Of a DNA stretch of 64,000 bases, positions 1 to 64,000 are shown piece after piece. The stretch spans positions 372,001-436,000 of the forward strand of contig CANLOU010000002.1 in NCBI GenBank assembly GCA_947492995.1, in the 5' to 3' direction. Position numbers and translations under genes: made by a program. Numbering within the stretch: the stretch's first letter is position 1; each line of letters starts with the position of its first letter. The DNA comes from an uncultured Litoreibacter sp. (lineage in GTDB: Bacteria > Pseudomonadota > Alphaproteobacteria > Rhodobacterales > Rhodobacteraceae). The notes under the pieces are model-generated. The model did no database searches, was not told the DNA's origin, and was given only the letters and a program-made list of their open reading frames with translations.

Positions 1-1
1 T

Positions 2-145
2 GACCCGTTTGCGCAGGCCACGGTGATCGGCACTGCGGCGTTGGCGCTTTGGACTGTTGGGGCCGCAAAATCCGTTCCTCAGGCCACGATCATGGCAGGC
101 GAGCTTTGGCAGGACCGCCAGCCTCAAAACAGGAAATCAGCATGA
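2..145 (+). CDS. C-terminal fragment of an unidentified protein (cut by window edge)
   Basis: An open frame enters from the left edge and ends at a TGA at 143-145. The visible 47 residues hold a hydrophobic stretch (roughly residues 6-22, ATVIGTAALALWTVGAA) and then a charged, proline-containing tail. The stop overlaps the cysG start in an ATGA arrangement, so the two are probably cotranscribed and translationally coupled. In related bacteria cysG often follows assimilatory nitrite/nitrate or sulfite reductase genes, which makes a nitrogen or sulfur assimilation role plausible. The fragment carries no motif I recognise, so no function is assigned. Confidence 0.6.
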   Translation, partial: DPFAQATVIGTAALALWTVGAAKSVPQATIMAGELWQDRQPQNRKSA

Positions 146-1548
146 AGACGTTCCCCATGTTTTTGCAAATGCAAGGACGCCGTGTCATCGTTGTCGGTGG
201 TGGTGAGCAGGCGGCGCAAAAATGCAGGCTGATCCTCAAGACCGAGGCGGAGATAACGGTCCTCGCACCCGCACTGGACCCCGAATTGGCAGAACTGCAG
301 CGGCGTGGCGGCATTCATTGGCGCGCGGGGCCAATTGGCCCGTCTGACTTCGAGGGCGTCGCGTTGGTTTTTGTCGCATCCGGTTGCCCCGCGACGGATG
401 CGTGTTTGCAGATGCTGGCAAAGGCAGCAGGTGCGACGGTCAACGTCGTCGACCAACCACATCTTTGCGATGCCCTGACCCCGTCGATTGTGGACCGCTC
501 GCCGGTTGTCGTGGCTATCGGCACGGAGGGGACTGCGCCAGTGCTGGCACGCCAGATCAAAACAAAGCTCGAAGAGCTTCTGGAGCCGCGGCTGGGCGAT
601 CTTGCGGCATTGGCGGGGCGGCTGCGCGATAGCGCAAGCGCCCGTCTTGGGCCGCGCGACCGGCGTGATCTGTGGCGCTGGGTCTTTGCTGGCGCTCCGC
701 GCCGTGCGCATGCGCGCGGGGCAGAACGAGAGGCCGCCCAGATGATAAAGCGGGCAATCAAAACGGCAAATTTCGGTGGCGACGCCAAAGGGTCGGTTGC
801 CCTTGTTGGGGCGGGGCCGGGGTGCAAGGACCTCATCACGCTGCGGGGCGTCCAGCGTCTTCAGGAGGCAGATGTGATCTATTACGACCGCTTGGTCGAT
901 CCCGGCATTCTTGAACTGGCACGTCGCGATGCGGAACGGGTCTATGTTGGCAAGAAACCCGGTTGTCATGATTGGCCGCAGGACAAGATCACAGGCACCT
1001 TGGTTGCGGCCGCACGTCAGGGAAAGCGGGTTGTACGCTTGAAATGTGGGGATCCCGGCGTTTTTGCACGTGGCGCGGAAGAGGCCGCCGCGCTTCAGGC
1101 CGCAGGCCTTGAGTGCGAAATCGTCCCCGGTGTCACTGCCGCAAGCGCCGCCTCTGCGGCGTTGGGTGGGTTTCTGACGGAACGCGGAACTTGCGACACA
1201 CTGGTCCTTGCAACGGGTCAATCCCAAGAGGCCGGCAAAAGGCCCGATTGGGTGCGGCTTTTGCGCCCCGGCACCCGCGTGGCCGTTTATATGGGGGTGG
1301 GGACAGCACCGCAGATAGCCAAAATGCTTTTCCAAGAAAATCTGCAGGACCAAGTCTCTATCGCCATCGTTTCAAAGGCGCAGCAAAGCGACGAGGTGAT
1401 CGCGCGCTGCGACGCCGCGACACTGGTGCAGACCATCAAAGAGCACGCCATTGTAAATCCAGCGATCCTGTTTCTGACTTGGCCGCAACTCGGCACCGTC
1501 CCGGTCAGCAATGTGACTGAGGTGCGAATGACTGCGGATGCGCGCTAA
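142..1548 (+). CDS. cysG: Siroheme synthase (precorrin-2 dehydrogenase / ferrochelatase / uroporphyrinogen III methyltransferase)
   Basis: Multifunctional enzyme making siroheme, the cofactor of sulfite and nitrite reductases, from uroporphyrinogen III. The 468-residue product starts at ATG 142 (MKTFPMFLQMQ). Residues 1 to about 200 form the CysG N-terminal half, with a Rossmann glycine motif (VIVVGGGEQAAQKC) near residue 16. From about residue 215 comes the methyltransferase half, with VALVGAGPG, ITLRG, DRLV and the family signature KCGDPGVFARG followed by VPGVTAASAA. Length matches CysG of other proteobacteria. The start overlaps the stop of the upstream gene, which fixes the initiation codon despite an open frame reaching back to 49. 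The stop overlaps the end of the convergent histidine kinase gene by a few bases. Confidence 0.95.
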   Translation: MKTFPMFLQMQGRRVIVVGGGEQAAQKCRLILKTEAEITVLAPALDPELAELQRRGGIHWRAGPIGPSDFEGVALVFVASGCPATDACLQMLAKAAGATVNVVDQPHLCDALTPSIVDRSPVVVAIGTEGTAPVLARQIKTKLEELLEPRLGDLAALAGRLRDSASARLGPRDRRDLWRWVFAGAPRRAHARGAEREAAQMIKRAIKTANFGGDAKGSVALVGAGPGCKDLITLRGVQRLQEADVIYYDRLVDPGILELARRDAERVYVGKKPGCHDWPQDKITGTLVAAARQGKRVVRLKCGDPGVFARGAEEAAALQAAGLECEIVPGVTAASAASAALGGFLTERGTCDTLVLATGQSQEAGKRPDWVRLLRPGTRVAVYMGVGTAPQIAKMLFQENLQDQVSIAIVSKAQQSDEVIARCDAATLVQTIKEHAIVNPAILFLTWPQLGTVPVSNVTEVRMTADAR

Positions 1549-2924
1549 CCGTTGCGCGTCTCGGCATCGTAAACCGGCAGGGAAATCGCGATACATGCGC
1601 CTATAGCGGCGTCTTCAATGGTCAGATGCCCGTCATGCGTTTCCATCACGCGCGCCGCGATTGGCAGTCCCAGCCCGCTGCCGGGCCCGGCATTGGCTTG
1701 GCTGAACCGCCCAAGCGCCAGAACATGTGCTTGCGGATCAATGCCGACCCCATCATCCTCTAGTCGCAGCGAAGCTTGCTGCGCGTTGCGCTTCAAAGTG
1801 ACGGTGATGGCCGACAAAGTCGGCCCACCATGCACCACCGCATTCGTCAAAATGTTCAGCAGGGCCTCCTGCAACATCAAGGCGTCCCCCCAGATGGGGC
1901 AATGGGCAACATCGCTGGCAAAGGTGACGGCAATTTCAGGCCGCGAATTTTGTCCAGCAAAGCGTTCGATCACCGCCCTGACGAGCTCTACGAGGTCCAG
2001 CTGCTGCCCGTTCATGGCCGCGTCGGACCCTCTGGCCCGCTCAAAGGACAGCAGTTGGTTGGTCAGGTGGGTGGCGTCGCGCGCAGCGGCAACCAACTCG
2101 GCACTTCTTGTCTTTGCGGCCTCAGGGGAGGGGGCGTTTTGCACCGCCTCGGCGAGGGCCTGCACGCCTGCAATCGGGTTGCGCAACTGGTGCGCCGCGT
2201 TGGAAATAAACTCATCCTTGGAGCTGATCCGTCGCGACACGCGTTCCAGCAGCGTGTTCAAGGTGGAAACGATGCCCTGCGTCTCGACAGGGACATCGCG
2301 CCGTATCGGCTCCAGCTCGTTGGGGCTGCGTTTGGCAATGGCCCCTTGCAGGTCCAAAAGGGGGCGCAGCCCGACGCCCACGCCAAACCAAACGATCAAT
2401 GCGACCGAGGCCACCATCAGCCCAATCACCCCGACAGAACGTGTCGCGACCTCCCGCACAAAGCTGCTGCGGACCTGCACGTCCTGCCATGCGGTGATGG
2501 TGAAGGACCCCGACACCCCATCCACAGTTGTGACGTCCTTGAACCTGAGAACCCGCACATCCTTGTCCTGATAAACGGCGTCATAATAGAACGGCAGATC
2601 GCTGTCCGGCGCGTCAGGGGGCGCGATTGGGGGTGTCGCGTAGCCAGTCACGAACACCCCGTCTGGGGCGTAGACGTGGTAAAACACTTCACCGCCGGAC
2701 GTGTCGCTTAGCAGACTGCGTGTGGTCGGCCCCAACGCGTCGCCGTCTGATACGGCAACGTCGCGCGAGATAGCGAGCGCGGCTGACAATAACCCGCGAT
2801 CAAAGATGTCTTCGGCGCGGTTCGTGGCGTTGCGAAACTGCCAGGCGGCCGCCACCACCGAGATCAGCAGCAACGGCGTCAGGATAATCACGATCAACCG
2901 GGTGCGGAGCGATTGCGCCCTCAT
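1545..2924 (-). CDS. Sensor histidine kinase, TctE-like
   Basis: Membrane sensor kinase of 459 residues. It has a first membrane segment at about 10-28, a periplasmic domain to about 160, a second segment at about 163-185, then a HAMP-like linker and a dimerisation/phosphoacceptor domain with His245 in AHQLRNP. The ATPase domain shows an N-box (NILTNAVVHGG), a G1 box (DDGVGIDP) and a G2 box (GSGLGLP). The layout matches TctE-type kinases that sense tricarboxylates. Its start overlaps the stop of the upstream response regulator (ATGA), so the two form an operon, and the divergent neighbour is a tctC-type binding protein. It probably controls that transport operon. The exact ligand cannot be read from the sequence. 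Confidence 0.88.
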   Translation of the reverse strand: MRAQSLRTRLIVIILTPLLLISVVAAAWQFRNATNRAEDIFDRGLLSAALAISRDVAVSDGDALGPTTRSLLSDTSGGEVFYHVYAPDGVFVTGYATPPIAPPDAPDSDLPFYYDAVYQDKDVRVLRFKDVTTVDGVSGSFTITAWQDVQVRSSFVREVATRSVGVIGLMVASVALIVWFGVGVGLRPLLDLQGAIAKRSPNELEPIRRDVPVETQGIVSTLNTLLERVSRRISSKDEFISNAAHQLRNPIAGVQALAEAVQNAPSPEAAKTRSAELVAAARDATHLTNQLLSFERARGSDAAMNGQQLDLVELVRAVIERFAGQNSRPEIAVTFASDVAHCPIWGDALMLQEALLNILTNAVVHGGPTLSAITVTLKRNAQQASLRLEDDGVGIDPQAHVLALGRFSQANAGPGSGLGLPIAARVMETHDGHLTIEDAAIGACIAISLPVYDAETRNG

Positions 2925-3595
2925 GTGTCGGTCTCAACGCGCATCAGGTAACCAAGGCCTCGCTGTGATTTTATAACGATTCCATGGGGTTTTAGGCGAG
3001 ACCTCAGACGCGACAGATAGACCTCGACCACTTTTTGTTCCACGTCCGCGCCTACACCATAGGCGTAATCCAGCAGGCTTTCTTTGGACACAAGACGGCC
3101 ATTTGCTGACAGCAGGCACTCGAACATGGACAGTTCCCGGCGTGGCAGGTCCAGCTGGTCCTGACCCACAAAAAGTTGTCGGGATGCGGCGTCAAAGCTC
3201 AAGGCGCCGATTGTTGTGATGTGCCGGGCTGGCGCGGCGCGTCGGCGGCTCATGGCGCGGACACGTGCTTCCAGCTCCTCCATCTCAAATGGCTTGATAA
3301 GGTAGTCATCCGCCCCGGCGTCCAGCCCGATGACGCGGTCTTGGGTTTCGGCGCGGGCGGTCAACAAAATGACCGGACGTGTGTCGCCGTTAGTGCGCAG
3401 GGTCTTGAGCAGGGTCAGTCCGTCCATTCCGGGCAGGTTGATGTCGAGGATAATCAGGTCGGAAGTGTCAGAGCGCAGGAAATCCTGTGCCTGCTGGCCG
3501 TCATGCAACATGTCCACCGCATGGCCTGCGTCCTGCAGCCGGTAGGCGATGCCCTTGGCCAAGCCGACATTGTCTTCAACCAGTGTGATCCGCAT
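2921..3595 (-). CDS. Response regulator, OmpR/TctD-like
   Basis: DNA-binding response regulator of 224 residues. The receiver domain (about 1-115) has the acidic pair in LVEDN, phosphoacceptor Asp51 (LILDINLPGMDG), the conserved Thr of LLTAR and Lys101 in YLIKPF. The C-terminal half is an OmpR-type winged helix ending in the recognition region KVVEVYLSRLRSRL. I chose the ATG at 3595 because the receiver fold begins there; upstream ATG 3619 and GTG 3637 would add 8 or 14 residues and have no better ribosome site. It is cotranscribed with the kinase and faces tctC, so it is the likely activator of the tricarboxylate operon. Confidence 0.9.
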   Translation of the reverse strand: MRITLVEDNVGLAKGIAYRLQDAGHAVDMLHDGQQAQDFLRSDTSDLIILDINLPGMDGLTLLKTLRTNGDTRPVILLTARAETQDRVIGLDAGADDYLIKPFEMEELEARVRAMSRRRAAPARHITTIGALSFDAASRQLFVGQDQLDLPRRELSMFECLLSANGRLVSKESLLDYAYGVGADVEQKVVEVYLSRLRSRLKPHGIVIKSQRGLGYLMRVETDT

Positions 3596-3728
3596 TTTCT
3601 TGTGGTCCGAAAGTTTCATGCAAGGTTCGCAGGTCACGTTGCAGACATCAACAGGGGGCGGACACCCTCATGTGATTTACGTTTTTGGGGCCTTCGGGGA
3701 GAAGGCGCCGCATCCTAGGGAGGAATAT
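3596..3728. promoter_or_regulatory. Divergent promoter region, response regulator / tctC
   Basis: This 133-base gap separates the divergent response regulator and tctC genes and must hold both promoters. A strong ribosome site (AGGGAGGAA, 3717-3725) precedes the tctC ATG. TctD-type regulators usually bind here, but I could not define an operator repeat with confidence. Confidence 0.5.
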
Positions 3729-4835
3729 ATGTCCACTTTCAAAACCACGCGTCGCGTGGCCTTCAGCCTCGTCGCTGCTGCCGCCGCATCATTCTCACTA
3801 CAAGCTCAAGCGGGCGGCCACGGCATTGATCTTGCTGGCAAAACTGTCGAATGGATCATCCCGTTCTCGGAAACTGGTGGCTCGGCCAAATGGGCCAACT
3901 TCTACGCTCCATTGCTGTCTGAGGCACTGCCAGGTCAGCCAACGGTCGTTGTGAAATTCATGCCGGGCGCGGGCTCCACCAAAGGCGCAAACTTCTTCCA
4001 AGAGCAGCAATATGACGATGGGACGTTGATCTTCGGGTCCTCTGGCTCCACGCAATTCCCGTTCCTGCTGGGTGACCCACGGGTCAAGTACAACTACGCC
4101 GACTGGAACGTGGTTCTGGCCTCGGGCACGGGTGGCGTCGCCTATCTGCCGCCAGAGCTGGCCGCAAAAATGGACGGCATGGACGCGTCCGGCTTGCAGG
4201 GCGAAGATTTCATCTACGGCAACCAAGGCGCGACCCGTCTGGACCTTGTGCCAACACTGGCATGGGAAATGCTGGGCCTGAACGTCGAGAGCGTCATGGG
4301 CATCAAGGGCCGCGGCGACGGCCGTCTGATGTTTGAGCGCGGCGAGGCGAATATCGACTATCAAACCTCATCCTCCTACCTGTCGGGCGTGACCCCGCTG
4401 GTTGAGGCCGGGACCGCCGTGCCGATGATGACATGGGGCGCGTTGGACGACGCGGGCAACATTGTGCGTGACCCGACCTTCCCTGACATCCCAACCTTCA
4501 AGGAAGTCTGTGACGCCACCGAAGGCTGCGAGACATCCGGCGAGCAGTGGGATGCATGGAAAGCCTTCTTCATCGCGGGTTTCCCTGCGCAGAAAATGGT
4601 GTTCTTGCCCGCAGGCGCGTCTGAAGACGCCAAGGTGACCTACACCGCCGCGTTCGAGGCCGTCAAAGCCCGCGCTGATTTTGCCGAGATTTCCGGCAAA
4701 CGTCTGGGCAAATACCCACAGATGACCGGCGAGGCGGCTCAAACCGCGTTGGCCAGCGGCACCACAGTGACACCAGAGGCCAAAGCCTTTGTGGTCAACT
4801 GGCTGCAGGAGAAATACGGCGTTTCGCTGAACTAG
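3729..4835 (+). CDS. Tripartite tricarboxylate transporter substrate-binding protein, TctC family
   Basis: Periplasmic solute receptor of a tripartite tricarboxylate transporter, delivering a carboxylate to the membrane subunit encoded next. The 368-residue product starts at ATG 3729, three bases after the ribosome site AGGGAGGAA. The first 26 or so residues are a signal peptide (basic start TTRR, hydrophobic core, LQAQA cleavage region). TctC features follow: VEWIIPFSETGG near the N-terminus of the mature protein, then KFMPGAGSTKGANFF. The C-terminal part has two cysteines (CDATEGC) that could form a disulfide. The substrate is unknown; the neighbouring dehydrogenase and isomerase genes point to a tricarboxylate or similar poly-acid. 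A strong hairpin follows the stop codon. Confidence 0.9.
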   Translation: MSTFKTTRRVAFSLVAAAAASFSLQAQAGGHGIDLAGKTVEWIIPFSETGGSAKWANFYAPLLSEALPGQPTVVVKFMPGAGSTKGANFFQEQQYDDGTLIFGSSGSTQFPFLLGDPRVKYNYADWNVVLASGTGGVAYLPPELAAKMDGMDASGLQGEDFIYGNQGATRLDLVPTLAWEMLGLNVESVMGIKGRGDGRLMFERGEANIDYQTSSSYLSGVTPLVEAGTAVPMMTWGALDDAGNIVRDPTFPDIPTFKEVCDATEGCETSGEQWDAWKAFFIAGFPAQKMVFLPAGASEDAKVTYTAAFEAVKARADFAEISGKRLGKYPQMTGEAAQTALASGTTVTPEAKAFVVNWLQEKYGVSLN

Positions 4836-4891
4836 GCATTGCTTAGCAGGCGTCCCGGCCCGAATGGCCGGGGCGTCTTCCTAAGCAATGC
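4836..4891 (+). promoter_or_regulatory. Large intercistronic hairpin between tctC and tctAB
   Basis: A perfect 11-base outer stem (GCATTGCTTAG at 4836-4846 with CTAAGCAATGC at 4881-4891) encloses an inner stem (CGTCCCGGCC 4851-4860 with GGCCGGGGCG 4866-4875, one G-U pair). No T run follows, so complete termination is unlikely. The placement suits partial termination or 3'-end stabilisation of the binding-protein message, giving more TctC than TctA. Confidence 0.85.
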
Positions 4892-4909
4892 AAATGGGGG
4901 GAGGGCTTC

Positions 4910-6937
4910 ATGGAAGTCATCATGGAAGCGCTGCCTGCCTTGGGTGATGCGTGGGGGCTGATCCTGCAACCCATCGTTCTTGGCTATCTGGTGCTGGGCG
5001 TCGTTATGGGGCTGTGCATTGGGGTTTTCCCGGGCCTTGGCGGCATCGCGGGCCTATCGCTTCTTTTGCCATTCATGTTCGGGATGGACCCCATTTTGGG
5101 GTTGGCCCTGATGGTCGGCATGGTGGCCGTGGTGCCAACCTCTGACACGTTTGCATCTGTTTTGATGGGGATCCCAGGGTCCTCGGCCAGCCAGGCCACG
5201 GTGCTGGATGGCTTCCCCATGGCCAAGCGCGGCCAAGCCGCGCGCGCGCTGTCGGCGGCGTTTGCGTCGTCGCTTTTTGGCGGCCTTGTCGGCGCGGCAT
5301 TTCTAACGGTTTTCATTCTGATCGCGCGCCCCATTGTGCTGGAGTTCCGCACGCCGGAATTGCTGATGATTACGATCTTCGGGCTGTCGATGGTTGGCAT
5401 TTTGGCGGGCCGAGTCGCGATCAAGGGCATTGTTGCCGCAGGCCTTGGCATGCTGATTGGCACCATCGGGGAGGGGGCCTCCTCGGGTGATCTGCGAATG
5501 TCGTCCTACGACTACCCCTACTTAACGGATGGGTTGAAACTGGTCATCGTGGGCTTGGGTATCTTTGCCATCCCGGAAATCATCTCTTTGCTGCGGCAGG
5601 ACCGCGCCATCAGCCAGGAACCGCAATTGGGCGGCGGCTGGTTGGAGGGCGTCAAGGATTGGTTCGCCAATATCTGGCTCTCCGTGCGCTGCTCCATAAT
5701 CGGTGTGGTGGTCGGTGTGATCCCGGGGCTGGGCGGATCGGTTGTCGACTGGATCGCCTATGGCCACGCGGTGCAGACCACCAAGGACAAGTCGCAATTC
5801 GGCTCTGGCGAGGTGCGCGGCGTGATCGGGCCGGAAAGCTCGAACAACGCCAAGGAGGGCGGGGGGCTGGTGCCCACGCTGCTGTTTGGCATTCCTGGTT
5901 CCGGGTCGATGGCCATTTTTATTGGTGCGATTGCTTTGCTGGGCTCCGGCCAGATCGAGGTCGGCCCGGCCATGCTGAAAAACAATCTCGACATCACCTA
6001 TTCCATCGTCTGGCTGCTGGCCCTGGCCAATGTGGTGGGCACGGTCATTTGCATCGCGGCCTCGGGCGGCATCGCCAAGCTGACCACGATCCGTTTCGCG
6101 CTGCTGGCGCCGTTCCTGTTCATGATTATAAGCTTCGCGGCGTTCCAGTCCGGCCAGAACCTGATGGATCTGGCGGCCCTGATCGGCATCGGGTTTCTTG
6201 GCATCATGATGCGTCGTTTTGATTGGTCGCGCCCGGCGTTCCTGATCGGCTTCGTGCTGTCCAATCCGGCGGAGACCTATGCAAACCAAGCGCTGCAAAT
6301 TGCGCAGTCGCGGTTCCGCAAAGGGTTTGAGGAAGGCATCGACTACATCTTTTCGCCAATCGTTATCATCTTGCTGATTATCACGGTGGTCTCGGTCGTG
6401 GTGGGGCTGCGGCAGGCCAAGACGATATTGGCCGAAGGCGACGTGCAATCTGGCAGCAAACGCGCCCCGTTTGTCTTCATGCTGGCGGTGACGGGCTACA
6501 TTGCCTACGCGTTCTACGACGCCTCCGCCATTCCTGAGTATAGCCGTGACCGCACCTTCCCGATGTTTGTGGCTGGGGTCTGTCTGGTCGGCTGTGCGAT
6601 CTTGATTGTCCGCATGATGCTCAAGCCCGAAACGGACACGATTTTTGCGGATCGCGAACGTAATGGCGAAGACGCGGACGCCACGCACGGCCTTTGGCCG
6701 ACGCTGGCGTGGTTCGCGGGGTTGTTGATCCTGACATCGCTGCTGGGCTTTATATTGGCCCTAGCGATATTCCTCTTTTCGTTCATGCGGTTCCGCGCGG
6801 GCGTTAGCACTCTGTTTGCCGCGGCCTATACTGTGGCGGGTCTCGCCTTCATGATGGGCATGGCGTGGCTGCTGAACCGCGACTTCCCGCCGGGCTTGTT
6901 GCAGGAATATGCAGACCTGCCATGGCCGTTCACATGA
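4910..6937 (+). CDS. Fused tripartite tricarboxylate transporter membrane protein (TctA-TctB)
   Basis: Inner-membrane secondary transporter that works with TctC. Residues 1 to about 505 are the large TctA subunit, with roughly a dozen membrane segments and the family glycine/proline motifs GVFPGLGGIAGLSLLLP (near residue 38), GIPGSSAS (near 86) and VIPGLGGSVVDWIAYGHA. After a linker at about 510-520, residues 520-675 form a four-segment TctB-like domain (APFVFMLAVTGYIAYAF, then LAWFAGLLILTSLLGF). TctA and TctB are usually separate proteins, and no separate tctB is present here, so the fusion supplies both. The gene follows tctC after a hairpin, and its stop overlaps the start of the next gene (ATGA). 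Confidence 0.9.
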   Translation: MEVIMEALPALGDAWGLILQPIVLGYLVLGVVMGLCIGVFPGLGGIAGLSLLLPFMFGMDPILGLALMVGMVAVVPTSDTFASVLMGIPGSSASQATVLDGFPMAKRGQAARALSAAFASSLFGGLVGAAFLTVFILIARPIVLEFRTPELLMITIFGLSMVGILAGRVAIKGIVAAGLGMLIGTIGEGASSGDLRMSSYDYPYLTDGLKLVIVGLGIFAIPEIISLLRQDRAISQEPQLGGGWLEGVKDWFANIWLSVRCSIIGVVVGVIPGLGGSVVDWIAYGHAVQTTKDKSQFGSGEVRGVIGPESSNNAKEGGGLVPTLLFGIPGSGSMAIFIGAIALLGSGQIEVGPAMLKNNLDITYSIVWLLALANVVGTVICIAASGGIAKLTTIRFALLAPFLFMIISFAAFQSGQNLMDLAALIGIGFLGIMMRRFDWSRPAFLIGFVLSNPAETYANQALQIAQSRFRKGFEEGIDYIFSPIVIILLIITVVSVVVGLRQAKTILAEGDVQSGSKRAPFVFMLAVTGYIAYAFYDASAIPEYSRDRTFPMFVAGVCLVGCAILIVRMMLKPETDTIFADRERNGEDADATHGLWPTLAWFAGLLILTSLLGFILALAIFLFSFMRFRAGVSTLFAAAYTVAGLAFMMGMAWLLNRDFPPGLLQEYADLPWPFT

Positions 6938-8019
6938 GCCAGACAGCAATCCCGTTTTTGTTCATGCGCGGGGGGACGTCGCGTGGGCCATATATGAACC
7001 GCGCTGATCTGCCCGAAGATCTTGATACGCTGGCAGATGTGCTGATCGCCATCCTGGGCTCCGGCCATCCGCTCAACATTGACGGGATCGGGGGCGGGGC
7101 GGCCGTCACCACCAAGGTCGCGATGCTGTCCAAGTCGGAGGACGCATGGGCGGACGTGGATTACTTCTTTGCGCAGGTCAGCGTCGTGGACCGCCTGGTC
7201 GATTTCAAACCGACCTGCGGCAACATCCTGTCGGGCGTCGGCCCCGCCGCCATCGAGATGGGGCTGGTCGAGGCCCGCGACGGGGAGACGCCTGTCAACA
7301 TTCGGGCCGTCAACACGGGGGCAAAGGTCGCCGCCCTCGTGCAAACGCCGGGCGGTGTGGTCAGCTATGACGGGGACGCGCAGATTGACGGTGTGCCCGA
7401 CACATCTGCGCCGGTGGATCTACAATTCATGGAAACGGTCGGTGGCGTTACGGGGGCATTCTTGCCAACCGGTAATTTGATCGACGTCATTGATGGGGTG
7501 GCGGTCACTTGCATGGATGTCGCCATGCCAATGGTGATTGCGAAAGCGGCTGACTTTGGGCTGACCGGCTATGAAAGCGCCGCCGAGTTGGACGCCAATT
7601 CTGACTTTTTCGCGCGGATGGAAGCGATCCGGTTGAAGGCGGGGCTGCTGATGGGGATGGGCGACGTCTCCAAATCGGTCACCCCGAAATTCGGGCTCGT
7701 CGCGCCGCCGCAGCAAGGCGGCACGGTGGCCACGCGGTATTTCATGCCATGGAGCTGCCATCCGACAATGGCGGTCACGGGCGCGCAGTGTCTTGCATCC
7801 TGCGTGCTGACCCCCGGCACGGTTGCCGATGTTGCGATCCCGAATGAAAGCCCGGCGCGGTTGGTGTTGGAACATGCCTCCGGCACAATCGAGGTCGTTG
7901 TGGATTTCGAAAACACATCTGATGGGTTCAAAGTCAATTCCGCAGGCCTGGTGCGCACTGCGCGCAAACTTGCTGCCGGGGACGTCTTTGTTTCAGGGGC
8001 TGTTTGGCGAGGGGATTGA
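6934..8019 (+). CDS. PrpF/GalD-like isomerase (4-oxalomesaconate tautomerase or aconitate isomerase family)
   Basis: PrpF-family protein of 361 residues with the diaminopimelate-epimerase-like fold; members move double bonds in unsaturated tri- or dicarboxylates. Family signatures include FLFMRGGTSRGPY at the N-terminus, GIGGGAAVTTKVA, FKPTCGNILSGVGPAAIE and the late segment MPWSCHPTMAVTGA. Start ATG 6934 overlaps the transporter stop, so translation is probably coupled; an in-frame earlier ATG at 6865 lies inside the transporter gene and is less likely. In this operon the enzyme could isomerise the imported acid (for example cis/trans-aconitate or a methyl- or hydroxy-substituted relative). 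The exact substrate is not determined. Confidence 0.85.
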   Translation: MSQTAIPFLFMRGGTSRGPYMNRADLPEDLDTLADVLIAILGSGHPLNIDGIGGGAAVTTKVAMLSKSEDAWADVDYFFAQVSVVDRLVDFKPTCGNILSGVGPAAIEMGLVEARDGETPVNIRAVNTGAKVAALVQTPGGVVSYDGDAQIDGVPDTSAPVDLQFMETVGGVTGAFLPTGNLIDVIDGVAVTCMDVAMPMVIAKAADFGLTGYESAAELDANSDFFARMEAIRLKAGLLMGMGDVSKSVTPKFGLVAPPQQGGTVATRYFMPWSCHPTMAVTGAQCLASCVLTPGTVADVAIPNESPARLVLEHASGTIEVVVDFENTSDGFKVNSAGLVRTARKLAAGDVFVSGAVWRGD

Positions 8020-8033
8020 CCTTGATCGCAATT

Positions 8034-8051
8034 TGTATACCACAGTATACA
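8034..8051. promoter_or_regulatory. Candidate GntR-type operator
   Basis: TGTATAC-CACA-GTATACA is a perfect 7-base inverted repeat around a 4-base spacer. Each arm carries the GTATAC core seen in many GntR/FCD-family operators. It sits between the PrpF-like gene and the next small gene, so it may mark an internal promoter for the downstream half of the operon. No GntR gene is visible in the window, so the assignment is inference. Confidence 0.5.
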
Positions 8052-8081
8052 TTGAAGGGAAAAAGCAGACGGAGGCGACAC

Positions 8082-8321
8082 ATGACCGAGACGTTCCAGC
8101 AGTCCATCCTTGCTGCCCGTGCCAAGCTGGCTGTCGCGCGGCAGACCCTCACCGACGAGATTAGCAATTATCCCGCCCCGATCGCGGGTTGCGATGCGCA
8201 GTTCAACCATCTGCTGGCGGAACGCCAGAAGGTGCTTGCTGCTATCCGGTCGCTTGATGAGGTTGTTTTTGTTCCAACGCCGCGTAGCCCAACGCCTCAT
8301 GCGGAGGTTGAAAGCCGATGA
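8082..8321 (+). CDS. Small hypothetical protein (79 residues)
   Basis: Not recognised. The product begins MTETFQQSILAARAKL and is mainly alpha-helical in character, with heptad-like leucines and alanines up to about residue 65, then a proline-rich tail (VPTPRSPTP). It has a single cysteine in PIAGCDAQF, and no signal peptide or membrane segment. A good ribosome site (GGAGG) precedes ATG 8082, and its stop overlaps the start of the hydroxyacid dehydrogenase gene (ATGA), so it is translated as part of the operon. The coupling suggests a helper or subunit of a neighbouring enzyme, but there is no direct evidence. Confidence 0.75.
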   Translation: MTETFQQSILAARAKLAVARQTLTDEISNYPAPIAGCDAQFNHLLAERQKVLAAIRSLDEVVFVPTPRSPTPHAEVESR

Positions 8322-9286
8322 GAGTTCACATTCTCGATGACTGGTTCGACACGTTGCGCGGGCTGCCATGCTTCGAAAAGCTGGAGGCGCATGATGTCAC
8401 GGTCTGGACGGATCACCAGCCCGACCCGACCGCATTGGCCGAACGGGTGCAGGAGGCCGAGGCGCTGGTCCTCTTCCGCGAACGCACCAAAATCGGGGCA
8501 GAGCTGTTGTCGAAAACGCCAATGCTCAAACTGGTCTCCCAGCGTAGCGTCTATCCGCATATTGATGTGGACGCCTGCACCGCCAACAATGTGCTGCTGT
8601 GTTCCAACATGCATTCAGATACGCCGTCCTATGCGGCGGCTGAGCATACGCTGGCGCTTATTCTCGCAAGTTTCCGGCAAATTCCGCAGCAATCTACCTC
8701 GATCAAGGCTGGCGGCTGGCAGTCCGGAGTAGGGCGCACGCTCCGTGGCCGGACGCTGGGGCTTTATGGCTATGGGCGGATCGCGCAGGCGGTTGCAGGC
8801 TACGCCAAGGCCATCGGCATGAAGGTGCAATGGTGGTCTTCAGATGAAGGCCGCGCACGCGCAGCGGCGGCGGGCGAAAAGGTTGCCGCGTCAAGGGAGG
8901 CATTTTTTGCGACCTCTGACGTGGTCAGCCTGCATGTCCGCCTGAAGCCCGCCACACGCGGGATCATCACCGCGACCGACCTCGCGGCCATGCAGCCGCG
9001 CGCATTGTTCGTCAACACGTCACGATCCGGCCTGGTGGAGCAGGGCGCGTTAGAGGCCGAAATCGCCCAAGACCGTATCTATGCGGCGGTCGACGTGTTC
9101 GACAAAGAGCCGGTGACAGACACGGTTCACCCGCTGCTGACCCATCCCAATGTGTTGGCCACACCCCATATCGGCTATGTGACGGAGGACGAGTTTGATC
9201 TGCAGTTCTCCGACATTTTTGACCAGATCAACGCCTACGCGGCGGGCCAGCCGATCCACATGATTAACCCTGAGATTTGGACGTAA
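8318..9286 (+). CDS. D-isomer specific 2-hydroxyacid dehydrogenase
   Basis: NAD(P)-dependent oxidoreductase of 322 residues interconverting a 2-hydroxy acid and its 2-keto acid. The family layout is clear: a split substrate-binding domain, a central Rossmann domain with GLYGYGRIAQAVAGYA (near residue 147), the catalytic Arg in NTSRSGLVEQGAL, Glu in DVFDKEPV and His in TPHIGYV. Position between the PrpF-like isomerase and the TcuA-like flavoprotein suggests it oxidises or reduces an intermediate of the imported acid's breakdown. It is coupled to the upstream small gene by ATGA overlap and followed after three bases by the flavoprotein. Substrate unknown. Confidence 0.9.
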   Translation: MRVHILDDWFDTLRGLPCFEKLEAHDVTVWTDHQPDPTALAERVQEAEALVLFRERTKIGAELLSKTPMLKLVSQRSVYPHIDVDACTANNVLLCSNMHSDTPSYAAAEHTLALILASFRQIPQQSTSIKAGGWQSGVGRTLRGRTLGLYGYGRIAQAVAGYAKAIGMKVQWWSSDEGRARAAAAGEKVAASREAFFATSDVVSLHVRLKPATRGIITATDLAAMQPRALFVNTSRSGLVEQGALEAEIAQDRIYAAVDVFDKEPVTDTVHPLLTHPNVLATPHIGYVTEDEFDLQFSDIFDQINAYAAGQPIHMINPEIWT

Positions 9287-9289
9287 AAC

Positions 9290-10765
9290 ATGACATCAAT
9301 CGTGATCGCTGGGTCCGGCAATGCGGCGCTTTGCGCGGGGATTGCCGCGCTTGAGGCGGGGGCCAATGTGCTGATGCTCGAAAAGGCCGAGGAGCCGTTG
9401 GCAGGTGGCAACACGAAATACACCGCCGGCGCGATGCGGTTTGCCTACAACACGGGCGAGGACCTCATCCCCTTGCTCAAGGACCCGCATGACCCGCGCT
9501 TGAAGGTCACGGATTTTGGCGGCTACACCAAGGAAAAATTTGCGGATGACTTGCTGGGCTTCAACGATGGTCGCCCCCTCAGTATCGAGCAGGAAACGTT
9601 GATATCCGAAAGCTATGCCGCGATGAACTGGCTGGGTTCGCATGACGTGAAATTCGAACCCATCTTCAGCCGCCAGAGTTTTGAAAAGGACGGGCGGCAC
9701 GTGTTCTGGGGCGGGCTGACCCTGGCCGCCGAGAACGAGGGCGTCGGCCTCTTTGACCAAGAACTTGCCGCATTCAAGCGTCTGGGCGGCCGGATCAGAT
9801 ACGGGGTGGCGGTGACCGAACTGACCGCCGATGGCGGCACGGTCAGCGGCGTGAAGACAAGCACAAACGAGACGATTCCGGCCGATGCGGTCATTCTCGC
9901 CTGCGGCGGGTTCGAGGCCAATGACAAGCTGCGTCAAAAACATATCGGCGCGGATTGGGACAAGGCCAAGGTGCGCGGAACGCCGCATAATACGGGCGAT
10001 GGTTTGGAAATGGCCCAGGCGCTTGGCGCGCAGGAATACGGCTACTTCGGTGGCTGCCATGCGACGCCAATGGATTTGCATATGGCCAATTACGGCAATC
10101 TCGACATTCCGCCGGGCGAGCGCAAAAACTACCGCAAAATCTGTTATTTTCTGGGGGTCATGCTGAACGCCAATGGGGATCGTTTTGTTGATGAGGGCAT
10201 CAACTTTCGCAACTACACCTATGCGCAATTTGGCGCGGCGATTATGGAGCAACCCGACCATTTCGCGTGGCAAATCTTCGACGCAAAAGTCGCGGACCTG
10301 CTGTATGGGGAGTATTATTTTCACGACGCGCATTTCGTCGAAGCAGATACGTTAGAAGGCCTTGTTGAACTGCTTGACGGCGTCGACCAGGCCGCCGCGT
10401 TGCGGACGCTGACCGCGTTCAACGACGCGGTCGATGCGGACACGGATTTCGATCCCACGGTGTTGGATGGCAAAAGCACCAACGGGCTGGCGCTTAACAA
10501 AACCAACTGGGCGCAGAGCTTCGATCAGGGCCCGTTTCGAGCCTACCCCGTGACAGGCGGCATCACGTTCACATATGGCGGCCTGAAGGTTGATGATACT
10601 GGCGCGGTCATGGCCGCTTCGGGGCAGCCTATTGCGGGGCTCTACGCCTGCGGCGAAATGGTGGGCGGGGTCTTCTTCAACGGCTACCCTGGCGGCTCCG
10701 GGCTGACCTCGGGCGCGGTTTTTGGTCGACGCGCCGGGGCAGGGGCTGCTAGGAGCGCGTCCTAA
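9290..10765 (+). CDS. FAD-dependent tricarballylate dehydrogenase-like protein (TcuA family)
   Basis: Flavoprotein of the fumarate-reductase/succinate-dehydrogenase flavoprotein superfamily, 491 residues. It begins with a dinucleotide-binding loop (VIAGSGNAALCAGIAALEAG), followed by the FAD segment EKAEEPLAGGNTKYTAGAMR. A late segment GGITFTYGGLKVD and the C-terminal FAD loop GLYACGEMVGGVFFNGYPGGSG complete the fold. These match TcuA, which oxidises tricarballylate to cis-aconitate. Together with a tricarboxylate transporter and a PrpF-like isomerase this supports tricarballylate or a related poly-carboxylate as substrate. A TcuB electron-transfer partner is not seen nearby, so the electron acceptor is unclear. 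Other members of this family reduce or oxidise ketosteroids or urocanate. Confidence 0.85.
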   Translation: MTSIVIAGSGNAALCAGIAALEAGANVLMLEKAEEPLAGGNTKYTAGAMRFAYNTGEDLIPLLKDPHDPRLKVTDFGGYTKEKFADDLLGFNDGRPLSIEQETLISESYAAMNWLGSHDVKFEPIFSRQSFEKDGRHVFWGGLTLAAENEGVGLFDQELAAFKRLGGRIRYGVAVTELTADGGTVSGVKTSTNETIPADAVILACGGFEANDKLRQKHIGADWDKAKVRGTPHNTGDGLEMAQALGAQEYGYFGGCHATPMDLHMANYGNLDIPPGERKNYRKICYFLGVMLNANGDRFVDEGINFRNYTYAQFGAAIMEQPDHFAWQIFDAKVADLLYGEYYFHDAHFVEADTLEGLVELLDGVDQAAALRTLTAFNDAVDADTDFDPTVLDGKSTNGLALNKTNWAQSFDQGPFRAYPVTGGITFTYGGLKVDDTGAVMAASGQPIAGLYACGEMVGGVFFNGYPGGSGLTSGAVFGRRAGAGAARSAS

Positions 10766-10783
10766 AGTCAACGGAGACACCGC

Positions 10784-11470
10784 ATGAAACGTTCCCGCAT
10801 CAACGACATCATGGCCGAGGCGGATGACATGATCCGCCGTTATGGCTTCACCTTGCCGCCATTTGCGTATTGGACGCCTGACGAATTCGCGGCCAAGGCG
10901 GCCTCGGCGCGGGCGCTGATTGACGCGCGGTGCGGCTGGGACGTCACTGATTACGGAGACGGGGATTTCGACAAGATGGGGCTGTTCCTGTTCACCTTGC
11001 GCAATGGTCGGTTGGCCGATCTGCAACGCGGCGGCGGGATGTGTTACGCCGAAAAGCTGCTCATCTCCAAGCAAGACCAGCTGTCGCCTATGCACACACA
11101 TGTCATCAAGGCCGAGGACATCATCAACCGGGGCGGGGCCACGATGGTGGTAGAGCTTTTCGGCTCGGATGATGACGGCAATTTTGCCGAGGACAAGGGC
11201 GGCATGGTGATGTGCGACGGGATCGAGCGGCCCTTCGCGGCCGGCGAGAAACTCCAATTTGCGCCGGGCGAAAGCCTGACCTTGATGCCCGGTGACTGGC
11301 ACGCGTTCTGGGGGGAGGGCGGCGACGTCCTTATCGGTGAAGTCTCCACCGTCAACGATGATGAGACGGATAATATCTTCCGATCTCCCATCGGCAGATT
11401 CTCCCAAATTGATGAGGATGTGGCCCCCACCCATCTGTTGGTCAGCGACTACGCAGCACGCCTGACATAG
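10784..11470 (+). CDS. D-lyxose ketol-isomerase-like cupin enzyme
   Basis: Cupin-fold sugar isomerase of 228 residues resembling D-lyxose isomerase, which interconverts D-lyxose and D-xylulose with a divalent metal. Recognisable segments are YAEKLLISKQDQLSPMHTH (metal-binding histidines in MHTH) and the glutamate-containing TMVVELF; a later histidine lies in MPGDWHAFWGEGG. It starts 18 bases after the flavoprotein and appears to end the operon. A sugar isomerase in a tricarboxylate operon is unexpected: either the real substrate is a sugar acid, or this cupin acts on another hydroxy-ketone. The downstream 114 bases lead to the LacI gene. Confidence 0.8.
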   Translation: MKRSRINDIMAEADDMIRRYGFTLPPFAYWTPDEFAAKAASARALIDARCGWDVTDYGDGDFDKMGLFLFTLRNGRLADLQRGGGMCYAEKLLISKQDQLSPMHTHVIKAEDIINRGGATMVVELFGSDDDGNFAEDKGGMVMCDGIERPFAAGEKLQFAPGESLTLMPGDWHAFWGEGGDVLIGEVSTVNDDETDNIFRSPIGRFSQIDEDVAPTHLLVSDYAARLT

Positions 11471-11540
11471 CTGCGCTTATCCGGCACCGCATCGCGGTTG
11501 CTTGCTCAAACGGCGCATCCGGTCATAAATCCGTTGCGCT

Positions 11541-11556
11541 CCGAAACCGGTTTCGG
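11541..11556. promoter_or_regulatory. LacI-family operator
   Basis: CCGAAACCGGTTTCGG is a perfect 16-base palindrome with the central CG step typical of LacI-family operators. It lies 28 bases upstream of the lacI-type regulator ATG, which leads the sugar ABC operon, so autoregulation of the whole operon is the natural reading. Confidence 0.8.
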
Positions 11557-11584
11557 TTAGCGTTTCGGAAGGAAGGGGGAATCG

Positions 11585-12655
11585 ATGTCTGCAAAACCAG
11601 TCAGCCTGAAAGTGCTTGCCGCGCGTCTCGGCCTGACCGTTGGGACGGTCAGTCGTGCGCTGAACGGTTACAAAGACATCAGTCCCGTCACCCGTGATCG
11701 CGTCAAACGCGCCGCCGATGAAATGGGGTATCGCCCCAACCAGACGGCCCGCCGTCTGTCGCTCGGCGCACCAGAAACGGTTTGCTACCTGATGCCCCGC
11801 TACAGCAGCTCGATCGCCCAGCCGTTCGTGGCGCAACTGCTGCAGGGGCTGGGCGAGGCGCTGAGCAAAAGAAACTGGGACTTGCTGGTCAGCCATGCCG
11901 AGTCCTCGAAAGAAGAGCTGGCCCAGATTGACCGGTTGGTGCGCTCGGGCCGGGTCGGAGGGCTGGTCATTTCCCGCCCGTTGAAAAACGACCCCCGCAT
12001 CCGGCTTATTCAGGATCTGAAATGCCCCTTTGTGGTGCATGGCCGCACCGCGTCCAGCGATGATTACGCATGGTACGACGTTGATGGTGATGCGGCCTTC
12101 GTCGAGGCGGTCAACCACTTGGTGGGGCTCGGGCACGGCGACATCGCCTTTGTCGGTGCGCCGCTGCAGTACCAGTTCGCGCAGGACCGGTTGAACGGCT
12201 ACGAGCGCGCAATGCTCGGCAACGGGCTGACGCTGACCCGCGAATACACACAGATCGCTGATTTCAGTGACGAGGGCGGCGAGATCGCGACCAACATGCT
12301 CCTTGATCTGCCGAAACCGCCAACGGCCATTGTCTGCGTGTCGGACACGATGGCGCTTGGGGCGCTGGCCGCGATCCGCGAACGCGGCATGGTGCCGGGA
12401 CAGGACATCTCGGTCATTGGGTATGACGGTTTGAAATTTGGCACCCATGCCAACCCGCCTTTGTCCACGATGGCGCAGCCGCAGGCGCATGCGGGGCGCC
12501 GGCTGGGCGACATGCTGCTGTCGATCATCGACGGGGACGACCCCACCAAACATCAAGAATTGCAACGCGCGTATTTGTTGCGGCGCAAAACAGACGGACC
12601 TCTGCACCTTGCCGAGGCCGGATCCATCGTTTCTGAAAGGGAGGAACTTCAATGA
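11585..12655 (+). CDS. LacI-family transcriptional regulator of the sugar ABC operon
   Basis: DNA-binding repressor of 356 residues. Residues 6-30 are the LacI helix-turn-helix (LKVLAARLGLTVGTVSRALNG), followed by the hinge region DRVKRAADEMGYRPNQTARRLS and a periplasmic-binding-protein-like sensor domain. Late motifs AIVCVSDTMALGALAAIRE and DISVIGYDGL are typical of the family. It is the first gene of an operon with a sugar importer and a glycosidase, and a palindromic operator lies just upstream. The stop overlaps the start of the binding-protein gene (ATGA). The inducer is probably the imported glycoside or its product; the AglR-like context suggests an alpha-glycoside, but this is inference. 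Confidence 0.92.
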   Translation: MSAKPVSLKVLAARLGLTVGTVSRALNGYKDISPVTRDRVKRAADEMGYRPNQTARRLSLGAPETVCYLMPRYSSSIAQPFVAQLLQGLGEALSKRNWDLLVSHAESSKEELAQIDRLVRSGRVGGLVISRPLKNDPRIRLIQDLKCPFVVHGRTASSDDYAWYDVDGDAAFVEAVNHLVGLGHGDIAFVGAPLQYQFAQDRLNGYERAMLGNGLTLTREYTQIADFSDEGGEIATNMLLDLPKPPTAIVCVSDTMALGALAAIRERGMVPGQDISVIGYDGLKFGTHANPPLSTMAQPQAHAGRRLGDMLLSIIDGDDPTKHQELQRAYLLRRKTDGPLHLAEAGSIVSEREELQ

Positions 12656-13998
12656 AACGCACAACAACCTTTATGGCCGGATTGCTGGTCTCAACGGCCC
12701 TGGTGACGGCGGCAAATGCTGACACAATCCGCTTCTGGACAATGGAAGTGCAGCCCGAGCGCATGGCCGTTCAAGAAGAAATGGCAGCAGGCTTTGAAGC
12801 CGCGACAGGCCACAAAGTCGAGATCATCCCGGTTGAGGAATCCGACATTCAGACCCGCGCCACTGCGGCCTTTGCGGCGGGCGATCTGCCGGACGTGTTG
12901 AACCATACCGTGCAGCACCTGCTGCCCTATGCCGAAGCGGGTCTTCTGGACACTGCCGCGGCGACCGAGGTGGTCGAAGACCTTGGCACTGACACATTCG
13001 CGTCCGGCCCGGTCCGGATGGCGATGTCTGACGGCGAGATCGTCTCCGTGCCAACCGATGGTTGGACACAGCTGGTTGTCTATCGCTCCGATCTGTTCTC
13101 GGAAAAAGGCCTTGCGGCTCCGACAACATTTGAAGCCATGTCCGCCGCAATGGACGCGCTGCACAACCCGCCGGAGATGTACGGCTTCGTGGCCGCGACC
13201 AAGATCGACGAAGGCTACATGATGCAGCTGATCGAGCATCTGTCGCTGGCAACGGGCTACTCGCCTATCAACGCCGACGGCTCCATCAACGAGGACACCA
13301 CCAACCTTGTGCAGCTGCTGGAGCTTTACAAAAAGATGGTCGAAAACTCGCCAGAGGGTGATCTGTACTGGTCGCAATCGCGCGAGCTGTATCTTGACGG
13401 CAAAGCTGCCATGGTGATCTGGTCGCCCTCCATTCTGGACGAGCTGGGCGGCCTGCGTGACAGCGCGCCTGTTACCATCTCCGATGACCCAACCACCAAG
13501 GAGCTGGCCCAAGCGACCGGTTTCTCGACAGTCATCGCGGGCCCCGGCAATGCGGACGGGGCGGCCTACGCCGACGTGCGTTACCTCGGCATCACTGCTG
13601 ATGCGAACACGGAAGTGGCGCAGGACTTTGTGAAATATGTGGTCTCCGAAGGGTATGGGAAGTGGTTGTCTCAGGCGCCTGAAGGCAAGTTCCCCGTCCG
13701 CCGTGGCAACGCCGCAGGTGACACGTCTTACGAAGCAACCTGGGCCGGACTGGACGTTGGCGTGGATCGTAAGGCGCCTTTGGCCGACATCTACCCGCAG
13801 CAAGTGATTGACGACATCGTCGCCGGTCTGTCCGTGGGCGACCGCTGGGGCGTGGCCGATGGCCAACTGGCCACCGCGTCCAAGATCGTCAACAGCCAGA
13901 TCATGTCTCAGGTCATCCGTCAGATGACCGATGGGGACCTGTCCGTGCAGGAAGCCGCCGACAAGATCGTCGCAGAGCACAAAGCGCTCGGCCTCTAA
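12652..13998 (+). CDS. ABC sugar transporter substrate-binding protein (family 1)
   Basis: Periplasmic carbohydrate receptor of 448 residues. A signal peptide is visible (MKRTTTFMAGLLVSTALVTAANA, cleavage near residue 23). The mature protein begins DTIRFWTMEVQPERM and carries the extracellular-solute-binding family 1 pattern, including FAAGDLPDVLNH and VPTDGWTQLVVYRSDLF. A ribosome site GGAGGAAC precedes the ATG, which overlaps the lacI stop. It feeds the two permeases downstream, and a stable hairpin follows the stop. The sugar is unknown; the operon's glycosidase suggests a glycoside such as glucosyl- or mannosylglycerate or an alpha-glucoside. Confidence 0.93.
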   Translation: MKRTTTFMAGLLVSTALVTAANADTIRFWTMEVQPERMAVQEEMAAGFEAATGHKVEIIPVEESDIQTRATAAFAAGDLPDVLNHTVQHLLPYAEAGLLDTAAATEVVEDLGTDTFASGPVRMAMSDGEIVSVPTDGWTQLVVYRSDLFSEKGLAAPTTFEAMSAAMDALHNPPEMYGFVAATKIDEGYMMQLIEHLSLATGYSPINADGSINEDTTNLVQLLELYKKMVENSPEGDLYWSQSRELYLDGKAAMVIWSPSILDELGGLRDSAPVTISDDPTTKELAQATGFSTVIAGPGNADGAAYADVRYLGITADANTEVAQDFVKYVVSEGYGKWLSQAPEGKFPVRRGNAAGDTSYEATWAGLDVGVDRKAPLADIYPQQVIDDIVAGLSVGDRWGVADGQLATASKIVNSQIMSQVIRQMTDGDLSVQEAADKIVAEHKALGL

Positions 13999-14007
13999 GA
14001 TCAAATT

Positions 14008-14037
14008 GGGCGGCGCGGGGGTCTCCTTGCGCCGTCC
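14008..14037 (+). promoter_or_regulatory. Intercistronic hairpin after the sugar-binding protein gene
   Basis: GGGCGGCGC (14008-14016) pairs with GCGCCGTCC (14029-14037) in a 9-base stem with one G-U pair and a 12-base loop. There is no T run. It sits just after the binding-protein stop and before the permease gene, consistent with mRNA 3'-end protection or partial termination. Confidence 0.7.
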
Positions 14038-14055
14038 ATCATTTGGACGCAGGTC

Positions 14056-15348
14056 ATGACAGATCAACGCAAACCACAGCCGCCCAAGGGATTGGGACCA
14101 TTGGCCAAGCGCGAGATGCGCTTCGCCTATCTGCTGTTGTTGCCCACGTTTTTGATTGTTTTGTCGGTCGTCCTCTTTCCGCTGGTGGCCAATGTCTGGA
14201 TCAGCTTCAAGCCGGTCACATTGGGCGACCTGCGCGCGCCTTCGATCTTGATTAACGAACGCTTGATGGGGGATCTCGACGCCGTCGGCGACGAGGCCGA
14301 CATCCGGTACCGCGCGCGCAACTCCTCGCGCAAAAGCGCGATTGCCGATGTGGTCATGACCGACACTTTGCCTGCCACGCTGAGGGTGGTCGCCGTGGAT
14401 GAGCGCTGCACCATCGAGGGCGAAAACCTGCGCTGCGACCTTGGCGACTATGAAGCAGGCCAGCGCGAGGACATCCTTGTGCGCGTGGCGGCCACGGCTG
14501 ACTTCCTTAGCGATCCGCCCAACGTCAAAGACACCAAACCCGTCTTCGACTACGTCCCCGAAAACATCCTGACCAATAACGACTTCACGCTCGACAATTT
14601 TCGCAAGGTCTTCAACGCCTCGGATTTCTGGACGGTGCTGTGGGCGTCGATGTATTACACCATCGCGGGCACTGTTGGCGCGCTCGTTATGGGGCTTTTT
14701 GCGGCGCAGCTGATGAACATGGCTTTCCGCGGTCGCGCCGTTCTGCGCGGGCTGTTCCTGTCGCCCTATGTGGCTCCGGTCATTGCTGTGGCGCTCGCTT
14801 GGGTGCTGCTTTTGGACCCCGGTCCGGGCGGCACGCTGAATGCGCTGCTGATCCAGCTTGGGGTCATTGAAGGGCCAATCAGTTTTCTTGGTCAACGCGT
14901 GGCAGAGATCAGCTTTCTGGGCCTGACCTTCAACTTCCCCGTGGCGCTGACGGTGGTCATCATCTTCGAAATCTGGCGCTACTTCCCGCTGGCGATGCTG
15001 TTCATTCTGGCGCGGATGCAGTCCATGTCCACCGACATCTACGAGGCTGCCGAGATCGACGGGGCCACCCCGATCCAGCAATTCCGCTTCATCTCTTTGC
15101 CGCAGCTGATGGGCATCATGGCGGTGCTGTTCCTGCTGCGCTTCATCTGGACCTTTAACAAGTTTGACGACATCTTCCTGCTGACCGGCGGGGCGGCGGG
15201 CACCCGCACGCTGACGGTCAATGTCTACGAGCAGGCCTTCGCCATCTCCAACCTCGGGGCGGGGGCAGCGGTCGCGGTTGTGGTGTTCGTGATCCTGCTG
15301 ATGTTCTCGGTGATCTTCTTCAAGTTCTCGCCGGAGGATGACGCATGA
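14056..15348 (+). CDS. Sugar ABC transporter permease (MalF-type) with a DUF11-like periplasmic insert
   Basis: Membrane subunit of the sugar importer, 430 residues. The first membrane segment is at about 25-45. It is followed by a loop of about 130 residues before the core permease segments resume near 190. Within the loop, residues 83-147 resemble a DUF11/conserved-repeat beta-sandwich: ADVVMTDTLPATLRVV, then a pair of cysteines (118 and 127), DLGDYEAGQ and VRVA. The rest is a normal binding-protein-dependent permease, with the ATPase-contact loop EAAEIDGATPIQQF. E. coli MalF also has a large loop here, which contacts the binding protein, but of a different fold. The stop overlaps the next permease start. 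Family call is firm; the role of the insert is inference. Confidence 0.92.
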   Translation: MTDQRKPQPPKGLGPLAKREMRFAYLLLLPTFLIVLSVVLFPLVANVWISFKPVTLGDLRAPSILINERLMGDLDAVGDEADIRYRARNSSRKSAIADVVMTDTLPATLRVVAVDERCTIEGENLRCDLGDYEAGQREDILVRVAATADFLSDPPNVKDTKPVFDYVPENILTNNDFTLDNFRKVFNASDFWTVLWASMYYTIAGTVGALVMGLFAAQLMNMAFRGRAVLRGLFLSPYVAPVIAVALAWVLLLDPGPGGTLNALLIQLGVIEGPISFLGQRVAEISFLGLTFNFPVALTVVIIFEIWRYFPLAMLFILARMQSMSTDIYEAAEIDGATPIQQFRFISLPQLMGIMAVLFLLRFIWTFNKFDDIFLLTGGAAGTRTLTVNVYEQAFAISNLGAGAAVAVVVFVILLMFSVIFFKFSPEDDA

Positions 15349-16577
15349 GCCGCTTTGGAAACATCTTCTACCTCTGCCTTGTGTTCGGCGCGCTCTGGGG
15401 GGCGATCTCGACTATCCTCATCACGCTGCTGGCGCTGTTTGTCTCGGGCCAACCGTTCCAGCCGCAGGTCACCGCCGGTGCCATCGCGGGCCTTGTTTCG
15501 GCGGCGGTGCTCACCGGACTGCAACCCGCCAAGCGCACCCCCGCCATGGTGGCTTTTGCAGCCTTCGCCTTTGTGCTGACCCTCACACTTGCGTCTGGTG
15601 CCACGCCCCTTGGCTTGCCGCTGGGCACGTATTCCTTCGGGCAGCTGATCTTCACCATCCTGATCGCGGTCTTCGCGGTGCAATCCGTCACCCTCACCGC
15701 CAAGCATCTGGGCCCCGGCAAGGAACGCCGCTACAATGTCGAGGTGCTGTGCCTGCGCTTCCTGAAGGGCTTCGGGCTGGTGGTCTTCACCATCGCCGTG
15801 GCGCTGCCGTTCTTTGTCATGGTGATGATGAGCCTGAAAAACCAGCAGCTGCTGCTGTCCAACCCGCTCGACTTTTCCATCAACTTCGCCCAAGGGGCGG
15901 AGGCGCTGTTTCGCAGCTATATCGAGCTGTTCACCCAGTACCATTTCGGCAGCTACCTGCTGAACTCTGCCCTGGTCTCTGTCGCCACCGTCGCCATCAC
16001 GCTGTTTTTCGCGGTCCCCGGGGCCTACGCGGTGGCGCGGCTGAAATTCCCGGGCCAGAACTTCCTGAGCCGGTCGATCCTGCTGATCTACATGGTGCCG
16101 ATGATCGTGCTGGTGATCCCGCTTTACGCTATCTTCAGCCAGCTTGGCATGCGCAACACGCTGTGGGGGCTGATGCTGGTCTATCCGGCCACCACCATCC
16201 CCGTGGCGCTGTATATGCTGCAAGGCTACTTCCGTGGCATCCCTGCCGAGCTGGAGGAGGCCGGCCTGATGGACGGGCTGATCCGCCTGAACGTGATCCG
16301 CAAAATTACCTTGCCGCTGGCGCTGCCTGCGCTTGCCTCGGTTGCGCTTTACGTCTTCATGATCGCATGGAACGAGTTCCTTTTCGCCTTCATGTTCCTC
16401 GACAATGTCGACCTCTACACCCTGTCGCGCGGCATCGCCGAGCTGAACTCGTCGGAGGTCCCCCGCCAACATCTCATGGCCGGAGCCGTCATCGCGACGG
16501 TGCCCGTCCTCGCCCTGTTCCTCTGGTTCGAACGCTTCCTTGTTGCGGGGCTGACGGCCGGAAGTGTGAAAGGATAA
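15345..16577 (+). CDS. Sugar ABC transporter permease (MalG-type) with extra N-terminal membrane region
   Basis: Second permease subunit, 410 residues. The conserved MalG-like core starts near residue 140 (RFLKGFGLVVFTIAVALPFFVMVMMSLKN) and includes the ATPase-contact loop EEAGLMDGLIRLNVIRKI; the usual family length is about 280. The first 130 residues are extra and hydrophobic, with about four predicted membrane segments (10-33, 42-58, 67-83, 98-118) and no motif I recognise. The ATG overlaps the stop of the preceding permease, so this start is well supported. Cotranscribed with the glycosidase and ATPase genes. Confidence 0.92.
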   Translation: MSRFGNIFYLCLVFGALWGAISTILITLLALFVSGQPFQPQVTAGAIAGLVSAAVLTGLQPAKRTPAMVAFAAFAFVLTLTLASGATPLGLPLGTYSFGQLIFTILIAVFAVQSVTLTAKHLGPGKERRYNVEVLCLRFLKGFGLVVFTIAVALPFFVMVMMSLKNQQLLLSNPLDFSINFAQGAEALFRSYIELFTQYHFGSYLLNSALVSVATVAITLFFAVPGAYAVARLKFPGQNFLSRSILLIYMVPMIVLVIPLYAIFSQLGMRNTLWGLMLVYPATTIPVALYMLQGYFRGIPAELEEAGLMDGLIRLNVIRKITLPLALPALASVALYVFMIAWNEFLFAFMFLDNVDLYTLSRGIAELNSSEVPRQHLMAGAVIATVPVLALFLWFERFLVAGLTAGSVKG

Positions 16578-16580
16578 CGC

Positions 16581-17858
16581 ATGTCCCTGACCCAAACTGC
16601 CATCGACACGCTGGCAAGAAACGATCGCGGCGGCTTCACCATCCCGACGGCGGGGCTGTACCCTTACCAATGGAACTGGGACAGCGCCTTTATCGCGCTG
16701 GGCATCGCAACCTATGACATGGACCGCGCTTGGACCGAGATCATGTCGTTGCTGGAGGGCCAGTGGCCCGACGGCATGATCCCCAGCATCATCTTCCGTA
16801 GCGACGATCCCAGCTACTTTCCGGGGCCGTCACGTTGGGGCAAGACGCTGGGTCCGATCCCGTCAACAGGCGTGTCGCAGCCTCCGGTTCTGACCACCGT
16901 TGTGCGCCAGCTGACCGATGCGGGCGGCACCCGCAACGCGGCCCGCCGCCACGAGGTCTTCGACCGGCTTTTTGCCTTCCACAAATGGTTCCACGACGCG
17001 CGGACATCAAATGGCATCGTGGCCACCGTGCATCCGTGGGAAACTGGGCGCGATAATTGCCCGGACTGGAATATCGGGCTGGACCTGATGGATGTAGCCG
17101 CTGATCTGGCCCCTTACACGCGGATGGACAACAAGCACGTCAATCCGCAATACCGCCCCAGCCAGGAGCAATATGACAAATACCTGACCATCGTGCAGTT
17201 CGGCGACAGCGTCGGCTGGGACCAGCGCCGCCTGACCGATGAAGGCCCGTTCCTGATGGCCGACCCCAACATCCATTTTATCCTGCTGCGGGCTGACAAG
17301 GATCTGCTGGCGATAGCCCGAGACCTAGGCAAGCCCGTCGAGACGCTCACCCAGATCGAGGCATGGATCGCCAAAGGCGAGGCCGCGACCGATTATTTGT
17401 GGAGCGAAGCGCTTGGTGCCTTCACCGCGCGTGAAATTCGCACCGGTGCGTTCTCGACCGGATTCACAAATTGCAGCGCATTGTGCTTTTACGCCGATAG
17501 CGGCACGGCTGAGCAGCGGGCGCGGGTGCTGGACAACCTCAACCGCATCGCGGCCAAGGTCGATTTTATGCTGCCTAGCTGGGACCCAGACGCGGAAGGG
17601 TTCGAGGCGCAGCGCTATTGGTGCGGGCCGGTCTGGCCCCAGATGAATTACATGACGTCGCTTGGGCTGGCCGAACAGGGCCATGACGCGTTGGCTATGA
17701 AGATACGCGACGACCTGTGCCGGGCCATCGAGAGGTCAGGCTTCTGGGAATGCTTCAACCCGCTGACCGGCGAAGGTTGCGTCGGCTCAAACTTCTCGTG
17801 GACCGCCGCCGTTTGGCTGTCCTGGCAGCATGAAACAAAATTGGAAGGCGTGGCCTAG
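16581..17858 (+). CDS. MGH1/GH63-like glycoside hydrolase
   Basis: Cytoplasmic (alpha/alpha)6-barrel glycosidase of 425 residues, with no signal peptide. Segments typical of the mannosylglycerate-hydrolase/GH63 group are YQWNWDSAFIALGI (near residue 28), GQWPDGMIPSIIF, the acidic HPWETGRDNCPDWN (probable catalytic Asp) and, near the C-terminus, FNPLTGEGCVGSNFSWTAA. Length fits the small bacterial members (about 420) that cleave glucosyl- or mannosylglycerate. It starts three bases after the second permease stop, so its substrate is very likely what the importer brings in. The sugar identity is inferred from family only. Confidence 0.85.
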   Translation: MSLTQTAIDTLARNDRGGFTIPTAGLYPYQWNWDSAFIALGIATYDMDRAWTEIMSLLEGQWPDGMIPSIIFRSDDPSYFPGPSRWGKTLGPIPSTGVSQPPVLTTVVRQLTDAGGTRNAARRHEVFDRLFAFHKWFHDARTSNGIVATVHPWETGRDNCPDWNIGLDLMDVAADLAPYTRMDNKHVNPQYRPSQEQYDKYLTIVQFGDSVGWDQRRLTDEGPFLMADPNIHFILLRADKDLLAIARDLGKPVETLTQIEAWIAKGEAATDYLWSEALGAFTAREIRTGAFSTGFTNCSALCFYADSGTAEQRARVLDNLNRIAAKVDFMLPSWDPDAEGFEAQRYWCGPVWPQMNYMTSLGLAEQGHDALAMKIRDDLCRAIERSGFWECFNPLTGEGCVGSNFSWTAAVWLSWQHETKLEGVA

Positions 17859-17881
17859 GGCCCGCCAAAAGGATCAACGAC

Positions 17882-18934
17882 ATGGGTTCCATCAGCCTTA
17901 AATCGGTCGAAAAATGGTTTGGCGATGTGCAGGTCATCAAGGGGGTTGATCTCGACATTCTTGACGGGGAGCTCATCATCTTTGTCGGGCCGTCGGGATG
18001 TGGCAAATCCACCTTGCTGCGGATGATTTCCGGCCTTGAGGAAACCTCGCGCGGGCAAATCATGCTCGACGGTGAAGACGTGACCCACAAGGTCCCGTCG
18101 GAACGTGAGCTGTCGATGGTGTTTCAATCCTACGCGCTTTACCCGCATCTCAGCGTTGAGGAAAATATGGGCTTCGCCTTGAAAACCGCAGGCGCGCCGA
18201 AGGCCGAGATCGCTGAGAAAGTGCAACGTGCCGCTGACATCCTGAAGCTCGACGACTACATGGACCGCCGCCCCAAGGACCTGTCCGGAGGGCAGCGCCA
18301 GCGCGTGGCCATTGGCCGTGCCATCGTGCGCAAGCCCAAGGGCTTTCTGTTTGACGAGCCGCTGTCCAACCTTGATGCGTCTCTGCGGGTCGACATGCGG
18401 TTCGAGATCGCGCGGCTGCACAAGACGCTGGAAAGCACCATGGTCTATGTGACCCACGATCAGGTCGAGGCGATGACGCTGGCCGACCGCATTGTGGTGC
18501 TCAAAGACGGGTTGATTATGCAGGTGGGCACCCCGCGCGAATTGTATGAAGGTCCCGACAACGTCTTTGTGGCCCAATTCATCGGCAGCCCGAAAATGAA
18601 CCTGATGCCGTGCCGAACCGACGGGGAGGCTTACGTGCTGGCCGAGGGCGGCAGAGGCGCGCTTGGATCAACGGCCCGCCGCGATGCGGTGCAGCTTGGC
18701 ATACGGCCCGAGCACATCTCGGTGGTGGCCAAGGGCGAGGGGCAATGCAACGGCACGGTGCAAGTCAGCGAATACCTTGGGTCCGACTATTTCCACTATG
18801 TTGATTGTGGGCCGCTTGGGATTTTGACGGTCCGGGTCCCCGGGGCCTCCGCCGATATTGAGGGGCAGGGCGTTGGGTTGGCCTTCTCGCCCGAAAACCT
18901 GCATTTCTTCGGGGCGGACGACCAAGCTCTTTAA
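17882..18934 (+). CDS. Sugar ABC transporter ATPase (UgpC/MalK family)
   Basis: Energy-coupling ATPase of the importer, 350 residues. Walker A is GPSGCGKSTLLR (near residue 37), Q-loop FQSYALYPH, signature LSGGQRQRVAIGRA, Walker B FLFDEPLSNLDA and switch histidine in VYVTHDQVEAMTLADR. The C-terminal third is the MalK-type regulatory TOBE domain (LGIRPEHISVV). It is the last gene of the LacI-led operon and is followed by a strong terminator. Confidence 0.95.
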   Translation: MGSISLKSVEKWFGDVQVIKGVDLDILDGELIIFVGPSGCGKSTLLRMISGLEETSRGQIMLDGEDVTHKVPSERELSMVFQSYALYPHLSVEENMGFALKTAGAPKAEIAEKVQRAADILKLDDYMDRRPKDLSGGQRQRVAIGRAIVRKPKGFLFDEPLSNLDASLRVDMRFEIARLHKTLESTMVYVTHDQVEAMTLADRIVVLKDGLIMQVGTPRELYEGPDNVFVAQFIGSPKMNLMPCRTDGEAYVLAEGGRGALGSTARRDAVQLGIRPEHISVVAKGEGQCNGTVQVSEYLGSDYFHYVDCGPLGILTVRVPGASADIEGQGVGLAFSPENLHFFGADDQAL

Positions 18935-18962
18935 GCCTGCCGCGACACGCGCGTGACAAAAC

Positions 18963-18993
18963 AAAAGGCGCCCCAACAGGGGGCGCCTTTTTT
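18963..18993. terminator. Bidirectional rho-independent terminator
   Basis: A GGCGCCCC/GGGGCGCC stem (18967-18974 with 18980-18987) with a 5-base loop is flanked by A4 on the left and T6 on the right. It lies between the convergent sugar operon and xanthine permease gene, so it can end transcription from both sides. Confidence 0.93.
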
Positions 18994-19020
18994 CTTCAGG
19001 TCGCCAAAGCCGCGACAGGG

Positions 19021-20445
19021 TTACTTGCCCTTGGGCAGCGACCCCTTGCCATGGCCCGACATGCCGCCCGAGACTTCCTCGGTCGATTCAGGGGACAGCT
19101 CCTGTGGCAGCACCAGGTTCAAGATGATCGCAATGAACGCCGCTGGCAGCAGGCCAGTGGTCAACAAAATGCGGGGCGTGTCGCCCAGGAATGCCATGGC
19201 ATCCGGCACCTGTTGCAGGCCAAGGCCCACCGACAAGGCAACCGCGAAGATCACCATGTTGCGGCTGTTCCAATGCACGTCAGACAGCATCGACGCACCC
19301 GCCGCAGCGACCATGCCGAACATCACAATCACGCCGCCACCCAGCACTTGGATCGGCACCGAGTTGATGACCGCGCCCACTTTTGGGATCAGCCCGCAGA
19401 CGATCAGGAAGATCGCGCCGATGGTCACCACATGGCGGCTCATCACGCCGGTCATGGCGATCAGGCCCACGTTTTGGCTGAACGATGTGTTTGGCAGTGA
19501 GCCGAACACACCCGCAATTGCCGAGCCCAGACCATCCGCATAGGTCGCGCCCGTAACCTCTGCATCGGTCGCCTCACGGCCCGCGCCGCCCTTGGTGATG
19601 CCCGATACGTCGCCAACAGTTTCAATGGCCGAAATAAAGGCCATGAGGCACATGCCGATGATGATCGCCCAGTTCAGCTCAAAGCCGAATTTGAACGGGG
19701 AGGGCAGCTGGAACCAGCCGGACCGGCCCACGCCAGCAAGGCTGACATCGCCCATGATATAGGCCACGATGTAACCTGCGATCAGCCCCAGCAGAACGGC
19801 GGCCACCGACAGCAATCCGCGCGTGAAGAACTTCAGCCCAAGGGTGACGAAAATCACCACGCCCGCCTGAAACCAGTTCGACGCGCCGCCCCATGTAGGC
19901 TTGGAGCGGTTGAAATCACCCGCGCCGCCAGCAGCGTATTCAATGCCGACCTTTACCAGCAGTAGCCCGATCAACAGCACGATCAGGCCGGTGACCAATG
20001 GCGGCAAGGCGAAGCGGATTTTGCCCACGAAAAGGCCAAGGAACGCGTGAAACAACCCGCCGATGACCACGCCGGTCATCAATCCCGCGAGGCCCGCCGT
20101 GCCCGCGCCGATCATGGCTGGGATCATCACAGGCAGAAACGCAAAGCTGGTGCCTTGCACGATGGGCAGCTTGGCCCCCACGGGGCCTATGCCGATGGTT
20201 TGGATCAGCGTGGCGATACCGGCAAACAGCATCGCCATTTGGATTAGGTAGATCAGGGTCGGAATATCTGCGTTCTCTGCCCCGAAGCCGAAGCCCGCGA
20301 CGCCCGCGATGATGATCGCGGGTGTGACGTTCGACACGAACATTGCCAGCACGTGTTGGATCCCCAGCGGGATCGCTTTCGCCAGTGGCGGCGTGTAATT
20401 TGGGTCGCGGAGTTGCTCCGGTGTCCCGATTGAGGTGTCAGCCAT
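19021..20445 (-). CDS. NCS2-family xanthine/urate permease
   Basis: Nucleobase:cation symporter-2 of 474 residues with about 12-14 membrane segments. Family segments are IQHVLAMFVSNVTPAIII, VQGTSFAFLPVMIPAM, ISAIETVGDVSGIT and the signature region NTSFSQNVGLIAMTGVMSRHV. It sits in a purine-degradation block beside allA, uraH and puuD, which favours xanthine or urate over uracil as substrate. It is transcribed after allA with a 49-base gap. The C-terminal tail (HGKGSLPKGK) is basic and cytoplasmic. Confidence 0.9.
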   Translation of the reverse strand: MADTSIGTPEQLRDPNYTPPLAKAIPLGIQHVLAMFVSNVTPAIIIAGVAGFGFGAENADIPTLIYLIQMAMLFAGIATLIQTIGIGPVGAKLPIVQGTSFAFLPVMIPAMIGAGTAGLAGLMTGVVIGGLFHAFLGLFVGKIRFALPPLVTGLIVLLIGLLLVKVGIEYAAGGAGDFNRSKPTWGGASNWFQAGVVIFVTLGLKFFTRGLLSVAAVLLGLIAGYIVAYIMGDVSLAGVGRSGWFQLPSPFKFGFELNWAIIIGMCLMAFISAIETVGDVSGITKGGAGREATDAEVTGATYADGLGSAIAGVFGSLPNTSFSQNVGLIAMTGVMSRHVVTIGAIFLIVCGLIPKVGAVINSVPIQVLGGGVIVMFGMVAAAGASMLSDVHWNSRNMVIFAVALSVGLGLQQVPDAMAFLGDTPRILLTTGLLPAAFIAIILNLVLPQELSPESTEEVSGGMSGHGKGSLPKGK

Positions 20446-20494
20446 GTGTATATTCTCCCTTTACACAGTCCCTTTGCGCCGCTGAGCGGCGTCG

Positions 20495-20986
20495 TTATGT
20501 CCCCAGCTCGACCACCCATGGGCGATCAAACCAATGCTCTTCAAGATTTTTGCCAGCGCCGATCCTGTCGACGACCGCAAACAAGCCCGGCGCATGCAGC
20601 GGGGCCAGCACCCCATGCCACGTGTTCCGGTGGTAATTCACGCCCTGGCCCGGATGGGCCAGAAACGCGACGGGTCTGTCGGGGGCGCCGCCCGTATCGG
20701 TGGCGACCACAACGAGATAGGGGTTTTGATGCATCGGCACAAAAGCCTGCGAGCCATCGGGGTGGCGTTCCATCATGTCGAGACTGTAGGGCAGATCGCG
20801 GGCCTGAGCATCGAATATGCTGATCCCCGCCGCGCCAGTGCCGAATTCCAGCGTTGCGATGTCATGATGGCGGCCACACAAGCCCTGGTTGATGATCTTG
20901 TCGGGCTCTCCTGCGGCCTCCAACACGTCTCCAAACGCCGCAAAAGCGGTTTGGGTCAGCGGGCGAGTGGCGATCGTATGCATCAT
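20495..20986 (-). CDS. allA: Ureidoglycolate lyase
   Basis: Enzyme splitting ureidoglycolate to glyoxylate and urea in the allantoin branch of purine degradation. The 163-residue product shows the AllA pattern: TAFAAFGDVLEA near the start, MMERHPDGSQAFVPM, YLVVVA and the cupin-like core GQGVNYHRNTWHGVLAPL near residue 110. Two adjacent ATGs (20986, 20983) are possible starts. It lies upstream of the NCS2 permease on the same strand and divergent from uraH, so the intergenic region probably carries a shared purine-responsive promoter. Confidence 0.93.
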   Translation of the reverse strand: MMHTIATRPLTQTAFAAFGDVLEAAGEPDKIINQGLCGRHHDIATLEFGTGAAGISIFDAQARDLPYSLDMMERHPDGSQAFVPMHQNPYLVVVATDTGGAPDRPVAFLAHPGQGVNYHRNTWHGVLAPLHAPGLFAVVDRIGAGKNLEEHWFDRPWVVELGT

Positions 20987-21137
20987 GGCAGGGTGCAGGT
21001 CCTAAACGTGTTGTCTTGTTAAACTGAAAGATCGCGCCGGACTTTCAATAAATACCAAAAGGACTGTTGGATATTCTTAACTTTTGCATCGGCCAGCGCT
21101 TGCGCATTGTGCTCGTTGAGCAAAAAGGGAGCATAGT

Positions 21138-21491
21138 ATGGCGGGATATCTGACGACTCATGTGTTGGACACAGCGCGCGGATGCCCTGCCGAGGGGCTG
21201 CGGATCGAGCTTTTTCGCCTCAAAGGTGGCACAAGCAACTTGCTGCGCGAGGTTGTGACGAACGCGGACGGGCGCACCGACGAACACATCTTGCCAACTG
21301 ATGCGTTTGAGACGGGCACTTACGAGCTGGTGTTTCACTGCGGCGACTATCTGACACGCTCGGGCGTGGCCCCTGAGGAGCCACGCTTTCTGGATGCGAT
21401 ACCGCTGCGCTTTGGCATGTCAGAGGCTGCGCATTACCATGTGCCGTTGCTGCTGTCGCCGTTTGGGTATTCGACCTATCGTGGCAGTTAG
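21138..21491 (+). CDS. uraH: 5-hydroxyisourate hydrolase (transthyretin-like)
   Basis: Hydrolyses 5-hydroxyisourate, the first product of urate oxidation. It is 117 residues long, the family's usual size. It begins with [17 protein letters not shown], including the conserved His, has an internal Arg/His region (GRTDEHIL), and ends in YRGS, the diagnostic C-terminal tetrapeptide of HIU hydrolases. Ribosome site AGGGAG precedes the ATG. Its partner for urate oxidation, puuD, lies 1.1 kb downstream. The OHCU decarboxylase and allantoinase needed for the full pathway are not in this window. Confidence 0.95.
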
Positions 21492-21497
21492 GGCGCG

Positions 21498-21583
21498 CAA
21501 ATTCCTTGAAGAAAGGAATTTGAATTTTCTTCGACGAAGAAAATTGCCTCCGGCGGGGATATTTTTGGAACAATGATGGGGGG
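21498..21583. repeat. Intergenic hairpin element with GGATATTTTT tail (copy 1)
   Basis: Two tandem hairpins (CAAATTCCTT 21498-21507 with AAGGAATTTG 21513-21522; AATTTTCTTCG 21523-21533 with CGAAGAAAATT 21535-21545) are followed by a GC-rich CCTCCGGCGGGGATATTTTTGG segment. It lies between the convergent uraH and LysR genes and probably ends transcription. The GGATATTTTT tail resembles the other copies in this window (see 37314, 54421 and 58561). Confidence 0.75.
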
Positions 21584-21589
21584 CGGCTC

Positions 21590-22510
21590 TTACGTTTCGA
21601 CCGATGTGTCGGCCAAGGCGTCTTGCATGCGCTCGATCATGAATTCCATGAAAAGTCGGGTTTTGGGGTCTTGATGGCGACGATGCGTGTAGAGGCAGGC
21701 CATTTGGACATCGAGTGGCGGCGTTTCCTCAACCACATGCACCAACGCGCCACTGCGCAGATGGTGGGACACCTCAAACATGGGCTTCAGGGCGATGCCT
21801 GCCCCTTTCAGCGCCCAGTCGGTCAGCACGTCGCCATCATCGCTTTCAAACCTGCCGCGCACATCGAATTTTTGCGGGCCCTGTTTGGTTTGCAGCTCCC
21901 ATTGAAACTCTGTCGCGCCCGGGAACCGCAGGTTGAGGCAATTATGTTTGCCGCGTTCGATTTCGCCGCCTGATTTGGGGTGGCCATGCGCGCTGATATA
22001 GGCGGGGCTGGCGCAGAGCACGCGTGCGCAGTCCGCGATCTTGCGAATGCGCAATGTGCTATCTGCGGGGCGGCCCAGAAAGAACGCAATATCAAGGCCT
22101 TCAGCGGTCAGGTCCAGTTTGCGGTCGCTGAGCCGCAGCCGCACATCCACCAAAGGGTATTGTCGTGCAAAGGCGGGCACATGCGGCGCGATCAGGCGTC
22201 TGCCGATGCCCAGAGGGGCCGCGATATGGATCACGCCGCGCGGGTTTTCAGTCACATCGCTGATATCTGCCTCGGCGGCCTCGACGGCTTCTAGGACGCC
22301 ACAGGCCCCTTCGTAGAAAATGCGGCCCTGCTCGGTGGCGGTCAGGCTGCGGGTGGTGCGTTGGAACAGCCGCACGCCCAGATGGCTTTCCAGCTGCGAC
22401 ACCCGTGACGAGGCCACCGCAGGGGAAATCCGCTGGTCGCGGGCGGCCGCCGACATGGACCCCAGCTCGTAGATACGGACGAATGTGCGGATGTTGTCAA
22501 AATAGGACAT
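21590..22510 (-). CDS. LysR-family transcriptional regulator
   Basis: DNA-binding regulator of 306 residues. The N-terminal winged helix spans about 1-60 (YELGSMSAAARDQRISPAVASSRVSQLE) and a periplasmic-binding-like effector domain follows (GVIHIAAPLGIGRRLIAPHV). It is divergent from puuD with 98 bases between the starts, the classic arrangement for a LysR protein controlling its neighbour, so regulation of urate oxidation is likely. The effector is not known. The gene converges on uraH, with a terminator-like repeat between. Confidence 0.9.
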   Translation of the reverse strand: MSYFDNIRTFVRIYELGSMSAAARDQRISPAVASSRVSQLESHLGVRLFQRTTRSLTATEQGRIFYEGACGVLEAVEAAEADISDVTENPRGVIHIAAPLGIGRRLIAPHVPAFARQYPLVDVRLRLSDRKLDLTAEGLDIAFFLGRPADSTLRIRKIADCARVLCASPAYISAHGHPKSGGEIERGKHNCLNLRFPGATEFQWELQTKQGPQKFDVRGRFESDDGDVLTDWALKGAGIALKPMFEVSHHLRSGALVHVVEETPPLDVQMACLYTHRRHQDPKTRLFMEFMIERMQDALADTSVET

Positions 22511-22608
22511 TTTTCGGTTTCATTTGATACTGTTTGGCGAATAGCAAATATAGCAGAAGAATTGAGTTTTGGGTAGTCTGCGTCATAGGCCGAAAAGGGG
22601 ACGCGCAT

Positions 22609-23841
22609 ATGTATGATCTGGCAATCATGTGGGACTGGCTGTCCTTTGCGGTCCGTTGGCTGCATGTCATCACCGCCATGGCGTGGATTGGCGCGTCGTT
22701 TTTCTTCATCGCGCTGGACCTGGGGTTGAAAAAGGCGCCAGCCATGCCGGACGGCGTATCGGGCGAGGAATGGCAGGTCCATGGCGGCGGCTTTTACCAC
22801 ATCCAGAAATATCTGGTGGCCCCGGACAACATGCCCGAGCACCTGATCTGGCACAAATGGCAAAGCTACATGACCTGGGTGTCGGGGGCCGCGCTGCTGA
22901 TGATCGTCTATTGGGCAGGGGCGGAATTGTTCCTGATCGACCCGGCCAAGACGGACCTTGCGGTGTGGCAGGCGATTGCCATTTCCGCCGGATCGCTGAC
23001 GATCGGCTGGATCGCCTACGACCTGCTGTGCAAGTCGAAACTGGGCGAGCACCCGACCTTCCTGATGGTGTTGCTGTTCGTCATTTTGACGATCATGTCA
23101 TGGGGGTATAACGAGATTTTCACGGGCCGGGCGGCGCTGCTGCATCTGGGCGCCTTCACCGCCACCATCATGACGGCCAACGTGTTTTTCATCATCATGC
23201 CCAACCAGCGCATTGTCGTGGCGGACCTGAAGGCCGGGCGCGCGCCTGACGCCAAATACGGCAAGATTGCCAAGCTGCGCAGCACCCACAACAACTACCT
23301 GACGCTGCCGGTGATCTTCCTGATGCTGTCCAACCACTACCCGCTGTCTTTTGGCACGGAGTATGCGTGGATCATTGCCGCGCTGATCTTTCTGACGGGC
23401 GTCACCATCCGGCATTACTTCAACACCATGCATTCCACCGGCAAGGGGCCGCACTGGACATGGGCGGTGACGGTGATCTTGTTCATCCTGATCGCGTGGC
23501 TCTCGACGGCCAACACCTGGCAGGAAGATTACGACAGGGCTCAGGCCGCGCCCCTGACCGCCTACGAACAGCGCATTACCAGCGTCGCGGGCTTTGACGA
23601 GGTGCATGACATCGTGCTTGGCCGCTGTTCTATGTGCCATGCCCGTGAGCCGGTTTGGGATGGCATCCGCTGGGCCCCCAAGGGGGTGTTTCTGGAAACC
23701 AAGGGCGATGTGGCCCGCGCGGCGCGCGAGATTTATCTGCAGGCGGGCGTCAGCCACGCCATGCCGCCAGCCAACATCACCGACCTGCCCGAAGAGGACC
23801 GCGCCAAGATCGTGCGGTGGTTCCGCGCGCAGCGTGGCTGA
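22609..23841 (+). CDS. puuD: Membrane-bound urate oxidase with cytochrome c domain
   Basis: Integral membrane urate hydroxylase of 410 residues that oxidises urate and passes electrons to a C-terminal cytochrome c domain, replacing soluble uricase. It has about eight membrane segments, including WLHVITAMAWIGASFFFIALD near the start and MSWGYNEIFTG midway. The haem motif CSMCH is at about residues 340-344 (GRCSMCHAREPVWDG), followed by a methionine-containing segment (GVSHAMPPANIT) that could supply the axial ligand. I chose ATG 22609, which begins at the first membrane segment; an in-frame upstream ATG at 22534 would add 25 polar residues overlapping the promoter region. It works with uraH. 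Confidence 0.93.
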   Translation: MYDLAIMWDWLSFAVRWLHVITAMAWIGASFFFIALDLGLKKAPAMPDGVSGEEWQVHGGGFYHIQKYLVAPDNMPEHLIWHKWQSYMTWVSGAALLMIVYWAGAELFLIDPAKTDLAVWQAIAISAGSLTIGWIAYDLLCKSKLGEHPTFLMVLLFVILTIMSWGYNEIFTGRAALLHLGAFTATIMTANVFFIIMPNQRIVVADLKAGRAPDAKYGKIAKLRSTHNNYLTLPVIFLMLSNHYPLSFGTEYAWIIAALIFLTGVTIRHYFNTMHSTGKGPHWTWAVTVILFILIAWLSTANTWQEDYDRAQAAPLTAYEQRITSVAGFDEVHDIVLGRCSMCHAREPVWDGIRWAPKGVFLETKGDVARAAREIYLQAGVSHAMPPANITDLPEEDRAKIVRWFRAQRG

Positions 23842-24185
23842 GCGCGCGCGTCCACCCGCTGCACCCAATGGGATGCGCGGGGGACGGCCAAACTCGGTCA
23901 GTGTGAGTGAGAAAGGTGGCGCCACCCTGATCGACATCACGGGGGTCGCGGTTCCCGCCTGAGGTTTGCCCCAGACCGGCCTTGCCTTGTCACCGGTTAT
24001 CGCAAGGCAGCCCTGAACGCACTGCCGCAATCCCATTATGTCTTGTCGCGACATGTGTCAGATGTCGCCGGATCCGACAACGGGGTTTAAAGCAGCGCGG
24101 TTAGCGACATGTGAACGCGCCGTGCGGGGCAGGGGCGGTTCGTGCAACAGGTCCCCCCCGCATCAGCGATGCGAAGGGGCATGGG
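23842..24185. other. 344-base non-coding gap between convergent operons
   Basis: No convincing gene on either strand; the longest plausible frame is about 30 codons (23873-23962) without support. Small dyads are visible: GGTGGCGCCACC (23915-23926), GCCTTGC/GCAAGGC (23979-23985 with 24002-24008), TGTCGCGACA (24044-24053) and GCATC/GATGC (24162-24174). None has a T run. Both neighbours end here, so this is a shared 3' region. Confidence 0.6.
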
Positions 24186-25931
24186 CTAGTACTTCTTGCG
24201 CAGCGCCGCAAAGCTGCTGCGCGGTACCGTCCCGTTGTAAAGCTTCATCGCAAGGTCGCGGGTGATCTGCGGCGCCGCCATGGATGTGCCAGCCACAGCC
24301 TGACGGCTGCCGGACATGGCTCCCATTGTGATGATGCCGCGCAGCACGCGGCTGCGCTCTGCCGGGGCCACTTTGTCGCCCTCCACGTTCGGACCTTTGC
24401 TGGCAAATCCCAAGCTGCAATAGGGCGCGGGGCCAAGGTTCGGGTCGGCAATCGGCCCGGGATGGGTCGGGCTGGCATAGCCGCCCCCGACCCTGATCTG
24501 GGTCGTGCCATTGGCGAAGGCGTTGATCGCCCCGTCCCGGACCACTCCGGTGTGCTGCCCCGGCGGGTCATAAAGGATTGCACGTCCGGTTTCGTCGCGC
24601 CCTTGATAGAGGCCGTCGGTCAGTCGCGATTGCCGCCCGCCGCCGCGGAACCCGCGGATGGCATCGTCACGCTGGACATAGATGTCGACCAGGCCGCGGT
24701 CCTCCGTGTCCACCGAGACCTGCCATGTTCCCGCCCGTATCGAGTGGCCGGCGGCCGTTGCGGGCCGGGTTGGGGGCACGGCGACGGTTATCAACTCGCG
24801 TCCGCCGCCTTTTGTCCCACGTGGGTGCCATTGCAAATAGGCACGCGCCATTTCGACCCCGTCGCCGTCAAGCGACTGATAGCTGCCGTAATCGGCAAGA
24901 GAGGTGCGTTCCGGACGCGCCGCCCCGTCAGGACGCAGGACCAGCTGCATGCATTTGTCTGGCTTTGCCGGCAGTTCCGGCCCCCAGATTTCAAGGAAGC
25001 TGGGGGTCGGGTCGTCAGGTTGCAACGCCCAGCCCAAGGTCGCGTCCGTTTTTGGGTCCAGCACGCCATGCAGCTGCCCCAGCCTTTGGTTGCCCATGGG
25101 CAGCACAAAGGTCACCGGACCAATATCGGTGCCGGTCTCGGAGGAGACGGCGTCCATAAACGCCTCCACCAGCCCGTGACCATCCTTGGGGCCTGCGCTC
25201 AGCCCGTAGCTGAGATTGACCACCAATGGCAGCTTGACCGAGCCCGCCGTCAGCTTTTTCTTTGTCTCGATCCAGCGGCACAGCCGCCTTGTGCGATGCA
25301 CCAGATGCAGCACCCCGAGGATCACATACAGGGGCGAGAAGGTGCCCAACGTGTCGCGGGTGATCTCCGGCGGCAGGCTGACTGCCATCACCGGGAAGTT
25401 GCACGCATCAGCATCGTCAGACGCGAAACCCGCAGCCAGATCGACCACCGCCGCGCCGTGATTGCCGAAGAAGCCGCCGCTTTGGATGGTGCCACGGCTG
25501 TAATCCACGGCTCCGGCTGCGCGGTAGAGGCTGCCCTCATCCGGCAAAGCCCCGCTGCGCAGGTCTTTCAGCATGGAACTTATGCGCCCGCCGCGCAGTT
25601 CCGCCCCGAAAGGCAGGTCCATGCCGACTTTGCCAACGGGATTGGGCTCATGCGCCGACCCCTGCATCCAGATAGAGGCAACGCGGGCGTCTTTGCCCCC
25701 GACGGTGAGCCGCTGATGGGCGAAAGGCATGGCGTCATCAATGACGCCGATGACCACCGCTTTCTTCAGGTCCTTGGGAATGGCACCGGCGCTCAGGAAC
25801 GCGCCTTGCGACGTGCTTTCTGATGCGGTGTCATAGGCTTTGGGCGCACGGTTCAGCGTATCGCTGGCCGCGATCCCGTCCAGGTGGTCCAGCAACTCGC
25901 CAAACACACCTGCCACTGTTGCAGCGCTCAT
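24186..25931 (-). CDS. Subtilisin-like serine protease (S8 family), no signal peptide
   Basis: Predicted peptidase of 581 residues. The catalytic triad can be read: Asp65 or Asp66 in VIGVIDDAMPFAH, His158 in FFGNHGAAVVDLAAG and Ser550 in AGTSMAAPQ. An oxyanion-hole Asn is likely at 281 (VLPMGNQRL). About 270 residues separate Asn from Ser, longer than in simple subtilisins, so an inserted domain (about 300-500, including WGPELPAKPDK and IRAGTWQVSVDTEDRGLVDIYV, which looks like a jelly-roll) is probable. No signal peptide, membrane segment or obvious propeptide is seen, which suggests a cytoplasmic role or non-standard export. It overlaps the 60-residue gene upstream (ATGA) and is the last gene of the haloperoxidase-like operon. 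Activity is inferred from motifs. Confidence 0.85.
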   Translation of the reverse strand: MSAATVAGVFGELLDHLDGIAASDTLNRAPKAYDTASESTSQGAFLSAGAIPKDLKKAVVIGVIDDAMPFAHQRLTVGGKDARVASIWMQGSAHEPNPVGKVGMDLPFGAELRGGRISSMLKDLRSGALPDEGSLYRAAGAVDYSRGTIQSGGFFGNHGAAVVDLAAGFASDDADACNFPVMAVSLPPEITRDTLGTFSPLYVILGVLHLVHRTRRLCRWIETKKKLTAGSVKLPLVVNLSYGLSAGPKDGHGLVEAFMDAVSSETGTDIGPVTFVLPMGNQRLGQLHGVLDPKTDATLGWALQPDDPTPSFLEIWGPELPAKPDKCMQLVLRPDGAARPERTSLADYGSYQSLDGDGVEMARAYLQWHPRGTKGGGRELITVAVPPTRPATAAGHSIRAGTWQVSVDTEDRGLVDIYVQRDDAIRGFRGGGRQSRLTDGLYQGRDETGRAILYDPPGQHTGVVRDGAINAFANGTTQIRVGGGYASPTHPGPIADPNLGPAPYCSLGFASKGPNVEGDKVAPAERSRVLRGIITMGAMSGSRQAVAGTSMAAPQITRDLAMKLYNGTVPRSSFAALRKKY

Positions 25932-26110
25932 CTTTTGAAGGCCCGATCAACCAGATCGGCCACGTTCAACGGCTTGCATGAGGCAACCTGCACACATGCC
26001 GGGCCTTGCCCGTCTGTGTGTTCCTCTAGCCAATAATGGGCGTAAGGGTTTGACGTGTTGTCAAACCCATCTGCTTTCTCCGCAGTGGGGTCTTCCCAGA
26101 TCAGCTCCAT
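25928..26110 (-). CDS. Small protein (60 residues) between haloperoxidase-like and protease genes
   Basis: Not recognised. The acidic N-terminal half (MELIWEDPTAEKADGF) leads into an aromatic-rich middle (NPYAHYWLEEH), two cysteines (ACVQVASC) and a basic end (DRAFKR). It has no signal peptide or membrane segment. The start lies within the last ten bases of the haloperoxidase-like gene and the stop overlaps the protease start, so all three are likely translated together. It could be a protease cofactor, inhibitor or substrate, or a regulator of the oxidase; the sequence alone does not decide. The tight overlaps on both sides are the main evidence that it is real. Confidence 0.7.
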   Translation of the reverse strand: MELIWEDPTAEKADGFDNTSNPYAHYWLEEHTDGQGPACVQVASCKPLNVADLVDRAFKR

Positions 26111-27273
26111 TTCAGGGCCTGCTCTTTTGTTGCGCCGGTCCAGATCGCGCGCAGGATCGGGGCAGGGCGGACCTTGACGGGGTCGATCACCTCGACGCTT
26201 GGGTCGTCACCGCTCATCAACTTGGCGACCTCGCCAAAGTGGAAATCACGTGGCGCCCCATTGTCGTTGTATTTCTCGCCGCCAAAGCTGCGCGGCGTGA
26301 CGTTTTGGTCGCCCTTGCGGGCCCGCGCGGCCAGGTATTGGCCCAACGTGATACCCAGAACCGCGCCTGCCGCGCTGTCAGCGGTGTAATGGACGCCAGC
26401 CACCGTGCGATTGGCCGCAATGCGGGCCGCCATTCGGAAATACTGGCTGTCCGCGTTGATGGCCTTGAGCGGCGTGTCGCCACATTCCAGCTCGCTCAGC
26501 AATGTCGCGGTGACGAATGCCTGCGTGGCGTGGCCACTTGGGAACGCGCCGTGATCGGGTGTCTGGATCATCGGCTGCAATTTGTCCGACAGCGCCGCGG
26601 GGCGCGGGCAGCCAAGGGTCAGCTTCATCTCCATTGCCACGGTCGACGCAAGATAGAGCCCCGTGCGCAGCAGATCCAACGTCGCGCCCGCGCGTTTTGG
26701 GTGCATGTAGCTGATAGACCCGAAAAAGGACAAAACGTCATTCAGCTGTGTGTGGACCTCCGGCAGGCGCTCCCCGCGCAATTCCGCGTAATTTGCGATC
26801 ATCGCCAGATCGCGCACGAAATCCTCGTTGCTTGGGCGGTGCAACCCGACAAGCCGGGCATAGTTTACCGTCAGATTGTTGCCGTCCTTTTCGCATTGGG
26901 TGGCGCAATACAGGGTCGATGTGTGCGGGGTGGTGTTCTTGCCTTCCCGCCCCGTGGTGAACCGCAGGTCGTTGAGCAATTCGGAGGCCATCACCGAGCG
27001 GCGGTGACCAGAGGTCAGCCGCGCGAACCGTTCTTGTTTGCTGAGATTCGGAACCTCGCCAATTTTGCCCTCGATGGCTTCCATGCCGATGATGCTGTCA
27101 CGTGCGCGCGACAGGGCCGTCGACAAAAGCGTAGATGCGCGGGAGCCTGCGTGCCGGGTCCCATCAGCATTGTCCGCATTATCCGCGTTATCAGCATTGT
27201 CTGCGTTATCCGCGTTGTCTGCATTATCCGCGTTGTCGGCATTATCCGCATTGTCCGCGTTGAAAAAAGACAT
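26101..27273 (-). CDS. Vanadium-dependent haloperoxidase / PAP2-superfamily enzyme with (NAD)11 N-terminus
   Basis: Enzyme of 390 residues with the complete vanadate/phosphate-binding triad of the PAP2/haloperoxidase superfamily: K217-x6-R224-P225 (KLTLGCPRP), P-S-G-H at 245-248 (AFPSGHATQ), and R289-x5-H295-x3-D299 (NRTVAGVHYTAD). The soluble layout, without membrane segments, favours the haloperoxidase-like branch over membrane phosphatases, but halide oxidation is not proven. After MSFF the protein has eleven Asn-Ala-Asp repeats (residues 5-37), an acidic, probably disordered tail. No signal peptide is seen. A strong ribosome site (GGGGGACGAAG) precedes the ATG. It leads a three-gene operon with a 60-residue protein and a subtilisin-like protease, divergent from a SARP-like regulator. 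Confidence 0.85.
   Translation of the reverse strand: MSFFNADNADNADNADNADNADNADNADNADNADNADGTRHAGSRASTLLSTALSRARDSIIGMEAIEGKIGEVPNLSKQERFARLTSGHRRSVMASELLNDLRFTTGREGKNTTPHTSTLYCATQCEKDGNNLTVNYARLVGLHRPSNEDFVRDLAMIANYAELRGERLPEVHTQLNDVLSFFGSISYMHPKRAGATLDLLRTGLYLASTVAMEMKLTLGCPRPAALSDKLQPMIQTPDHGAFPSGHATQAFVTATLLSELECGDTPLKAINADSQYFRMAARIAANRTVAGVHYTADSAAGAVLGITLGQYLAARARKGDQNVTPRSFGGEKYNDNGAPRDFHFGEVAKLMSGDDPSVEVIDPVKVRPAPILRAIWTGATKEQALKWS
27163..27261. repeat. 9-base tandem repeat, 11 copies, in frame (Asn-Ala-Asp)
   Basis: Exactly 99 bases made of eleven 9-base units. On the minus strand each unit reads AAY-GCN-GAY, coding Asn-Ala-Asp. Third positions vary between units, so selection appears to act on the peptide rather than on perfect DNA copies. 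Unit changes would keep the frame, giving length variants rather than on/off switching. Confidence 0.95.
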
Positions 27274-27425
27274 CTTCGTCCCCCAAAAATCAATTACACT
27301 TTCAAAATTGCAACGGTGTTGCTACGCTTGATACTCCGGTTGTTATTTCTTTATTTCAAGACATTTACGTGATTTTGGCAAAAATTGCCGAGTGACGTTG
27401 TGTCAAAATTGGCGAAGGTGCGTAG
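27274..27425. promoter_or_regulatory. Divergent AT-rich promoter region, haloperoxidase-like operon / SARP-like regulator
   Basis: 152 bases, clearly more AT-rich than surrounding coding DNA. It contains the inverted repeat GGCAA-AAA-TTGCC (27377-27389) and a nearby related half-site TTGGC (27409-27413). These are candidate operators for the divergent regulator. The operon ribosome site lies at its left edge and a GGCGAAGG ribosome site precedes the regulator's GTG. Confidence 0.6.
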
Positions 27426-29015
27426 GTGAGCGAGGGTCAAAAGATCATACTCGACCTTGCCGGGCCGGTGAATTTGACCGGGCCGAGGGGGATGAATTTG
27501 ACCCCGGCGGGTATGAAAGCCAGAGGCATTCTGGCCTATCTGGGCACCTGCCGCCAAATGCGCTCCAGCCGGGTGCGCCTGCAAGACAAACTGTGGAGCA
27601 CCACGGAACCCGCCCATGGCGCGGCCAGCCTGCGGCAGGCCTTGTCGGAAATCAGGCGGCATCTGGGACCGCACCGAGACGCGCTTCAGTCCGGATCGGG
27701 CTGGGTGGGGCTGGACCCCGACCAAATTGCCGTGTCGCTGGAGGCCTTCGACGAAGACGGGCGCATGATAAGCTGCGAGTTCGCCGAAGACCTGGATATC
27801 AAGGACGCCGAATTCGAAGATTGGCTGCGCGACTACCGTCAGCATCACCATGCCCGCAAGAAGGTTGCGGAACTACCGCGCTCGCTCGATACGGCGGGCA
27901 CCCAGTCCAACGCCCCGATATTTGTCATCAGCAAAGCCAATTCGGGGCATCTGGATCTGGATGCGGCCTGCGAACGCGTTCTGCGCAGCGGCACCACACA
28001 AGCTGCCGAATTCCTGTCCGCGCTGGTGTTTGACGAGGCGCAGTTTGTTGGCGACTACCCGACGGCGTTGAAGATTTTCTGCTCCGCAAGCAGCATCGGT
28101 GATTTGATGACCCTGCAGGTGGGCGTCAGCCACATGGCATCGGGCCGCCAGATTTGGAGCCGGACCATTGATATCAGCGTGTCCGACACCAGCGCCCAGC
28201 TACAGCGTTTGGCGGGGGAGCTGACCCTTGCGCTGCTGAACTACGAGTTCGGCATCCCTGACGAAAGCGGGGACGGGGCGCATTGCATCTCGCTGCGCGA
28301 CATCTTTGCCTTCACGCCGGAGCGCCTGTTTCGGGCGGATCGCTCCCTTGGGGCGGAAAGTGACGCGCGCAGCCGCGCCACACGGCTGGCGCTGCGGGCG
28401 TTTGTGCGCAACACGATCTTTGTGGAGCGCCTGTCGGACGACGGGGAAGAACTGCTGCGTGAGGCCCAGCATTTTTGCCGCGAGGCGTTCGAATTGGAGC
28501 CGCAAAACTCCGTTGTGCTGGCTGTGGGCTCAATCATTGCGTCGCGCACCGAACAATATGAACTGGCATTTGATCTGGCCCATCAGGCCATCAACGCCAA
28601 CAGCGCCAACCCGCTGAGCCGCTATAGCCTGTCATATGGTTTGACGGGGGTCGGCGATCATGAACGCGCCTTCAAAGAAGCCGAGTTTGCCCAAACCAGC
28701 CCGATCACGGCCATCAGCCCTGCGACGTGGTTGATGCGGTCCTCGGTCTCGGCTGTGCGGGCCAACAGGTTGGACGAGGCGCTGCGCTATGCCGCGACCG
28801 CGCATGGCTATTCGCCGGACTACCGGCCTGCCTTGCGGTTCATGTCGGCGCTGTATTTCGAGAAGGGCGACGAGGCCGCTACAGCCCGCTCATTGGAAAA
28901 GCTCAGAGAGTTGGAGCCAGACTTTTCGCTCAAACTGATGGCGAGCGATTCGTATCCAGTTACCTCATTGAGGGCCACAGGCCTCCTTCAGGTCACCGCA
29001 TCCGGCTTGATTTAA
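27426..29015 (+). CDS. SARP-like transcriptional regulator with winged-helix and TPR-type domains
   Basis: Regulator of 529 residues starting at GTG 27426. The first 100 residues look like the OmpR-type winged helix and start of a BTAD domain of SARP proteins: KARGILAYLGTCRQ, VRLQDKLW and SLRQALSEIRRHLG. A middle region (about 150-270) resembles the nucleotide-cyclase-associated or TolB-like segment found in related regulators. From about 330 there are TPR-like helical repeats (LREAQHFCREAFELEPQNSVVL, ALRYAATAHGYSPDYRPAL). It is divergent from the haloperoxidase/protease operon and is its probable regulator. No phosphoacceptor or ligand domain is recognised, so the input signal is unknown. 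Confidence 0.82.
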   Translation: MSEGQKIILDLAGPVNLTGPRGMNLTPAGMKARGILAYLGTCRQMRSSRVRLQDKLWSTTEPAHGAASLRQALSEIRRHLGPHRDALQSGSGWVGLDPDQIAVSLEAFDEDGRMISCEFAEDLDIKDAEFEDWLRDYRQHHHARKKVAELPRSLDTAGTQSNAPIFVISKANSGHLDLDAACERVLRSGTTQAAEFLSALVFDEAQFVGDYPTALKIFCSASSIGDLMTLQVGVSHMASGRQIWSRTIDISVSDTSAQLQRLAGELTLALLNYEFGIPDESGDGAHCISLRDIFAFTPERLFRADRSLGAESDARSRATRLALRAFVRNTIFVERLSDDGEELLREAQHFCREAFELEPQNSVVLAVGSIIASRTEQYELAFDLAHQAINANSANPLSRYSLSYGLTGVGDHERAFKEAEFAQTSPITAISPATWLMRSSVSAVRANRLDEALRYAATAHGYSPDYRPALRFMSALYFEKGDEAATARSLEKLRELEPDFSLKLMASDSYPVTSLRATGLLQVTASGLI

Positions 29016-29028
29016 CGTTTTCGCCAAA

Positions 29029-29050
29029 TTTTTGACAAAATAGTCAAAAA
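29029..29050. promoter_or_regulatory. AT-rich inverted repeat downstream of the SARP-like gene
   Basis: TTTTTGAC (29029-29036) and GTCAAAAA (29043-29050) are perfect complements around AAAATA. It begins 14 bases after the regulator stop. It could be a weak terminator or a protein-binding site. The TTGACA inside it also resembles a -35 box that could drive the RNA candidate further right. Confidence 0.5.
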
Positions 29051-29152
29051 AAAGCGATCCTTTACGAATTTTTAACGCTTTACCCAAGGTAAATTCACGC
29101 TGCATTCACACCGATGGCCCAAGTTAGGTTCATCAGCAATTACGGTTGGTAA

Positions 29153-29280
29153 GGCCAGCGACACTTTTTTACCCAGTACCTCGGTACGAGTTTTTAGCAC
29201 CTAGCAATTTAATCCCCGGTGTCGTTGGCCATAATTCTCCCCGAAAAGCCCGTCTACTGCATTACAGTAGATGGGTTTTT
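29153..29280 (+). ncRNA. Candidate structured small RNA ending in a rho-independent terminator
   Basis: GGCCAGCGACAC (29153-29164) pairs with GTGTCGTTGGCC (29219-29230) in a 12-base closing stem (one G-U pair) around a 54-base loop that itself contains a small GTAC-CTCG-GTAC hairpin (29176-29187). The terminator at 29249-29280 follows 18 bases later. There is no credible reading frame. The region is intergenic and could be an independent sRNA or a fragment of the regulator's 3' untranslated region. The fold is inferred by eye; the 5' end and promoter are not defined. Confidence 0.5.
29249..29280. terminator. Rho-independent terminator (probably bidirectional)
   Basis: CCCGTCTACTG (29249-29259) pairs with CAGTAGATGGG (29265-29275) around CATTA, followed by TTTTT. 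On the opposite strand the stem is followed by CTTTT. It lies between the convergent SARP-like gene and pqiC. Confidence 0.9.
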
Positions 29281-29302
29281 CACTTTTGGGGCGACTATCC
29301 GC

Positions 29303-29860
29303 TTATTTCAGGCCGTTACGTGCGACGAATTCCGCCAAGTCCAGAATGATCTGTCCTCTGGCTGTCGCAATGGCGGCGGGGCCACCCTCCAACGCGAAGG
29401 GCACGGCCAGATCAAACAGGCCGGAGCGTTCGCGCCCTTCTTCCACGGCCACGAAATACTGACCCGAGGCACGGAACACGCCGTCAGCACTTGCCAGCAG
29501 CTCTTCGAACCGTATTTCAAGGCGCGCGTCAGGGAAGCTCTCAAACGGCCATGGCTCCGACGCGATGCGCGCACCGCTCATTTTCGCCAGATTGCGGCTC
29601 AGGTCCAAAGCAATGGCGCGTTCCGGCGCGTCGGCCCACAGAACCGAGGTGGATGATTTCAGGATGCCGCCCTCCACCTGCTGGTGGATTTCGTCGGCGG
29701 CCGCATAGCTGGGCAAGGAGATGTCGCGAATTTCGACCGACCCGAACCCGATGCGGATGCTCTCGGTCACCGCGGGCGGCGTCACGGCGTAGCGGTCGGC
29801 ATCGCTGCCGCAGGCGGCAAGTGCGATCAACGTGGCAATCACGAGCGGTGTCTTGGTCAT
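29303..29860 (-). CDS. pqiC: PqiC-like outer-membrane lipoprotein (ABC-type transport auxiliary)
   Basis: Lipoprotein of 185 residues with a type II signal peptide and lipobox LAAC (cysteine near residue 17). The mature part matches the DUF330/ABC-transport-auxiliary family, for example VEIRDISLPSYAAADEI and the final region GQIILDLAEFVARNGL. In the Pqi system the lipoprotein anchors the periplasm-spanning MCE protein PqiB at the outer membrane. It starts four bases after the pqiB stop, so the two are cotranscribed. It ends at a bidirectional terminator. Confidence 0.88.
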   Translation of the reverse strand: MTKTPLVIATLIALAACGSDADRYAVTPPAVTESIRIGFGSVEIRDISLPSYAAADEIHQQVEGGILKSSTSVLWADAPERAIALDLSRNLAKMSGARIASEPWPFESFPDARLEIRFEELLASADGVFRASGQYFVAVEEGRERSGLFDLAVPFALEGGPAAIATARGQIILDLAEFVARNGLK

Positions 29861-29864
29861 GCGG

Positions 29865-32282
29865 TCAGCGTCCTCTAATCAGCGAGCTGGGATTGCGCTC
29901 GATCGTGTTGGCCAAAGACGCAAGCGCCTTGGCGGCTCTTTGGATGTCACGCAACGCATTCTCGACGTCGCGGGTCAACTGGTCGCCCTTGTCAAAGCCC
30001 TGGATCGTGCGGCTGGCCTGGTTCAGGACCGCAGACATGCGGTTCATCAGGGCGGGCAGGTCATCGGCGGCCAAAGCCACGGCATCAGCGGCGGAGCTGG
30101 CCGAGGCCAGCGTTCTGTTTGCATTCTCGATCACGCCGCCCTCGCGGATGGCCTTGAGGATCGCCTCGACCTCTATCAGGGCTTTGCTCAGGTCGGCGGG
30201 CAAGGCCTTGAACGCATCGGTTCCAATAACGGTGTCAGCCGTCGCGGCCAGTTCGGTTAGTTCCTGGACCAATGCGTCAACCGGCAGCGCCTCCGCTTTG
30301 TCCGCAACCGCCTGGAAGGAGGCCAGCAGTTCCGGGACCCCTTCGACAGCACTGTTAACGCCGCGCGCGGCAATTGCGGCCTCGTCGACCACATCACGCA
30401 GGCGTTGGACCAGTTGTTCTTCGTCGATGCTGGTCAGCAATTTGTTGGCGTTGTCCAAGACGCCGCCATTTTCGCGCAGCGCCAGCAATGTGGCCTCTAC
30501 CTCGCCAAGTGCCTTGCTCAGATCGGCGGGCAGGGCCTGTGTGCTTTCTGATTTGAGCAATTTGTCGGCGCTGGCCGCAACGCGGGTGATCTCGGCCAGC
30601 ATGTCTTCGGCGGGCAGGGCGGTGGCTTTGTCTGCCAGCGCGGTGACGGAACTCAGCAATGCCGGCAAGCCGATGATCGCCGTGTCCACCCCGTCCGCTG
30701 CATTGGCGGCGGCGTCGACCGCCTTGCCAAGACGCATCACAAGCTGTTCCTGCTCAAGCTGGGCCACCAGCCCTTCGATCCGCTCAAGTGTTGCGTTCAG
30801 CAAGACCGGAACGTTCTTCACCTCGTCAGAGCCTACAAGCCCGCGCACGTCACTGAGCAGCCCCACAACCTCGCCGGGCGCGCCTTGCAGGTCTTCGTTG
30901 GACACAAAGGCGGTGGCCGAGCTCATCAGGTCAATGGCGGAGGTCATCAGCTCCTCAATCGGCAAGTTGTTGATCCGCGTGATAACCCCTTCAACCGTAC
31001 CGGTCGTATCGGTGATCTGGCCCTTGGTGGTTGGCAATTGCGGGATGTCGACAGTCATGTCGAATATCGAGTCCGGCGGGGCGACGTCGGTTTGCAGGAA
31101 TTCCACCTTCAGGCCGCCCGTCAACAGGCTGGCCGAGGCCAGACGCGCCCGGAACCCTTCGCGTATGCGACCGGCCAGAAAGTTGAGCGCCGCACTTGGC
31201 GACGGCTCGGTTTCCAGGCCCAGCCGGGATGGCTGGATGGCGAGGGTTGCGATCAGCCGCACCCGCCCGTCGCCAAACTGGGCGCGGTCGATGATGCCCG
31301 AGACGCTTTGCACCTCGCCGATTTTCAGGCCGCTCAGTTCCACCGCTGCGCCGACCGACAAGCCCGAGACGTTGTCGTCAAAGATCGCATTGACCAGCAG
31401 CGTTTCGACCTCGGAGGCGTTGAACACGGAGTTGCGCGCGCTTTCCTCGTCGACATTGATGACAAACAGCTCACCATCGGCCACGCGCTCCCCGCCCGAC
31501 ACGAATGTGTCAAAGGAAATGCCGCCCGAGATCAGCGTCGCCAAAGAGGTGAAGTCGATTTCCGCCCCGGATGCGCCGATCGAGACGCTGAACCCCGACG
31601 TGTCCCAGAACCGGGTGGTGGGGGTAATCAGGCGGCCATGGGGTTCGTAAATGATGGCTTCGGCAATTGCGAAATTTGTCCGGGGAGAGATACGCGCCTT
31701 GCCGACGCGGCCGACCTCGATGCCGCGAAAGAAGATGGGCGCATTTTCTGTCAGCTGCCCGTTGGCCGTTGCGCGCAGGGCGATCTCAAGCCCGGGGCGG
31801 CTGGGCCGGAAAAGCGGCGCGTCTTCCAAGCCACGAAATTCGGTCGTGGCCTCGCCGATCTTGTTGTCCCAGGCGCCCTCGATGAAGACACCGCTCAGAA
31901 CCGTGTCCAGCCCGCTGACGCCACGTGCGGACAATTCTGGCCGCACCACCCAGAAGGTCGAGCTGCGATCGACGTAAGGGGCAACCTTCTTGTCGATCCG
32001 CACCTCGGCGATCACGGTGTCCAGCCCCTCGGAGAAGCTGACGTCCTCAACCACGCCCACGGTAATGTCGCGATACTTCAGTGCGGTTTCGTCCTTTTTG
32101 ATGCCCGCGCCGTTTTCAAATTCGATGGTAATGACGGGGCCGCGGTCGTTGTAGCTTTGCCACGCCACGCCAAGCGCGATGGCAAGGGCCGCCAAAGGGA
32201 TCAGCCAGACAAAGGAGATCCGCCCCAGCCCGCGCCCTGCGCTTGCCGGTTCGATCTTCACCTCTGTCGGCGTCTTGGCCAT
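29865..32282 (-). CDS. pqiB: PqiB-like MCE-domain protein with long repetitive C-terminal region
   Basis: Periplasm-spanning lipid transport protein of 805 residues; E. coli PqiB is 546. One N-terminal membrane segment (about 25-45, FVWLIPLAALAIALGVAW) is followed by MCE modules in the first 420 residues (ITIEFENGAGIKKDETALKY; LEIALRATANGQLTENAPIFFRG; a third beginning near VRLIATLAIQPSRL). The remaining 380 residues are helical and repetitive, with near-duplicate segments KALGEVEATLLALRENGG and KALIEVEAILKAIREGG about 105 residues apart. Start ATG 32282 is chosen because the cytoplasmic basic stretch and membrane segment begin there. It sits between split pqiA and pqiC, so it works with both. 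Confidence 0.88.
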   Translation of the reverse strand: MAKTPTEVKIEPASAGRGLGRISFVWLIPLAALAIALGVAWQSYNDRGPVITIEFENGAGIKKDETALKYRDITVGVVEDVSFSEGLDTVIAEVRIDKKVAPYVDRSSTFWVVRPELSARGVSGLDTVLSGVFIEGAWDNKIGEATTEFRGLEDAPLFRPSRPGLEIALRATANGQLTENAPIFFRGIEVGRVGKARISPRTNFAIAEAIIYEPHGRLITPTTRFWDTSGFSVSIGASGAEIDFTSLATLISGGISFDTFVSGGERVADGELFVINVDEESARNSVFNASEVETLLVNAIFDDNVSGLSVGAAVELSGLKIGEVQSVSGIIDRAQFGDGRVRLIATLAIQPSRLGLETEPSPSAALNFLAGRIREGFRARLASASLLTGGLKVEFLQTDVAPPDSIFDMTVDIPQLPTTKGQITDTTGTVEGVITRINNLPIEELMTSAIDLMSSATAFVSNEDLQGAPGEVVGLLSDVRGLVGSDEVKNVPVLLNATLERIEGLVAQLEQEQLVMRLGKAVDAAANAADGVDTAIIGLPALLSSVTALADKATALPAEDMLAEITRVAASADKLLKSESTQALPADLSKALGEVEATLLALRENGGVLDNANKLLTSIDEEQLVQRLRDVVDEAAIAARGVNSAVEGVPELLASFQAVADKAEALPVDALVQELTELAATADTVIGTDAFKALPADLSKALIEVEAILKAIREGGVIENANRTLASASSAADAVALAADDLPALMNRMSAVLNQASRTIQGFDKGDQLTRDVENALRDIQRAAKALASLANTIERNPSSLIRGR

Positions 32283-32284
32283 TG

Positions 32285-32926
32285 TCAGTCTTCCCCCGCC
32301 GCGTCCGATTGCACATCCCAAATCATGCGCGAGTCGAAGCTTTGCGCCGACAGCATGGTGAAAATCACTGAAAGGGCAAAGAACAGACTGGCAGGTCCGG
32401 GATTGATGGACGCGAGTGTGTTGAGTTGCACGAGCGACGACATGATCGCAACCACAAAGATGTCGATCATCGACCACCGCCCGATATATTCGACGACCTC
32501 GTACAGCATCTGGCGCTGCTGGAACGACGCGCTGTTGCGCCGCTTCACGCTGATGGCCAGATAGGCCACGGCGAAGAACTTGCCCAATGGGATCACCACC
32601 GACGCAAAGAGGATTATCAGCGCAATCCCCACCGCGTCATGGGTCATCAGCTCGATCGCGCCGCCCACGATGGTGTCTTGCTGCACCTGAAACAGGGTGC
32701 GGGTTTGCAGCATCGGGTACATGTTGGCGGGGATGTAGCACAGGAAGCCCACGATCCACCAAGCCCAGACCCGCTGCAGGCTTTTGCGGTCGCGCGACAC
32801 CAGGGCCTTGCCACAGCGCCCGCACGTCTCCGTGCCCACTGGCCACACCTGCGTGCAGCGCAGGCACCCAACGACGCCCATCTCGCGGGCGGTGGTGACA
32901 TGGGGGATGTCCTGCGCCACGCTCAT
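32285..32926 (-). CDS. PqiA-like membrane protein, second half (paralogous domain)
   Basis: Membrane protein of 213 residues matching one PqiA domain: an N-terminal zinc-ribbon pair of cysteines (CLRC and CGRC, about residues 22-40), then four membrane segments with the family segments WWIVGFLCYIPANMYPML and EYIGRWSMIDIFVVAIMSSLVQL. PqiA proteins are usually one chain with two such halves; here the halves are separate genes overlapping by ATGA. Its stop lies two bases before pqiB, so the order pqiA1-pqiA2-pqiB-pqiC is one operon. It likely delivers or removes lipids at the inner membrane for PqiB. Confidence 0.88.
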   Translation of the reverse strand: MSVAQDIPHVTTAREMGVVGCLRCTQVWPVGTETCGRCGKALVSRDRKSLQRVWAWWIVGFLCYIPANMYPMLQTRTLFQVQQDTIVGGAIELMTHDAVGIALIILFASVVIPLGKFFAVAYLAISVKRRNSASFQQRQMLYEVVEYIGRWSMIDIFVVAIMSSLVQLNTLASINPGPASLFFALSVIFTMLSAQSFDSRMIWDVQSDAAGED

Positions 32927-33558
32927 TTGCGCAACCCGTCCAGTGATTTCCAAACGGTCCATCGGCACATGAACCGGTCTTGGGCCACCACCAGCACCAC
33001 AAGAATGGCAAAAATCCAAAACGCAGGCCCGAAGGTAACATCCGCCAGATCGGTGAGCTTGATAAGAGCCACGGCGCAGCCGATGGCGAAAATCTCGGCC
33101 ATGGACCAAGGGCGCAGGGCCTCCGCCAGCCGGAAGGCTTGCCGCGCGCCTTTGGCGGGCATGCGATCCAGGACCACCGGGATCAGCACATAAAGCGCCA
33201 GCAAAACCCGCAGCAGCGGGATAAAGATGATTAGCGCCGCCGTGGACAGGGCCAACGCAATCAGCGGGCCGTCGCTGAAGGCAAGGGCCGCATCCAGAAT
33301 GGAGACAGAGTTGGTGTTGCCTGCGGCTTTGATCGTCAGAAACGGAAACACGGTCGCCGCAATGACCAGCACCACAATGGCAATCGAGACTGCAATAATC
33401 TGCAAGCCCGCCTTAGCGCGGGGCGAGATCAGCACCGTGTGGCACCGCACGCAAACGGCCCGTTCCCCATGCGTAGGCCGCTGCAGCCTGTAGGCCGCAT
33501 CACAATGCGGGCAAACAATGAGGTCGGTGACAGGTTGGGGCGGCAGCCGGTGGTCCAT
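32923..33558 (-). CDS. PqiA-like membrane protein, first half
   Basis: First gene of the pqi-type operon, 211 residues. A zinc ribbon opens the protein (CPHC near residue 16 and CVRC near 36), followed by about four membrane segments. The motif ALRPWSMAEIFAIGCAVALIKL corresponds to the paralogous position in the second half. It complements the separately encoded second half. Stop overlaps the next start. No local regulator is obvious. Confidence 0.88.
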   Translation of the reverse strand: MDHRLPPQPVTDLIVCPHCDAAYRLQRPTHGERAVCVRCHTVLISPRAKAGLQIIAVSIAIVVLVIAATVFPFLTIKAAGNTNSVSILDAALAFSDGPLIALALSTAALIIFIPLLRVLLALYVLIPVVLDRMPAKGARQAFRLAEALRPWSMAEIFAIGCAVALIKLTDLADVTFGPAFWIFAILVVLVVAQDRFMCRWTVWKSLDGLRK

Positions 33559-33590
33559 CCGGTCAATCTAGTGCGGGAAAAGCTGATGTA

Positions 33591-34166
33591 CTAGAGCGGT
33601 TTGATACGTTTTCGCAAACTGGCGGTGGCCGCTTCAAATCGCGCCATGTCCCCCTCTGCGCGGGCGCTGACTTGCGCGCCCTCCGCAATGGCCAGCGCGG
33701 CGGGGCCCTCAACGCCCAGATCAGTGATCCCGCCGATTGTGCCGTCCCGTGCGCCCAGCTCGAACACGCCTCGCAGCCAGCTCAGCGTCAGGTCGCGAAA
33801 GATCTGAATCTCGCGTCTTGTCTCCTTCGCCAGCCCGTCGCGGCCCATTGCCAGCGACACGCAGAGACAAACCGTCTCGGCGCCATTCAACGCGTCACGG
33901 TGCATGTCCAAAAACTGGCTCAGCCGCGCCCCACCGGTGGGGGCGGCATCAAAGCGCTTATATTCCGCCTCGATCCGCTCGCGGTAGCTGCGCATCAAAG
34001 CGGTAAGCAGCATGTCTTTCGACTTGAAGTGGTAGTGGATGGAGGCCTTCTGAATGCCAACGCGCGCGCTGAGATCGGCATAGCTGAACCCGTCATGCCC
34101 GCGCGCGCGGGCAGCCTGTTCGGCGGCCTCAAGAAGGGCGGCTTTGGTGCGGGCGGCTTTGGTCAT
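33591..34166 (-). CDS. TetR-family transcriptional regulator
   Basis: Repressor-type regulator of 191 residues. The helix-turn-helix is at about 18-45 (GFSYADLSARVGIQKASIHYHFKSKDMLL) and a helical ligand domain follows. ATG 34166 gives the normal TetR start; upstream in-frame codons lie within the amine oxidase gene. It is the third gene of an operon with a cupin and a FAD oxidoreductase, and a TetR-like operator candidate lies ahead of that operon (35887-35904), so autoregulation is likely. Ligand unknown. Confidence 0.9.
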   Translation of the reverse strand: MTKAARTKAALLEAAEQAARARGHDGFSYADLSARVGIQKASIHYHFKSKDMLLTALMRSYRERIEAEYKRFDAAPTGGARLSQFLDMHRDALNGAETVCLCVSLAMGRDGLAKETRREIQIFRDLTLSWLRGVFELGARDGTIGGITDLGVEGPAALAIAEGAQVSARAEGDMARFEAATASLRKRIKPL

Positions 34167-34171
34167 GCGCC

Positions 34172-35209
34172 CTAGATTACCTCCGCCGCGATACGCTCTG
34201 CAACGGCTAAGGCGCCCTCTAGGAAGCCGCCAAACTCTGGTGCCACTTCGGTGGAGCCCAGCTTGAGCTGCCCGTCCCAAAGGTTTGTCAGCGCAGGCGC
34301 AAGCCCGTAGGCCGGATGATGCCCCAAGGGCGGGTGATCTAGCTCAGAGGCAGTGTCCGGCTGAAAGGCCCACTCCTGCAATGTGGTGGTCAGTGGGTCT
34401 TGCGCCTGAGACCCAAAGGCGCGGGCGAGTTGGGCAAGGCAGGCCTGTTGCAACGCCTCCTGCTGGTCGCGCCTGTGGGCGGCAGGGATGCCGATGAAGC
34501 CGAACAACCCGTATGGCCCACCCGATGCGGGGGAGGCGTCGTGAACCTCCGCCATCGGGCCGTGCCTGCTCATCAAATCGCCTGACAGACCGGCATCGCG
34601 CCAGAAGGCGGTTTCGTAAGTCGCCACGAACTTGGCTTGCCCGCCCATCCAAGTCGGCACGGTCTGCAAGGCCTGCATCTGAGCCACTTCCAAGCCGGGG
34701 GTGAATGTCAGCCCCGCCGCTACCCGTGGGGGCAGGGCGAGCACGATGGTTTTGGCTGTCAGCGTCTCACCACTGCCCAGCGTGACCGCACCATGAGCAA
34801 CTTGGCTGACCCGCGCGTTCAGCCGCACCGTGTCCGCAGGCAGCGTGTTGGCCAGCGCGTGGATGATCGCGGCCATGCCGCCCTCGACCCGGTAGGAGCC
34901 TTGCATGGCGTTGAACGCCATGCCGCGTTGCACCTGTCCGTTCGCGTCCTCCATGCAAACTGCGCCGTCGGAATACTGTTCGAAGACCTCCAGCTTCAGC
35001 CGCTTGGTGAGCGCGTCCATGCGCGGCTGGCCGGGCCAGAACCATGACGGGCCAAGATCGAACGCCTTGCCGCCGGACTGCACGGCTTTGATGCGTCCGC
35101 CAAGGCGGCTGCGCGATTCTACCAGTTGGTAGGTGACGCCCGCGCGGTGGAGGTGGTCGGCCAAGGCAAGGCCCGCCAGCCCGCCGCCGACGATCAAGAC
35201 ATCGCTCAT
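34172..35209 (-). CDS. FAD-dependent amine oxidase-like oxidoreductase
   Basis: Flavoprotein of 345 residues with the FAD-binding loop at the N-terminus (VLIVGGGLAGLALADHLHRAG) and the second FAD segment SRLGGRIKAVQSGGKAFDLGPSWFW. It belongs to the flavin-containing amine oxidase group, shorter than eukaryotic monoamine oxidases (about 500), so the substrate domain is reduced. It starts immediately after the cupin stop (TAA then ATG) and is followed six bases later by tetR. The operon's cupin suggests a stress or redox-linked role, but the substrate is unknown. Confidence 0.82.
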   Translation of the reverse strand: MSDVLIVGGGLAGLALADHLHRAGVTYQLVESRSRLGGRIKAVQSGGKAFDLGPSWFWPGQPRMDALTKRLKLEVFEQYSDGAVCMEDANGQVQRGMAFNAMQGSYRVEGGMAAIIHALANTLPADTVRLNARVSQVAHGAVTLGSGETLTAKTIVLALPPRVAAGLTFTPGLEVAQMQALQTVPTWMGGQAKFVATYETAFWRDAGLSGDLMSRHGPMAEVHDASPASGGPYGLFGFIGIPAAHRRDQQEALQQACLAQLARAFGSQAQDPLTTTLQEWAFQPDTASELDHPPLGHHPAYGLAPALTNLWDGQLKLGSTEVAPEFGGFLEGALAVAERIAAEVI

Positions 35210-35863
35210 TTAGACCTGCGGGGCTTTGGCGTGGGGCAGGTGGCCTGTCTTCATCCAGACCGTCGCGCCCTCGTTTCCGGCCCGGGCGTTCAGCGCCGCA
35301 CCTTCGGGCAGGCGCAGCCAGCTGTCCTTGCGCAGGGTGTCCTGGCCTTCGGTCAGTGTTCCCGACAGGACCAACAGCTCGCCGCCGCCATCAAGGGCGT
35401 CGGTCAGGGTCTCGTTCGGGCCTACCACATGGTAGGTGACCGTTTCGTGATCGTCGCGGTGCAGCACCGCACGGCCATCAACCGCCTCTGCCGCCATGTC
35501 TTTGCGGAACTGAGTGCGGTCGTCCATGTCGAACTGCCACAGCTTGACGAAGATGGTGCAGCCCTCGTCCGAGCCGGGGGTGTGGGATGTTGTCGGCGGG
35601 TTGCGCACATAGGTGCCGGTTGGATAATCGCCATGCTCGTCCTGAAACACCCCCTCCAGCACGATGAATTCTTCCCCGCCCGTATGCGTATGGGCCGAGA
35701 ATTTCGAGTTGGGGGCGTAGCGCACGATGGTGGTGGCGCGCGCGACCTCGCCGCCGATGCGGTCAAGCATCCGGCGGTCCACGCCGGGCATGGGGGAGGC
35801 GCGCCACTCGACCTCGTCGCCATGCACCAGCACGCGTTGGCTGAAATCAGCGTTCAAATCCAT
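35210..35863 (-). CDS. ChrR-like double cupin protein
   Basis: Cupin protein of 217 residues. The metal-binding motif is seen as [14 protein letters not shown] (about residues 58-71), typical of ChrR-type C-terminal cupins; the second half ([16 protein letters not shown]) keeps a shorter cupin-like pattern. In ChrR the cupin works with an anti-sigma domain, which is absent here, so this is a stand-alone cupin, possibly an enzyme or metal sensor. It is the first gene of the cupin/oxidoreductase/tetR operon and divergent from an M20 peptidase gene. Confidence 0.8.
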
Positions 35864-35886
35864 TGGGCATCCTCCTAGTTTTATTT

Positions 35887-35904
35887 ACCTACTACTTGGT
35901 AGAT
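35887..35904. promoter_or_regulatory. Candidate TetR-type operator
   Basis: ACCTACTACTTGGTAGAT is an imperfect palindrome (12 of 18 positions symmetric, CTAC/GTAG arms) in the gap between the divergent cupin operon and M20 peptidase gene. The form resembles TetR-family operators. The tetR gene of the cupin operon is the obvious candidate regulator. Confidence 0.55.
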
Positions 35905-35993
35905 TTTTTATTGGCAAACGGATTGTGACCGCTGTCTATTGTTGCAAGGAGGCGTGCGCGGTAGCGTTTGGCAGACCAAAGGACCCTTGCCTC

Positions 35994-37283
35994 ATGCCCG
36001 TATCCCCCGATGATTTTGCCAAGCTCGCGACCCGCATCGAGGGCAAGCGCGACGACCTGATTGCGCTGACGCAAGATCTGGTGCGCATCCCGACGCTGAA
36101 CCCGCCAGGGGAGAATTACCGCGAGATTTGCGGCTATCTGGCGGAACGGCTTGGCAGGTCAGGCTTTGAGGTGCAGCTGGTCCGCGCCGAGGGCACGCCG
36201 GGGGATTCAAAAAAATATCCGCGCTGGAACATCGTGGCGCGCCGTGATGGCGCCGCTTCGGGCGATTGCGTGCATTTCAATTCGCACACGGATGTGGTGG
36301 AGGTGGGCCAAGGCTGGACGACTGATCCCTTTGGTGCGGAGCTGATCGACGGCAAGATATACGGGCGCGGGACCTGCGATATGAAAGGCGGGCTGGCGGC
36401 GTCCATCATTGCGGCGGAAGCCTTCATTGAGGAATTCCCTGCGTTTCATGGCGCGATTGAGATTTCGGGGACGGCCGACGAGGAAACCGGCGGCTATGGT
36501 GGCGTCGCCTATCTGGCGGAGCAGGGGCATTACAAACATGTGGACCACGTGATTATCCCCGAGCCGCTACAAAAGGACCGCATCTGTCTGGGCCATCGCG
36601 GCGTGTGGTGGGCGGAGATCGAGACGCATGGCGAGATTGCGCATGGCTCCATGCCTTTCTTGGGCGATTGCGCGGTGCGCCATATGGGGGCGGTGTTGGC
36701 GGAGATGGAGGAGAGCCTGTATCCGTTGCTGGCCTCTAAGCGGACAGACATGCCGGTGGTTCCCGAAGGGGCGAAGCAATCAACGATGAACATCAACTCC
36801 TTTCACGGGGGACAGGCGGAACCGGAGCCGGATTTTACCGGGCTGCCCTCTGCCTGCGTGCCCGACCGCGCGCGGATGATTATTGACCGGCGGTATTTGA
36901 TTGAGGAAAGCGAAGAGGAGGTGCGCGGCGAGGTTGTGGGTGTGCTGGAAAAGCTGCGCGCCGAGCGGCCCAATTTCAGCTACGACCTGAATGAGATGTG
37001 GTCCGTGTCACCCACGATGACGGAAAAATCCGCGCCCGTGGTAACCAGCGTGGCGGCGGCGATTGGGGATGTGTTGGGCAAGGCCCCGGAATATGTGGTC
37101 AGCCCCGGGACCTATGACCAAAAGCATATCGACCGGATTGGGCGGCTAAAGAACTGCATCGCCTACGGGCCGGGGCTGTTGGAGCTGGCGCATAAGCCCG
37201 ACGAATATGTTGGCGTTGATGACATGGTCGACAGCGCCAAGGTGATGGGGCATTGCCTGATGGATCTGCTGTTACCGGAATGA
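35994..37283 (+). CDS. M20-family metallopeptidase (ArgE/DapE-like)
   Basis: Zinc-dependent aminoacyl or deacylase enzyme of 429 residues. Metal and catalytic motifs are clear: HFNSHTDVVEVG (His and Asp), RGTCDMKGGLAASI (bridging Asp), ADEETGGYGG (catalytic Glu pair) and a late His in SPGTYDQKHIDRIG. The dimerisation domain sits between. The N-terminus aligns with ArgE/DapE/ACY1-like proteins. Many paralogues exist, so arginine or lysine biosynthesis is not implied; a role in degrading an N-acyl amino acid is as likely. ATG 35994 is chosen because the conserved fold starts there, with a weak AAAGGA ribosome site. Confidence 0.88.
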   Translation: MPVSPDDFAKLATRIEGKRDDLIALTQDLVRIPTLNPPGENYREICGYLAERLGRSGFEVQLVRAEGTPGDSKKYPRWNIVARRDGAASGDCVHFNSHTDVVEVGQGWTTDPFGAELIDGKIYGRGTCDMKGGLAASIIAAEAFIEEFPAFHGAIEISGTADEETGGYGGVAYLAEQGHYKHVDHVIIPEPLQKDRICLGHRGVWWAEIETHGEIAHGSMPFLGDCAVRHMGAVLAEMEESLYPLLASKRTDMPVVPEGAKQSTMNINSFHGGQAEPEPDFTGLPSACVPDRARMIIDRRYLIEESEEEVRGEVVGVLEKLRAERPNFSYDLNEMWSVSPTMTEKSAPVVTSVAAAIGDVLGKAPEYVVSPGTYDQKHIDRIGRLKNCIAYGPGLLELAHKPDEYVGVDDMVDSAKVMGHCLMDLLLPE

Positions 37284-37313
37284 GCCTTCGGCACGTGGTA
37301 TTTTTGCGTTCTT

Positions 37314-37373
37314 GAAGGGGCTTTGCCCCTTCGCCACGCGGGGCAAATCCCCAGCATATTTTTAGCAGAAAGA
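37314..37373. repeat. Intergenic hairpin element with ATATTTTT tail (copy 2)
   Basis: GAAGGGGC (37314-37321) and GCCCCTTC (37325-37332) form a hairpin with a TTT loop, followed by GGGGCAAATCCCCAGCATATTTTTAGC. It lies between the convergent M20 peptidase gene and small protein gene. The hairpin plus ATATTT tail matches the element seen elsewhere in the window, and the T-rich end suits a terminator. Confidence 0.65.
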
Positions 37374-37388
37374 AGCCTTTAGGGCGGG

Positions 37389-37565
37389 TTATTTCTTGTC
37401 GCGGGCGGCTTTTTCTTCTTTGGTCAGCTTGGCGTTCCAGACGTTGTTGCTGAGGCCAAGCTCTGGTTTGAGGGGTTTGGTTTTGCCGATTTTGACCTCG
37501 CCGCCCTTGTTGAGGAACTCCTGGATCAGCGCGTCGTCGGTGGTGGGTTTTGGAACGTGTTTCAT
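37389..37565 (-). CDS. Small basic protein (58 residues) next to panC
   Basis: Not recognised functionally. The reading frame runs from ATG (complement of 37563-37565) to TAA (complement of 37389-37391). It begins MKHVPKPTTDDALIQEFLNK, continues with GEVKIGKTKPLKPELGLSNNVWNAK, and ends in a charged helix (LTKEEKAARDKK). The composition is lysine-rich with no membrane segment or cysteine, which could suit a nucleic-acid or ribosome-associated protein, but this is only a guess. It follows panC on the same strand with 85 bases between, which contain a weak hairpin (37622-37644). Confidence 0.7.
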   Translation of the reverse strand: MKHVPKPTTDDALIQEFLNKGGEVKIGKTKPLKPELGLSNNVWNAKLTKEEKAARDKK

Positions 37566-37650
37566 CGGCGGCAGCCTCCGTGGTGACAGTAATGATATGC
37601 GTTGAGCGGAGCGTAGCGGAGGCAGGCTTTCTTGGAAAGTCTGTCTGTCT

Positions 37651-38496
37651 CTAGCCCACCGCGATATTGTCGATCAATCGGACGCCTGCCAGCCATGCAG
37701 CGGCCAGAAGGCGGGCGGGGCGGTCGGCTTGGGTCATCAATTCCAGCGTGTCGGCGGCGCGGAGTTCGAGATATTCGACCTCCGTAAAGTTGGCTGCGGC
37801 GATGCGGGCGGTGGCTTGAGCTTTGAGTGTGTTGAAATCCTCGCCCTTGAGCAGGCCTTCGGCCATGTCTTGCATTGCGCGGTTCAGCTCGGGCGCCCAG
37901 ATGCGGGCGCGGTCTGACAGGAGCAGGTTGCGCGAGGACATGGCAAGCCCGTCTTCCTCGCGAATGGTGGGACAGCCGACGACTTCGATTGGCAGATCGA
38001 GGTCCTTGGCCAGCCGCGTGACCACTTGCAACTGCTGGTAGTCTTTTTCGCCGAAATAGGCACTGTCGGCCATGGTTTGAGTGAAGAGCTTGGTGACCAC
38101 CGTGGCAACGCCGTCGAAATGGCCGGGGCGGTGCGCGCCGCAAAGGCCATCCGTGATGCCAGCCACCGAGATATTGGTGGCAAAGCCGTCTGGGTACATT
38201 TGCGGGCCATCAGGGACGTAAACTGCGTCAACCCGGAAGCTGGAAAGCTTGCGCGCGTCGTCTTCCTCGGTCCGAGGGTAGGCCTCATAATCCTCGGGGG
38301 AGTTGAACTGCTTGGGGTTGACGAAGATGGTGACGATGACGCGATCGCAATCTTGCTCGGCGGCGCGCACGAGGCTGAGATGGCCTTGATGCAGTGCGCC
38401 CATTGTGGGCACGACGCCCACGGTTTCGCCTGCGCGTTTCCATGTGGTGACTTGGTCGCGCAGGTCTGTCAGGGACCGGATGATAGGGGGCGTCAT
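37651..38496 (-). CDS. panC: Pantothenate synthetase
   Basis: ATP-dependent ligase joining pantoate and beta-alanine, the last step of pantothenate synthesis. The 281-residue product starts at ATG 38496, which overlaps the panB stop (ATGA). Signature motifs are [21 protein letters not shown] (nucleotide-binding HxGH), [31 protein letters not shown]-like [13 protein letters not shown] and MSSRNLLLS (KMSKS equivalent). Length is typical. Confidence 0.97.
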
Positions 38497-39329
38497 TTGG
38501 TGGCTTTCCTCGGGGCCTCGTCGGCGAAGACATGCTCGGCGCCGGGGAAGCTGCGGGCGTGCACCTCGTCTGCATAGGCTTGGATGGCGGCCTTGGCGTC
38601 GTCGCCGAGATGGGCGTAGCGTTTGACGAATTTGGCTTTGAAGGCGGTGAAGAGGCCCAGCATATCGTCGACCACCAGGATTTGGCCGTCGCATCCTGCG
38701 GATGCGCCGATGCCGATGGTGGGGATGGCTACGGCGTCGGTGACGGTGTTTGCCAGCGTTTCGGGGACCTTTTCGAGGACCACCGCGAATGCGCCCGCAT
38801 CGGTGACGGCCTGCGCGTCCTCGATCAATTGATCGCCTGCGGCTCCGCGCCCTTGGACTTTGTAGCCACCCAGTGTGTTGATCGACTGGGGCGTCAGGCC
38901 GATATGGGCCATGACAGGGATGCCGCGGGAGGTGAGAAATTTGATCGTTGGTGCCATTTCGGTGCCGCCTTCGAGCTTCACCGCGCCGGCGTCGGTTTCC
39001 GCCATCAGGCGGGCCGCGTTGGCGAAGGCCTGCTGGGGGCTTTCCTCGTAGCTGCCGAAGGGCATGTCGATGACCATCATGGTGGTGGTCAGCCCGCGCC
39101 GAACGGCTTGGCCATGCAGAATCATCATCTCCATCGTGACGCCCAATGTCGACGGCAGCCCGTGCAGCACCATGCCGACGCTGTCACCTACCAGAACGAA
39201 GTCGCAGATGCCGTCCATCAGCTGGGCCATGGGGGTGGTGTAGGCGGTCAGGCTGACCAGTGGGGTGCCACCTTTGCGGGCAATGATGTCTTGCGGCATG
39301 GGGGCGGATTTGCGGGCGGTGGCGCTCAT
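38493..39329 (-). CDS. panB: 3-methyl-2-oxobutanoate hydroxymethyltransferase
   Basis: First committed enzyme of pantothenate synthesis, adding a hydroxymethyl group to ketoisovalerate. The 278-residue barrel protein starts at ATG 39329. Recognised segments are [14 protein letters not shown] near the start, [51 protein letters not shown] and [16 protein letters not shown]. It is coupled to panC by ATGA overlap. A divergent peptide-binding gene begins 150 bases upstream. Confidence 0.97.
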
Positions 39330-39479
39330 TCGTGCTGTCCTTTGGGGCCAAATTTGCGGCTCAGTTAACAACAAGTGCGGGCGGTGGCCAGCGTTACACG
39401 CTTGATTGCGCAGCGTTTCCGTTTCAAGCTTGGCGGTGACCGCACGGGGCTTCGTGCACTGACTTTGGGGGATGTTTTG
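39330..39479. promoter_or_regulatory. Divergent promoter gap, panB / peptide-binding protein
   Basis: The 150-base gap must hold the promoters of both the pan genes and the peptide ABC operon. I see no clear operator palindrome. GC content is similar to coding DNA. Confidence 0.4.
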
Positions 39480-40952
39480 ATGAACCGTCTGATTTTTGGA
39501 ACCGTTGCGAGCGCCGCGATTATGCTTAGCTTTGGGGCCGCCGCGCGGGATGTGACCGTGGGCTTGCAGCTGGAGCCGCCGCATCTGGACCCCACGTCTG
39601 CCGCCGCAGGTGCGATTGACCAAGTGCTATATTCCAATGTTTTTGAAGGGCTTACGCGCTTTGGCTTAGACGGGTCGGTGAACCCGGGGCTGGCGGAAAG
39701 CTGGGAGATTTCTGACGACGGGCTGACCTACACATTCACCCTGCGCAGCGGCGTGACCTTCCATGATGGCAGCGCGCTGGATGCGGGCGATGTGGTCTTC
39801 TCGCTGGACCGCGCGCGGGCGGAGGACAGCGTGAACGCTCAAAAGGCGCTGTTTGCCAATATCGCAAGTGTTGCGGCGGTGGACGACACGACGGTGGCGG
39901 TGACGTTGACCAAGCCGCAGGGCAATTTCCTGTTCAACATGGCATGGGGCGACGCGGTGATCGTGGCGCCCGAGAGCATCGGGGACATCAAGAACAACCC
40001 TGTAGGAACTGGCGCGTTCAAGTTTGACGACTGGAAGCAGGGCGACAGCATCACGCTGGTGCGCAATGACGCCTATTGGGGGGAGGCCGCCAAGCTGGAC
40101 GGGGCCACGTTCAAGTTCATTTCAGACCCGACAGCGGCGTTTGCGGCGATGATGGCAGAGGATATCGACGCGTTCTACAGCTACCCCGCGCCGGAAAATC
40201 TAGTGCAGTTCGAGGCGGACCCGCGTTTCACCGTTTTGGCCGGGAACACCGAGGGCGAGACGATCATGGCGATGAACAACAAGCTGCCGCCCTTTGACAA
40301 CAAGCAGGTGCGCCAAGCGGTCAGCCACGCGATTGACCGCGCGGCGATTATTGACGGGGCGATGTTTGGCTATGGCACACCGATCGGGTCGCATTTTGCG
40401 CCGCATAATCCGGCCTATGTCGATCTGACGGGGAATTCTGAGTATGACCCCGAGAAGGCCAAGGCGCTGCTGGCGGAGGCTGGCTTTGCAGAAGGGTTCT
40501 CAACCACGTTGAAGCTGCCGCCGCCATCCTACGCGCGGCGCGGGGGAGAGATCATCGCGGCGCAACTGCGGGAGGTGGGCATTGAGACCGAGATCAGCAA
40601 TCTGGAATGGGCGCAGTGGTTGGAGCAGGCGTTCAAGGGCTATGATTTTGGGTTAACAATCGTGTCCCATACAGAGCCGATGGATATCGGCATCTACGCG
40701 CGGCCTGAATACTATTTCCAATATGACAACGCGGATTTCCAAAAGCTGATTGCCGATCTGGATGTGGAGAACGACCCCGCCAAACGCACGGAGATGATGC
40801 AGGAAGCGCAGAAGATCATCTCGGAAGACTATGTAAACGCGTATCTTTTCCAATTGGCGCTGACCTCGGTAGTGCGGTCGGATTTGCAAGGCATCTGGGC
40901 TGATGCGCCGACGCAAGCTGTGGATTTGACGGCTGTGAGCTGGGCGGAATAA
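39480..40952 (+). CDS. Peptide/nickel-type ABC transporter substrate-binding protein (family 5)
   Basis: Periplasmic receptor of 490 residues. The signal peptide ends near residue 23 (FGAAARD). Family 5 features follow: [32 protein letters not shown], then [27 protein letters not shown] and [16 protein letters not shown]. An in-frame upstream ATG at 39375 would place 35 residues ahead of the signal peptide and is unlikely. It is the first gene of a four-gene importer with a 21-base gap to the permease. Unlike the other binding-protein genes in this window, no hairpin follows it. Ligand (peptide, opine, or other) unknown. Confidence 0.93.
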
Positions 40953-40973
40953 GCGCCTTTCGGAAATCTTGAA

Positions 40974-41921
40974 ATGCTGCGCTACGCGTTAATGCGGCTG
41001 GGCTCGCTGGTGATTTCATTGATCGTGGCGAGCCTTGTCATTTTCTTCACGTTGGAGGTTGTGCCGGGGGACCCGGCCTCCTTCATGCTGGGGATCAATG
41101 CGCAGCCCGAGACGTTGGCGGCCTTGCGTGAAGAGTTAGGCCTGAACGTGTCGCGCTGGGACCGGTATCTGGGCTGGGTCGGGGGCATGCTGACGGGCGA
41201 TCTGGGGACGTCCTACACCTACCGCTCGCCGGTGTCGGAGATTGTGGCGGAGCGGTTGGTGATCTCACTACCCTTAGCACTATACGCGCTGTCCCTGACC
41301 ATCTTGATCGCGTTTCCGGTGGGCATTCTGGCGGCCACGCGGCGCGGGTCATGGGCGGATATGTCGGTGATGGGCGGCACGCAACTGGGCGTGGCGGTGC
41401 CGAATTTCTGGTTCGCGATGATAATGGTGCTGATCTTTGCGATCAATTTGCGCTGGTTTTCGGCGGGCGGTTTCCCCGGCTGGGACGAGGGGTTTTGGGG
41501 GGCGATGAAAGCGCTGACCTTGCCCGCGATCTCATTGGCTTTGCCGCAAGCGTCGATCCTAGCGCGGGTGATGCGGTCGTCGCTATTGGATACGTTGTCG
41601 GAGGATTACATCCGCACATCACGAGCCAAGGGGCTGACCAAGGGACAGGCATTGCGCCGCCATGCGCTGCGCAATGCGCTGATCCCGGTGTTAACCATCA
41701 TAGGGCTGCAATTCTCATTTCTGCTAGCGGGCGCGATCATCATTGAGAACGTGTTTTTCCTGCCCGGGCTGGGACGGCTGGTGTTTCAGGCGATCTCGCA
41801 ACGCGACCTGATTGTGGTGGAAAGCGTGGTGATGCTGCTGGTCTTTGCCGTGATCGTCGTGAACTTTCTGGTCGATTTGGCCTATGTCTGGGTGGATCCA
41901 AGACTGCGGGGCCGGACATGA
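40974..41921 (+). CDS. Peptide ABC transporter permease (DppB-type)
   Basis: Inner-membrane permease of 315 residues with six membrane segments. It starts with the DppB/OppB-type N-terminal helix (MRLGSLVISLIVASLVIFF) and the conserved VVPGDPASFMLG, and carries the ATPase-contact loop YIRTSRAKGLTKGQALRRH. Pairs with the next permease, whose start overlaps its stop. Confidence 0.94.
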   Translation: MLRYALMRLGSLVISLIVASLVIFFTLEVVPGDPASFMLGINAQPETLAALREELGLNVSRWDRYLGWVGGMLTGDLGTSYTYRSPVSEIVAERLVISLPLALYALSLTILIAFPVGILAATRRGSWADMSVMGGTQLGVAVPNFWFAMIMVLIFAINLRWFSAGGFPGWDEGFWGAMKALTLPAISLALPQASILARVMRSSLLDTLSEDYIRTSRAKGLTKGQALRRHALRNALIPVLTIIGLQFSFLLAGAIIIENVFFLPGLGRLVFQAISQRDLIVVESVVMLLVFAVIVVNFLVDLAYVWVDPRLRGRT

Positions 41922-42730
41922 GGAACCTTGTCTTAGGCATTGGTATTACTGCCATTTTTGTGCTGGCGGCCTTGGTGTCATTCGTCTGGACGCCCTATGA
42001 TGACGCGGCATTAAACATCGCTAACAAGCTGAAATCGCCCAGCGCCGCGCATTGGTTCGGGACGGATCAGCTGGGGCGGGACATTCTGTCGATGATTATG
42101 GTCGGCGCGCGCACCTCGATTGCTGTGGCGCTGGTGGCGGTGGGCATCGGGATGGGGCTGGGCGTGCCGTTAGGGTTAACGGCTGCCGCGTGGCGGGGCA
42201 GCATCCTGGACGAGCTGATTATGCGATCCAATGATTTGATCTTCGCCTTCCCGTCGCTGCTGATCGCCATCATGATAACGGCTGTGTGGGGGCCATCGGC
42301 GGTCAACGCGATCATCGCAATTGGCATCTTTAACATCCCCGTTTTTGCCCGCGTCACCCGCGGGGCGGCGTTGTCGCTATGGACGCGGGATTATATCCTG
42401 GCGGCTCGCGTGGCGGGCAAAGGCGGCGCGCGCATCTCGGTCGAACATATCCTGCCCAACGTGCTGAACCTGCTGATCGTGCAGGGGACCATCCAGTTCT
42501 CGCTGGGCATTCTGGCCGAAGCCGCGCTGTCCTATGTGGGCCTTGGCGCGCAGCCGCCGACGCCCAGCTGGGGGCGGATGTTGGCGGAGAGCCAGACGTT
42601 GTTCATGCTGGCGCCGCATATCACGCTGTTCCCGGGCTTTGCGATCTTGCTGACGGTGCTGGGGCTGAACTTGGCGGGCGACGGGTTGCGGGACCTGATT
42701 GACCCCAAACTGCGCAAGGTGGCGCGATGA
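41918..42730 (+). CDS. Peptide ABC transporter permease (DppC-type)
   Basis: Second permease, 270 residues, six membrane segments. DppC-type landmarks are HWFGTDQLGRDILSMIMVGARTS near residue 46 and the EAA loop DYILAARVAGKGGARISVEHILPN, with a late ALSYVGLGAQPPTPSWGRML. Its ATG overlaps the stop of the first permease and its stop overlaps the ATPase start, so the four transport genes are tightly coupled. Confidence 0.94.
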   Translation: MRNLVLGIGITAIFVLAALVSFVWTPYDDAALNIANKLKSPSAAHWFGTDQLGRDILSMIMVGARTSIAVALVAVGIGMGLGVPLGLTAAAWRGSILDELIMRSNDLIFAFPSLLIAIMITAVWGPSAVNAIIAIGIFNIPVFARVTRGAALSLWTRDYILAARVAGKGGARISVEHILPNVLNLLIVQGTIQFSLGILAEAALSYVGLGAQPPTPSWGRMLAESQTLFMLAPHITLFPGFAILLTVLGLNLAGDGLRDLIDPKLRKVAR

Positions 42731-44316
42731 GCCTTTTGCAAATTCGCAAACTGGGTTTGCAAATCCATGGCACGCCCATTCTGAAGGATGTGTCGCTAGA
42801 TATTGCGGCGGGCGAAATCCACGGCGTGATTGGTGAAAGCGGGTCGGGCAAGTCGATGACGGCGTTCTCGGTGATGCAGTTGCTGCCAGACGGCGCGGTG
42901 TGTGAAGGCGAGGTGGTGCTGGACGGGGTGTCGATGCTGGAGGCCTCGGAGGTGCAGCTTTGCGGCTTGCGCGGCGACGCGGTGGGGATGGTGTTCCAAG
43001 AGCCGATGACGGCGTTGAACCCGGTGATGACCATCGGCGATCAGGTGGCGGAGACGATCCTGATCCATGAGAAAGTGTCAAAGGCCGAGGCTTTGACCCG
43101 CGCGCAAGCGGCGTTGGAGCGGTGCGAATTGCCCGCAGACAAGTTCCCCATGACACGCTTCCCACATGAATTGTCCGGCGGGCAGCGGCAGCGGGTGGTG
43201 ATCGCCATGGCGATTGCCCTGCGCCCCAAGCTGCTGATCGCGGACGAGCCGACCACGGCGTTGGACGTGACCACGCAGGCCGAAATTCTGGACCTAATCC
43301 GCAAGCTAGTGGACGAAGACGGCATGGGGGTGATGTTCATCACCCATGATTTGGCCGTTGTGACGGGGCTGGCAGACCGCATCACCATCATGAAAGACGG
43401 CGCGGTGATGGAGCAGGGCGCGGGGGCCACGTTGCACCGTGACATGACGCATCCCTACACCAAGGCGCTGTTTGCCGCGTCGTCGCATCAGCCGGAGCGG
43501 GAGGTGCCCAAGGAGGAAGCGCCTTTGTTGCAGGTCGCGGACGTTGTGCGGACGTATCCGTTGTCGCGACGGTCATTGTTCGGTCCAGCGAGAGCGATGC
43601 GCGCCGTCGACGGGGTAAGCTTCGAGATTAAGAAAGGCGAAAGCCTAGGGCTGGTCGGCGAAAGCGGCTGCGGGAAATCAACGCTGACACGCGCCATTCT
43701 GGGGCTGGAAAAGCTGCAAGGCGGGGAGATCGCGTTGAACGGTGTGCCGGTGACGGCCGGCAGCGCTATGGCGGTTCGACGGCAGATGCAGGTGGTGTTT
43801 CAGGACCCCTATGGCTCGTTCAACCCGCGGCACAAAGTGGCGCGTCTGGTGGGGGAGCCGTTCTTTTTGTACGGGCGCCGCGCGACGGAGGCGGAGATTG
43901 ACGAGGCGCTGACCTCTGTGGGATTAGCTGCGGGCGATAAGCATAAATATATCCACGAATTTTCAGGTGGACAGCGGCAACGCATTGCGATTGCCCGGGC
44001 GCTGATTATCAAGCCGGAATTGATTATTCTGGATGAGGCAGTCTCGGCCTTGGATGTGTCGATCAGGGCGCAAATTTTGGACCTGCTGGCGGACTTGTCG
44101 ACACGTTTTGGGCTGACCTATCTGTTTATCAGCCATGACCTATCAGTCGTCCGGTCGATCACCGACCGGGTGTTGGTGATGAAAGACGGCAAGATCGTGG
44201 AGGAAGGCCCCACGCAAACGGTCTTTGAAAACCCACGCCATCCCTATACACAAACGCTGATCGAGGCGGTGCCGCAACTGCCCGAATTAAATGAAGTGCC
44301 GGATGCAACCGGCTGA
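42727..44316 (+). CDS. Peptide ABC transporter ATPase, fused DppD-DppF type
   Basis: Single chain of 529 residues with two ABC ATPase domains. The first has Walker A GESGSGKSMT, signature LSGGQRQRVVIAMA and Walker B LLIADEPTTALDV. The second, from about residue 265, has Walker A GESGCGKSTLTR, signature FSGGQRQRIAIARA and Walker B LIILDEAVSALDV. The second Walker B has Glu-Ala where the family has Glu-Pro, as in many DppF-type domains. It supplies both ATPase subunits for the two permeases. Confidence 0.95.
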   Translation: MSLLQIRKLGLQIHGTPILKDVSLDIAAGEIHGVIGESGSGKSMTAFSVMQLLPDGAVCEGEVVLDGVSMLEASEVQLCGLRGDAVGMVFQEPMTALNPVMTIGDQVAETILIHEKVSKAEALTRAQAALERCELPADKFPMTRFPHELSGGQRQRVVIAMAIALRPKLLIADEPTTALDVTTQAEILDLIRKLVDEDGMGVMFITHDLAVVTGLADRITIMKDGAVMEQGAGATLHRDMTHPYTKALFAASSHQPEREVPKEEAPLLQVADVVRTYPLSRRSLFGPARAMRAVDGVSFEIKKGESLGLVGESGCGKSTLTRAILGLEKLQGGEIALNGVPVTAGSAMAVRRQMQVVFQDPYGSFNPRHKVARLVGEPFFLYGRRATEAEIDEALTSVGLAAGDKHKYIHEFSGGQRQRIAIARALIIKPELIILDEAVSALDVSIRAQILDLLADLSTRFGLTYLFISHDLSVVRSITDRVLVMKDGKIVEEGPTQTVFENPRHPYTQTLIEAVPQLPELNEVPDATG

Positions 44317-44332
44317 TAACAGGACTTAAACA

Positions 44333-44812
44333 GTGGCAGATGATTGGCAATTGGCGCTTCTGAACGAGCAGGTAGACGGCGCGCGCGTGTTGGACTGCGC
44401 GCAAAGATGCCGCGACTATGTGATGATGGAAGCGGGCCGCGAGCCGGACGCGTTGTGGGTCACAGGCTTTTTCAACGACATCCCGCCGGAGCGCACCAAG
44501 GATGACATCTTGATGCTAGGCATTGAGCGGCCTGACGGCAGCCTGATCGGGCTGTTGGGCATGTCGCCGGGCTACGAGACGCAGACGGAATGGTATATCG
44601 GGCTGCTGGTGGTGACGGAGAATGAGCGCGGCGCGGGGATTGGCGCACGTGTGGTGTCTGAGGTGATTAATCTTGCCAAGGCCTCTGGCGCGCAGACGTT
44701 GCGGCTGTCGGTGTTTGGGCGAAACCCCGATGCGCTGCGGTTTTGGGAAGCGAACGGCTTCTATCAGGACCGCGTTGTGGGCGATGATTTGGTGCTTGTC
44801 CGCCAAATCTAG
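44333..44812 (+). CDS. GNAT-family N-acetyltransferase
   Basis: Acetyltransferase of 159 residues starting at GTG 44333, 16 bases after the ATPase stop. The acetyl-CoA-binding loop reads VVTENERGAGIGARVVSEV (Q/RxxGxG/A-like) near residue 97, followed by the C-terminal pattern LRLSVFGRNPDALRFWEANGF. Substrate unknown. Position directly after the importer suggests it acts on the imported compound or confers self-protection, but this is inference. Confidence 0.85.
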   Translation: MADDWQLALLNEQVDGARVLDCAQRCRDYVMMEAGREPDALWVTGFFNDIPPERTKDDILMLGIERPDGSLIGLLGMSPGYETQTEWYIGLLVVTENERGAGIGARVVSEVINLAKASGAQTLRLSVFGRNPDALRFWEANGFYQDRVVGDDLVLVRQI

Positions 44813-44817
44813 GGCTT

Positions 44818-44829
44818 GAATACGTATTC
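44818..44829. promoter_or_regulatory. 12-base palindrome upstream of the double-cupin gene
   Basis: GAATACGTATTC is a perfect 12-base palindrome, 52 bases ahead of the cupin ATG and just after the acetyltransferase stop. It may be an operator for the cupin gene; no matching regulator is identified. Confidence 0.4.
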
Positions 44830-44880
44830 TGTGGGAGTAGGGTGCAGGACGACTGCTGATCTTCCGAAGGATATGCCCCA

Positions 44881-45849
44881 ATGACGCCTGCCGAAATGAA
44901 CGCCCGCATTGTCCGTTATGGCGATCTGATCCCCTGCAAAACGGCCTTTATCGACGCGCATACGCCGGGCAGCGATCAGAAAGAAAACTTCACCATTATC
45001 GGCGGGGGCGTCTCGGAGAGCCCGGACCAGCATGTGCATATTGCCGACAAGATCGGCTTCAACATTGGCGCTGCGGGACAGCCGCCCAAATGCCGCAACT
45101 CCCTGCATTCGCACCGCACGGCTGAAGTGTTCTTTGTGCTAAAGGGCCGGTGGCGGTTCTTTTGGGGGCGGTGGGGCGACGCGGGAGAGGTCGTCCTGGA
45201 AGAGGGCGACATTATCAACATTCCGACGGGCATTTTCCGGGGCTTCGAAAATATCGGCACGGATTACGGGATGATAATGGCGATCCTTGGTGGTGACGAC
45301 GCGGGCGGCGGCGTGATCTGGGCGCCTCAGGTCATTGAGGATGCACAGGACCACGGTCTGGTCTTGGGCGAGAACGGCAAACTATACGACACTAAGCGAG
45401 GGGCTGCGTTGCCTGAGGGCGTAAATCCGATGCCTCTGCTGACCGACGCCGAATTGAAAGGCTACCCCGAACCGACCACGCTGGATGTCGTGCCCCATTA
45501 TGTTGCGCGCTATTATGATATGATGGCTTTGTCTGATCGCCAGCCCGCCAAAGTGATCGGGCCCAATGCGATGTTACGCGACAAGCCGGGTTTCGATGTT
45601 CAGCTGCTCTCGCGCGGATCTTTGGACGGCAGTCTTTATAGTGTGGACACGAATGAGGTTCTGATGCCCATGCGTGGGCATTGGAAACTGACCTGGCCTG
45701 AGGGTGAAACCGTTTTGAACCCCGGCGATACCTGCGCCGTGCCGCCAGGATTGTCGCATAGTTTGACGCCTTCTATGACGGGGGAGGCGTCATGTTTCCG
45801 CGTTTTGGGGACAGATGACCCCGCCGGGTTGACGATGAAATTGAGCTAA
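44881..45849 (+). CDS. Double-cupin protein, probable metal-dependent dioxygenase or isomerase
   Basis: Cupin protein of 322 residues. The first cupin domain (about 65-140) has the metal motif pattern SLHSHRTAEVFFVLKGRWRFFWG and GDIINIPTGIFRGFENIG. The second (about 230-315) has LMPMRGHWKLTWPEGETVLNPGDTCAVPPGLSHSL, with a weaker metal site. A GAAGGA ribosome site precedes the ATG. Similar double cupins include gentisate-type dioxygenases and sugar isomerases; I cannot choose between them. It follows the peptide importer and acetyltransferase on the same strand. Confidence 0.8.
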   Translation: MTPAEMNARIVRYGDLIPCKTAFIDAHTPGSDQKENFTIIGGGVSESPDQHVHIADKIGFNIGAAGQPPKCRNSLHSHRTAEVFFVLKGRWRFFWGRWGDAGEVVLEEGDIINIPTGIFRGFENIGTDYGMIMAILGGDDAGGGVIWAPQVIEDAQDHGLVLGENGKLYDTKRGAALPEGVNPMPLLTDAELKGYPEPTTLDVVPHYVARYYDMMALSDRQPAKVIGPNAMLRDKPGFDVQLLSRGSLDGSLYSVDTNEVLMPMRGHWKLTWPEGETVLNPGDTCAVPPGLSHSLTPSMTGEASCFRVLGTDDPAGLTMKLS

Positions 45850-46059
45850 GAGCGCCGCGTATTCACGAAAAGTAACAATTTATCCGCCCCTTGCGGTACT
45901 GGGGTAGTGTGTGACGTCATCTGATGTGTTTTCCCCGTACCACAGCCACAAGATCGGCCATTTTTTGCTTGGAATGTGACCTCACGTTAGGTTACGGTAG
46001 CGTCAATCATAATAAGACACGTGCAAAAATGCGCGGTCACACGAGGCGGAGTAGTAATA
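45850..46059. promoter_or_regulatory. Promoter region of the adhesin/type I secretion operon
   Basis: This 210-base gap is more AT-rich than its surroundings. It contains a TGACGTCA palindrome (45912-45919) and an imperfect dyad GTGACCT-N6-AGGTTAC (45976-45995). A ribosome site (GGCGGAG) precedes the adhesin ATG at 46060. The dyads are candidate regulator sites without an assigned protein. Confidence 0.45.
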
Positions 46060-49000
46060 ATGGATGCGATTGAATTCGTAGTCCGTGGTCAGGATGGCAA
46101 CATCCGCCGCGGGGTATTTCAAGACATTGATGGCCAATCTGTAATCAACGTTGGTGTGGGCGAAGATATCTCGCTCAACATTCGTCGGTATCAGGCGGTT
46201 GGCTATACACGCGAGGGCAACACGCTTGTGGTTGCGCTGGCGGATGGGCGCACATTGCGCCTGAACGAATTTTTCGAGGGCAACAACGAGCTGTATATCT
46301 CGGCCGACGGTCAACTGACCGAAGTTGCCCTGTCCGAGCATGCGGGCGGCATCGACGCCGTTTATCAAGAGGCGCAGGCCTTTGGTAAGTGGAGCCCGGA
46401 TGACGCCTTGTTCTTCACGGATGGACCAGACGTTAACACCATCATTGCTGAGGGCGTTGTGAACGAGCAGCCAACCATGTTGGCGGCCCCGATCCTTGCG
46501 GGTCTTGGTGGTCTTGGCGGGTCCGGCCTGCTGGCGGGCGCGGCGGTTATCGGCGGTGTCGGCCTGATTGGCGGCGGTGGTGAAGGCGGCGGCGGTGGTC
46601 CGACCCCTGACACGACTGCGCCCGATGTTGCGGTCACTGAAGGCACGATTGCAGTTGGTCACCAGTTTAATGGCGAAGATCACGAAGATGGCGTGGAATT
46701 GGCCGGTACCGGCGAGCCGGGTGCTGCGATTGTCGTCACTGTGGGTGACGCGGTTTTGGAAACTGTCGTTGACGAAGGTGGCAATTGGGAGGTCGTGTTC
46801 GATCCCGAGGATGTTGTCGGCGGCGAATATGAAATGGACTTCACGGTCACCGCGACCGACGATGCGGGCAACAGCACCACAATCACCGAAGCAATCAGCG
46901 TTGATACAATCACCGTTGTTGATCTGAGCGAGATTGACGGCGCGGTTGCGTCCAGCAACACGGTCATCAATGCCGAAGGTCATGCCGACGGCGTGACCAT
47001 GAGCGGCACGGGTGAAGCGGGCGCGTCTATCACTGTTGAAGTTGCGGGCGGGCCAACGGCCACCACGACTGTTGGCGAAGACGGCACGTGGTCCATCGAA
47101 TTTGCAACGGGTCAAATTGAGCCTGGCGAATATGAGGCCGGCGTCACGGTTACCGCAATTGATCTTGCCGGGAACTCCGCCACCACAATGCAAACCATGG
47201 TTGTCGATACGATCACCAATGTGGCGATCACCGGCAACTCGTCTGGTGCTGATGGCATCGTGAATGCTGACGAAAACATGTCGGCCACGGCGATCACCGG
47301 CTCTGCTCAGGCAGGGGCTTCGGTTGTTGTGACCGTTACGGATGGGGCCGGCAACGTGCTGGGCACCCAGACGACGACAGCAAACGCATCTGGCCAGTGG
47401 CAAGTCAGCTACCCTGTGGGGACGTTCCCGGGCGGCGAATATGATGCGAGCATCACGGCAGTGGCCACAGATGCGGCGGGCAACTCCGCCTCAACATCTG
47501 CCACGCTGCCGATTGACACGCTGACCAATGTTGAGCTGGCCGAGATTGACGGCGCGCTTGTGAACACCGGCGCGGTCATCAACGGTGTTGAGCGCGGCGA
47601 CGGCGTCACCATGTCGGGCACCGGCGAGCCGGGCGGCGCGATCATCGTGCGTGTTCCGGGTGGCGGCAGGGCGACCACAACGGTCGGATCAGACGGCACA
47701 TGGTCGGTTAACTTCGCAGCAGGGGACATCCCCGAGGGCGAAACAACTGTTCCGGTCACCGTGCGGATCACTGACGCGGTCGGCAACGTGGCGACCTCGA
47801 CCCAGAACATGGAAATCGACACCTTCACCACGGTTGAGATCACCGGTAACAACGCAGGCAGCGACGGCATCTACAATGACGCTGAGGCTGGCGGTGCGGT
47901 TCAGCTGAACGGCACAACACAGCCGGGCGCTTCCATTGAAGTGACGTTGCGCTCTGACAGCGGTGCGTTCCTTGGAACCACAACCGTAGTGGCCAACGGC
48001 TCTGGCCAGTGGGTTGCCAACTTCGCATCCGGCAGCCTGCCGGATGGTGAATACGGCGTGAACGTCTCCGCGCAAGCCACTGATGCGGCTGGAAATACCG
48101 CAACGGACACCTCTTCCTTCGAGGTGGACACGGTTGCGAATGTGGCGATTGATCCGGGTTCGGTTGACGACGGCAACGTCATCAATATCGCGGAGGCTCG
48201 TGACGGCGTCATCCTGAGCGGTACTACCGATCCGAACGCGGTTGTAACCGTGAATTTTGCGGGCAGCACCCGGACGGTTCAGGCCAATGCAAGCGGCACA
48301 TGGTCGGCGAACTTCTCCTCCTCGGACATTCCGATGGGGGTAGAGACGACATTGCCAATCACCGCGTCTTACACGGATGCCGCCGGCAATACCGCGACGG
48401 CGTCGGGCTCCATCGAGGTCGACACCATCGTGCGCAACCTTGGCGTGTCTCCGGCAACAGGCGATAGCGTCATCAACGCGGAAGAGGCCGGAACCGGCTT
48501 CACCCTGACCGGCACCACCGAGCGGGGCGCGCAGAGCGTCACAGTTGCCTTTGGCAGCGGTGCTCCGCAGGCCGCGGTTGTTGATGCGGCAGGCAACTGG
48601 TCGATCACCTTCGCGCCGGGCGACATTCCGCCGGGCGACTATGACACCACGCTGACGGTGACCACCATTGATCGCAACGACAACACTGATAGCGTCACGA
48701 CGCCAGTGCATGTAGACACCGAGGTGCCAGAGGCGCCGATTGTGATCCGCTATGTCGCGACCACCAACGGGTCAAATGACGGTCTTCAGGGCATCTCGAC
48801 CGAGCTGACAGACGACATCACCGGCATTTCGATGATAAGCGAAAGCGGCAATGTTTCGAACGTCAACTATCAGTCTGAGACGTCGAGCTTCGGCGGCGGT
48901 CGGTTGAACTTCGAATTCGCCAACCCGGTTCCCAACGGGTCCAGCCTTGTCATTCAAGCGACTGATGATGTTGGCAACTCGAACGACACATTGCTGGTGC

Positions 49001-49311
49001 TGGAAGATAACAGCCTCGACAACAACATCGACATCTCGTCGAACGCGTTGAACGGGTTTGAGATCGGCGCCATCGACCTGTCGATCGCGGATGACAGCGT
49101 GCTGACGCTGACTGAGGCCGATTTGCTGGCAATGTCCGGCTCCACCGATGCGCTGATCGTGCATGGCGGGACTGACGATGTCGTCAACGCCAACGGCGCT
49201 GTGTTCACGGGCGAGACCGAAGTGATCGGCAGCCAAGTGTACAACGTCTACAGCCTTGGTGAAGGCAGCCTGATTATCGACAGCGAGATCACGGTGAACC
49301 CAATTATCTAA
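46060..49311 (+). CDS. Large Ig-repeat adhesin, BapA-like, secreted by type I system
   Basis: Surface/biofilm adhesin of 1083 residues from ATG 46060 (ribosome site GGCGGAG); an in-frame GTG at 46021 is less likely. The N-terminus matches the BapA prefix-like domain (MDAIEFVVRGQDGNIRRG; ISLNIRRYQAVGYTREGN). A hydrophobic, glycine-rich segment follows (ILAGLGGLGGSGLLAGAAVIG, about 147-170). Then come about seven bacterial Ig-like repeats of 95-105 residues, each with an ISGTGEAGA-type and a GxWxVxF-type core (for example WSIEFATGQIEPGEYE). The last 170 residues differ and contain LTLTEADLLAMSGSTDALIVHGG, a probable secretion region. No GGxGxD RTX repeats are seen. The following three genes supply its secretion system. 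Confidence 0.9.
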   Translation: MDAIEFVVRGQDGNIRRGVFQDIDGQSVINVGVGEDISLNIRRYQAVGYTREGNTLVVALADGRTLRLNEFFEGNNELYISADGQLTEVALSEHAGGIDAVYQEAQAFGKWSPDDALFFTDGPDVNTIIAEGVVNEQPTMLAAPILAGLGGLGGSGLLAGAAVIGGVGLIGGGGEGGGGGPTPDTTAPDVAVTEGTIAVGHQFNGEDHEDGVELAGTGEPGAAIVVTVGDAVLETVVDEGGNWEVVFDPEDVVGGEYEMDFTVTATDDAGNSTTITEAISVDTITVVDLSEIDGAVASSNTVINAEGHADGVTMSGTGEAGASITVEVAGGPTATTTVGEDGTWSIEFATGQIEPGEYEAGVTVTAIDLAGNSATTMQTMVVDTITNVAITGNSSGADGIVNADENMSATAITGSAQAGASVVVTVTDGAGNVLGTQTTTANASGQWQVSYPVGTFPGGEYDASITAVATDAAGNSASTSATLPIDTLTNVELAEIDGALVNTGAVINGVERGDGVTMSGTGEPGGAIIVRVPGGGRATTTVGSDGTWSVNFAAGDIPEGETTVPVTVRITDAVGNVATSTQNMEIDTFTTVEITGNNAGSDGIYNDAEAGGAVQLNGTTQPGASIEVTLRSDSGAFLGTTTVVANGSGQWVANFASGSLPDGEYGVNVSAQATDAAGNTATDTSSFEVDTVANVAIDPGSVDDGNVINIAEARDGVILSGTTDPNAVVTVNFAGSTRTVQANASGTWSANFSSSDIPMGVETTLPITASYTDAAGNTATASGSIEVDTIVRNLGVSPATGDSVINAEEAGTGFTLTGTTERGAQSVTVAFGSGAPQAAVVDAAGNWSITFAPGDIPPGDYDTTLTVTTIDRNDNTDSVTTPVHVDTEVPEAPIVIRYVATTNGSNDGLQGISTELTDDITGISMISESGNVSNVNYQSETSSFGGGRLNFEFANPVPNGSSLVIQATDDVGNSNDTLLVLEDNSLDNNIDISSNALNGFEIGAIDLSIADDSVLTLTEADLLAMSGSTDALIVHGGTDDVVNANGAVFTGETEVIGSQVYNVYSLGEGSLIIDSEITVNPII

Positions 49312-49320
49312 ACAACACGA

Positions 49321-49350
49321 CCGCCCGCCAAGTCACTGATTTGGCGGGCG
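49321..49350 (+). promoter_or_regulatory. Intercistronic hairpin between adhesin and TolC-like gene
   Basis: CGCCCGCCAA (49322-49331) pairs with TTGGCGGGCG (49341-49350) around GTCACTGAT. No T run follows. It begins ten bases after the adhesin stop and may set the ratio between adhesin and secretion-system mRNAs. Confidence 0.85.
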
Positions 49351-49391
49351 AACCACCAACAAAAAACAACAGAAAAATCTGGGTAAGTGGT

Positions 49392-50747
49392 GTGAATACG
49401 GGGCGGTTAACAACAAAACTAATGCTCGGAGTCGGTCTTACGGCTTTGCTTTCGGGCTGCATGGGGTCCGGCATCGGCGAGACGACGCGCAACGCGTTCT
49501 CGGCGATTTCACCCGACAAACAAGCGACAACGGATGGAGCCACCGCGCAACCGGCCTTGGCTGGTGGTGCTGGTGGAACAGGCGACAACGCCACATCGGT
49601 TGTCATTGACGGGCTGCTGGACCGCCAGTCAGTTCTGGGATCAGGCAACGCTTATTCTAAGGTCGCAGGCGCAGTGCTGGCAGCGAACTCACGAGCTGCC
49701 GAGGCTGAGTTGCGCAGCGCAAAGCTGCGGGCGCAGGCAGCGTCCAAGAACTGGCTGCCGACAATTGGACCGAACCTGTCGCTGACCTCGCTGGGCGATG
49801 TTGTGGCGGGTATCCTGATTGACCAGGTTCTGTTCAGCAATGGCCGCAAGAAAGCAGAACGTGCCTTCGCAAAAGCAGACGTAGAGGTCGCCGCCGTCGC
49901 ACTGGCCCAAGACACAAATACCCGCGTTCTGACCGCGCTGGAATTGTACATCTCCGCCGAGGAATCGCGTGCGAAGGTCCGCGCCAGCGACGATGTGCTG
50001 GAGAAAATGGAGCAGTTTGCCTACATCATGCAGCGGCGTGTTGAAGGCGGCATTTCAGATCGCGCCGACCTGCAGGTCACGCAGGCGAAGCTGACAGAGA
50101 TCCGTACCAATCAAACAGCCGACGCCAATGCTGCGGCAACTGCGGTTGCTGAGCTGAACGCCATGTCACTCAAGCCGTTGGGCGATGTGCGCGGGCTTGC
50201 TTCGACACGAAAGCCTTCGGCCACGGCCAAACCACTGGCAGTTCTCAAAGCTGAAGCGGAACGCGAACGCGCTGTCGCGCAGGCGACAATTGACCGGTCA
50301 GGCTTTCTGCCGACTGTTTCGGCGCAGGGCTCGGTGACAGGTGACGGCTCCTCTGCGGGGATCAATGTTGGCACCGAAAATCCATTGGGGTTTGGCACCG
50401 GCGCGAGCCTGAAGGCAATTGAAGCCGCGCGTGAAGCCGCCAGCCGCCAAGTGGACCAAGCCGATGAAGACAGCGCTCGCGTGCTGCGGCGTCTGGAGCA
50501 GCAATTGATCGCGCTACAGCAGAAACAGGCGGCCTCGGCCAGCCTTGTTGCGCAGGCGGATGCCAATCTGGACCTGTTCAACCGCCAATACAAAGCTGGC
50601 GTGCGTCCCGTGATGGATGTGGTCAGCGTTTACGAGACCAAGGTGCGGGTTGAGCGAGAGCAGATCAGCTACATCTACCAAGCCGCGATTGTTAAATTGA
50701 AGATTGCCGACACATTGGGTGTGCTGGTGGATGGAGCAGATATATGA
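49392..50747 (+). CDS. TolC-family outer-membrane channel of type I secretion system (LapE-like), lipoprotein
   Basis: Outer-membrane efflux channel for the adhesin. From GTG 49392 the product is 451 residues and begins with a good lipoprotein signal peptide, NTGRLTTKLMLGVGLTALLSGC, lipobox LLSGC. An upstream in-frame TTG (49341) lies inside a hairpin, and ATG 49422 would remove the basic start, so GTG is preferred but not certain. The body is helical with the two-repeat TolC pattern (LRAQAASKNWLPTIGPNLSL; later RSGFLPTVSAQGSVTGDG). Its stop overlaps the start of the transporter ATPase gene. Confidence 0.85.
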   Translation: MNTGRLTTKLMLGVGLTALLSGCMGSGIGETTRNAFSAISPDKQATTDGATAQPALAGGAGGTGDNATSVVIDGLLDRQSVLGSGNAYSKVAGAVLAANSRAAEAELRSAKLRAQAASKNWLPTIGPNLSLTSLGDVVAGILIDQVLFSNGRKKAERAFAKADVEVAAVALAQDTNTRVLTALELYISAEESRAKVRASDDVLEKMEQFAYIMQRRVEGGISDRADLQVTQAKLTEIRTNQTADANAAATAVAELNAMSLKPLGDVRGLASTRKPSATAKPLAVLKAEAERERAVAQATIDRSGFLPTVSAQGSVTGDGSSAGINVGTENPLGFGTGASLKAIEAAREAASRQVDQADEDSARVLRRLEQQLIALQQKQAASASLVAQADANLDLFNRQYKAGVRPVMDVVSVYETKVRVEREQISYIYQAAIVKLKIADTLGVLVDGADI

Positions 50748-53215
50748 GCGCGCCAGTTGTCGCCTTTGACATGGCGCGGGCGAAAGCCTCTGCCTCCCCC
50801 CATATGCCCGAGAATAACGCGACCTCTGCAAAGCCAGATGCCGCCAAGAAAGTTCCGGTTATTCGGTTTGAGCCGCCCAAGCTGACGGACCCAAAGCCTG
50901 GCTTTGAGATCACCCCGTCCGCCACCCCAAAGGCCGCAAATACCGAAAAGCCCAAACCAACGACCCCCGTGATTGCGATGCCGTCGCCTGCACCCAAGCA
51001 GGTGGCGTGCGCGCAACATCCGGCTCCGGTTCAGGCAACAGTTGCGACGTCTGCAGAGGTAGAGCATGATGGGCAGCGCCCTGCCAAAACCAACCGTCAG
51101 CGCGCCCGCGCTGAATTGGCGGCAACCTATGCGGCATTATTGGGTGTCGACCTGTTGGCCGCCGATATTTTGGATGCCGCAGGCGAAACCGGAGCAGGGT
51201 CCAACGAGTTGACCACCGATGTGTTGGCCAAGGCGTTGAAGTCGCTTGGCCTGACCACCAACGTCTCCAAGTCCAAACTTGGCCCGAAATTGTGGCCCGC
51301 CATGGTCGAGATGAGCACCGGGCAGATGGTGCTGGTTTTGTCGCAGGATGGCTCCGCGCTGACGTTGCTGGACGCAACGACACCCGACAAGCGCACAGAG
51401 GTCGACATCGCGGAGTTCGCAAAAGTCGCGACGCCGTTGGTCCTGAGCGCGGCAACGACCATCGAACAGGTGGAAGAGCGTCACCAAATCGCCAATTTCA
51501 AACAGCATTGGTTCTGGGGCGAGTTCACCAAATACCGTCGCTATCTGGTCGAGATTGCCTTGGGCTCCTTCGTTGCAAACGTTCTGGCTGTCGCTGTGGC
51601 GCTGTTTTCGCTGCAGGTCTATGACCGGGTGATCCCGCATCAATCGCACGCGACGCTGTGGGTTTTGGCGATCGGCGCTTTCGGCGCATTGGCGATGGAA
51701 GCGGCCATCAAGATTGCCCGTTCCCGCCTGATGGACGGCGCGGGTCGGCAAGTGGAGTTGGCTGTTCAAAAGACGCTGATGTCACGCTTGTTGGGCATGC
51801 GCGGCGGGCAACAGGGCATGACCCCGTCTGGCACGTTCTCGGCCATGCGCGAGTTCTCATCGGTCCGTGAGTTTTTCACGGCCTCGACCATTGGCTCGCT
51901 GACGGATGTGCCGTTTATCTTTGTATTCCTGCTGCTGGTGGGCTCCATCGCGGGCAATCTGGTTTGGGTTCTGGTGCTTGGCGGCATCTTGATGGTGCTG
52001 CCAGGGTTCTTCTTGCAAAAGAAGATGACCCGTTTGACTGAGGAAACCCAAGGCGCATCGGTCCGCGCCAGCCGGTTGCTACAGGAAGCGATCTATGAGG
52101 CCGACACGGTCAAAGCCAATCGGGGCGAGGACCGCTTTGCGCGCCTTTGGGACGAGCTGACTACCTTGTCTGCGGTAAAGTCCTCTGAGCAGCGCAAACT
52201 GTCCGCATCGCTGACATTCTGGTCGCAAGGTATCCAACAGGCGACCTATGTCACCGCAGTTGTCGTCGGCACCTTCCTGGTTTTTGCAGGGGAATTCACC
52301 GTCGGCTCGATTATTGCGGTGGGCATTCTGACATCGCGCACGCTGGCACCGCTGACGCAGCTTGCCGGCACCATGGCGCGCTGGTCTAACGTGAAGACCG
52401 CGTTGAACGGGCTGGAAACCGTGGCCGTGGCCGAGCAGGACCATGACAGCGCGCGCACCTATATGCGCCGCGAAAAACTAGAAGGCCGCTACGAGCTGCG
52501 CGGCGTCATGCACCGCTACGACGAAGACAGCGCGCCAGTTTTGGATGTTGCATCCGTCGCAATCGAAGCGGGGCAGCATGTGGCGGTTCTGGGCGCGAAC
52601 GGGTCTGGTAAATCGACATTGCTGAAGATGCTGTCCGGGCTCAGCGCACCCGATGCCGGTCATATCACCATTGACGGGGTGGACCTTGGCCAACTGCACA
52701 ATCGCGACTTGCGGCGGGGCATTGGGTATCTGGCGCAGGACGTGCGCCTGTTCCAAGGGACTTTGCGGGACAATTTGAACCTCAGCCAGCTGGAGCGGGA
52801 CGATACGCGCCTTATGGATGCGCTGTTCTTTGCGGGTCTTGGATCGTTTGTGCAGGAACATCCCAAAGGTCTGGACCTGCCGGTCCATGACGGCGGAGCG
52901 GGCCTGTCCATCGGCCAGCGCCAATCCATCGGTTGGGCGCGGCTGTGGCTGGCGGACCCGCGGGTTGTGCTGCTGGATGAGCCAACAGCCGCTTTGGACC
53001 AAACGCTGGAAAGCACTTTGGTGTCGCGGCTTGAGACATGGCTGAAAGGGCGGACGGCGGTGATTGCCACGCACCGCATGCCAATTCTGTCGCTGACCGA
53101 ACGCGTGCTGATCCTGCAAAACGGCAAAATGGTTGTGGACGGTCCTCGCGATCAGGTTCTCGACCATATGAAAACCGCCCGTGCCGCGCGCACGCCGGAA
53201 TTGGAGGGCGCGTAG
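50744..53215 (+). CDS. Type I secretion ABC transporter (LapB-like) with C39-like domain
   Basis: Inner-membrane exporter of 823 residues. The first 125 residues are proline/alanine/lysine-rich and probably disordered (ITPSATPKAANTEKPKPTTP), an unusual extension. A C39-peptidase-like domain follows (about 125-250) without the catalytic Cys, as in LapB-type transporters that dock rather than cleave. Membrane segments lie at about 275-460. The ATPase has Walker A GANGSGKSTLL (near residue 617), signature LSIGQRQSIG and Walker B VVLLDEPTAALD. It couples to the TolC-like gene by ATGA and abuts the HlyD-like gene. Confidence 0.93.
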   Translation: MSAPVVAFDMARAKASASPHMPENNATSAKPDAAKKVPVIRFEPPKLTDPKPGFEITPSATPKAANTEKPKPTTPVIAMPSPAPKQVACAQHPAPVQATVATSAEVEHDGQRPAKTNRQRARAELAATYAALLGVDLLAADILDAAGETGAGSNELTTDVLAKALKSLGLTTNVSKSKLGPKLWPAMVEMSTGQMVLVLSQDGSALTLLDATTPDKRTEVDIAEFAKVATPLVLSAATTIEQVEERHQIANFKQHWFWGEFTKYRRYLVEIALGSFVANVLAVAVALFSLQVYDRVIPHQSHATLWVLAIGAFGALAMEAAIKIARSRLMDGAGRQVELAVQKTLMSRLLGMRGGQQGMTPSGTFSAMREFSSVREFFTASTIGSLTDVPFIFVFLLLVGSIAGNLVWVLVLGGILMVLPGFFLQKKMTRLTEETQGASVRASRLLQEAIYEADTVKANRGEDRFARLWDELTTLSAVKSSEQRKLSASLTFWSQGIQQATYVTAVVVGTFLVFAGEFTVGSIIAVGILTSRTLAPLTQLAGTMARWSNVKTALNGLETVAVAEQDHDSARTYMRREKLEGRYELRGVMHRYDEDSAPVLDVASVAIEAGQHVAVLGANGSGKSTLLKMLSGLSAPDAGHITIDGVDLGQLHNRDLRRGIGYLAQDVRLFQGTLRDNLNLSQLERDDTRLMDALFFAGLGSFVQEHPKGLDLPVHDGGAGLSIGQRQSIGWARLWLADPRVVLLDEPTAALDQTLESTLVSRLETWLKGRTAVIATHRMPILSLTERVLILQNGKMVVDGPRDQVLDHMKTARAARTPELEGA

Positions 53216-54385
53216 ATGGCCGTCATTGACGCAAAATTTGATGCGCAGATGCGTGGGCCAAGCTGGACGATACGCATGGTTATCCTCGCAGTGTTACTGT
53301 TCGTCGTCTGGGCTGCCTATGCATCGCTTGACGAGATCGTGCGCGGCGACGGGGAGATGGTGTCTTCTTCCCGCCCGCAGATTATTCAGAACCTTGAGGG
53401 CGGTATCCTGTCGGAAATGCTGGTGAGCGAGGGCGATACTGTAAAGCCCGGCGACATTCTGGCCCGCCTCCATGGCACACAATTTGCGACCACAGTGGAT
53501 GATTTGCAGGATCAGATTGATACTTTGGAAGTCCGCCAGATCCGACTGGAAGCCGAATTAGAGGGCCGTTTCGATTTCACCGTGCCACAGCATCTGGCCG
53601 CACGGCAGCCCGAAATGGTGTCCTCGGAATTGGCGCTGTTGAATGCCCGGCAGTCCGATTTCGAAAGCCGCACCGCGGGTGCCCGCAAAGTCCTGAGCCA
53701 GGCCGCCAAAGAACTGGCCTTGCTGGAGAGGCTGCTTGACGAAGACATCGTGTCGTTGATTGAGGTGACCCGCGCCCGCAAAACGCATGGCGACGCAGAG
53801 GCAAAATACAATGACATCGTCACCAAGGCTGAGCTGGACCGCGCCGGCGAATATTCCGACACTCTCAAAGAGCTGGCAACTTTGCGCCAAAACCTGAAGA
53901 TTTCCAACGACCAACTGGCACGGACCGTGATCCGCTCGCCGATGGCGGGGATCGTCAACAACGTATCCGTGTCGACCATTGGCGGCGTTGTGCGTCCCGG
54001 CGAGGAAATCTTTCAGATCATTCCGCTGGATGAGGAGCTGTTTGTCGAAGCCAAGGTAAAGCCGCAAGACATCGGCTCTATTCGTCCGGGTCAAGCGGCC
54101 ACGGTCAAGCTGTCGGCCTACGACTACACCATCTACGGCTCCCTTTCGGGGCAGGTCACCGTCATCTCGGCAGATACGTTCAAAGACGAGCGCGTGGCGG
54201 ATGGCGACCCGCATTACAAAGTAACCCTGAAGCTGGATACAGAGGCGATGACCGCCCGGCAGCGCGATGTGGCGTTGCGTCCGGGGATGCAGGCCTCGGT
54301 GGAATTGCACACCGGCGAAAAGACCGTTTTGCAGTATTTGACCAAACCACTTTACAAATCCCGCGAGGCGCTGCGGGAGAGATAG
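53216..54385 (+). CDS. HlyD-family membrane fusion protein (LapC-like)
   Basis: Periplasmic adaptor of 389 residues linking the ABC transporter to the TolC-like channel. There is one N-terminal membrane segment (about 20-38, MVILAVLLFVVWAAYASLDEIV), then a beta-barrel/lipoyl part containing QIIQNLEGGILSEMLVSEGD, a helical hairpin (LELLLLDEDIVSLIEV region) and the return beta-strand part TVIRSPMAGIVNNV. The gene starts directly after the transporter stop, completing the secretion operon. Confidence 0.94.
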   Translation: MAVIDAKFDAQMRGPSWTIRMVILAVLLFVVWAAYASLDEIVRGDGEMVSSSRPQIIQNLEGGILSEMLVSEGDTVKPGDILARLHGTQFATTVDDLQDQIDTLEVRQIRLEAELEGRFDFTVPQHLAARQPEMVSSELALLNARQSDFESRTAGARKVLSQAAKELALLERLLDEDIVSLIEVTRARKTHGDAEAKYNDIVTKAELDRAGEYSDTLKELATLRQNLKISNDQLARTVIRSPMAGIVNNVSVSTIGGVVRPGEEIFQIIPLDEELFVEAKVKPQDIGSIRPGQAATVKLSAYDYTIYGSLSGQVTVISADTFKDERVADGDPHYKVTLKLDTEAMTARQRDVALRPGMQASVELHTGEKTVLQYLTKPLYKSREALRER

Positions 54386-54420
54386 GGTTTGCGCCGCGTG
54401 TGCCACGCGTCGCGATGCTT

Positions 54421-54458
54421 GGGGGCTCTGCCCCCAAACCCCCGGGATATTTATGAAC
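54421..54458. repeat. 38-base intergenic repeat (copy 3)
   Basis: Contains hairpin GGGGG-CTCTG-CCCCC, then a CCCCCGGGATATTTATGAAC tail. The 38 bases are identical to 58561-58598. It lies between the convergent HlyD-like and glycerate kinase genes, where it may act as a terminator. Confidence 0.9.
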
Positions 54459-54480
54459 GAAGGAAAGGGACCTTGCCGTC

Positions 54481-55698
54481 CTACCGTTTGAGCAGGATTT
54501 GCACGTCGGCGACATTTGTGCCCGTGCCACCCGTTATGACCAGATCACCAGAGGATTTGAGCGCGGCATAAGCGTCGTTATTGTCGAGCAGCGCTTGTGG
54601 ATTGGTCATGCGGCTTTGACTTGTTGCATCCACCATGCCGCCCGCTGCATCCGTTGGCCCGTCGCGACCATCGGTGCCACCCGACAGAAACACCCAGTCG
54701 CCTTCGATGCCCGCCAACGCCATGCGCAGGGCGAGGTCCTGATTGCGACCGCCTTTGCCGGTGCCAGTGAGAGTGACGGTTGTCTCCCCCCCAAAGAGAA
54801 GCGTGGCGGGGCCGTTGGTGTCTTTTGCAATCCGGGCAAGGCGCGGGGCCACGTCGGCAACATTGCCTTCAAGCCGGTCGTCGATGATGCGCGCGGATGG
54901 GCGGGCGGCCTGCATGGCCTCCAGACTTTTTCGATTGGAGCAAATGAGGTGGTTGTCCGCCAGAACAGAAGCCAGCTTCGTGTCGTCCAGCGCCAGATGC
55001 GATTGGACAGACGGCGGAAGCTCGGTCCAGATCGGGGCGAGCAGCGCGCGGGCATCCGCTTTTGTGCCGATCGGCGCAACGGTCGGCCCACTGGCGATGA
55101 CACGCAAATCGTCACCAACGACGTCGGACAGGATGTAGGCCTCGATTTTTGCGGGCGCTGCAAGGCGGGCCATGCCGCCGCCTTTCAATTGGCTGAGATG
55201 TTGGCGCACAAGGTTCATCTGCGTGATGTCGAAACCAGCGCCGAGCAGGAGCTCGGATGTCCTGGCTTTGTCGGCAAGAGACACGCCGTCAACGGGCAGG
55301 GGCAGCAGCGCAGACCCGCCGCCAGAGATCAACGCGATGATGCGGTCGCTGGCGGTTGCCTGCTTTAAGAGGTCGGCGACAGCTTGCCCGCCTTTTAGTC
55401 CATTCTCGTCCGGCACCGGGTGGCCTGCAGGCATGACGGTCGCGCCCGCGATGTCGCAGGCGTTTTCATAATTGGTGACAACCAGTGCGGTGCTGGGCCC
55501 TTCGGTCAGGTCCAGCGCTTGCTCCATCATGGGGCAGGCGGCCTTGCCGACGGCAATCAGGATAAGGCGGCCCCCTTCGGGTGCCCGGAAAGGGGCGGTG
55601 ACCCGCGCTTTCAGGGCCTTGGCCGGGTCGGCGGCCTCAATCGCGATGTGGAAAAGGCGCAGAGCCTCTGCCCGCAGATCTTTGATTGTGTCAGGCAT
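54481..55698 (-). CDS. Glycerate 2-kinase (MOFRL family)
   Basis: Kinase converting glycerate to 2-phosphoglycerate, 405 residues. Recognised parts are LILIAVGKAACPMMEQAL near residue 45, ALISGGGSALLPLPVDGVSL midway and LVRQHLSQLKGGGMARLA, with the C-terminal MOFRL region GRNQDLALRMA and FLSGGTDGRDGPTDAAGG. It follows the xylose genes on the same strand after 95 bases, so it may join the same sugar-degradation programme (through glycolate/glycerate) or be independent. Confidence 0.9.
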   Translation of the reverse strand: MPDTIKDLRAEALRLFHIAIEAADPAKALKARVTAPFRAPEGGRLILIAVGKAACPMMEQALDLTEGPSTALVVTNYENACDIAGATVMPAGHPVPDENGLKGGQAVADLLKQATASDRIIALISGGGSALLPLPVDGVSLADKARTSELLLGAGFDITQMNLVRQHLSQLKGGGMARLAAPAKIEAYILSDVVGDDLRVIASGPTVAPIGTKADARALLAPIWTELPPSVQSHLALDDTKLASVLADNHLICSNRKSLEAMQAARPSARIIDDRLEGNVADVAPRLARIAKDTNGPATLLFGGETTVTLTGTGKGGRNQDLALRMALAGIEGDWVFLSGGTDGRDGPTDAAGGMVDATSQSRMTNPQALLDNNDAYAALKSSGDLVITGGTGTNVADVQILLKR

Positions 55699-55793
55699 AT
55701 GGGCCTCCCAGTGTTGGGAGACCTTATGTCAAAGACGGTGAGCGGCGGGAATACCCAAAGCTGGTGAGGCGGGGCCTACTGGTGAGATCGGGC

Positions 55794-57086
55794 CTAGACG
55801 AAGCGGTTGACCAGATTTTCGAGAATTTCCTGCTGGCCGGACCGCGGGGTAGGGTTGATGTCGTTGTCGGCCACATGCGCGGCGATGCTGTCGAGACTAC
55901 CTTCCAGTAGGTCAGTGCTGTCCCAGCCGGCGTAGCGCGCAGCGCGTTGTGCTTCGAGTTGACCGTCTTCCAGCATCGCTGCGGCGGCCTTCAGGCCGCG
56001 TGCGCAGATGTCCATGCCGCCGATATGGGCGGCAATCAGGTCTTGGGGGTCCAGCGATTGGCGGCGCAGCTTGGCGTCGAAATTGGTCCCGCCGGTGGTG
56101 AAACCGCCTGCCTTGAGGACCTCGTAATAGGCCAGTGCGGCCTCGGGCGTGTTGTTGGGGAATTGGTCCGTGTCCCAGCCAGACTGGTAGTCGTTGCGGT
56201 TCATGTCGATGGACCCGAAAATGCCGAGAGAGGCGGCCATGGCCAGCTCATGTTCGAAGCTGTGCCCTGCGAGGATTGCGTGGCCTTGTTCGATGTTCAT
56301 CTGAACCTCGTTTTCAAGGCCGAACTGTTTGAGGAAGCCGTAAACCGTGGCGACGTCGTAGTCGTATTGATGCTTGGTGGGCTCTTGCGGTTTGGGCTCG
56401 ATCAAGATCGCGCCTTTGAAGCCGATCTTGTGCTTGTAATCGACGACCATTTGCAAGAAACGCCCTGCCTGTTCGCGTTCGCGTTTGAGGTCAGTGTTGA
56501 GAAGCGTCTCGTAGCCCTCACGCCCGCCCCAGAGCACGTAGTTTTCACCGCCCAACTTATGCGTGGCGTCGATGCAGGTTTTGACCGTGGCCGCCGAGAA
56601 GGCGAAGACGTCTGGGTCGGGGTTGGTGGCTGCCCCCGCCATGAAGCGGCGATGCGAGAAGAGGTTTGCGGTGCCCCACAAAAGCTTTGGGCCGCCCGCA
56701 GCCATCTTGTCAGCGAGATAGTCCACCATTTCTTCAAGGTTGCGGGTGTTCTCCGCAAAACTTTTGCCCTCGGGACGCATGTCGGCGTCATGAAAGCAAT
56801 AATAGGGGACCCCGAGGATGTCGAACATCTCAAACGCCACATCGGCTTTGAGTTTGGCCAGCTCCATCGTGTCGCCAAACCAAGGGCGCTCAAAGGTCTG
56901 ACCGCCAAATGGGTCGCCGCCGGGCCACGCGAAAGAGTGCCACCACGCGCAGGCGAAGCGCAGGTGGTCTTCCATGCGTTTGCCCATGACCATTTCGTCC
57001 GGGTTGTAATGGCGAAACGCCATCGGGTTGGTGCTGTCGGGCCCCTCATATGTGGCTTTGGCGATGCCTTGGAAAAAGTCGGTCAT
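55794..57086 (-). CDS. xylA: D-xylose isomerase
   Basis: Converts D-xylose to D-xylulose, 430 residues, class II length. Signatures include [23 protein letters not shown] (catalytic His region), [32 protein letters not shown] (metal Glu) and [24 protein letters not shown]. The start overlaps the xylB stop. Together with xylB and the ABC importer it forms a complete xylose uptake and entry pathway. Confidence 0.97.
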
Positions 57087-58519
57087 GAAAGGCTCCTGAG
57101 GGCTTGATAGGTCTGTTTGTACCGCTGGTGGGCTGCGCCAAAGGCATCTTGCAGCGTTGTCTCGGGGTCGATTGTCGCGGCGATTTTTGGCGGTGTGGCG
57201 AGACGCGTGTCGCCGGTTTGGGCCATCATGCCGAGGCGCGCCGCGCCATAGGCCGCGCCGAAATCTCCGGAGATCGGGATTTGGATAGGCAGGCCAAGCG
57301 TCGTGGCCATGATTTGCAACCAGACCGTCGAGGCGGAGCCGCCGCCGACAGCGATGAGACTGTCGATGTGTGTGCCAGTGCCTGCTAGCGCATCTGCGGA
57401 ATCCTTCAAAGCGAACGCGACCCCTTCAAGGACGGCGCGGGTGCCTGCATTGACATCGGTTCCGTGTTCGAGGCCGATCAAGGCGCCGCGGACCTGTGCA
57501 TCGTTATGGGGTGTACGTTCTCCGCCCAGATAGGGCAGAAAGCAGGCTCGGCCTGGGGCCTTAATCTCGCTCAAAGCGCTGGTCAATTCAGCGGCGTTTG
57601 ATCTGGTGAGGCGGGCGTACCATTCCAAGCTATCAGCTGCCGACAGGATCACGCCCATCTGATGCCATGTCTCTGGCAGCGCGTGGCAAAAGGTGTGAAT
57701 GGCGCTTGCCGCATCTGGGGCATAGCTGGGCGTTGCTGCAAAGAGCACCCCGGAGGTGCCTAGCGACAAGAAGGCCTGGCCGGGTTTTGTGACACCGCAG
57801 CCGACAGCCGTTGCTGCATTGTCCCCTCCGCCGCCTGCGATGGGGATATTTGGTGTCAGCCCCCATTTGGCGGCAAGTTCCGGGCGCAGCTGCCCAGAGA
57901 TGGCGGCCCCTTCGACAAGGGACGGCATCTGATCGCGTGAGAGATCAGTTGCGGCGAGCAAGTCCTCGGACCAGTCGCGATTGCCGACGTCGAACCAAGC
58001 TGTGCCTGCCGCGTCTGACATCTCGGAAACGGCCTCGCCGGTGAGCCAAAGACGCAGGTAGTCTTTGGGCAGCAAGATTTTTGCAACTTTGGCGAAGATG
58101 TCTGGCTCATTGTTCTTGACCCAGGCAATTTTGGGCGCGGTAAAGCCCGGAAAGACGATATTGCCGGAGATCGCGCGAAACTGCGGGTCTGCGTCCATTG
58201 CGGCCGCCTCTGCGTGGCTGCGCGTGTCATTCCACAAGATGCAGGGGCGCAAGACGTCGCCGGCTTTGTCGATTAATGTTGCGCCGTGCATATGGCCCGA
58301 GAGGCCAATGGCCTGAATGCCGGACAGATCGGTTTGCGCGGCAAGATCCGCCATTGCCTCATTGGTTGCGGCCAGCCAATCGGCTGGGGCCTGCTCGGAC
58401 CAGCCCGCATGCAGACGCGAGACCGTCAATGAGGCGCGGGCCTCCGCGACGACCTGTTGGTCGGCATCCATGAGAAGCGCTTTGATCGACGATGTGCCAA
58501 GATCAAGTCCGAGATACAT
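57083..58519 (-). CDS. xylB: D-xylulokinase
   Basis: FGGY-family kinase phosphorylating D-xylulose, 478 residues. The ATPase core begins [16 protein letters not shown]. It continues with [16 protein letters not shown] (substrate Asp/His region), [12 protein letters not shown] and a late phosphate loop [16 protein letters not shown]. Overlaps xylA by ATGA. It is separated from xylG by 90 bases that contain an intergenic repeat. Confidence 0.96.
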
Positions 58520-58560
58520 TGCTCTGATCCAAATGAGCCTGCGGCGCAGCTTTATTTAAT

Positions 58561-58598
58561 GGGGGCTCTGCCCCCAAACCCCCGGGATATTTATGAAC
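58561..58598. repeat. 38-base intergenic repeat (copy 4)
   Basis: Identical over 38 bases to 54421-54458. It lies between xylG and xylB, which are on the same strand, so here it sits inside a probable operon rather than at a convergent end. It may lower xylBA expression relative to the transporter, or be a harmless insertion. Confidence 0.9.
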
Positions 58599-58609
58599 AT
58601 GGGAAGAGG

Positions 58610-59365
58610 TCATGCGGCGTCGCGTTTTGGATTCTTGCCGAGGATAATCATCGACAAGATGTCGTCTTCTGTAACGTCCTCGACGCGTTCGGTGCCGACG
58701 AGAGCGCCGTTTTTCATAACCGAGACGCGGTCGCAAAGTTCCAGCATTTCGCGGGTGTCGTGCGAGATCAGGAAGATGCCAAGGCCCTGCGCTTTGAGTT
58801 CCTGAATGAGGTCGGCCACCATCTTGGTTTCATGCACGCCCAGTGCCGCAGTTGGCTCGTCCATGATGAGAATTTTGGCGTTAAAATAGACGGCGCGCGC
58901 GATGGCCACGGATTGGCGTTGGCCACCCGACAGCGCGCTGACCGGTTCCTTCAGCTTTTTGAAGTTGGGGTTCAGGCGGGCCATGATCTTGGCGGTTTCC
59001 GCGGCCATTTTCGCGTCGTCCACAAAGCCGAAAGGCGAGGTGAGTTCGCGGCCCAGAAACAGGTTAGACGCGGCGTCGAGATTGTCGGCCAGAGCCAGCG
59101 TCTGGTAGATCGTCTCGATATTGTGGTCGCGGGCGTCGCGGGGGGAGGTGATCTCCGCCTTGTTGCCGTTGATCCAGATCTCGCCGCCATCCTTTTGGTA
59201 GGCGCCGGACAGTATTTTGATCAGCGTGGATTTGCCGGCGCCATTGTGGCCCAGAAGCCCGAGGACTTCGCCGGGGTAAAGATCAAGGCTGACATGATCC
59301 ACCGCGCGGATACCGCCGAAGGAGATCGAGATGTCTTTGAGCTGGACGAGGGGGGTATCACTCAT
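58610..59365 (-). CDS. xylG: Xylose/fructose-type ABC importer ATPase (single domain)
   Basis: ATPase of 251 residues; only one ABC domain, unlike the two-domain XylG of E. coli (about 510), so it is closer to the FrcA-type subunit. Walker A GHNGAGKSTLIK is near residue 38, Q-loop IETIYQTLALADN, signature ALSGGQRQSVAIARA, Walker B ILIMDEPTAALGV and switch His in ISHDTREML. Presumably two copies serve the transporter. The start overlaps the permease stop (ATGA). Confidence 0.92.
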   Translation of the reverse strand: MSDTPLVQLKDISISFGGIRAVDHVSLDLYPGEVLGLLGHNGAGKSTLIKILSGAYQKDGGEIWINGNKAEITSPRDARDHNIETIYQTLALADNLDAASNLFLGRELTSPFGFVDDAKMAAETAKIMARLNPNFKKLKEPVSALSGGQRQSVAIARAVYFNAKILIMDEPTAALGVHETKMVADLIQELKAQGLGIFLISHDTREMLELCDRVSVMKNGALVGTERVEDVTEDDILSMIILGKNPKRDAA

Positions 59366-60675
59366 TTCGAGTTCCTCCGGTAAAGAATGTCGAGGAAGAC
59401 GGCGAGAACGAGAACGGAGCCGACCACAACTTGTTGGATTGCGGCGTCAAAGCCGATCAGGACCATACCTGTTTGCAAGCTCTGCATCACCAGCGCGCCA
59501 AGCACCGCGCCGTAGATTGTGCCGATGCCGCCTGCCAGAGACGTGCCGCCGATCACGGCTGCGGCAATAACATACAGCTCATCAAGGGTGCCGAGTGCAG
59601 CCGTGGCGGAGCCGAGGCGCGCGGAGGCCACCACCGAGGAGAGGCCGGTCAGAAAGCCCATCAGGGCGAAGATTTTGACCGTCATCCAGCGAGTGTTGAT
59701 GCCTGCAAGTTCTGCCGCCTCCGGGTTGCCACCAATGGCGTAGACGTAGCGACCAAAGCGGGTGCGCGACATGATGATGGTCATCACGATGGCCACGCCG
59801 ATCAGGATCAGAACGGGGATGGCGTAGCCATGGGAGATGAAAATATCTTCAACCGGCGTGTCGATGCCATTTGCTTCGACGTAGCGTTTCACGATGCCTT
59901 TGGGCCACGGGTAGGCGTTGACCAGCAGGGTTGCGCCAATCACCGCGCCGCAGCCGATGATGGCCATGAAGACCTCGGCCCAGGCGGGGCGCTGGTGCAG
60001 ATCAAAATGCTTGCGCTTGCGGCGGCCCATAACGATGAGGCCCAGCACGGCGGCGCAGGCCAGCGCGCAGACGATCCAGCTGCCGGTGTTGCCGATGGCC
60101 CCGTAGGGTCCGCCGCCCAACAGTTTGAAGGTCGCGTCCACCGGAGAGATGGTCTCACCCCGCGCGACCAGAAAGCCAACGCCGCGCCACACCAGCAAAC
60201 CGCCAAGGGTGACGATGAAGGCCGGGATCGTGCCGTAGGCGATCATGTAGCCCTGAAACCCGCCCAGCAGGGTGCCGAGCACTAGGCCTGCCAGGATTGC
60301 GATGATCCAGATCATCGGGTGGCCGAGGCCGAGATATTGCGGCAGAATATTGACCTGAAGCGCGCCCATGACGATGGCGATAAAGCCAAGCATTGAGCCG
60401 ACGGACAGGTCGATATGGCGGGTGACGATGACCAGCACCATGCCAGTTGCCATGATGCCAATGGAGGATGTTTGAACCGACAGGTTCCACAGGTTGCGCG
60501 GCGTTAGAAACGCGCCGAAGCCGTTGACGAACTGGCCGTAGAAGTGAAAGCCGACCCAGATAAGGGCGAGGGCTGCCAACATGCCGAGCAGGCGGGTGTC
60601 GACCTCAGTCTCGCGGAAGAAGCGCGACAGCGCGCTTTCCGACTTTTGGTCGCTGGTGTCAGGGGTGTCGGTCAT
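59362..60675 (-). CDS. xylH: Sugar ABC importer permease (XylH/FrcC-type)
   Basis: Inner-membrane permease of 437 residues with about ten membrane segments. It carries the branched-chain/ribose-type signature GMVLVIVTRHIDLSVGSMLGF near residue 100 and GTLLGGFQGYMIAYGTIPAFIVTLGG, with a late GGTSLAGGIGTIYGAVLGALVMQSL. ATG 60675 is preferred because the upstream in-frame region to 60801 overlaps a hairpin. It follows xylF with 141 bases between. Confidence 0.92.
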   Translation of the reverse strand: MTDTPDTSDQKSESALSRFFRETEVDTRLLGMLAALALIWVGFHFYGQFVNGFGAFLTPRNLWNLSVQTSSIGIMATGMVLVIVTRHIDLSVGSMLGFIAIVMGALQVNILPQYLGLGHPMIWIIAILAGLVLGTLLGGFQGYMIAYGTIPAFIVTLGGLLVWRGVGFLVARGETISPVDATFKLLGGGPYGAIGNTGSWIVCALACAAVLGLIVMGRRKRKHFDLHQRPAWAEVFMAIIGCGAVIGATLLVNAYPWPKGIVKRYVEANGIDTPVEDIFISHGYAIPVLILIGVAIVMTIIMSRTRFGRYVYAIGGNPEAAELAGINTRWMTVKIFALMGFLTGLSSVVASARLGSATAALGTLDELYVIAAAVIGGTSLAGGIGTIYGAVLGALVMQSLQTGMVLIGFDAAIQQVVVGSVLVLAVFLDILYRRNSK

Positions 60676-60770
60676 GGGTGTGGCCTCGGTCGGTATGTGC
60701 GCAATGAGCCAGCTCCGGTACTGGGCGGGGCTGTGTCGCGACGAAAATGAGTAAAGGGGGGGTAGGGGGT

Positions 60771-60799
60771 GGCCCCGGCAAAAAGAATTCGCCGGGGCC
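60771..60799 (-). promoter_or_regulatory. Intercistronic hairpin between xylF and xylH
   Basis: GGCCCCGGC (60771-60779) and GCCGGGGCC (60791-60799) form a perfect 9-base stem with an 11-base loop. It lies 18 bases after the xylF stop in the direction of transcription and has no T run, so it fits partial termination or 3'-end protection of xylF mRNA. Confidence 0.85.
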
Positions 60800-60816
60800 A
60801 AAGTGTCAGTGAACGC

Positions 60817-61848
60817 TTAGCAGCCGTCTACGCCGTCAGCCGCGCCTTCGCAGACTTTGTCCTTGGCGATGTGGCCCGCGTCGATCACAGCCGAGATGTT
60901 GGCTTGTGTGATTGGCGTTGGGTCCAGCAGGATCGCGTTCATCTCAACGCCTTTTGCGCCGCCCGAGAACTTGCCTGCGCCTTCAATGGCGTCCATGGCT
61001 GTGCCATTGGCCAATGCAACGGCGATTTCGCCCGCAGCTGTACCCAGATCGATGCTGTTTTTCCAAACAGACACAGTCTGTGTGCCACGTGCAACGCGGT
61101 TCAGCGCCGCGTGGTCACCGTCTTGGCCGCCGATTGGGATGTTTAGACCCTGAGCTTCCAGAGCAGCGATGGAGCCGCCTGCCATCCCGTCATTCTGGGA
61201 CAGAACCGCGTCAACGTTGTTGTTGTTGGCGGTCAGGATCTGTTCCATGTTTTTCTGGGCATTGTCCGGCTTCCAGCCGTCGGTGAACGCTTCACCCACG
61301 ATTGTGATGTCGCCGCTATCAATGGCTGGCTGAATGACTTCCATCATGCCTTCCAGCAGGAAGCCCGCGTTTGGATCGCCCTTGTCACCTTTGATGAGTG
61401 CGTAGTTACCCTTTGGCACCTCAGCAAAAACGGTTTCCGCAATGATGCGGCCCACGCCTTTGTTGTCGAATGTCAGATAGAATGTACGCTGGTCTTCGAT
61501 CAGGCGGTCATAACCGATCATTGGGATGCCTTCAGCTTCCGCGATGTCCAGTGCTGGGCCGATAGCGTCTTTGTCTTGCGCCAGAATGATCAGCGCGTCC
61601 GCGCCTTGAGCGATCAGAGCTTCGATGTCTGTCAGCTGCTTGGACGCAGAGGACTGCGCATCAGCGGAAATGTAGTTTGCGCCAGCGGCGTCCAAAGCGG
61701 CCTTGATGGCGGCTTCGTCTGTTTTCCAACGCTCTTCTTGAAAGTTGGACCAGCTGACGCCGATGGTTTTCGCGTGGCCGTCGGCCAGCGCTGCTGTTGT
61801 TGTGAAGCCGGCGAATGCAATCGCGGCTACGGTCAATGCCTTACGCAT
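60817..61848 (-). CDS. xylF: Xylose-type ABC importer substrate-binding protein
   Basis: Periplasmic sugar receptor of 343 residues. Signal peptide MRKALTVAAIAFAGFTTTAALA is followed by the mature start DGHAKTIGVSWSNFQEERW, matching XylF. Further motifs are YISADAQSSASKQLTDIEALIAQGADALIILAQD and LSQNDGMAGGSIAAL. A strong ribosome site (GGGAGGATATTC before ATG) sets the start at 61848; the longer frame upstream has no support. Xylose as ligand follows from xylAB in the operon. Confidence 0.95.
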   Translation of the reverse strand: MRKALTVAAIAFAGFTTTAALADGHAKTIGVSWSNFQEERWKTDEAAIKAALDAAGANYISADAQSSASKQLTDIEALIAQGADALIILAQDKDAIGPALDIAEAEGIPMIGYDRLIEDQRTFYLTFDNKGVGRIIAETVFAEVPKGNYALIKGDKGDPNAGFLLEGMMEVIQPAIDSGDITIVGEAFTDGWKPDNAQKNMEQILTANNNNVDAVLSQNDGMAGGSIAALEAQGLNIPIGGQDGDHAALNRVARGTQTVSVWKNSIDLGTAAGEIAVALANGTAMDAIEGAGKFSGGAKGVEMNAILLDPTPITQANISAVIDAGHIAKDKVCEGAADGVDGC

Positions 61849-62079
61849 GAATATCCTCCCAAAGTTTCTTGCCGGGGTGCCTCCTGCACATGCCCAGCCG
61901 CCACGAGTCGAATCGTGACAGGGACAACATGACAGAATTAATTCAGCTGTCAAAATTAATTTGACCGACGCACCAAAATCGCGCAGCATTGCGGACGAAA
62001 AGCAGCCTTGTTGGACCGAAACACGCTGATAATTTGCGGTTTTTGTGTGTAAGGCAGGCGAATTGGCGGATATATAGTT
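61849..62079. promoter_or_regulatory. Divergent promoter region, xylF / ROK regulator, with operator candidates
   Basis: In this 231-base gap, GTCAAA-ATTAA-TTTGAC (61949-61965) is an inverted repeat with perfect 6-base arms. AATTAATT occurs twice at 61936-61943 and 61954-61961, 18 bases apart. AT-rich dyads of this kind are typical of ROK-family (NagC/XylR-type) operators. The divergent ROK gene is the likely binder. Confidence 0.7.
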
Positions 62080-63369
62080 TTGGACGTGAAAGAAAAGCTG
62101 CAACGCAGCATAGATGCTGTGACGCAGCAAGGCGATACGCCGCCCGGGTGCGGCCCGATTCTGCCGTCAGGCGGTGGGGCGCAGAAGCCGTTGCGCCAGC
62201 AAATCTTCGAACGTGTGCGGGCGGCAGGGAACACGCCACGCATTGACGTGGCTAAAGATCTCGGCGTCTCGCCGGGGTCGGTCACGCAGCTGACATCAGA
62301 GCTGATTGCACATGGTTTGGTCGTCGAAGTTGAAACGTCACATGAGGCCAGCACTCGTGGCAGGCCCCCGGTTGCATTGGGGGTATCGCCAAGTGCTGGA
62401 TATGTGGTGGGTGTAAAGCTGGGCGATTTTAGCCATTCAGCTGTCATTGTTGATTTCGCTGGTATGCCAATGGCCGAACTTGATCTTCCTGCCGTCGCAC
62501 AAAAGCATGAAACAGACGGATTGCTGGACGAGGCAGCCGGCATTTTGGCGGCGCTTTTGAGCAAGGCCAAGATGGAGCGGTCGCAAATTTCGGCAGTTGG
62601 CGTCGGGTTGGCGGGCATGGTCGATCATGAGGCCGGACTGGTGCCATGGTCTCCGCTGTTGAGGGACCGTAACGTCGCGCTGCGGGACCTGCTGGCGGAC
62701 CGCATGGAACTACCCGTCTTTATCGACAACGACGCAAATATGTTGACCCTGGCCGAATTGTGGTTCGGGGCGGGGCGGGGAAAGCAGTCTTTCGCGGTCG
62801 TGACGATTGAATACGGCGTCGGGATGGGGCTTGTGCTGGACAACCGCCTGTATCGCGGCTCTGGCGGCCTTGGGTTAGAGCTTGGGCATACCAAAGTGCA
62901 ATTGGATGGCGCGCTTTGCCGATGTGGCAATCGTGGGTGCCTTGAGGCCTACGTTGCCGATTATGCCTTGGTGCGTGAGGCCCGGATCGCATTGGATATG
63001 AAAAGTGAGCCATTCGGACCAGTTCAGATCATGCTCGAAACACTTTACGATCAGGCCAAGGCAGGCAACGAGCGTGCACGCACCATTTTCCGCCGTGCCG
63101 GGCGCTATCTCGCGGCGGCATTGAGCAACGTGGTGCACCTTTTTGACCCGAGCCTTATCATCTTGTCCGGCGAACGGATGCGATACGACTACCTATATGC
63201 AGAGGAAGTGTTGGCCGAGATGGAAGCGCTGACCTTGGACAAAGGCCGCCCGGGGCCGGAGATCGACATCAATGTCTGGGGCGGCTTCGTTTGGGCGCGG
63301 GGCGCAGCCGCGCTGGCCTTGTCAGCCACGACGGACGAGATGTTTGGCGATGCGTGGGCAGAGGCATGA
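62080..63369 (+). CDS. ROK-family transcriptional regulator (XylR-like)
   Basis: Repressor of 429 residues. The winged helix is at about 38-75 (LRQQIFERVRAAGNTPRIDVAKDLGVSPGSVTQLTSEL) and a sugar-kinase-like ROK domain follows (VVGVKLGDFSHSAVIVDF, DNDANMLTLAELWFG, GYGVGMG-type EYGVGMGLVLDN, and the zinc motif CRCGNRGCLEA). No ATG is available at the N-terminus: initiation is at TTG 62080 or GTG 62086, with no strong ribosome site. It is divergent from xylF and probably represses the xylose operon until xylose binds. Its stop overlaps the next gene's start. Confidence 0.88.
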   Translation: MDVKEKLQRSIDAVTQQGDTPPGCGPILPSGGGAQKPLRQQIFERVRAAGNTPRIDVAKDLGVSPGSVTQLTSELIAHGLVVEVETSHEASTRGRPPVALGVSPSAGYVVGVKLGDFSHSAVIVDFAGMPMAELDLPAVAQKHETDGLLDEAAGILAALLSKAKMERSQISAVGVGLAGMVDHEAGLVPWSPLLRDRNVALRDLLADRMELPVFIDNDANMLTLAELWFGAGRGKQSFAVVTIEYGVGMGLVLDNRLYRGSGGLGLELGHTKVQLDGALCRCGNRGCLEAYVADYALVREARIALDMKSEPFGPVQIMLETLYDQAKAGNERARTIFRRAGRYLAAALSNVVHLFDPSLIILSGERMRYDYLYAEEVLAEMEALTLDKGRPGPEIDINVWGGFVWARGAAALALSATTDEMFGDAWAEA

Positions 63370-64000
63370 GGTATCTTGCGTTTTGTCTGGTGCCGAGCCT
63401 GGCTTTTGCGCAGCCCGCTTTTGAGCCACGCCAACTGCCGGTCGAACATGTCTATTCCGGCGGATGGGAGCACTTCGTGGGAGGCGGAGTTGCGGTGTTC
63501 GACTGCAATGGTGACGGGTTTGATGACATGTTCTTGGCCGGTGGTGAGGCACCAGCAGCCATGATGCTGAACGCCGCGCAAGCGGACGGCGCAGATGTCG
63601 ACTTTGAAGCGCTGGAGATTGCGCCCATTACCGACGTGACCGGCGCTTACCCAATTGATATGGACAGCGACGGCGCCTTGGACCTTATGGTTCTCCGCGT
63701 CGGTCAAAATCTGGTCCTTCGAAACGACGGCGCTTGTGGGCTGAGCCCTGCTAATCTGGAATGGGGCCTGGATGGCGGTGACCGTTGGACGACAGCCTTT
63801 TCAGCCACATGGGAGGCAGGTCAGCAGTGGCCGACGCTGGCCTTTGGCAATTACGTAGATCGCGACAACCCCGACGGCCCGTTCGAGGCCTGCGACACGA
63901 ACGCGTTGTACCGCCATGACGGGTCCGCCTATGTCAAAACAGTGCTGGAGCCAGGTTTTTGCGCGCTGTCGATGTTGTTTTCGGATTGGAACCGCGACGG
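63366..64000 (+). CDS. FG-GAP/VCBS-repeat exported protein (truncated by window edge)
   Basis: The frame runs from ATG 63366 to the right edge, so only 211 residues are visible. A signal peptide is likely (MRYLAFCLVPSLAFA, ending near residue 15). Calcium-binding-like aspartate motifs of FG-GAP/VCBS blades follow: DCNGDGFDDM, DMDSDGALDLM and DWNRDG. Such proteins form beta-propellers on the cell surface or in the periplasm. The ATG overlaps the ROK regulator stop, so it is coupled to a xylose regulator, an unusual partner. Full length and function cannot be judged. Confidence 0.85.
   Translation, partial: MRYLAFCLVPSLAFAQPAFEPRQLPVEHVYSGGWEHFVGGGVAVFDCNGDGFDDMFLAGGEAPAAMMLNAAQADGADVDFEALEIAPITDVTGAYPIDMDSDGALDLMVLRVGQNLVLRNDGACGLSPANLEWGLDGGDRWTTAFSATWEAGQQWPTLAFGNYVDRDNPDGPFEACDTNALYRHDGSAYVKTVLEPGFCALSMLFSDWNRD

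Follow-up and report, generated by a model that had tools for sequence, protein, structure and literature searches.

The TPR half of a regulator tends to diverge in step with a short peptide repeated in tandem at the N-terminus of a PAP2-fold enzyme encoded beside it, a pattern suggesting that the repeated peptide serves as a molecular tag which the regulator reads. The locus lies in a window of 64,000 nucleotides from an uncultured Litoreibacter sp., the window being the whole stretch of DNA that was analysed, and contains the following features.

24186–25931, minus strand: S8-like protease ORF, 581 amino acids
25928–26110, minus strand: small ORF, 60 amino acids
26101–27273, minus strand: PAP2-fold enzyme ORF, 390 amino acids (PF01569 PAP2, E 2.8e-13)
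27163–27261, minus strand: tandem tag, N-terminal in the enzyme, 11 perfect NAD tripeptides in 8 different codings
27274–27425, no strand: divergent intergenic region, 152 bp, presumed control region
27426–29015, plus strand: regulator ORF, 529 amino acids, GTG start, divergent from the minus-strand trio
28416–29015, plus strand: TPR half of the regulator, about residues 331–529, where divergence follows the repeat unit most closely

The protease ORF overlaps the small ORF by 4 bp, and the small ORF overlaps the enzyme ORF by 10 bp. A first-pass annotation of this DNA had described three tightly overlapping genes with a divergent regulator and had seen a signal peptide on none of the three proteins; all four ORFs were found at these positions, and no signal peptide is apparent when judged by eye. 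Promoter and terminator scans gave counts at chance level, including the promoter-like matches in the 152-bp intergenic region, and both an Rfam scan at gathering thresholds and a tRNA scan of the 64-kb window were empty.

Components and distribution of the cassette

The enzyme belongs to the PAP2 superfamily (PF01569), the core motifs of which are, with their spacing, K-x6-RP, PSGH, and R-x5-H. The active-site residues listed in the first-pass annotation (lysine 217, arginine 224, serine 246-glycine 247-histidine 248, arginine 289, and histidine 295) are all present as read there and are invariant in 32 aligned sequences including the window. In a set of 15 sequences from the genus serine 246 and glycine 247 vary and the other five residues are invariant, as is histidine 241, which was aligned to the histidine of SPTHPSYPSGHAT in the Ascophyllum bromoperoxidase 1qi9. 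An AlphaFold2 model of the enzyme has a mean pLDDT of 86.6. The earlier designation as a haloperoxidase is doubtful, as the nearest sequences and folds are those of bacterial acid phosphatases, at a TM-score by query length of only about 0.4, and the enzyme is nearer to these than to haloperoxidases, although histidine 241 is common to it and bromoperoxidases. Phosphatase activity appears likelier than halide oxidation. Fold and active-site residues are common to the window enzyme, bacterial acid phosphatases, and vanadium haloperoxidases; unlike the latter two the window enzyme bears an N-terminal repeat tag and a larger N-terminal part, lacks an apparent signal peptide, and has a protease and a TPR regulator adjoining it.

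The protease belongs to peptidase family S8, with a catalytic triad, an oxyanion asparagine, and a subtilase fold of the Csp type. The triad previously given as Asp/His158/Ser550 can be completed, aspartate 65, histidine 158, and serine 550 together with the oxyanion residue asparagine 281 being invariant in 30 aligned sequences including the window. PF00082 is matched at E <= 0.01 by 25 of the 30 members, the window protease remaining below the threshold. The model has a pLDDT of 87, its closest structure is CspB (4i0w, E 3.6e-21, identity about 15%), and a large insertion lies between asparagine 281 and serine 550. In distant members the place of the protease is taken by two other S8 types, an A4/G1 peptidase, or a papain-like protein. 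That the protease activates or removes the enzyme is possible and would fit this swapping of protease classes.

For the small ORF product, the first-pass annotation had raised the possibility of a peptide that is processed or acted on by the protease. The ORF contains an SPYxHYW-type motif and, at its C-terminus, a DLIxRAF-type motif, and an ORF at its place was seen in 25 of 40 loci examined, in 14 of them with a PYxx-aromatic motif. It matches protease N-termini with an hhalign probability of 95 (E 4e-8), and in two loci, L063 and L071, the matching segment is fused to the protease. Since the fused forms and the hhalign match favour a split protease, the reading as an independent peptide was dropped, and the 60 amino acid protein is, on these alignments, most likely a split-off N-terminal segment of the protease.

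By homology the regulator consists of a SARP/OmpR-like winged helix (about residues 1–110), a TolB-N-like middle, and the TPR half. For the window protein itself the TPR matches are sub-threshold, and a Pfam search gave no winged-helix match and no BTAD match. Its homologues are annotated as "SARP family" or "winged helix" or match TPR models. SARP-type regulators combine an OmpR-like winged helix with a BTAD domain; among the relatives, Trans_reg_C was found in L187, L189, and L257 and BTAD in L257. The data agree with one conserved cassette whose regulator is probably of the SARP/TPR type. In some relatives the half that is not TPR resembles a nucleotide cyclase.

The three genes are linked. 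Homologues of enzyme, protease, and regulator co-occur widely, contrary to the refuting condition set with the first-pass annotation, that homologues would never be found together elsewhere. Among 80 loci chosen by similarity to the enzyme (the best 80 of 571 relatives, by which distant members are under-sampled and members in other phyla may have been missed) the subtilisin was found in 78 and the regulator in 78, and the missing genes fall at contig ends. Among genus loci chosen by similarity to the protease, enzyme and regulator were found in 19 of 19; these are 19 of the 21 places in the genus, the window itself and G013 being left out, and two genomes are common to both sets. Later sampling took in most matches down to E 1.8e-28, leaving out G424 and G397, while G000, G008, and G174 were part of the earlier sample. 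When flanking ORFs of at least 100 amino acids were clustered, nothing among the 12 largest clusters stood out as a fourth gene of the cassette; pqi-like flanking genes are also present at Paracoccus-type loci, and other flanking families are confined to some loci. In viral contigs 21 loci were found, with partial and distant PAP2 matches.

These data bear on a reading as a defence or stress cassette, in which the regulator would respond to a signal by inducing a true haloperoxidase that produces oxidant within the cell, along with a protease taming it. The alignment of histidine 241 with the bromoperoxidase, the self-contained layout with its own regulator, and the location on plasmids in some genera would suit such a role; a cassette of Phaeobacter inhibens is plasmid-borne. 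Against it stand the relation to acid phosphatases in fold, a comparison of the four window proteins with PADLOC models which gave no convincing match (best E 0.057), and a phage collection in which no match to the cassette was found; moreover, the enzyme has a match in 19 of the 21 genus genomes and neighbours are shared with Paracoccus-type loci, which looks stable rather than mobile. The defence reading is considered very improbable.

The N-terminal tandem array

The enzyme starts with MSFFNADNAD, and its residues 5–37 are eleven copies of NAD in a region predicted to be disordered (residues 1–40, pLDDT < 50 in the AlphaFold2 model). This array was absent from the first-pass annotation. A perfect N-terminal array was found in 178 of 179 distinct enzyme homologues; as arrays were detected as perfect runs, part of the amino acid identity within them follows from the detection itself. 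Among the 179 there are 95 different repeat units, which switch fast between relatives (L058, L068, and L122 left out). The unit has three residues in 157 of the 178 array-bearing homologues; as units of two, four, and five residues also occur, no single periodic structure fits the arrays. In one sample, an N-terminal array was present in 6 of 6 family members and in 0 of 24 PAP2 homologues that do not belong to the family.

Within the arrays, codons at the same position of the unit differ in 65.1% of comparisons versus 59.2% expected, and neighbouring units with identical coding were counted 21 times, fewer than in any of 2000 permutations (mean 38.8, minimum 22); L058 and L068, which share their genomes with L026 and L027, were left out of this comparison, as was L122, which is partly masked. 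The array is thus shown to be constrained at the protein level, with codons more diverse than expected. This result weighs against the view that the array is a neutral or structural linker, a low-complexity stretch growing by slippage whose association with the regulator would reflect shared ancestry and recombination tracts, since such a linker leaves unexplained why amino acids are perfect despite highly diverse synonymous codons and why identical neighbours are avoided. The linker view can draw on changes by whole units between close relatives (NSF in five to seven copies in three Phaeobacter species, GGA in nine to eleven copies in L090–L092) and on the array of L200, which is composed of two blocks, NAHx3-TAQx4.

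A candidate extension, that the tag also occurs on other proteins, was unsupported in the two genomes examined, as the enzyme gene is the only place where NADx3 is found in the genome of the window and NTGx3 in that of G019. Genomes with two or three cassettes (n=14) yielded no pair with a common unit among 16, an outcome which chance alone also predicts.

Covariation of the repeat unit with the regulator

The divergence of the TPR half relative to that of the protease was compared in 47 disjoint pairs of loci. The ratio was 0.44 for pairs with the same unit (n=23) versus 0.85 for pairs with different units (n=24; one-sided p=7.4e-6), and the DNA-binding part of the regulator gave no unit effect in the same pairs (p=0.37); L058, L068, L122, L262 and L264 (which repeat L096 and L123), and L275 (with two cassettes) were left out. 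An earlier set of disjoint pairs had given 0.42 (18 same-unit) versus 0.98 (11 different-unit; one-sided p=0.00025), with p=0.61 for the DNA-binding part. With distance-matched choice of pairs the TPR/protease effect had p=0.0039, and disjoint pairs containing a later-sampled locus gave 0.54 (5 same-unit) versus 0.82 (9 different-unit; p=0.03).

A scan along the proteins, which like the test of 18 and 11 pairs left out L058, L068, L122, and loci in which any of the three genes is missing, located the association by a permutation test from which shared ancestry is not fully removed. In divergent cassettes it is absent at regulator residues 4–110 (z -1.5 to 1.0), exceeds z 2 from about residue 213, and peaks at residues 385–479 (z 2.6–3.4); the protease reaches at most z 2.0. 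In this arrangement the DNA-binding end of the regulator adjoins the array and the TPR end is about 1.5 kb away, so the covariation sits in the part of the regulator distant from the array on the DNA, which again speaks against a neutral linker. On the other side, the association is also raised in the regulator middle (residues 160–330, p=0.0055), and so it is in the enzyme core (p=0.028 in disjoint pairs, p=1.3e-6 across all co-directional pairs, and z up to 2.9 when co-directional loci were scanned). Within the co-directional clade the link might instead stem from recombination across neighbouring DNA. Of the 28 regulator substitutions between the sister genomes L030 (unit GGV) and L042 (GGF), 26 fall at residues 488–546, a cluster that is in line with a regulator reading the unit but also resembles a recombination tract. 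The enzyme core in the co-directional clade and the L030/L042 tract speak for the linker view, which is nonetheless judged quite improbable.

At the level of single residues, TPR columns 366 and 404 segregate with the unit in seven Paracoccus loci, column 404 being arginine for glutamate units and glutamine for glutamine units; taken singly, none of the regulator columns qualifies as a significant specificity site, and 4 of 34 other partitions of these seven loci also reach at least two columns. The pairs L089/L107 and L063/L069, in which the unit switched, show no acceleration of the TPR half. A mirroring of unit charge by TPR charge was rejected, since the net charge of the TPR half is not correlated with that of the unit (rho -0.06).

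Proposed mechanism and related systems

A cytoplasmic switch with tag, reader, and protease is proposed, to which about an even chance is given. The tandem peptide on the enzyme would serve as ligand of the regulator's TPR half in the same cassette; the regulator's other half would bind DNA or, in some relatives, resembles a nucleotide cyclase. The dedicated protease would cut the tag off the enzyme or cut within it, and cleavage would change what the regulator sees and free or remove the enzyme. Direct binding of the tag to the TPR half, its cleavage, and the direction of regulation are all proposals. The other readings overlap with this switch, and their probabilities need not add up to one.

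In one of them the repeat would be an inhibitory or solubilising pro-segment only, removed by the protease to activate the enzyme, with the TPR link secondary. The predicted disorder of the array and the exchangeable protease class agree with such a zymogen, as does the protease fold, Csp proteases being required for release of the N-terminal propeptide from pro-SleC (PMC3567191). The clostridial pair resembles the cassette in combining a subtilase that has a large insertion with an enzyme bearing an N-terminal pro-segment, and the Csp prodomain works in trans, like the split 60 amino acid ORF here (PMC3567191). Unlike the cassette, Csp/pro-SleC involves another enzyme and no repeat array, and the likeness of the protease, at about 15% identity, is one of fold only. 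Csp germination proteases act with SleC in the hydrolysis of the spore cortex, and Rhodobacteraceae are not known to form such spores. A zymogen is decidedly unlikely, as it leaves both the perfect repeats of an ever-changing unit and the regulator covariation unexplained, and the protease lacks strong covariation with the unit.

Alternatively, the protease might free short peptides from the repeat, which would bind the TPR regulator as a multi-copy signal, possibly between cells, as in RRNPPA quorum sensing, the enzyme domain serving as a carrier or modifying the peptide. Repeats uniform within an array and diverging fast between lineages, the TPR covariation, and a protease in the cassette are as expected for such a signal, and duplicated pheromones are published for RRNPPA propeptides, which are secreted, come from Bacillota, and contain one to four pheromone copies (PMC11343458). 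The cassette as proposed would share with RRNPPA systems a TPR regulator, in many cases joined to a DNA-binding domain, a short and possibly repeated peptide, and an involved protease (PMC11343458, PMC9765709); unlike RRNPPA (PMC11343458), the cassette has 3–20 copies on the N-terminus of a soluble enzyme, in the Pseudomonadota sampled. Its regulator also differs, being of the SARP/TolB/TPR or cyclase/TPR type. In place of a small secreted propeptide with a signal sequence, the repeat is found on a protein of 390 amino acids without a signal peptide discernible by eye, there is no exporter among the cassette genes, and the bearer, an enzyme of about 340 residues, is conserved and its active site is largely invariant. 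A peptide signal is held to be unlikely.

In ComQXPA pherotypes signal and receptor parts change together as specificity groups. The cassette resembles ComQXPA in such co-changing parts and differs in its protein families and in having a tandem-tagged enzyme. The first-pass annotation had known of no described system with this set of genes, and none was found in the literature searched, subscription papers and preprints being outside its scope. Returning to the tag-reader switch, a hypervariable, internally perfect peptide barcode on an enzyme, read by a TPR half and acted on by an exchangeable protease, may constitute an undescribed signalling principle in Pseudomonadota, with a chance placed slightly below even.

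Amino-acid-perfect repeats with codons more diverse than expected are a rare pattern. If the proposal is true, it would give a function to a recurring trio labelled only "phosphatase PAP2", "S8 peptidase", and "winged helix", "SARP", "TPR", or "cyclase" in the annotated records examined, and a difference in barcode would keep cassettes insulated from each other. It would amount to a bacterial tag-and-reader system with a specificity code visible in the sequence, in which 95 natural units with matching TPR domains would make TPR-peptide recognition and its evolution directly testable.

Composition and distribution of the cassette

The first-pass annotation described, from the sequence alone, a haloperoxidase-like enzyme, a 60-residue protein, a subtilisin and a SARP-like regulator as linked genes. 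All four reading frames are present as described, overlaps included, and the active-site residues it listed for the enzyme and the protease agree with sequence alignments.

24186-25931, minus strand: subtilisin-like protease
25928-26110, minus strand: 60-residue reading frame
26101-27273, minus strand: PAP2-fold enzyme
27426-29015, plus strand: regulator, divergent, 152 bp off

The enzyme overlaps the 60-residue frame by 10 bp, and this frame overlaps the protease by 4 bp. A perfect 10-bp inverted repeat, GGGTTTGACGTGTTGTCAAACCC, lies at 26046-26068 within the 60-residue frame; a scan for terminator-like sites around the cassette found a number not above chance level. The genes at 29303-33558 look like pqiC/pqiB/pqiA, which we take to be of the paraquat-inducible lipid-transport type, and related flanks recur by the cassette in L025, a locus of the genus, and in a number of Paracoccus loci. 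On the other side, 22534-23841 encodes a membrane protein with a cytochrome c-like CxxCH motif at its C-terminal end, by its look presumably a urate-oxidase-type enzyme.

The gene order, whose recurrence the first-pass annotation had left to be looked for, is found well beyond the window. Among 21 genomes of the genus the protease was matched in 18 and the enzyme in 19. In all 19 regions around genus protease matches (L025-L043, excluding the window and genome G013) the enzyme gene adjoins the protease, and a regulator lies beside them in 19 with a broader query set and in 17 with the window's own proteins as queries. A GTDB genome scan with a 15-sequence enzyme profile yielded 571 relatives. 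The best 80 of these 571 came from Rhodobacteraceae, Paracoccus, Roseibium, Microvirga, Bradyrhizobium, a Chromatiales, a Polaromonas and others, and had a subtilisin in 78 and a regulator in 78 cases (L058 and L026 share one genome, as do L068 and L027); the exceptions, L079 and L083 without subtilisin and L082 and L086 without regulator, are all cut by contig ends.

At larger scale the distribution is patchy. In 240 sampled genomes of the class a match with E <= 0.001 was found in 38, with E < 1e-30 in only 6; in 198 genomes of the family there was a match in 80, below 1e-50 in 50. From this family sample 60 regions with 61 enzyme genes were taken, L262 and L264 repeating L096 and L123. The regulator was seen for 60 of the 61. 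For 53 the region includes a Csp-type subtilisin, which in L268 lies on the regulator's far side. Another S8 type accompanied two enzyme genes (L260, L261) and a papain-like protein three (L257-L259); for three (L228, L245, L252) no protease was seen in the region, of which L228 ends at a contig end and L245 has 3 kb of sequence past the enzyme. Plasmid-borne cassettes occur in several genera (L189-L205), with an enzyme match in 35 plasmid records, and some Phaeobacter cassette plasmids are typed as conjugative, their NSF units numbering 5-7 among strains. A second, divergent copy lies in G000 on contig C3 (L028, 6711-9962), with an interrupted SAL array, not NAD.

The tandem array of the enzyme

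Residues 5-37 of the window enzyme are eleven copies of NAD in eight different codings, a feature absent from the first-pass annotation. Among 185 enzyme sequences compared (179 distinct; L122 partly masked), 178 of the 179 have at the N-terminus a perfect tandem array with at least about three copies; in the remaining one (L246, 6374-7420) a six-residue unit of the type NTRSGx is repeated in degenerate form. The unit has three residues in 157 arrays, four in 15, two in five and five in one. Collapsing rotations, there are 95 different units, in which G, A, N, Q, S and H are common and cysteine is absent. All 24 PAP2 homologues from outside the family, one of which (L161) has an internal poly-Ala run, lack an N-terminal array, and all six cassette-family members of the same sample have one. 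Elsewhere in the cassette, runs of at least three copies occur in 4 of 98 proteases and 7 of 99 regulators, being six or seven residues long in all but one, with a maximum of eleven.

Across 97 arrays, with 762 units in total, the codons for equivalent unit positions differed in 65.1% of comparisons, as compared to 59.2% expected for codons drawn from neighbouring genes. Only 21 neighbouring units were identical; permutation gave 38.8 +/- 5.3, and none of the 2000 permutations came as low. From the codon diversity and the scarcity of identical neighbours it follows that the array is translated and maintained as protein, with DNA-level identity between neighbouring units being avoided. Copy number differs by whole units within species. 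Turnover of the unit is fast, since only 10 of 22 pairs at 80-90% core identity have it in common. One Paracoccus plasmid enzyme (L200, 3860-4927) carries a two-block array, NAH three times followed by TAQ four times, perhaps a unit switch in progress.

Identity of the enzyme and the protease

The enzyme model (pLDDT 86.6), with the array predicted to be disordered, has the bacterial acid phosphatases 7f17 and 1d2t as nearest folds (TM-score by query length about 0.4), and vanadium iodo- and chloroperoxidases rank after these. This weakens the original haloperoxidase assignment, in favour of which His241 aligns with the histidine of SPTHPSYPSGHAT in bromoperoxidase 1qi9, and 7f17 has no residue equivalent to it. 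In our judgement the odds of a phosphatase reaction over halide oxidation are about two to one.

The predicted structure of the protease (pLDDT 87) is closest to the clostridial Csp germination proteases (CspB, E 3.6e-21). PMC3567191 describes an inserted jellyroll domain in CspB, a retained prodomain functional also in trans, and the freeing of an N-terminal propeptide from pro-SleC. Of 40 loci of Paracoccus type and related ones, 25 have a small reading frame that begins just ahead of the enzyme stop and in most cases runs to the protease start; 14 of the 25 show a PYxx-aromatic motif. A profile of this frame aligns with N-terminal segments of longer proteases (probability 95, E 4e-8), and it is continuous with the protease, as one reading frame, in L063 and L071 (E 3e-14 and 1e-12). 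For these two reasons the 60-residue product, originally listed as a separate small protein, is most likely a split-off pro-segment of the protease.

Distant members have other S8 types (PF00082 in L180, E 8e-13; L187, 2.4e-16; L260, 5.9e-7; L261, 9.7e-18), a peptidase A4/G1 (PF01828 in L182, E 8.9e-21; L179 and L181 alike by eye) or papain-like proteins (PF00112 in L257, E 0.0016, and L259, 0.0024, both just below cut-off; L258 by eye). The protease slot is constant and the protease type changes.

Covariation of the unit with the regulator

In the sister genomes of L030 (unit GGV) and L042 (GGF), from a clade in which the regulator is upstream and co-directional, 26 of 28 regulator differences fall in residues 488-546, and a dip in DNA identity covers the regulator's end and the array. 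Taken alone, this could reflect a single recombination tract. Where the regulator is divergent, it is the DNA-binding end that adjoins the array, the TPR end being about 1.5 kb off. Regulator identity corrected for protease identity was scanned in 57 such loci (242 pairs, 53 with the same unit). No association with unit identity was found at residues 4-110 (z -1.5 to 1.0); z exceeded 2 from about residue 213 and peaked at residues 385-479 (2.6-3.4), reaching at most 2.0 in the protease and 1.8 in the enzyme core. The co-directional set gave z 2.9 at the regulator's end and equally 2.9 in an enzyme-core stretch.

Divergence of each part relative to the protease in disjoint pairs
TPR half: 0.42 (18 same-unit) vs 0.98 (11 different-unit), one-sided p=0.00025
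Same pairs, DNA-binding part: 0.51 vs 0.60, p=0.61
Same pairs, enzyme core: 0.81 vs 0.99, p=0.028
Different-unit pairs picked first (mean distance equalised), TPR half: p=0.0039
All loci, TPR half: 0.44 (23 same-unit) vs 0.85 (24 different-unit), p=7.4e-6
All loci, DNA-binding part: p=0.37; regulator middle: p=0.0055
Pairs with a later family-sample locus, TPR half: 0.54 (5) vs 0.82 (9), p=0.03; DNA-binding part: p=0.78

Results that count against the regulator as reader of the array are that TPR net charge does not correlate with unit charge (rho -0.06) and that no single-residue specificity determinant in the regulator was significant. Enzyme-core net charge, one of five regions tested, is inverse to unit charge (rho -0.51, 44 units, p 5e-4). 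In some clades the N-terminal part of the regulator is adenylate/guanylate-cyclase-like in place of a DNA-binding domain, and the TPR part is kept; PF00211 matches L179 and, below cut-off, L087, and the likeness is by annotation in L190 and by eye in L180 and L182.

The nearest described logic is RRNPPA signalling with duplicated pheromones (PMC11343458, PMC9765709), one of whose defining features, the small secreted propeptide, does not apply to the cassette. No description of this gene combination was found in the open-access literature searched. The cassette is a system made from known folds, and its mechanism is putative. In the simplest account the array would be a tag on the enzyme which the co-encoded TPR regulator may bind and on which the protease may act by cleavage, and the state of the enzyme would thereby be coupled to gene expression.
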